A stretch of 30,305 nucleotides of DNA, taken from Saccoglossus kowalevskii (taxonomy: Eukaryota > Hemichordata > Enteropneusta > Harrimaniidae). The stretch is taken from the NCBI RefSeq assembly GCF_000003605.2, contig NW_003123415.1:1753-32057 (forward strand), read 5' to 3'. Under the pieces are notes generated by a model. The model saw only the letters and a list, made by a program, of their open reading frames with translations. It had not been told where the DNA came from and ran no database searches. Positions within the stretch are counted from its first letter, which is position 1; each line of letters starts with the position of its first letter. This document shows, piece after piece, positions 1-30,305 of the stretch. Made by a program: the position numbers and the translations under genes.

Positions 1-1410
1 GAGATTTGGAAATCAACTCCATTATAGGTGTGGTATATATGGGCGATGGTGCAGTGAGTAGCATGTTTGCCTTGCACCATGAAAGATCAGGGATCAACTC
101 CATTGTAGGTAGTTATGGTATATATTGGCGATGGTGCAGTGAGTAGCATGTTCGTCTTGCACATGGAAGTTCGGGGATCAACACCCTTGCAAATGTGCTA
201 TTTATGGACGATTGTGCAGAGAGTAGCATGTTTGCCTTGCACCATGAAATATCAGGAATCAACTCCATTGTAGGTATGGTGTGGTATATATTTGCAATGG
301 TACAGTGAGTAGCATGTTCGCCTCGCGCCAGAGAGATGTGGGAATCAACTCCATTTTAGGTGTGGTATATATGGGCGATGGTGCAGTGAATACCATGTTC
401 GTCTTGCACCATGGAAGTTCGGGGATCAACACCATTGTAGGTGTTGTATAAATGGGCGACGGTGCAGTGAATAGCATGTTCGTCTTGCACCATGGAAGTT
501 CGGGGATCAACACGGTGCAGTGAGTAGCATGTTAGTCTCGCACCAGGGAGGTTTGGGGATCAATTCCATTGTTGCTGTGGTATATATGGCGATGGTGCAG
601 TAGTAACATATTTGCCTCGCACCAAGGAGGTTTGAGAAACAATTCCATTGTAGGTGTGGTATATATGGGCGATGGTGCAGTGAGTCGCGTGTTCGCCTCG
701 CACCAGGGAGGTTCAGGATCAATTCCATTGTAGCTGTGGTATATATGGCGATGGTGCAGTAGTAACATATTTGCCTCGCACCAAGGAGGTTTGAGGATCA
801 ATTCCATTGTAGGTGTGGTATATATGGGCGATGGTGCAGTGAGTTGCATGTTCGCCTCGCACCAGGGAGGTTCAGGATCAATTCCATTGTAGCTGTGGTA
901 TATATGCCGATGGTGCAGTCAGTAATGTATTCACACTGCACCAGGAAGGTTCGGGGATCAACTGCATTGCTGGTGTGTTATATATGGACGACAGTGCAGT
1001 GATTAGCATTTTTGCCTTGCCGCAGGAAGGCTCGAGGATAAACTTCATTGTAGATGTGGTATATATGGGCGATGGTGCAGCGAGTAGTGTGTTCGCCTCG
1101 CACCAGATTTGGAAATCAACTCCATTATAGGTGTGGTATATATGGGCGATGGTGCAGTGAGTAGCGTGTTCGCCTCGCACCAGGGAGGTTCAGGATCAAC
1201 TCCATTGTAGCTGTGGTATATATGCCGATGGTGCAGTGAGTAATGTATTCACACTGCACCAGGGAGGTTCGGGGTTCAACTCTATTGCTGGTGTGTTATA
1301 TATGGGCGACAGTGCAGTGATTAGCATTTTTGGCTTGCCACAGGGAGATTCAAGGATGAACTTCATTGTAGGTGTGGTATATATGGACGATGTTACAGTA
1401 GGTAGCGTAT
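1..1410. repeat. 81-bp minisatellite, block 1
   Basis: About 18 diverged tandem copies of a unit of roughly 81 bp, recognisable by the recurring core TATATATGGGCGATGGTGCAG followed by a GCCTCGCACCAGGGAGG-like part. The array is already running at base 1, so its left end is outside the window. Some copies carry small deletions, for example near 505-515 where half a unit is missing. Higher-order periodicity is visible: the stretch near 532-690 recurs near 690-850, and the stretch near 941-1090 recurs near 1249-1400. Because 81 is 27 codons, short open frames appear on both strands. Single-base indels break them, so I treat the block as non-coding DNA upstream of the repeat-protein gene. Confidence 0.9.
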
Positions 1411-1542
1411 CCAAATACTGCCCTGTTAGTGTATTAAACTTGCTTATCCTCTAGATATTTTTTCCACATTAGATACATTCGAACGTGTCAAAAAGCTAAC
1501 ACCTGTTATATTAATCAGCGCAACAATAAAGTGGAGTAGTTT

Positions 1543-3582
1543 ATGTTTTTATACATGTTTATGTCTCATTTACAGGAAAGCGTACAAGATGCTACTGAAG
1601 TAAGCAAAGTAAGTAAAATAAATATGCTACACATATTCATCCTACTATAGGTGTGGTATATATGGGCAATGGTGCAGTGAGTAGTGTCTTCGCCTCGTCC
1701 CACGGAGGTTCAGGGATCAATTCCATTGTGTGTTTGGTATACATGGGGGATGGTACAGTGAGTAGGCGGTCCGCCTCACACCCCAGAGTTTCAGGGATCA
1801 ATTCCATTGTAGATGTGGTATATATGGGCGACGGTGCAGCGAATAGCGTCTTTAGCTCTCCTCACGGAGGTTCGGGATCAATACCATTGTAGCTGTGGTA
1901 TATATGGGTGATGGTGCAGTGAGTAGCATGTTCGTCTTGCACCAGAGAGGATTGGGAATCAACTCCATTGTAGGTGTGGTAGATATGGATGACAGTGCAG
2001 TGAATAGCATGTTCGCCACGCACCGAGGAAGTTCGGGGACAACAGCATTGTAGGTGTAATCCATCTAAGAGAAGGGCAACTCTAATCTCAAACCAAACAT
2101 GCTTCTGCGATGTATACTGATTGCAAAAATGCATATTCTGGTGAAAATGGTAAACAAAACATGTAATTTTACTTCCTGAAAACCTCTACTAAGTCCTGAA
2201 GTGCGATTTAATGAATTTATACGACAGTGTAAACTATACGTTGATGAATACCGCTGGTTGGGTTGGGTTGCGTTGGTGTTGGACAGTGTATTGCATTACA
2301 TTCCTTCAATTAATTGGTGAATGTCGCAAGCATGTGTTTTAACATTGTTTCAATAAGTAATGGAATCGCACCGGTAAATTGCCTGTGGTAGTGTATGAAA
2401 ATATTTTAAAAAGACACTGTCCTCGTTCATCTGAACTATTGAACTATTAAACCATTTAACATTTTTACAATAAATTTTTTGCAGGGTTGGAGCACCACAC
2501 AAATTGTCATTGGCTCTGCTGTTGCTGTTGTTGCGGTTGTTTGCATTGGTACTGGTTGCTATTATGCAGCACCTAAAATACTTTCCTGGATCAAGCTGGG
2601 AAGTGCTGGAAAATGTGCTCTAGTTGGAAAAGGTGCAGTTGCTGGAAAAGGTGCCGTAGCTGGAAAAGCTGCTGTGGCTGGAAAAGCTGCTGTGGCTGGA
2701 AAAGCTGCCGTTGCTGGAAAAGCTGCTGTGGCTGGAAAAGCTGCTGTGGCTGGAAAAGCTGCCGTTGCTGGAAAAGCTGCCGTGGCAGGAAAGGCTGCTG
2801 TGGCAGGAAAGGCTGCTGTGGCTGGAAAAGCTGCTGTGGCTGGAAAAGCTGCTGTTGCTGGAAAAGCTGCTGTGGCTGGAAAGGCTGCTGTGGCAGGAAA
2901 GGCTGCTGTGGCTGGAAAGGCTGCTGTGGCTGGAAAAGCTGCCGTTGCTGGAAAAGCTGCTTTGGCAGGAAAGGCTGCTGTGGCTGGAAAGGCTGCTGTG
3001 GCAGGAAAGGCTGCTGTGGCTGGAAAAGCTGCCGTTGCTGGAAAAGCTGCTTTGGCAGGAAAGGCTGCTGTGGCTGGAAAGGCTGCTGTGGCAGGAAAGG
3101 CTGCTGTGGCAGGAAAGGCTGTTGTGGCAGGAAAGGCTGCTGTGGCAGGAAAGGCTGCTGTGGCAGGAAAGACTGTTGTGGCAGGAAAGGCTGCTGTGGC
3201 AGGAAAGGCTGCTGTGGCAGGAAAGGCTGCTGTGGCTGGAAAAGCTGCCGTTGCTGGAAAAGCTGCTGTGGCAGGAAAGGCTGCTGTGGCAGGAAAGACT
3301 GTTGTGGCAGGAAAGGCTGCTGTGGCAGGAAAGACTGTTGTTGCAGGAAAGACTGTTGTGGCAGGAAAGACTGTTGTGGCAGGAAAGACTGTTGTGGCAG
3401 GAAAGGCTGTTGTGGCAGGAAAGACTGTTGTGGCTGGAAAAAGTGCTGTTGGAACAGCTGCTGTGACTGATAAAGTTGCTATGGCTGGAAAAGCTGTTAG
3501 AATTGCAGCTGTAGCAGGAAGTATTGCTGCTTGTATTACTCAAGAAAAGATTGCAAAAGTCTATAAAAGCACATATGGATGA
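1543..3582 (+). CDS. Single-pass membrane protein with (GKAAVA)n repeat, two exons
   Basis: I do not recognise this protein. Exon 2 (2485-3582) follows a good acceptor, TTTTTTGCAG. Exon 1 ends at 1608 before the strong donor GTAAGT and joins in frame (phase 0). In-frame ATGs lie at 1543, 1555 and 1561 after a TAG at 1537, all in weak initiation context. The protein would be 387 or 381 residues. Alternatively ATTTACAG at 1568-1575 is an acceptor and 1576-1608 is a 33-nt internal exon with the true start upstream. Numbered from 1561, residues 22-45 are a Val/Ala-rich transmembrane helix. Residues 58 to about 334 are 46 exact six-residue periods, consensus G-K-A-A-V-A, with a T-V-V variant clustered near the 3' end. 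A C-terminal tail of about 48 residues follows. One lysine per six residues alternates with small hydrophobic residues, which might suit packing or cross-linking; this is inference. Poly(A) candidate at 3902. Confidence 0.72.
1648..2055. repeat. 81-bp minisatellite, block 2
   Basis: Five further copies of the same ~81-bp unit, lying inside the intron of the repeat-protein gene. The gap between this block and block 1 is about 240 bp and holds the short upstream exon (1576-1608). Either the exon was inserted into an older array or the array expanded on both sides of it. Confidence 0.88.
2608..3441 (+). repeat. 18-bp coding tandem repeat, 46 periods
   Basis: GGA-AAA (Gly-Lys) codons recur exactly every 18 bases from 2608 to 3436, which is 46 periods with no indel out of register. 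Two main unit types alternate in blocks, one with GCTGGAAAAGCT and one with GCAGGAAAGGCT. Units near 2940-3060 repeat as larger blocks, which indicates recent unequal exchange or slippage. Units encoding GKTVVA are concentrated at 3290-3430. The unit has no stop in several frames, so the other forward frames and one reverse frame are also open here. Those are shadows. Confidence 0.95.
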
Positions 3583-4672
3583 AGGAATGAATGAATATAT
3601 CAACAAAAATGTCTCGCCATGGCGTTCTGTTATCATTACATATGTTTCAAAACTACATGTATATTGTTTTACATGGTGTGCGTTTTAATATGGTGCATGT
3701 TTTTTTAAAAAATAACATGACTATGCTTTTTAATGGTGTGTTTTAATGTTTTTATAATAGTTTGAAAAGTTTATTTTAAAAAGAAGTGATTGTTTTTATT
3801 CTGTGTTCAAACCTAATGTATGTATTCAAAAATGTTGTGTGTGTTTTATATTGGTGTGTGTTTTAAACAATTGTGTATGTATTCAAAATGATGTGTATTT
3901 TATTAAATGGTGTTAGTGTTTTGTAAATTGTGTGTCTGAGGCTCTCCGACAGCGAGCTAGACACATTGTAAACTATAACACGTGTGTGTAGCTATACAAT
4001 CATCTGTTTAGGCAATAATAATACTATATCATAAATCTTCAGCAAAACCTTCTCAGATCGACGTAGAACCAATATTAAGTTTGTCGCAATTATTACAAGT
4101 AACACTGTAATCTGTTACAGATTTGACTATCACAGTTCAACACGTAAGCAAGTTTCACATCAGATGTTTATCCCCACTGTTCTGTAAAATGTTCATTCAC
4201 ATTCATCTTATGAATTTAATTTATTGTATAATGGGAACATTATTTTTTGCAGAAAAGTTAGTTACCGTAAAATCTGTATTAGAAACCGCATTCCTAATAA
4301 AAGTCGCACCCATTCTTTTTGAACAATTGAGAACCAAACATTCACAATTTCTCATATGTGTAGATGCTCTAATGGAAGCCACATCCCCTCTGTTGCATTG
4401 TACCATTAATACAGGTTGCTAATACAGATTTTACAGTACTGTTAGTTGGAGTGTTATTGTTAGTGTAAAAACAACTTACGAGAATTAGATTGTAGACATT
4501 ACTGGACAAAAATTAAAATTAAAAAAGAGAAAATTGCTGCAATATGCATCTACTAGTATAAGAACATGTTTAGACACAAATTTACAGCAGGGTATCAACC
4601 TGGAATTTGTATGTGCCTGTCGAATTTTTAGCTTTTCTGCTTGTGTGGCATTCCCTTAGTAATGTGAATAAA
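3583..4672 (+). other. Probable 3' UTR and downstream flank of the repeat-protein gene
   Basis: From the stop to about 3930 the DNA is T/G-rich with loosely repeated GGTGTGTGTTTTAA-like motifs. An ATTAAA at 3902-3907 followed by GU-rich sequence is a plausible cleavage signal. AATAAA at 4667-4672 is a more distant alternative. A 99-codon open frame at 4123-4422 has no recognisable motif, and I do not call it. Confidence 0.4.
3902..3907 (+). terminator. Candidate poly(A) signal ATTAAA
   Basis: ATTAAA is followed within 5-40 bases by a GU-rich stretch (TGGTGTTAGTGTTTTG). That is the usual arrangement for cleavage and polyadenylation. It would give the repeat-protein mRNA a 3' UTR of about 340 bases. 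Confidence 0.4.
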
Positions 4673-5216
4673 AACCTGGCAAACTCAGTAGTTGCCGTTG
4701 AGGCTGTCGCAGTACTGTTTCTTTTTATTGATTATTGAAGAGTGATGACAACAATTTTGCTACATTGTCTTTTATATTATCCAGTTGAGGTGTTCCATGG
4801 ATAAATATCTCACGTCTATAATAAATTGACAATGACTTGTTCATTTTTGTTTTGGCATAAATGGTCCAACTAATAGAAGGGTTTCACTGCCCGACCCTAA
4901 AATGTTTTTTTTGGCAATATTTGAAAACACATTACAAAATTGTGCCAGAATTTGAATAAGACTTTATTCAAAATTTAAAAAAAAAAATCTTTTCTCATGC
5001 TATTTTTGAAATGAAGGAACCACATTTTTTTACTTGGCTTGTTATGTTTTTTGTCAAGATATACAAATAATGGGGTGTCAGAAAAAATCACAAATAATAA
5101 TTAAGAGGAATATATCATTGCAAGGAAGACTTTAAATTCCGTCACATTTGTGCTGTACAAATATATCCTTTTGCTTTCCATCAAAGAAGCAGTTATGGAA
5201 TGATTATTGAATGATT

Positions 5217-6256
5217 AAAGCACGGTGGTCGTCGCGCAAGCGCGTGTTCTAATTTCATGTAAATAAACACTGTATTTTATACGCGTTGTGTCTCCCTTCA
5301 ACCAGTGTGAGTTGTGTCAAGCTATACACAGTTCCGGGACACAGTTCATATCAAGAATTTGATATGCATACTGTTATAAAAATATTATGGCTACTCCCTG
5401 CAAAATGTTAGCCATAACCTCATTATATAAGCATTTTTGCAATCATCCAACCTTAATGGTAACCTCGCCTGACATGATCACCGATAGTTATTGCGCCCTC
5501 GCCGACGGATTCACTTGGACACAAATTAGTAGAGATCATTGGAGAGGGCGCAATAGCTATCGGTGATCATGTCAGGCTAAATAGAGTAGGGATACTTAAC
5601 TATCAGATAATTGTATGATTTAATTGGAGTGGGTTTAAACTTATAAATATAACTGCCGTAGATACAATCTTGTAAACTTTTGTCAGGTTGATTTTATATT
5701 GAGATTAGAATATAACCGTTGTGATCGAGCTTTTACAGACAATCGGACACGTGTGCATTTGGTGAATTAAAAATCCATGTAATGATTTATTTATTGACAG
5801 TTGAGTGTAACAATGTTGTGAGTTATGCCATGACATTGTGCTTGGCTCCATTCAGATTACGTCCAGACATAAACTCTGTTGCACCACTGTAACAGTGTAT
5901 AATTAACAGATACCGTTGAGGGCAGTATAACTAACATGAACGCCAACTATATACACAATGGACATGCTGTGAATAGAGTCTCGTTGAACTTATAATAAAC
6001 GCCATATGAACCGAATGAAGTGTAACAATATAATCATTTATATATAGAGGGTGATCTGTTGAAGTCGCCTGTAGGCTGGAAATAGCACAATTTGTTATGA
6101 AGTCAGTGACTTGAGTCAGTAGTCGTATATTAAAGGACGGTGATCGTCACACCAAATCCTGTTAGATATGGGACTCAAATTGACGTACACAACAAGTTCA
6201 AAATACAGTTTATTTACATGAAATCCAAACACGCACTGCATGAAGTTCATGTAAAC
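5217..6256. repeat. Possible degenerate element with related ends
   Basis: TTAAAGCACGGTGGTCGTC at 5217 resembles TTAAAGGACGGTGATCGTC at 6132 in direct orientation. TTTCATGTAAATAAACAC near 5255 resembles the reverse complement of the sequence at 6206-6222. TTTACATGAA (6213) and TTCATGTAAA (6246) also form a 10-bp stem. The pieces look like scattered remains of one repeat family, but boundaries cannot be set by eye. Confidence 0.3.
5467..5577. repeat. Near-perfect 34-bp inverted repeat (hairpin or MITE)
   Basis: The left arm 5467-5500 begins GCCTGACATGATCACCG and the right arm 5544-5577 ends CGGTGATCATGTCAGGC. The arms are reverse complements at 33 of 34 positions and flank a 43-base loop. The arms are more GC-rich than the surrounding DNA. 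It could be a tiny foldback or MITE element, or a transcribed hairpin. No clear target-site duplication is visible. Confidence 0.85.
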
Positions 6257-7553
6257 AAACAATATATTTTACATAAAATAGTTGCTCTGAATATAAATAC
6301 CTCTTGCGAATATTAGTGCATATGTTTCTGACTATGGTACATTCCATAATCATGTCAAATATGTACCAATGGTAGTTACTAATTCATGCATATCCAAAAA
6401 AAGCAACGGGGAATGAAATGATTGTATAGGTACCCACTCCTCCATCCAAACATCCTTACATCTGCCCTGCACACAATTTGTCAATACATGTCCAAGAAAT
6501 TAGTTATTTTCAAAGCACAATTGTCGGAAGCCACTACTGGTAATTTCATAGACTATTGTCCAAAACAAGGAACAGAGTTATTAAATCATAAAACAAGAAA
6601 ATCAATAAATCATAACAAAATATGTAATGGATGATTTTTGGTTAATTGACAACAATAACAACTGAACTGTAAAAAATATCCCTGGCTGTAGTGGAAACTG
6701 AACATTACAATGAGCATAAACAACCATGGCAGCCTTTTGTGTTGCCTCAATCAATAAGGAGCTACCCAGAATGCAGTACTTCACTTCATCGACAGATAGG
6801 CTGCAGTCTGTGAATAAGGTACATGTAGGCCAAAAAGTTACAAGTCATGATGAAAAGCAAGTTGAATTTTTTTACATTGAGTTTCTTGGTTTTTGTAGAG
6901 CCTGCAATGATTTGTTTTTTTATTTCATTCATGTCTTTATCTAGTACTGTCATCAAAATTTTTATTTTCAACATTGGAATCGGCATTTCTTCAAACGATT
7001 TTGGTTTTTAAATCAGACATTGGTTGTGGTGTGATCAGTAATGTACTGTATAGACTGCTTGAATTTGTGATGTTTTACATGGTTCTCATAAACCTGCTTA
7101 TTTTTACCAGTGCATTACGTAAATAGACTACAACTTACAGAAAGTATGATGCATGCCCAAATAAACTTAGCTGCCTTCTGACTTCTGCTTAAGTTATGGC
7201 TTCAAAAAACAGCGAACATAGAACAATAGCTGTGAAAATCACAAGTAAATGTACGAAAATCAATCATAGAGATAACGATTTTGAGCGTGGTGGTGTCAGA
7301 CAAGCATAGCTATCTCCCATTGCAGTATTGCGTATTCACCACACTGTTTGTATCCTGGGTGGAACACTGCTATACCCGCACTGCAGATATATGCTAATTG
7401 TTCAATTACAAACGCATCTCTTATAGAAGTGCACATAATTGCATTATTTTAAATGCTAAATTATTGAAATACGACTTATTTTAACCTTAGACACACCTCT
7501 ATCATATATGTGAGTGTGTGCAGTGCTAATAGAGCAAATACAGTAGCACTGAT

Positions 7554-7559
7554 TTTATT
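7554..7559 (-). terminator. Candidate poly(A) signal for SMIM8
   Basis: TTTATT on the plus strand reads AATAAA on the minus strand, about 180 bases after the SMIM8 stop. No strong GU-rich element follows, so the call is tentative. Confidence 0.35.
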
Positions 7560-7740
7560 GAAAATGAGCTTTTAATAGAAGAAATATGGTAGCCACAGTG
7601 ATTACAGGTTTCTGTTCATGTTAAAAAAAAAGCTCATTTGAATCAAACTTTCCTGAATCTGTGGTTAAATTTTAAGGTTTCAATGACAGTAGTCAATTCA
7701 CAGTAGCAATAATGTGTGTTTTTTTCTGCAAGATTTAATC

Positions 7741-9013
7741 TTAATCCCATTTGGATTTTTTATACTTCGTCACTGTTGTTCCATCAACATTATAAGCTTC
7801 ATACATTTTCCTGTTTTCAGCCGTAGCATTCATATAGGCAATATAGGAGACACAACAGGTAATGGCCACCACACCAAATATCATCACAACCTTATTCTGA
7901 AACAGAAAAAAAAAAATATCGGTAAACTCCATTTTATGCATAGTACATGTCAGTATAACACAAGACCAATAATACAAAGGACAAATCTTCAATAAGACCA
8001 AGAAATTGTATTTTGTGACATGGTTTGCAATTATGTATAAAACAAGCTCACGAACGTGATAAGTTAGGTGACAATAATTTCTATTTTTGTTTAACCAATC
8101 ATGAGTCAGGTCATGGAGGCAAGGCTGTAAATTTTTGCATATGAACACTAAAATTTGTGTGACATTTAGCTGCTGTCCACTTCGTTATTTTTTTAATTTG
8201 TACTGTTATTGTTCAACTTTTCACATTGAGATGGAGAGTAGATGTGTTTGATTGTGCACTTACATCAGGTCATGTGATATGCAAATTGTAAGCTCATGAA
8301 TATTAATATAAATTTATTAAACTACATAAAGAACACATTTTTTTATCACACCTTCTTTTTTTTGCAAACACAGCACTATTTATTATTTTATTCATTTTTA
8401 TGTAATTTCCATTTTTTCCATTCTTTGTTAGCTTATGCTAACTGAAATATAATGTAGCTATAACTCATTAACCACAATAAGTTGAGTCATACCAATAATG
8501 TTACAATTCCTTCTCGTTGAAAGGCAAATAACAGGGATTACCTAAATGGAGGCAGACTGTTTGTATGCCCCACATATGCTGCTTACATACGATATCATTT
8601 CTGAACATCAGTATTAAAGCTGTCCCTGCGTAACGCAGTGTGGAATCGTGCAGCCCTATCATATCATATACATGTACCGGTAGTCCAGGGCGGTAGTCTG
8701 AAAGTTGCGATACTAAAACAAAAACATTTGAACGAATAATCGACTGAGGGCGCTGTTCGAAATGGTCAAAATTCGCAACTAGTTTTGCCTTTCCTTCATT
8801 ATTTGTCAACTTTATGATAGACGAATGACACAAAGTACGATAGTAAACTGTGTCGAAACAAATAAGGACACTTACTGGTTTCACAAAGAGCTCAAAATTC
8901 ACAGCCTTGAAAAGGGAAGTTGTTCTGACTCCCCTGATGCCATCGCCCGGAGCCGGTGTTCGCTGGGATGTTTTGTTTGCCGATCCTTTCGTGTTGATGT
9001 CCTTTTTGGACAT
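7741..9013 (-). CDS. SMIM8: Small integral membrane protein 8, two exons
   Basis: Small single-pass membrane protein of the SMIM8 (former C6orf162) family; its biochemical role is not established. Exon 1 runs from 9013 down to 8876 (46 codons) and ends at AAACCA before donor GTAAGT. Exon 2 runs from 7896 down to 7741 (51 codons plus TAA) after acceptor TTTCTGTTTCAG. The 979-bp intron is phase 0. The product is 97 residues, the length I recall for the vertebrate protein. Recognisable features are the N-terminal block GIRGVRTTSLFKAVNFELF (residues 25-43), a transmembrane helix at about 49-68, the AT.EN block after it, and the conserved C-terminus SKWD. The start is the only ATG that gives the family N-terminus. 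Frames running on into the intron are read-through artefacts. The gene is convergent with the repeat-protein gene and divergent from CACUL1. Confidence 0.95.
7897..8875 (-). other. SMIM8 intron
   Basis: GT-AG intron of 979 bp, AT-rich, with nothing else recognisable inside. The acceptor has a long pyrimidine tract (T12 interrupted by C). Confidence 0.9.
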
Positions 9014-10200
9014 GTTGTTAACCGTGATCGATATTCAAAGTGCTATACCTAACGTTGAGGTACACATCCACATATCCAAACAGGTGATCATATACCTTGT
9101 GATTGTATCAAGTGGTCGTCGTGGTCACGCTGACTGTACGTATATCCACACAAGATGGCGGTTTTCAAAATAAGCATGCTATGAACTGTGGGATACATAC
9201 ACGATATGAGATGCACCCGGGCGCATCTGATTACATCTAATTAGTAGCTGGACGTTTCGGCCTGCTTCCTTTCGAGCCGGTAAATAAAACAAGTTATGGC
9301 CGTGGTATAAATGATATCAAACTGAAAGGTACTTCTGATAGCATTCAAAGTAGTGTTGATATCTAGTATACATAGCCCGATCTAGACTGGCGCAGTCGGC
9401 GCGATTAATTTATTTTTATAGTTCAAATAAAATACAAAAATTCGCGAAATGGAGGTGTTAGCGCGAAATCCCCTGTAACTGTGAAATCACCCCGACTGGT
9501 TTATTCTGCATCGATTTTTCAACGGGTAATTATGTTAATGATGTTCTAATTGACAATCATCTAAGCCAATCACACCGTCTCTTCAACTGATCTCTGACCG
9601 AGAAGACGTCGTGCGAGTTAAAAGTATATATGTAACCTTACCCTACGTCTCCGGCCGACGAGTCCGTGCAACTTAGTATCGCTATACAACGCATGCGCAG
9701 TTTTTTCCCCTAGATGAGTACACCGCAAATCAACCACTATTATAACTCCTTACTGTAATCCGGGATACTACTAATAGTACGACAGTCCATACAACACCGC
9801 TTCCTTACAGTTTTTAATAAAAAAAAAACATTTATTTTCAGATTCCAGATTTATTTTCAAAAATCGTATTTTTTTATTTATTTCATGTTTGGAATTTTAA
9901 TTTTATGAGTAAAGTTTTTATTTTATTAGTGAAGTCGCATTTCATGTGCAATAATTCGAACTAGATTCGACGGGGGAGGGCTCATTCAAAATGACAGGTT
10001 TATTTTGTGTGTGAGTGTTGACACATCGGACAATGAACATAATAATTTGCAAGAGACTCGTGGTTCGCTGAAAAAATCAAATTTGATTAGACAATATCCC
10101 GATTTGCCACCTTCCGATTGCTGGATATGGAAAGCCACAGCAATTGTACGTCGTAAAATAGTATGTCATGTAGTGCATTTACCATATTATAACGTAACTA
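9014..10200. other. SMIM8 upstream region, no gene recognised
   Basis: Presumed promoter and 5' UTR of SMIM8 followed by intergenic DNA. It is less AT-rich than most of the window at 9040-9300 and 9580-9700. An open frame at 10005-10241 runs without an internal ATG and ends in the minisatellite. I find no family signature in it. Confidence 0.45.
9152..9161 (-). promoter_or_regulatory. YY1-like motif upstream of SMIM8
   Basis: AAGATGGCGG on the plus strand matches the core of the YY1 consensus. It lies about 140 bp upstream of the SMIM8 start codon, a common position for this factor at animal housekeeping promoters. Binding is not shown by sequence alone. Confidence 0.35.
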
Positions 10201-10201
10201 G

Positions 10202-10438
10202 AGTGCAAAGTGCGAAAAAAGAATGGAAAGTTGTGGAATAGTGGTGTAAAGTGCGAAAGCAGGGTGCAAAGTCGTATAATATTGGTGCAAAGTGTGAGAT
10301 TAGAGTGCAAGGTAGTGGAATAGAGTTGTAAAGTACAACGTATTGTAATAGTGATGCAAAGTGTTAAACTAGAGAGCAATGTAGTGGAATAGTGGTGGAA
10401 AGTGCGTAAGTAGAGTGCAAAGTAGTGGAATAGTGCAA
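10202..10438. repeat. Minisatellite array A (GTGCAAAGT orientation)
   Basis: Diverged tandem units of about 39-40 bp, each made of two half-units, of the form GTGCAAAGTGCGAAACTAG followed by AGTGCAAAGTAGTGGAATAG. It is the reverse complement of the array at 10572-11022. Confidence 0.85.
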
Positions 10439-10571
10439 TCTGATTAAAATCTGATGTAGTGTACGGGCTTTAATTATTTTGGCTATAAACTAATTTCAAT
10501 TTTATTTTTTATTACTTTTGTTATTAATGACTTTTTATTTTATTATTTTACTTTGATTTTGTGATTTTGAT
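10439..10571. other. Spacer between inverted minisatellite arrays
   Basis: About 130 bp of AT-rich unique-looking sequence separating the two opposite-orientation arrays. In a transcript it would form the loop of a long hairpin. Confidence 0.7.
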
Positions 10572-11022
10572 TCTCTACTACCTTGCAGCCTAATCTCACA
10601 CTTTGCACCAGTACTCTACCACTTTGCACCACTATTCCACAACTTTTCTCTCTATTTTTACACTTTGCACTCTTGTTATGCACTTTGCACCACTATTCCA
10701 CAACTTTTCTCTCTATTTTTACACTTTGCACTCTTGTTACGCACTTTGCACCACTAACCCACTACTTTGCATTCTAGTTTTGCACTTTGCACCATTAGTC
10801 CACTACTTTTCACTTTAATGCACATTTTGCACCACTATTCCACTACCTTGCACTTTAATTTCACCCTTTGCCCCAATATTCTACCACTTTGCACTCTAGT
10901 TACACACTTTGCACCACTGTTCCACTACCTTGCTTTCTTGTTTCGTACTTTGCACCAGTACTTCTCTACTTTGCAATCTAGTTTCACTCTTTGTACCACT
11001 AATCCACAACTTTGCACTCTAT
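10572..11022. repeat. Minisatellite array B (CACTTTGCACC orientation)
   Basis: Tandem units of about 39-40 bp, consensus CACTTTGCACCACTATTCCA plus CTACTTTGCACTCTAGTTT. It is the same family as 10202-10438 but in opposite orientation and longer. A block near 10615-10680 is repeated almost identically at 10680-10745. The plus-strand open frames here (10583-11048) have Leu/His/Cys/Thr-rich low-complexity products and are artefacts. Confidence 0.88.
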
Positions 11023-13139
11023 TTGCATATACTCGGTTGATTTACTAGCGTCACTAAAACTGAAAGATGCACATTTGTGTATATATATATATATAACAGT
11101 GTATGAAATTGTCCATAAATTATTGCCTCATCATCATACTACATCAGAACGAGTGTCCTACTAGAAAGTTATTAGTACTGTTTTTTTTTTGTTTTTTTTT
11201 TTTTGCTCATGTTATACACTCATTATAAAATAAAATTAAGAATACATGTGTCAATGATGAACTTGAAGATTTGCTCATTTAATAGATGATTTTCTTTGTG
11301 AGACCATAGACAGCTCGGCATATTTATCACGTACCAAATGCTATTATACCTTATTATGTTTTGGTACAAATTCATGCATGATAATTACGTTAATTTACAT
11401 AATAATCAGTTTTAATACTTCCATCAAATCCTTCTGCATCTGTTTTCTCAATTGCATTGATTGATATCTGATAATTAATTTGTGGATGATCATTTCTAAT
11501 TTGAATACTAATTTAACTGTGTTCAGCTTTTTAATTGGCATTATTTGCATGTGTTCGTCTATACATTCCAGCTTGTGTCTTGGTCATGCGTTGGCAAATC
11601 ACATTCGAGCTTCAAACTTAGAACATACATTTTGAGAAACATATGTACATACCATTGTTTTGTTTAACTATTTGATTTAAGGTGGTCAAATGGCGACAAT
11701 TTTCATGCTTAAAATTGCAATTCTTGAACTCGGTTGTGTATGTATGGATTTTTTTTTTCAACTTGTAGTATATGTTGAACATAATACTAGTAATAACTTT
11801 GTTACGAAAGAGGTGTAAACCGTAGAGGGACTCCGGCGAGTGTGCAGATATCCCTCACACGTAGAGGTACTAGGTTCGACCCAACTTGAAAGTAATACAC
11901 ATTAGTTCATTACAGACAGTCCAGCTTTATTCATCAAATCAGTCAGCTGAGTTAACGCCTCGTGATTAACAGGTCTGTGTCTCACGGTTAAAGCATTGTG
12001 AAATTGACACTACTGAATACAATTTGTAAACATACTATTTATAAAATTTCTGTAATATATGTTTATAATGTGTACTTTAAACATGCAAGTTGTTGATCCT
12101 AAATAATACTGCAACGTCGTGTAAACCCAATGTGAGTACATGATGGCATTATGGTAACACTTCGATGCACATCTTCTTCAGATCGGATTTACTGGCGGCA
12201 ATATTAATAAATGATGTCCCAAGTGATATCTTGACATTTCTGTCATTCGATTGTGGGAAACAGTTCTTGGTCTTGATGAATTGGTAGATTTCGTTCAAAC
12301 ATTGCACATACATGTATCGTGAAACCTGGATATGATATAAGTAATTATGTTTGTTTTCAGATCGGATTCAAAATTGCCAACTAAATTACGTTGTTTCAAT
12401 CACAGTCAGCTGGCGCACGCGTGATAATAAAATATATACGATATTTACTATACGGAGGCCGCCATCTTGAATGCAGCGTAAAACTAAATAAGAGACAAGT
12501 TGTGAAACGCGTTTTTCAGATTCCTATAAATCAGGACAAAAATACCAATCTTTCACAGAAATACGATCCACTGGGGTAATATTAAGCCAACCGATAACAA
12601 AATTCGGTCGAATTCGTCGTTATTGTGTGAAAAAAACCCTTGAATACGAACACCTAATAACACGAAGAACATAGAACACTTTCCTGGGGTATTTGAAACC
12701 AAAAATCGTCATTCTAGCTGAGCAGCCAATCAGTGACGGCCTTACAATCAGCTGACTATGGTTTCAATGAATACTGTAATCAGAGCCATGTCTTTAACAT
12801 GCTTTGACGTTCTATACATGTATACATTCTGTCATTCTTGACCTTGATAATAAACATACATGAATAGATATTGTTCAAACTTGGTACATGCGTGTAAGGC
12901 CATGGCATCATGACGTTTTTTACACCGGATCACAAAATGTTGAATATTGTCAGACAATTTGTATTAACAACTGAAGTTGTGGACCTATTGACATGTCTTG
13001 ACTGATTACAATCACATTTTACTATTGTATTGTTCATGTTACACATTTGTTACGTTTGTTTAAATTTTACTTTAGTTGTTTGTTGGTAATGAAGTATTAG
13101 TTTAGTTCCAGTTGAAATAATTGTTATATTGCAGATCAA
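11023..13139. other. Intergenic region, no gene recognised apart from one open segment
   Basis: Contains a (TA)n run near 11078-11094 and a T-rich run near 11181-11204. Near 11825-11895 GGTTCGACCC resembles an RNA polymerase III B box, so a SINE remnant is possible but unproven. The minus-strand segment 12149-12325 and a YY1-like core GCCGCCATCTTG (12458-12469) are listed separately. Confidence 0.4.
12149..12325 (-). CDS. Uncharacterised open segment, possible last exon
   Basis: On the minus strand, acceptor-like ATATCATATCCAG at 12326-12338 precedes 58 open codons ending in TAA (12149-12151). The predicted end reads ..NVKISLGTSFINIAASKSDL then KKMCIEVLP, which looks protein-like. I recognise no family and found no upstream exon. 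A 13-base piece of it (TTCAGATCGGATT, 12178-12190) recurs at 12357, and parts resemble the neighbouring repeat-like sequence at 12830-12895. It may therefore be a repeat with a fortuitous frame. Confidence 0.25.
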   Translation of the reverse strand, partial: VSRYMYVQCLNEIYQFIKTKNCFPQSNDRNVKISLGTSFINIAASKSDLKKMCIEVLP

Positions 13140-13222
13140 CATATATCTATTTATATATTTATAATTTTTATTTATTTATATTTATATATTTATATATTTA
13201 TTTATATTTTTTTTTTCATATA
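13140..13222. repeat. AT-rich low-complexity tract
   Basis: Almost pure A/T made of TTTATATATTTATA-like units, running into a T11 run. It directly abuts the truncated end of the MITE copy that follows. Confidence 0.85.
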
Positions 13223-13229
13223 TTTTTTT

Positions 13230-13393
13230 CGCTGAAGGAATGATTCAGTTAAAATAAAATCCAGCGAATATACCCTTTTCCTATATTTTACATTCAACTT
13301 GTCAAAAATCTGTGAAAATAAATTCCATACAAAACACCCAGAAAGTGTTTTTAGCGAAAATTAATTCCAGCTAAAATGAAGTATTTTACAGTA
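13230..13393 (-). mobile_element. MITE copy, one end degenerate
   Basis: Matches the reverse complement of the element at 20599-20813 over about 165 bp, starting at GCTGAAGGAATGATTCAGT and ending at AAGTATTTTACAGTA. The terminal repeat at the end near 13393 is intact. The opposite end is lost or eroded where the AT-rich tract begins. Confidence 0.75.
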
Positions 13394-15853
13394 AGCATGC
13401 AAAAATATAATCTTCATTAAAAGAAAACTGGAGATCGACGCTACAAAATTCACCAAAGAACACAACATATATACCTTTGTACAAGAACTGGCGTAGTATT
13501 TGACCTTTGTTCAAAACGAAAAACAAATAAGCTAGATTGCACAGCGAATCAGTTTTATATGTACTTGTGCAAAATAAGATGGATATATTTATTTATCTGT
13601 CCATCAAATCTATAATTCTACATAAAGCTGACAACATAACAAAAAGCGGAATTTATTTTCTAATATGTGTGGACACACTTTATACTTCCGTGGTCCGTAT
13701 GAGTGTTTTGTGTTCTACCTTTTTTAATATTCAAATTCTAAAATTACATAGCACAGACAATAATGTTAAACCCTCTAAATTGCTTACGCAACTACGTGAT
13801 AATACTTATCTTAAATAATTCATAATAATTTAGTTTATGATATTTAATTCTGCTGACCATATCTCGAGAATATTTCAAAACGATTTGCAAATACTTTTTT
13901 TTTCCAATCCCTCGCGATAACTATACGTCCCATGCCATATAAAAACGCATGTCGCCCATCAAATCTGATTTACCATATTGGAATTTGTAGCATTAAAGAC
14001 CATGTTCATTTTGACCGATATTCAAGCAACCAATATTCAATGTTGCGCTTAAACATTTGGGATTTTTATGGTGTACCTAGGCCCCATACCCTGAATAGCA
14101 TTAGAAGTATATAAACTAGGTTTTAGTTTATAAACTGAGTTTTAATGTATAAAAAAGTTTTAGTGTGTATCTACAAAATTGTAAATGCACTTTTTGCATA
14201 TCCTTTGCACCACGAAAACCCAAAAACCTCGCTTCCATCATGATGTACAATTGAAATTGACTTTGGAGTCAGAAATAATAAAAAGAAACATCAATTTTGC
14301 AAGTGTTGTAATGAATACAATTGTAATTTGAATTGGTTAGCTGGTATCTGTATTTAGCTAGACGTGATTACTCACATTGGATTTCTTTCTGTCAGAACGT
14401 GATTTCATTACACATTTGTTAACACGGTACTTCGTGTATAGGCACTCCCCAAAACACGTTTTTATCCTTGCTATTAGCACGCATTATAATTTCGTCTCTA
14501 ACAAAACGTTAGAGACAAAAACATCTCAAAAGCCCAACAAAACTATAAATATCATAACAATACATTGACAGAAAGGTGAAGTAAGTAGTGTACTCCGTAT
14601 ACATTCATTTTGTTGTTATATTTGAGCATTTAGTAGTTGGCTGCCGATTGCCGATAATATTTTTTGGAAAAAAAACCAAGTACTAACAATTATTGACATT
14701 TCTCAGCCCTGCATATTTATACATATCTTTTTTATTCATCGTGTTTGTTTCGATTTTTCATTAAGTGTTGGTGACTGTGCTATTTTTCTTGTGTGGCAGT
14801 TCGCTCTCTACCGCGGGTACCAACATAGTAGCAAATACCAAAATAAAGACTCAGAGTCGTACCGCGTTCCGTTCATTATAGGACTCATACAACTAACTGT
14901 CATATCGGCGTACATAACGCGTATAAAATTAAATACATTTCAAACACGTACAACGACTACCGCTCTTTGACACATGTATGACATGAGAGTAATGACCATA
15001 CTCATTCCGGAATTCAATGCTTTATGATTAAAAGAACACAATGGTCATCTTCGTCGGAGAAATGTTTTGTGTTAAAAATCGTATTTCAATATTGTATACC
15101 ATTGACGGTGTAACCCATTGCTTATTTTCAATCAAATCTAGGTTGAAATAAACAGAAGTGTCAAATTAATTATTACACGTGAAAGCGCAGTTAAGTGTTA
15201 TCTTGTCGTTTTTACTCGCTAAAGATATAACGCTAATGTCGTGATGAATTCAGTTAGTACACATGTCTTGTCGGGGATCTATGATTTGAACAAAACACTT
15301 GACACGGAGTTCAGCAGTGACAAATAATTTTAGTTTTTTTTTGTTTGGTTCCCTAAAAAAAGAGTATGATATTTTCTCTAATATTTCAAGAACCATAATT
15401 TATTCACCAATTAACAGTTTACATTAATGAATCACAGATTGTTTTTTGTGTACTGTGATTATAGTCTAGATCTAGTCATTTGTCAAATTTCAAGAAACCT
15501 CGCAATACCCTGAACATTCTAGCTGACTAACATTCTAACCACATGAACAACTTAAAGTTAATATCATTTAATAATAATGTATTACACCGTAATGAAATTA
15601 CAAATTATTTTTTGACTGAAAGTAATAAAAGTAAAGGTAACATATAAAAAAGAACAATAAATTAACATAATATGTTAAAATACATATCATTGTATGCAAC
15701 AAAGATTATACCCCCGCTACGTCAGTGGCCCGCCTTGGCCACCCATACAGTCCAGCGGTCATTGAACCACGTATATTATCAGTGGAGTAGAGATATGCCG
15801 AACAATTGTACATTTCCACCATACTGACTAACAGAGGATCGAAACCGAAGTTC
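13394..15853. other. Intergenic region upstream of CACUL1, no gene recognised
   Basis: AT-rich with scattered short frames lacking any signature (13537-13818, 13932-14114, 14377-14568). A small perfect hairpin sits at 14494-14516 (GTCTCTAAC, 5-base loop, GTTAGAGAC). The last few hundred bases presumably include the CACUL1 promoter, but I see no clear TATA box. Confidence 0.45.
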
Positions 15854-15881
15854 GGTGTGTGTGTGTGTGTGTGTGTGTGTG
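15854..15881. repeat. (GT)n microsatellite in the CACUL1 leader or promoter
   Basis: About 13 GT dinucleotides ending 50 bp upstream of the CACUL1 ATG. The last T together with the following GA makes the TGA (15880-15882) that is in frame with CACUL1 and limits how far upstream translation could begin. Confidence 0.95.
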
Positions 15882-15930
15882 AAGTCAAGTACACCGTGAT
15901 TTGCCTCCATCGGGAGTGACTCTGGGTAGG

Positions 15931-18900
15931 ATGGACGAGCCCATGGAGGACCAGGGCGGTGTGAATCAATCAAATGAACAACACCAGCAACAGTCGATCG
16001 ACACTGAACGAAAGAAATTACCGTCTCTCCTGCGGCCAGTAGGTCAGTTACAATTTAAGACATTAACATTTCCACAGTGTAGTTTAATAGATTTGATCCA
16101 CGGTTTCCGGATCCAATACTGTAATCGTGTCTGATTCATTTATTCCAAAATACCCTACATGGTGTCTAAATCGATCTTCTGAAATTAAACACGTAATACA
16201 GTGATGGGTCAGTACTTAGGAATGAACATGTCTCGTTTTTTAACTGGTATCGCATTTCTATTTCTACTAAACATCATGACATCATGTTTTGCAATTTATT
16301 TTGCGAATATTTGCCCATCCCATTTTTCATCAGAAATAACGTTTTTCGTTGATCAAATAACTCAGTCAGTAACTAAATAGCTATACATAAAAAAAGAATA
16401 AAAGGCTTAGAAAAGTATAGGAATAGAGTCGGGAGGTGGATGAACCATTCTTTGATTTCTTGATCTAAAAGTAAACACCAGCTGTGGATATTTCCCTGCA
16501 CAGTTATATAGTATTTTTTGTTTGCATATAAATGCTCTCCATTTCTGCTCGGTATATCAACAACACTTGATAGAGGCTAGATGTTCTACTTTGTGACATA
16601 CATTGTATCCACTCATCCACATTACAGAACTCTCCTCTAGAGAGTCCCTGTTTTGCTTAAAAGTTCTTATTCAAAGAAAAAACACACTCATTCGTAGTAA
16701 CAATTGATTTTCATTTCAGTTCCTGACTTTGTTATTTTTTTGCATTGTGAATTATTTTGATTCTAAATGCAGATCGTTACTTTTCAGTTTGGTATTTTGT
16801 TAGTGTTCGTGCATTCATTATTTCTGAAGTTTTTGATAATTTTCTTAACTGAGTCGCACTAATTAACACAAGTTCATAACAACTTTCTGCTCAAGAGAAA
16901 CAATAATTTTGATTTAATTAATGCCAGTTCTATTTACAATTGCATGTCCTGGTTATACATGCTATGTAAAGAAAGGTTCACACAAGAATGGCCCCAGGTA
17001 TTGTGAAACAACTTCATTTTTACTAGTTGACTGCCATGCATTTAGCTACATACAGTGATATGAATGCTGTGCAAATAGATTTACTAAGTTGTAATTTTTT
17101 CAGTCACATGATCAATTTTCCAGTTTTGTGTAGGAGTACTATTTGGCATGCACATTAGATGTAAACTGATGTAGATGATTACCCTGTTAATCTTATTCTA
17201 TAAAAATTGAAAACTGATTTATCAGCATTGTAGTCTGGTTTGCCTAACTGAGATATCCAAAGTCTGGAATTCTGCATCATTTGTAATGTGGTAAACCTAG
17301 CTATAATAATGTATGGCAACCAATTCATTCACATTTGGGAGTTGAATACCATTAAAACAAATGATCAGATTTCCCTGATGCTTACACTATGGTTTTATTT
17401 TATGCTGTTATTCATTAAACCCAGATAAAAAGTTTGCACAAAACATAGGTCTAACATTCATGAATATAGTGATTTTGGGATCATTTACCATTAGTTTCTA
17501 TGGTAAAAATTTCTCATAGATTTCTTAAAACTTTTTGTTTGGTTACGTACGTTAAAAAAAAAAACTTATAAGTTAGATGCTTATAGTTATCAATAATTAT
17601 AAGAGACATTCATTTTCTATGAAATAATGCTGTAACATCGCTTCATGTGGAAATGATTCCGAAAATGTCCATTTATTTGGGCATTTTTTATCTAAAAGAA
17701 ATATATCATACTAAAATAACAGAAAAGCTGGTGACATGATTATGTGGCACAAAACTTGTGATAAATTTTTTGCTCCTATTTATTAGGTCAAACCGTCAAA
17801 TACTACCTTAAATTAGCAAACCAATCAACGCATGTAGTCAATCCGACTGTGCAAGTTGTGATAGCTCAAAATCAACCTTAACAGTTACAGTATCAATTCA
17901 TGAACATGTGTTTTTAGGTGACCATGACCCCAATTGCTTAATGCCATATAAACCTGGCCTAGATTCAGTATGGACTAAATGCCCAGTACTGAGTGTGTCA
18001 TCATCATCTGGAGATACAAAGCCTTCATGTTTAGCTGCAATATATCATCATATATAACATCATCTAATTCTGAATCAGTACACATTCAAGCAACATTTAA
18101 ATTCACCAGTTCATCTGATTTCCATAGATGGTATATACTCCCTGACTTGCATCTTTGTGGGTCTAACATTTATTGTGTTTATTTAAAATTGATGTATTGT
18201 TACTGTGAATTTCATAAAGGTATGAATGTTTTTTTTTGGAAATTTATAAAATATTTATACAAAATTTACCAAGAATGATCTTTGCACTTCATGCAAATCT
18301 AAAGAATACACTTTCTTAAGCTATGTATAGAAACCATTTGGTACTGTACATTACCCATGATGCTTTGCAGGGTTCTTTCAATCTTTATATAAAAATATAT
18401 ACATGTGTGTCGTCCAAGCCCTAGCTCATTTAACTGTTTTCTATTAGTATCCTTTCTGAACTGAGAATACCAGCCTCCATGTCTAATAAATATGGTGCAC
18501 GTGACTTTAGTGTTGCGTCCCAAGAGAAGAATCTCGCATCAGGACTTGTAATTAACTAGAACTGGCAGTGACATTTTTTTCTCTTCCATTAGAACAATAA
18601 TAGCAAGCCTTCCCCCTGTGAATTCTACCCATGTATTTTAGTGTTACACCAGTGAAGACCCTTGTATTAACAAGTATATAATGTATTATTTAATGTATAA
18701 ATCAGTGCTTGTACAAAACTGAGCTGGTTTGCATGATGGTTCACCTGTCTCTAAATGGCTGCATGTGAAACCATAACTGTGTTCACCAGGAAATTAGGGC
18801 TGACCTGTGTTTAATCATGGGGCAGTTGCAACATGTCATATTCTTGTCTTGCCATATGTCAAAGATTGGAGATAGAGATTGTGTTGCAATGAGCTTCTCT

Positions 18901-21900
18901 GGGCATGTGATGAAGAAACTTTCCTGCAGTCTTGTAAATGCTGGTTCCTTAATACTATAGTTTATAAATTAATTCAGTAAATTTTTTTCCATGTTGTACA
19001 TTCATTTTCAAAGTGTAGTTGCTTATCAACTCATTTAAATGAAACTCTAGGTTTCAGTCTTCTCTGATAGACCCTGTTCTGAACTGTTCCATGACTACTG
19101 AATCTCAGTCTGTTATTTTTCAATTAGGCCCCACCAAAAAAAAAGTTAAAAAATAACTTCAAAAACTAAATGGCTGCCACCCACATCTGAAGTCCTACAT
19201 GACACAGGCTTACAGCAAATGTTAGCAGGATACCATTGGCACAATTTTAGTTGAAAAAAAAAATTATAATCCATAGAGCGTTCTAATAGGAATAGTAATC
19301 TTTATTAACATCAGATTAATGTAATTAGTTGCCATACACCACATGTATGAATCATAACTAAAATATGTCACCAGTGAGTTGTTTACATGGTTCAAACATT
19401 GTTTACATGCTAACAGTATTTTACACTCATGGTTAAATTGAATTCTTGATGAAGTATAATGTTATACTTTTCATGCAATTTGACGATTACAAAAATGCCC
19501 ATATTAAGATTTAATATACACTGTACTGTTGTGACTCTGAAGGTGAACCCACTAGATTTATGACAGATTACTATGACAACACTCTAGATTTAGTGGTCTA
19601 TAGGTATATGAAGTAGAACACAATACAGTTTTTTAATTGTCACTGCTAGAAAGTTCACATGATGCCCTATTGTTTTAGAAAATTTCAGGCTATTAAATGA
19701 CAAATTTGAAAGTGGTTTTGTTGTTAATGTTGGAAACTTGCACATCACAAACTATTATTATTTTCTTCTTTCAACCTCAGTCACTTCTGCCTGAGTTGGT
19801 ATTACCATATTGCATCTTGCTATGAGTGTAACCAGAAGAGAAGCTACATGTTAGATGTAGCTGTTTTGACTTAGGTACATATATGCTTGGTGAAGTGAGG
19901 TGAGGTGAGGTGAGGTGAGGTGAGGTGAGGTGAGGTGGGCCACAGACTTTTGCCAGTTATCAGATGTGCTGTTGAGACCCTTTGTTGCCGCTTCATCGTT
20001 TTTTTGACACAAATACAAGGTTGATACTATGGTTCCAAATTTCAAGTTGTGTATTTACTCTATTAAAAAAAATGCTTTTTTGTTTACACTGGATCATTAA
20101 AATATTGAAAGCAAATTAGTCATCACCTGTGCACATGTGGGAAGCGTCAATAACAACGCATGCTAAAACCGCAAAAGTTCATGGGTAGACGCTTGTTTAT
20201 AAACAATGACACACTATGCATGCGCAGGTGTCATCTTCCCTATTAAACTGTTGACACACCTTATTTATGTAAATGCATGCACTACTACGGTTACATAGCA
20301 ATCCGGTAATTTTATTCCAATGCCCACACATCACTGGGTTATTCATTTACTGCTGGGAAGTATGCACAAGTAATTCTACAAAGTATTAAAAGGAAAAATC
20401 TTTTCTTCAAATATCTTTACATTTTCTATGATATCTTCAATTCACAATGCAAATTTTATTTCAAACAGACAGTATATGATTATAGCAAACTTGACTTTGA
20501 TCAGATACTGTAATTGTTATATTTGTTGCTTAAAAACACATTTTAAACATTATGACATGTGATGTTAGTTGACAATAACAATAATTATCATCCAGTGATA
20601 CTGTAAAGTACTTTATTTTAGCTTGAATTAATTTTCGTCGAAAAGGCTTTTTGCGTGTTTTGCATGGAATTTTTTTTTTTGCTGATTTTTGACGAGTTGA
20701 ATGTAAAATATAGAAAAAAAGGTATATTTGCTGGATTTTATTTTTCACTGAATCATTCCTTCAGCCAAAATAGCAAAAATTAATTTCAAGCAAAAATAAA
20801 GTATTTTACAGTAAAGCATCTTTGGGCAATTAATTGATCTATGAATTGTTTTCTCCATACAGTGATGGGTGCAATTACTAAGGAGGAATATTCCACCCAA
20901 TACTGGCCTAAATTAGAAAATGCCATTATTCAGCTGTTGACACAGACACCTGGCGACTATATTCCTATATCGTATGAACAAATGTACAGGTAAATATTAT
21001 GGTTTGAAGTGCTGAAAACCGTCTTACAAATTTATTTTCAGTTTTTATTTTAGTGTTCAATAATTTACAGGCATTCATGACTTCCTGTCTTAAAGGAGTA
21101 TGTCCATTTGCATTAAGATTGGCACTTGACCCACATGCTATTTGGTGCTATGTGTAGCATGGGACCATTAACAACACACTTGGTCACAAGAGCTAACTTC
21201 CCTATAAAATTAAATAAAACATTTCACAGTTTTCTCTGATTTGCGAAAAAATTTACCTCAGTAAATGAAATTAAATACAGAAAGTTACCGTAGTTACAAA
21301 TCATTATTACCTTTGAGTGTGTAGTAGGTGGTGTTGAAGGGGGTGTTGTTAGTAAATACAGACAACAAATAGCTAATAAAAAAAATTGAAAGCAAAAAAA
21401 TATTAGTCGATGTGAATGGGCTCCCCAAAAATTTCCTTAGTGAGAGTGTAAGTGTAAACTCCTATAGTTCAGTTTGTATTTTTACCTACCTAGTTACTAT
21501 TTCCGTCTTGTTGCTTCATAGCTTGTGTACATTGTTTATGTTCATTCATGTTTGTTTTTTTAAATTCATGTTTGTGATGATTCTCATTCCGATCTTCATG
21601 CATCAATAACAAATAGCTGAACTCTCAAATGCTTTGTGTGATTCAATACCCCAACTTAGTTATTCACTTTTTGAGATCAAACAAGTGAATTAAATTTGTT
21701 AATTTTTTTTTAAACATAATGCTTACTGTGCAGTTGATTATTTTTTTTTTTTTTATTTCAGTTGTGTATATAAATGTGTTTGTCAGCAGCACTCAGAACA
21801 GATGTACAATGATCTAATTAAAGTAGTAACTCAACATTTAGAAAGACTGTCAACGGAACTTCAGGCATGTTATATTCATTACTCATACTTTAATGGGGAA

Positions 21901-24900
21901 TAGGAAACAGTTATGGGGAACAGGAAACAGTTATGGGGACCAGGAAACTGTTATTTCCTTGACAAACGCAATACACAGTGAACCTGTCTAAACCAGACGT
22001 GAGAAATTGTTTGACTTAATGTGGTGTTCAGTAATTACTTGTAGAAGTCTTTTATATATTAAAAGCAGTTTCCATCCCTCTGATTGTCTTCCTGCTCACA
22101 ATTACTTTCTGTCTACTTACCTGGCACACTTATATATTGAGCGATATTGCAGTAGACGTTAAACTTATACATTCCTGTGCGTTGAGTTCTGTTCACATGA
22201 AATATTGTCGCACATTACCACAAGATAACTTGATGTTATAACTTTTCAACAAATCACATGCAATGTACGTACATGTTCCGTATATGCAAACTAGCTAATC
22301 TACATTTATTATCACCTGATTACACTCAATAGTGTCCACATTATCCATTCATCCCGTGATTGGTGCACTTCACCAAAGATTGCAAACATACACAAAAATA
22401 ACATAATTTCGTTTTTATTCAAACGATGAAATGGCCCAAAAATTACATAAATTATTTTTTATAAAAACTTACCGGTAGATGAAATGGCCTTTTGACCCCA
22501 CCCCCAATGTTTGTATATAACAAATGTAGAATGTGACATAGATGTGTGAGAAAGAAAGAAAGTTCATTCATATTATCGTTGTTTTGGTCTGTAGTCATTT
22601 ATCAGTGTAACAAATGTTTCTGATTGAGAGATTTACTCTATTCTAACTGAGGATCGACTACATCGCCAAGCACAGTTGATGCTTTGACTGACATAATGCT
22701 TTAACAAATCTCTGTCACAGAAGCACTTTAATTGTCTTGGAATGGCACGACTTGTTGGAAAAGTGTATTTTTTTTATTTTTTGTTTTGTAAGTTGTAGCA
22801 CCGTCCCTCAACACCTTTTCCTTTAAAAGATCCTTTGAATGATCAATGTTTGGAAATTGAAATTCTGTGAGATTTTGTAGATGTTCAAAATATGCACTAT
22901 TGGAATAGTTACCAGTGATGTTTTCTTTTTCAGGCAAGTTCGATTGATGTCTATGTAGAACGTTTTAATTTTGCACTTACGCAGTATACACAAGCATTAG
23001 GGGGCATTGTTCCCATCTTTAACTACATGGTAAGTATTCATGTTAAGGGGCATTGTTCCCATTTTTAACTACATGGTAAGTATTCATGTTAAGGGGGATT
23101 GTTCCCATCTTTAACTACATGGTAAGTATTCATGTTAAGGGCATTGTTCCCATCTTTAACTACATGGTAAGTATTCATGTTAAGGGGCATTGTTCCCATT
23201 TTTAACTACATGGTAAGTATTCATGTTAAGGGGGATTGTTCCCATCTTTAACTACATGGTAAGTATTCATGTTAAGGGCATTGTTCCCATCTTTAACTAC
23301 ATAGTAAGTATTCATGTTAAGGGACATTGTTCCCATCTTTAACTACATGGTAAGTATTCATGTTAAGGGCATTGTTCCCATCTTTAACTACATGGTAAGT
23401 ATTCATGGTAAGGGGCATTGTTCCCATCTTTAATTACATGGTAAGCATTCATGGTAAGGGGCATTGTTCCCATCATTAATTATGTAGTAAGTATTCATTG
23501 TAGGGGGTGTTTCCTCCCCTACATCACAGTCCCTCTATCCCCAGTCTGAAAACGGCTATTGTCTAAGTGTGAATTACCACCCAATGCTCGTACAGACCTG
23601 GGTATGGCTTTCCGCAAAGCATAGTCTTTTGATAGCAGAGCATTCTATTGAAATGATCAATTCATTGTTCCCTGCATATTCTAGCTTTTACAACTGAAAT
23701 AGACCATATTATAATACTTTTTTATAAGTTTAGAAGCTCAACACAATTTTTTAATCGGCATATAGTGGCATATTGACATTATTATTCGTAAATATCACAC
23801 TTAAATTTGAGGTACTCGATCTGTCAGGGATCGCAACATGGAACTTTTCTAACAACATTGAACGGTTGACCCTTTCTATTCCTCATGTGTTTTAGAAAGG
23901 TCAATGTTTTTTCATATATTGGATAGCTTCACTTTTCCGTTCAAATTAAAGATGATCTCTCGCTGATTCAATGCAATTTGAATTTTTGTGTCATTATTTT
24001 TTTTGTTTTCAAGCATATATTTGGAATGTAGTTTACAATGCTGGTGACATCATGTCTCTAAGAATAACATCCTGCAGTATCAATTCTTTAGCACTGCCAT
24101 GAATTGAGTAAGGAGACTTTTTTTTTTGCTTCGAAAATTTAATTACAGGCGCCATTTTGTTTTTGATTTACAGAACTTACTTGATGCGTTGTCAGCGGGT
24201 TGGCCCCTTTTATAGTGAGAAAATAGCATTCAACCATAATATTTGTTTTTCATTTGAAAAGATATGTACATTTACTTTTTGGTGATGTCAGATGTTCATA
24301 TTTTGAAAAAATCCTGGTAATATATTCAGCTCTGTTTGCAGTTTGTGATTGTAGTGTGTAAGTTGTATACGTTCAGCTTTGTGGCTAATTGTCCAAGGTG
24401 TGAACGGTTTATTTAGCTGCAACCAGCCCTGGGACATTAGACTGCCAAGTGTTTCCAGTCCTGGGATAGAGGGACTGTGTCTACATGAATGCAATTGGGT
24501 CTATGCAATCATACAAGATTAGCTTAAATCTTAATTAAGCTGAAGCCTGTACTCATGCCTGCTCATACATTAACTCTGATGGTTATCTGTACTGCAATAG
24601 GTTGCTAGGAAACCGTAGAATTGGCCTTCATTGATTCTCGCCAAAATGAGAGTACCGTTAAAGTCCTATTATAAACCGCGGTTTATATTACAATGTATCA
24701 ATTTAAAAATTGGGATCAAAAGCTCAAGTTCGGGGTGCGGTTTCTATTACGTACATATTGCAATCACTAAATGGGCGTGGTCATTTTTTGTCCACAACAC
24801 ATGCACAAAACAAACAATACACCATACAATCTCTTGTACCGTTGTTTGTGCCATGCCAATTTTAAATAAAATGCATTCTTTTTATTATATTTTTTCAGAA

Positions 24901-27900
24901 TCGTTTTTATGTTGCAACAAAGCTCAACACGGATTTAAAAGATGAATTATCACATTTATACACAGTTTATGTTGCAGACAAACATGTTACTGGGTTATTT
25001 AGTGAGTATTAAGTTACCATATTTCATTCACATGTTGTTTGAAATCTGACCTTTGAAAATATCAATAATCAATATTCCCACAAGATTACAGAATACATGT
25101 AATATTTGTATTATCAGTAGCGGCTTTAGTTTATAATGGAAGATAAAACACTGGAATTTGTTTACTGCTATATTATTGTTGTTTTTATTGTGAGTAATTT
25201 TTCGTATTTATTACATGTACCAACAAAATGACAAAAAATAACCTTGATACTTTTTCTTTATTCGTTCATTTTGTTCTGTGATATTGATGGGTATAATCCC
25301 TTTCTACATATTCTACAGTTTTCATGATTGATGTGCGCCCAATTTACTGTTGCCATATGGGTTTTTAGTGTTTGATATGTTTGTATTCCACTCGCCAATG
25401 CCTGCTTGCTTCTCGTTGTATGATGTGTCTTAGAACCATTCTTAGTAACATGTGTTTTTTCCAGCTTTGCTTGAAGAAGCCCAACACAAGCCTTTTACTG
25501 TTTCTCCTCCAACTATGGCAAATATTATTAAAGGACTTCACCATCTTAAACCTGGTAAATACACTATTATATCAATGTCTGTGGGGTGCAGTTTATTGAA
25601 AGATGGACACAGCTAACTAGTAAAAAAAATTACCATTTCCTGAGGTTGAATTGCTAGAGGAAAATAAAATAAATTATTTTTTTAACCTTTTCATAACCAG
25701 TTCCCTCCATTCATCACAAATTCACAAATAGTTTTGTTTATAGTCTGCACTTTCCTTCAGAAGATTTAGACGTAAATAAATAAATAATAATATTTTGAGT
25801 AAAAACCGACTCGAATTTTGTCTATTGGCTCCCAAATTAGAGTTCATTTCCAGAAAAAAAAGTGCAGCAAATATGCAAGATTTGATTTACAATAGTGGTT
25901 TACAAGTTATGTACGGTTACCTGTAATGATTTACACTCTGCATATGAATACGACCGTATAAGAACAAAGAGAGATGTGTGGATTTACTGAAATAAATTCT
26001 GTATAATAATACACTCTGTTTTTTCATCTTGGAAATGAGACAGGCCTTTACAATCATCTGGATTAACTGGTAATAATATTGCTAACTGAATTTTAAACAT
26101 TTTTTTCTTTTTCTCACAGCTTATGCACAGCTAAAACCCTATTTATTTGCTAAATTTATCCCCAATATTTTACCTCCTGCGCAAGAGGACCTTTTAGAAC
26201 AGTATGTTGAAGAAACAAGGCAAATGCAACAAGAACTCATTGAACGTCAAGGATATTCAAGGTTTGATTTGTTACTACAAAGGTTTATGCATTTCTTACT
26301 GCTGTAATGTCTTGAGAAGTCACAATAGTCATTTTGCTGAGTATCCTAAGGGGTTACACAAGGTACAGTTTAGTTTGGTGAGTGTCCTAAGGGGTCACAC
26401 TAGTCCATATCACATATTGTTTCTGAAAACAATCTTACCACTATCTTTGCAGAAAAAAATTGTATGCCTGATAACATTTTGAGAATTCCATCTCCACACA
26501 GACCCACTTTTTAAACAATAAGTATATTCTTGTCAATAATGTCTAAGTGAATTCCATACTTGCTTTCTTGTTTTTAATTTAAATAATAGATGTTTTGCCC
26601 ATGATTTTTATTGCTACCTCAACCCTTCACCCACACAACTACCAAACATTACATGCGCAACTCGCTAAAACTATTTTGCTCCTAGAATAAATTTACTCTA
26701 AACCAGCATATATACCATATTTCTTTAACAACATTTAGAGTTTTTTGCCACAGACCAGATTAGTATGACAGATCTACTGTAGTCAAAACCAAAATACATT
26801 GTATCATTATATTAAATTTGAAATTATTATCTTTTGGAATAAATTTGATTGATTGATTAGGTATGGTTTTGTTTAAAGTTGGAGTTGTATTTTTCTTTAT
26901 TGTCCTTGCTACATGTAGTCACAAAAGTCAGTTTAGTTTATGTCCTAATTGGTCCTGAGTGTTGTAAGGGACCACTTTAGTCTTTTTTATGAGTGTTCTA
27001 AAAAATTTGGTGAGTGCATGCTCCAATACTGATGGAATTATATGTATTAAATAATAATAATAACTGGGGTACTGTATGGTAAATATAAAATACATTGCAC
27101 AGACAGAAATAAACAATATATAATAAGAAACTATATCTATTATGAAAATAAAACTCCTTTGTTTTTACATGTATTTGATTTGGTATATTGTATTTTTTAA
27201 ATATATGAGCAATGCAATACTACAATTGCATATTGTGTTATTTTTTATTCTTCAAATAAGGATTTCCTTTCCTCCTTTATATAATTCACAAGCTAAGATG
27301 ACTACTTTTGCATTGCATTTTTATTAGCTCTGTATTCTAGGCAAACTAGTACCGTACTTCCCCGAGTATAAGCCCAGGGGCCTGAACATTTAAAATCGGG
27401 AAAAATAAGGGGTGGGCTTATACTCGAGGACCACCTCGGAAAAAATATTTTTTTGCTGTGTTTAAAACTGTAACCATCTTCCCAACTTCGAAACATTATC
27501 TAAAAAAACAAATTTCCGTTCACAGCGCCAGTCTCGGAAGGATATTACGTCTTTTTGAGGGAAAAAAGGAGAAACAAGTCTTCATTGATTTCAATGACAC
27601 TTTTTACAATGAAGAAACAAACATGTTCATAAAAATACACACATTTTATTACAATACGATTTACATACCGTCTGAATTTACGGTGCAAAAATGGGTAGGG
27701 TCTGTAGGAAAACTCCCGATACAAACTCTCGATTTCCGCCATGGTTTCATCATAATTTGACATGAACAACTTCCTTTGACCTCACAGGTCACGTCTTTCG
27801 TTAACCAATGAAAATGATGTGTCGTACAGTCGAAGTTTTCTGATTATTGACGAAGTATTTTTTTCAACGCAATGCGGAAGTGAATTACCGCAATGTTAAA

Positions 27901-29350
27901 ATGCAATTTGTTAACACTGATTTCGACAAAAAACGGTGACGTTTTCCCCTAAAAGCTGTTGATTCGCAATTTTCGAAAGGCAAACTAAGGATGAGAGAAG
28001 TATTCACCCCTTTCACAGCCGCCAACAAGTCAAGTTGAAGAATAGTTTGCTCGTTCACACCCAATTCACGATAGTCTCAATAGACAAGATTATTCGGGGA
28101 AATAAAAACGATGATCAGTGACCAGGTTTCACAACTTGACGATGACATTTTTGCCGTTTGAAAAACTACTACTCAAAAGAAATATGGATTATTTCAGTAT
28201 TGCAATTTGCAACATCGAGGTTCATTCCGAGTAAATAACATAATAGAAAACGTGCAAACTATGTTCTGTCACGTACATTCGCCCGCCGTGAACCAAACTA
28301 CCGTACCAATCATGATTTTTATGCAATGAAATACACTTTTTACATGCGTATTTTAATAAATGTTGTCGATGCCCGGTAAAAACACCCTGGGCCTATACTC
28401 GGGGATGCCCTTAACTCGTAAATGTCCAAAAACAGAGGGGTGGCCTTATACTCAGGGAGGGGCTTATACTCTGGGAAGTACGGTAAGTTTAAGTAGTGCC
28501 TATACTTTGTTTATGTTATATTTCTGTCACAAAAGATTGAAAACTTCTGCACAAAATGTTCAATTGTGTAATGATGAATTTCTTTAAAGTGATTTTGTTT
28601 TGTTTGTTTCTAGGGATAACCAAGGAAGGAAAAGGCCTGGTGAAGACAGTATGCAAAGTAGGTAATTGTTATATTGAGTTTGAAAGAAATCTGACATGAT
28701 ATCCTGAATTCAAATTTAAACATCTTATCTGATGCCGTAAGACATTATTTTTGGGTTTTGATATTCTATATTTAGAGATACATCTTCAAGAAGCATACCG
28801 GTACATAAACTAAATTATTGCATACTGCAAATGCTTAATTTAATGGGTATTAATTTTGCTATTTTCCCTTATGAGTAAATTCCACTAAATTAAATCTATA
28901 TGAACGTGTAAAATATCAAAAAAGTCATTGTTTTTTGACCAATTCGTGAAAATTAAAACACAGTGAATATGTTCAAAACATGACAATAGTGAAAGTAAAT
29001 GGTTTTGCAGTATATAGTTTAGTTGGTTATTAAAATATAACTTATTTTGACCACACTACTGTCATTTATACAGTATGCTAGAAAAGTGGTATTTGTATTC
29101 TATGGTACAAACATAGAATATAGTAGAGATGGGATCACAGTGTTGCAGCAATATATTTGTAGATTAACTTCATAAGGTCAGCAACATGCATGTAGATTGC
29201 CTTTTTTACTGTCATGTAATGAACCACCTAACTATAAAAACAAAATTATTTGGTTTACTGGGATACAAACACACTGCTGACTTATTTTTTTCTCTTCTTT
29301 CAACAGAATCTGTGTCGTCAAGTTACATGCCAAAGAACTCTTCCAGTTGA
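15931..29350 (+). CDS. CACUL1: CDK2-associated cullin-domain protein 1, nine exons
   Basis: Orthologue of CACUL1 (CAC1/C10orf46), a cullin-repeat-like protein reported in mammals to bind CDK2 and promote G1/S progression. Exons: 15931-16042, 20863-20989, 21762-21864, 22934-23029, 24899-25001, 25465-25554, 26120-26261, 28614-28657 and 29307-29350. They sum to 861 nt, all in frame: 286 residues. Family hallmarks are [11 protein letters not shown] (49-59), [13 protein letters not shown] (67-79), [13 protein letters not shown] (83-95), VERFNFAL (122-129), LKDEL (159-163), [11 protein letters not shown] (195-205), [10 protein letters not shown] (222-231) and basic GRKRPGED (262-269). The tail is Ser-rich. 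The start has purine at -3 and G at +4, after an in-frame TGA at 15880. It is shorter than the ~369-residue human protein because the N-terminal extension is only about 40 residues. Intron 3 uses a GC donor. The exon 8 donor at 28658 (GTAGGT) was chosen because it gives the [14 protein letters not shown] end; GTAATT at 28662 would shift frame. Confidence 0.95.
19895..19934 (+). repeat. (GTGAG)8 microsatellite
   Basis: Eight perfect GTGAG pentamers. Read in the sense of CACUL1 transcription, each junction is AG followed by GTGAGG, a fair match to a 5' splice site. The tract lies 4 kb downstream of the real intron 1 donor. Confidence 0.95.
20599..20813. mobile_element. MITE with ~37-bp terminal inverted repeats, TA target
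   Basis: 215-bp element. The left end 20599-20635 begins TACTGTAAAGTACTTTATTT and the right end 20776-20813 is its imperfect reverse complement, ending AAGTATTTTACAGTA. The outermost TA on each side fits a TA target-site duplication of the Tc1/mariner type. It has no coding capacity. Its right edge is 49 bp from the exon 2 acceptor of CACUL1, so it probably overlaps the branch-point region. A second, eroded copy lies at 13230-13393. Confidence 0.88.
20990..21761 (+). other. CACUL1 intron 2
   Basis: GT-AG intron of 772 bp, phase 2. The acceptor follows an exceptional run of about 14 consecutive T and then TATTTCAG. An open frame at 21412-21609 inside it is T-rich and unremarkable. Confidence 0.9.
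21865..22933 (+). other. CACUL1 intron 3, GC-AG type
   Basis: The exon ends CTTCAG and the intron starts GCATGT. The acceptor is TTTTTCAG at 22926-22933. Only this boundary joins ..STELQ to [11 protein letters not shown] in phase 0, matching the LQAS..ERF pattern of the family. No GT donor near 21865 keeps frame with that alignment. GC-AG introns are a small minority in animals. Confidence 0.85.
21891..21950 (+). repeat. Three 20-bp G-rich tandem repeats
   Basis: Three successive 20-bp units of the form TTATGGGGAACAGGAAACAG begin 26 bases after the GC donor. Each unit carries a GGGG run, a class of sequence known to act as intronic splicing enhancer downstream of weak 5' splice sites. Confidence 0.92.
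23001..23490 (+). repeat. Tandem duplication of exon 4 end and its splice donor, 11 copies
   Basis: The true exon 4 end (GGGCATTGTTCCCATCTTTA then ACTACATG) and its donor GTAAGTATTC are followed by ten tandem copies with a period of 45 or 46 bp. GT positions are 23030 (authentic), 23076, 23122, 23167, 23213, 23259, 23304, 23350, 23395, 23441 and 23487. Nine of the ten copies keep GTAAGT; the copy at 23441 is GTAAGC. The first three units (46+46+45 = 137 bp) recur as the next three with the same diagnostic variants, so a trimer was duplicated as a block. The last two copies are the most diverged. Confidence 0.97.
23525..24479. mobile_element. Non-autonomous DNA transposon, 955 bp
   Basis: Perfect 17-bp terminal inverted repeats, CACAGTCCCTCTATCCC at 23525-23541 and its reverse complement at 24463-24479, with partial similarity further inward. 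CTACAT lies directly outside the left end and one base outside the right end; aligned as a 7-bp duplication it has one mismatch. A target-site duplication of 7-8 bp would fit an hAT- or P-like element. No transposase frame is visible. The minus-strand frame 24288-24494 crosses the right end and is not a gene. Confidence 0.7.
24670..24687. repeat. 18-bp perfect palindrome
   Basis: TATAAACCGCGGTTTATA is its own reverse complement. It lies in CACUL1 intron 4, 210 bp before exon 5, next to an imperfect second GCGGTTTCTATTACGTACAT near 24736. It may be a protein-binding site or a transposon remnant. Confidence 0.8.
25002..25464 (+). other. CACUL1 intron 5
   Basis: GT-AG intron of 463 bp, phase 1, donor GTGAGT, acceptor TTTTTTCCAG. 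Nothing else recognised. Confidence 0.9.
25555..26119 (+). other. CACUL1 intron 6
   Basis: GT-AG intron of 565 bp, phase 1, donor GTAAAT, acceptor TTTTTCTCACAG. Nothing else recognised. Confidence 0.9.
26339..26402. repeat. Short duplicated segment in intron 7
   Basis: GAGTATCCTAAGGGGTTACAC and GAGTGTCCTAAGGGGTCACAC lie 41 bp apart. A more diverged relative (GTGTTGTAAGGGACCACTTTA) lies near 26959. Confidence 0.6.
27352..28483. mobile_element. TA-flanked TIR transposon, 1,132 bp
   Basis: Ends begin CCGTACTTCCCCGAGTATAA and are inverted repeats at 23 of 24 positions (27352-27375 against 28460-28483), flanked by TA on both sides (27350-27351, 28484-28485). The subterminal motif GGGCTTATACTCGAGG and its variants occur near both ends (27414, 28388, 28443, 28460) and could bind transposase. 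No full transposase is present, so it is non-autonomous. The TA target suggests the Tc1/mariner/pogo superfamily. A minus-strand frame beginning [18 protein letters not shown] (ATG at 27740-27742) ends at a donor-like GTATGT (27663-27668). Confidence 0.85.
28658..29306 (+). other. CACUL1 intron 8
   Basis: GT-AG intron of 649 bp, phase 1, donor GTAGGT and acceptor CTTTCAACAG. Nothing else recognised. Confidence 0.8.
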
Positions 29351-29449
29351 GAGATTTGGAATTTGGTTGACTCCAAAGTTGTGATGTAAATAGAATCGTG
29401 TATAAATTACATTTTATGCATGTGCTTTTAAAACAGTGCCCCTCAAACA

Positions 29450-29455
29450 AATAAA
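29450..29455 (+). terminator. Poly(A) signal of CACUL1
   Basis: AATAAA 100 bases after the CACUL1 stop codon. Cleavage about 15-25 bases later would give a short 3' UTR of roughly 120 bases. Confidence 0.7.
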
Positions 29456-29562
29456 AGGATGGACACACACATCAGTCTTGAATTGCTTCCCCTACCATCT
29501 TCACCACATACTATTCAGTTTTTAAAAAAGCATTCGCAAAGCTTCTCTAAGCAAACAATGAC

Positions 29563-29751
29563 TTAACGCTCACAGAAAAAATGAATCAGGTTCCAGACAA
29601 TCAAAAACAGTGACAACGCGACTGCTGTGTGAATGATTTTTGTTCGCTTTCTATGACATTGTAATTTGTTGAAACACGTGACTGGTGAAGCCGCAATGAC
29701 ATCATCAAACGCCAAATTCGTAAAAGAACAGGAGTTGTTTGGCATATTCAC
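29563..29751 (-). CDS. Hypothetical 62-residue membrane protein (doubtful)
   Basis: A minus-strand frame starts at an ATG (29749-29751 or the next at 29743-29745). It encodes a polar N-terminal half with four cysteines, a basic patch CHRKRTK, then a hydrophobic helix IIHTAVALSLFLIVWNLI, then HFFCER and stop. A GTGAGC donor-like sequence overlaps the last codons, so it could be a first exon instead. The local DNA has more CpG than its surroundings. No family is recognised and it would be tail-to-tail with CACUL1 with only about 90 bp between. Confidence 0.25.
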   Translation of the reverse strand: MNMPNNSCSFTNLAFDDVIAASPVTCFNKLQCHRKRTKIIHTAVALSLFLIVWNLIHFFCER

Positions 29752-30305
29752 ATTTTAGTCGTGAGTGTTACTCCGTTGCTAGGTACATATTAAAGTGCAG
29801 TGCAATTGACTATTATTTAAACTGATATTTACTAGTACCATATTTTCAGTTCTGTTTTCTCGTATATCAGACCAGTAAGTGTAGAGCTGCCTGCCTACAC
29901 AAGAGACAGGATTTGCATTATGTAATCTATTAGATGTCCAAATACTCACTTATTGTGTATTTAATTTACAGATCATTTATCATGTATAAAAGTTGATATG
30001 ATCAAAACGAAATATTGATTAATTTTGCTTTGTTATTAACCATATTGCATTGCAGCAATAAAACCAAAATGGCGGAAGATCGTAAATGTGACTTGCTCGC
30101 CAATTGTCGTCCTAGAAAACACATGATGTTTCTATTGTGTGTGATTGGTTGAGTGTTTTGACATTTCGTCACTATCTAACTTTCAGAATCATTCACATTG
30201 TTCTGGTTATTCAAACTGAAAAAAGTTGCAAAATATTAAAAACTTTTAGTAATATCCAATTACGACAGATTGATTTGAAAGTAGCATCAAGGGAAAAATA
30301 ATGTA
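29752..30305. other. Region downstream of CACUL1, possible start of a next gene
   Basis: Mostly AT-rich. At 30069 an ATG in good context (AAAATGGCGGAAGAT, also YY1-like) opens 27 codons ending TGA at 30150-30152. A GTTGAG donor-like site lies at 30147. It could be the first exon of a plus-strand gene that continues beyond the window, but nothing confirms it. Confidence 0.25.

Follow-up and report, generated by a model that had tools for sequence, protein, structure and literature searches.

The end of coding exon 4 of a CACUL1-like gene, together with its splice donor and the start of intron 4, stands in eleven tandem copies of a 45-46 bp unit at 22997-23498 on the forward strand of the window, by which we mean the whole stretch of 30,305 nucleotides that was analysed. 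We regard this array as a rather extreme donor-side 'mirage', that is, a minisatellite that spans an exon-intron boundary. Probably the first of its donors, at 23030, is the one that is used, with the extra copies being removed as part of the intron and the array as a whole evolving nearly neutrally.

An array of exon ends and splice donors

The array is real. Tandem Repeats Finder delimits a 46-bp unit present 11.0 times at 22997-23498 with 94% matches, tiling in register gives the same eleven copies, and the donors found by script within it are spaced 46, 46, 45, 46, 46, 45, 46, 45, 46 and 46 bases apart. It is not due to chance, because a 33-base core searched with at most 3 mismatches occurs 10 times in the window but not once in 100 shuffles. 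Each copy joins the last ~29-33 bases of the coding exon to a GTAAGT donor (GTAAGC in one copy). Since the exon reads TTAGGGGG where the internal units read TTAAGGGG or GTAAGGGG, or carry one G fewer at the same spot, the division of the unit into exonic and intronic parts depends on the register chosen. The first-pass annotation had described a unit of about 29 coding and about 17 intronic bases; that it contains a coding exon end with its donor is borne out by cullin homology, but a split of 33 and 13 describes it equally well. The window has a G+C content of 35%, and no inverted repeat of at least 20 bases was found in 22801-23700.

The host gene (15931-29350, forward strand) is defined by a gene model, a Pfam match, cullin-3 homology and a genome search. 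Its nine coding exons, at 15931-16042, 20863-20989, 21762-21864, 22934-23029, 24899-25001, 25465-25554, 26120-26261, 28614-28657 and 29307-29350, join into an open frame of 286 codons. The predicted protein matches Pfam Cullin over residues 52-214 (E 1.2e-13), a span that includes the exon 4/5 junction, and it matches cullin-3 chains with a best E of 3e-8, 14 of the 17 listed sequences being cullin-3 and three weak ones cullin-4B. The gene had been named CACUL1 outright; it is a cullin-domain gene, and we call it CACUL1-like by its domain and not by its sequence, since a short cullin-domain layout is that of CACUL1. Exon 4 (22934-23029) is 96 nt long and in phase 0 at both ends, and its end is copy 1 of the array. 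Because the cullin-3 alignment runs across the junction of exons 4 and 5 (...ivpifNYM/NRFYv), copy 1 is the coding copy. The introns on either side, intron 3 of 1069 nt and intron 4 of 1869 nt, both exceed 250 nt. Exon 3 (21762-21864) ends at an apparent GC donor at 21865 (CAG/GCATGT), and the frame is kept on joining it to exon 4.

Donor 1 (23030-23035, ATG/GTAAGT) has a predicted U1 pairing energy of -11.0 kcal/mol, computed, like all those given here, with 11 bases of U1. It is the strongest exon-end donor of the gene model, the others ranging from -4.5 to -8.3 kcal/mol. Donors 2 (23076-23081), 3 (23122-23127), 4 (23167-23172), 5 (23213-23218), 6 (23259-23264), 8 (23350-23355) and 9 (23395-23400), found by the same script on the same strand, also read GTAAGT and are the same as donor 1 over the 9-11 bases tested. 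Donor 7 (23304-23309) keeps GTAAGT with the -1 G changed to A, and donor 11 (23487-23492) keeps it with positions -3 and -1 changed; loss of the -1 G at 23304 and 23487 weakens the predicted pairing from -11.0 to -7.5 kcal/mol. Donor 10 (23441-23446) reads GTAAGC and pairs at -8.0 kcal/mol. A full G/GTAAGT is therefore present in 8 of the 11 donors, 23030 counted in, and the first-pass annotation was correct both in its series of eleven donors beginning at 23030, 23076 and 23122 and in finding that nine of the ten extra ones keep GTAAGT, 23441 being the exception. What its list missed is a pair of additional donor-like sites, CATG/GTAAGG in copy 9 (23408-23413) and in copy 10 (23454-23459), each with a predicted pairing of -8.5 kcal/mol. 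GT dinucleotides that pair at -7.5 kcal/mol or better make up 13 of 43 in the array compared with 28 of 1949 in the remaining window, and the best pairing among the other 85 GTs of intron 4 is -6.2 kcal/mol.

The choice of donor determines the product. With donor 1 the gene model gives the 96-nt exon 4 and the full protein of 286 aa. Any transcript that uses donors 2-11 meets an in-frame TAA at 23066-23068 (forward strand), as translation of the gene model confirms; exon 4 would then be 142 to 553 nt long and, because this stop precedes donor 2, the predicted product is every time the same one of 158 residues, in agreement with the earlier proposal that later donors truncate the protein. A stop codon that lies upstream of further exon junctions is generally expected to lead to mRNA decay, and the stop at 23066-23068 does lie upstream of such junctions.

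Growth, edges and genome context

The unit is a minisatellite that grew stepwise in blocks. Tiles 1-3 and tiles 4-6, 137 bp each, differ at one base, from which it follows that a block of three units was copied, as the first-pass annotation had proposed from its trimer duplication; over 46 bases, moreover, copy 2 is identical to copy 5, copy 3 to copy 6 and copy 4 to copy 9. Most differences from the consensus fall in the two copies most distant from the exon, 10 and 11, and the exon-side copy 1 is not divergent. These patterns bear on the reading that the array is a product of mis-assembly and that the true locus has one or a few copies: short tandem arrays are easily mis-assembled, and the BflGb6 mirage of amphioxus appeared aberrantly assembled in that genome's draft (PMC3087553, according to a supplement legend), but plain read duplication would not be expected to leave many positions that differ between copies, nor a nested block pattern, and the window holds other long minisatellites as well. 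We consider mis-assembly very unlikely, though the exact number of copies may differ from that in the assembly.

The donor bases themselves are kept no better than the rest of the unit, with 4 of 90 cells changed compared with 14 of 370 elsewhere (Fisher p 0.76), although at these numbers the test is a weak one of low power. Recent copying would thus suffice to explain why nine copies retain GTAAGT.

Beyond copy 11, an alignment in register suggests a possible decayed and partial twelfth copy at 23500-23524 (forward strand). In register, no base shuffle, 8 dinucleotide shuffles and 2 genomic stretches attained its score, out of 5000 of each kind, in a test that was picked after that alignment had been seen. 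An unanchored local alignment of the same segment was not significant under either of two scoring schemes (1380 and 1009 of 2000 shuffles reached it), nor after the flanks of the neighbouring transposon had been joined (1158 of 2000), and we treat a decayed copy up to 23524 as suggestive only. The heptamer TAGGGGG occurs in the whole window only at the array edges, at 22998 and 23501, and not on the other strand; outside the array the window has 0, while 100 shuffles have a mean of 0.36 and at most 3. Removal of ten units leaves the two edge heptamers at a spacing of 46 bp. This pair and its spacing would agree with an origin of the array by duplication between short repeats (microhomology). 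Against such an origin, 178 of 2000 shuffles do as well as the alignment of the two array edges, and the TAGGGGG on the right could instead be part of a decayed twelfth unit. Directly after the array or the possible twelfth copy, at 23525-24479, lies an element with terminal inverted repeats CACAGTCCCTCTATCCC and GGGATAGAGGGACTGTG; it is dispersed, its first part matching 39 other scored places in the genome.

Several further repeats occur in the window. A family of 81-bp tandem repeats, which also shows periods of ~160, 213 and 318 bp, occupies 12-2057, and ~45 copies of an 18-bp unit occupy 2629-3440, where over the stretch translated an open forward frame reads (KAAVAG)n and an open reverse frame (PATAAF)n, possibly a repetitive protein. 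At 10199-11021, arrays of a 41-bp repeat in opposite orientations (GTGCAAAGT... and CACTTTGCAC...) are separated by ~200 bp. Within the gene, (GGTGA)n at 19889-19937 in intron 1 gives seven strong U1-pairing sites GAGGTGAGG of -10.2 kcal/mol, a 20-bp repeat has three copies at 21893-21954, ~30 bp past the exon 3 donor, and a 1.1-kb stretch of intron 7 (27350-28485) between 26-bp inverted repeats, 96% complementary, looks like the relic of a DNA transposon.

As a query the array matches one place only in the 572-Mb assembly, in a search that skips simple repeats and very common words, and so gives no sign of being a dispersed, transposon-like unit; a scan of viral contigs found no relatives. 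The protein has six matches in the genome, all on one contig (C1603) and in the right order, which is the host locus only. With the gene at one place in the assembly, productive splicing presumably must come from this locus. Tandem donor-like arrays are abundant genome-wide and are not enriched: three GGTRAGT 20-50 bases apart give 6699 matches and the reversed pattern 9183, many of the former overlapping within the same arrays. We take them, on that comparison, to be a by-product of a minisatellite-rich genome.

It is less usual for the unit to contain a coding exon end. Among 50 kinase matches examined (30 and 20 loci) out of 143 found in the genome, a small and uneven sample that is further weakened by several long single-frame matches, none has an array across a splice boundary, and that sample gives no sign that the mirage arrangement is general in this genome. 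An array of period at least 10 is present in 17 of the 50 loci and lies within 60 bases of the match edge in 2. Two candidate boundary arrays were rejected. In one (L070) the array is situated beyond the exon, in what reads as intron. In the other (L044, 999-1528), a long kinase gene in a single frame, two tandem 265-bp copies, 98% identical, span the stop codon, with no splice site visible.

Known minisatellites at exon boundaries

The amphioxus mirages are minisatellites that span an exon-intron boundary in Adh3 and in the globins BflGb6 and BflGb9; they are described at either exon end, often with splice signals, and as varying between haplotypes, and their authors, who report from RT-PCR that regular splicing is undisturbed, propose that new introns may arise from them (PMC3087553). 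Each mirage sequence feature that we tested is found here: a head-to-tail unit in the minisatellite range, a genuine exon-intron boundary, splice signals in many of the extra units, and concerted evolution inside the array with divergent edge copies, in our case not on the exon side. The mirage is the closest known kind. As in BflGb9 it is the 3' boundary of the exon that is repeated, and the divergence of copies 10 and 11 recalls the escape of edge copies from homogenisation that is described for mirages (PMC3087553). The differences are of degree. Eleven donor-side copies here compare with a duplicate in BflGb9, while BflGb6 has 3-6 units of an acceptor-side repeat, and the 46-bp unit compares with units of 150-160 bp in the globin mirages and 10-72 bp in Adh3 (PMC3087553).

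Three other cases are related. The human minisatellite of IFI6 (6-16) supplies multiple splice donors (Turri 1995, as cited in PMC4526556), and there too a minisatellite at an exon end gives a series of donors; in IFI6, however, downstream units are used and the variant mRNAs are described as encoding different isoforms, whereas here each extra donor brings a stop (PMC4526556). In the polyubiquitin gene UBC, tandem AGGT sites at in-frame intervals of 228 nt are described as used either as donor or as acceptor (PMC10809524). That array likewise arose by repeat expansion, but the one at 22997-23498 contains no AGGT, the length of its unit, 46 nt, is not divisible by three, and its copies are intronic; a UBC-type array of dual-specific splice sites is rejected because AGGT is absent from it (compare PMC10809524). 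Variable tandem repeats at exon-intron boundaries are also reported from human segmental duplications, and these share with our array the expansion of a boundary minisatellite, the splicing consequences being theirs; those cases concern recent paralogues with novel introns or coding repeats, whereas our gene was found once and no intron gain is visible (PMC2812944).

Choice among the donors

We suggest that the array began with the tandem duplication of a 46-bp segment over the exon 4/intron 4 junction and expanded block by block through unequal exchange or slippage. Such a duplication would leave one intact exon end with its donor first, so that the extra copies fall within the intron. Exon 4, which lies between long introns, is probably recognised across the exon (exon definition), and the spliceosome would then join the acceptor immediately upstream of 22934 to the closest strong donor, 23030, with the remainder being spliced out as intron. 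If a later donor were used now and then, the transcript would gain the same in-frame stop and become a target for nonsense-mediated decay, which we expect for transcripts from all the other donors. Overall the array is probably close to neutral.

Two proximity rules make opposite predictions: with intron definition the winning donor is the one closest to the acceptor downstream, with exon definition the one closest to the acceptor upstream. For near-equal human 5' sites with flanking introns of more than 250 nt, Carranza and others report a preference for the upstream site, and in five human minigenes with two identical CAG/guaagu sites each they report exclusive use of the upstream one (PMC9225289). 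Without the filter for equal strength, ~60% of the human events they describe favoured the downstream site, and with weakened sites their larger constructs skipped the exon (PMC9225289). Because introns 3 and 4 exceed 250 nt and the donors of the array are strong and nearly equal, donor 1 is expected to dominate and to carry nearly all splicing, on a proximity rule that comes from human data with two competing sites and that we extend here to eleven donors. If that rule applies, the choice of the first donor would need no special device. RNA structure as the selector of donor 1 is unsupported: the predicted unpaired probability of the nine donor bases is 0.016 at donor 1, 0.009-0.029 at 8 of the 10 others, 0.05 at donor 11, 0.22 at donor 7 and less than 0.001 at the two GTAAGG sites, so that predicted accessibility does not favour donor 1. 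Two counterpoints to donor 1 should be noted: an intron-centred rule would favour the last donors, and the used downstream donors of the IFI6 minisatellite indicate that extra donors can be active.

The same use of downstream donors in IFI6 (PMC4526556) is the best argument for some leak here, a variant of our preferred explanation in which donor 1 is dominant and donors 2-11 are used by accident, without regulation, in a detectable minority. Donors 2-6, 8 and 9 match donor 1 over the bases tested and predicted accessibility gives donor 1 no advantage, but in the minigenes with identical sites the downstream site is not reported to be used under exon definition (PMC9225289). We put the chance of such a leak at somewhat below even.

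The first-pass annotation had proposed regulation by non-productive mRNA, in which the array acts like a poison exon: regulated use of the extra donors would add the stop and tune the amount of productive mRNA, possibly by copy number. Eight of the donors, donor 1 included, outpair all other exon ends of the gene model for U1, each of the ten later donors yields one and the same 158-aa product, and donors from the IFI6 minisatellite are in use (PMC4526556). For human MIR137HG a positive association is reported between VNTR length and the share of spliced transcripts, although the donors concerned lie downstream of the VNTR, in pre-miR-137 sequence (PMC6692358). Against regulation, the donor bases bear no sign of selection in our low-power test, the unit is at no other place in the genome and donor-like arrays are not enriched genome-wide; known mirages are reported to leave splicing unchanged (PMC3087553), and the exon-centred rule predicts donor 1 (PMC9225289). 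We find this unsupported and very unlikely, and slightly more so the specific version in which the array is a minisatellite-length dial of expression, a ladder of up to 13 competing donors whose copy number tunes the share of transcripts with the stop. Regulatory readings of the array are possible but unsupported here.

Two other suggestions of the first-pass annotation, that the array backs up donor 1 or titrates U1, found no support either. Many strong U1 sites stand close together, and they could in principle replace a lost donor 1, help to define the exon or prevent premature polyadenylation. As a back-up, however, none of the ten later donors could restore the protein, since every one of them brings the stop; a single AATAAA, at 24865, lies in intron 4, and more occur in introns 1 and 7, which have no such array adjoining them, although intron 1 does contain the (GGTGA)n with its seven U1-like sites; for recruitment or titration of U1 alike, the donor bases lack extra conservation (in the same weak test) and donor-like arrays lack enrichment. 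Useful redundancy of any of these kinds is to us highly improbable.

The array offers a natural test of splice-site choice: the spliceosome faces many near-identical donors at intervals of 45-46 bp, and the exon-centred and the intron-centred proximity rule point to opposite ends of the series. To the few exon-boundary minisatellites that we found described, for which a role in the origin of new introns has been proposed, it adds a strong case on the donor side. Should donor 1 alone be used, the array would show how freely such repeats can grow without harm.
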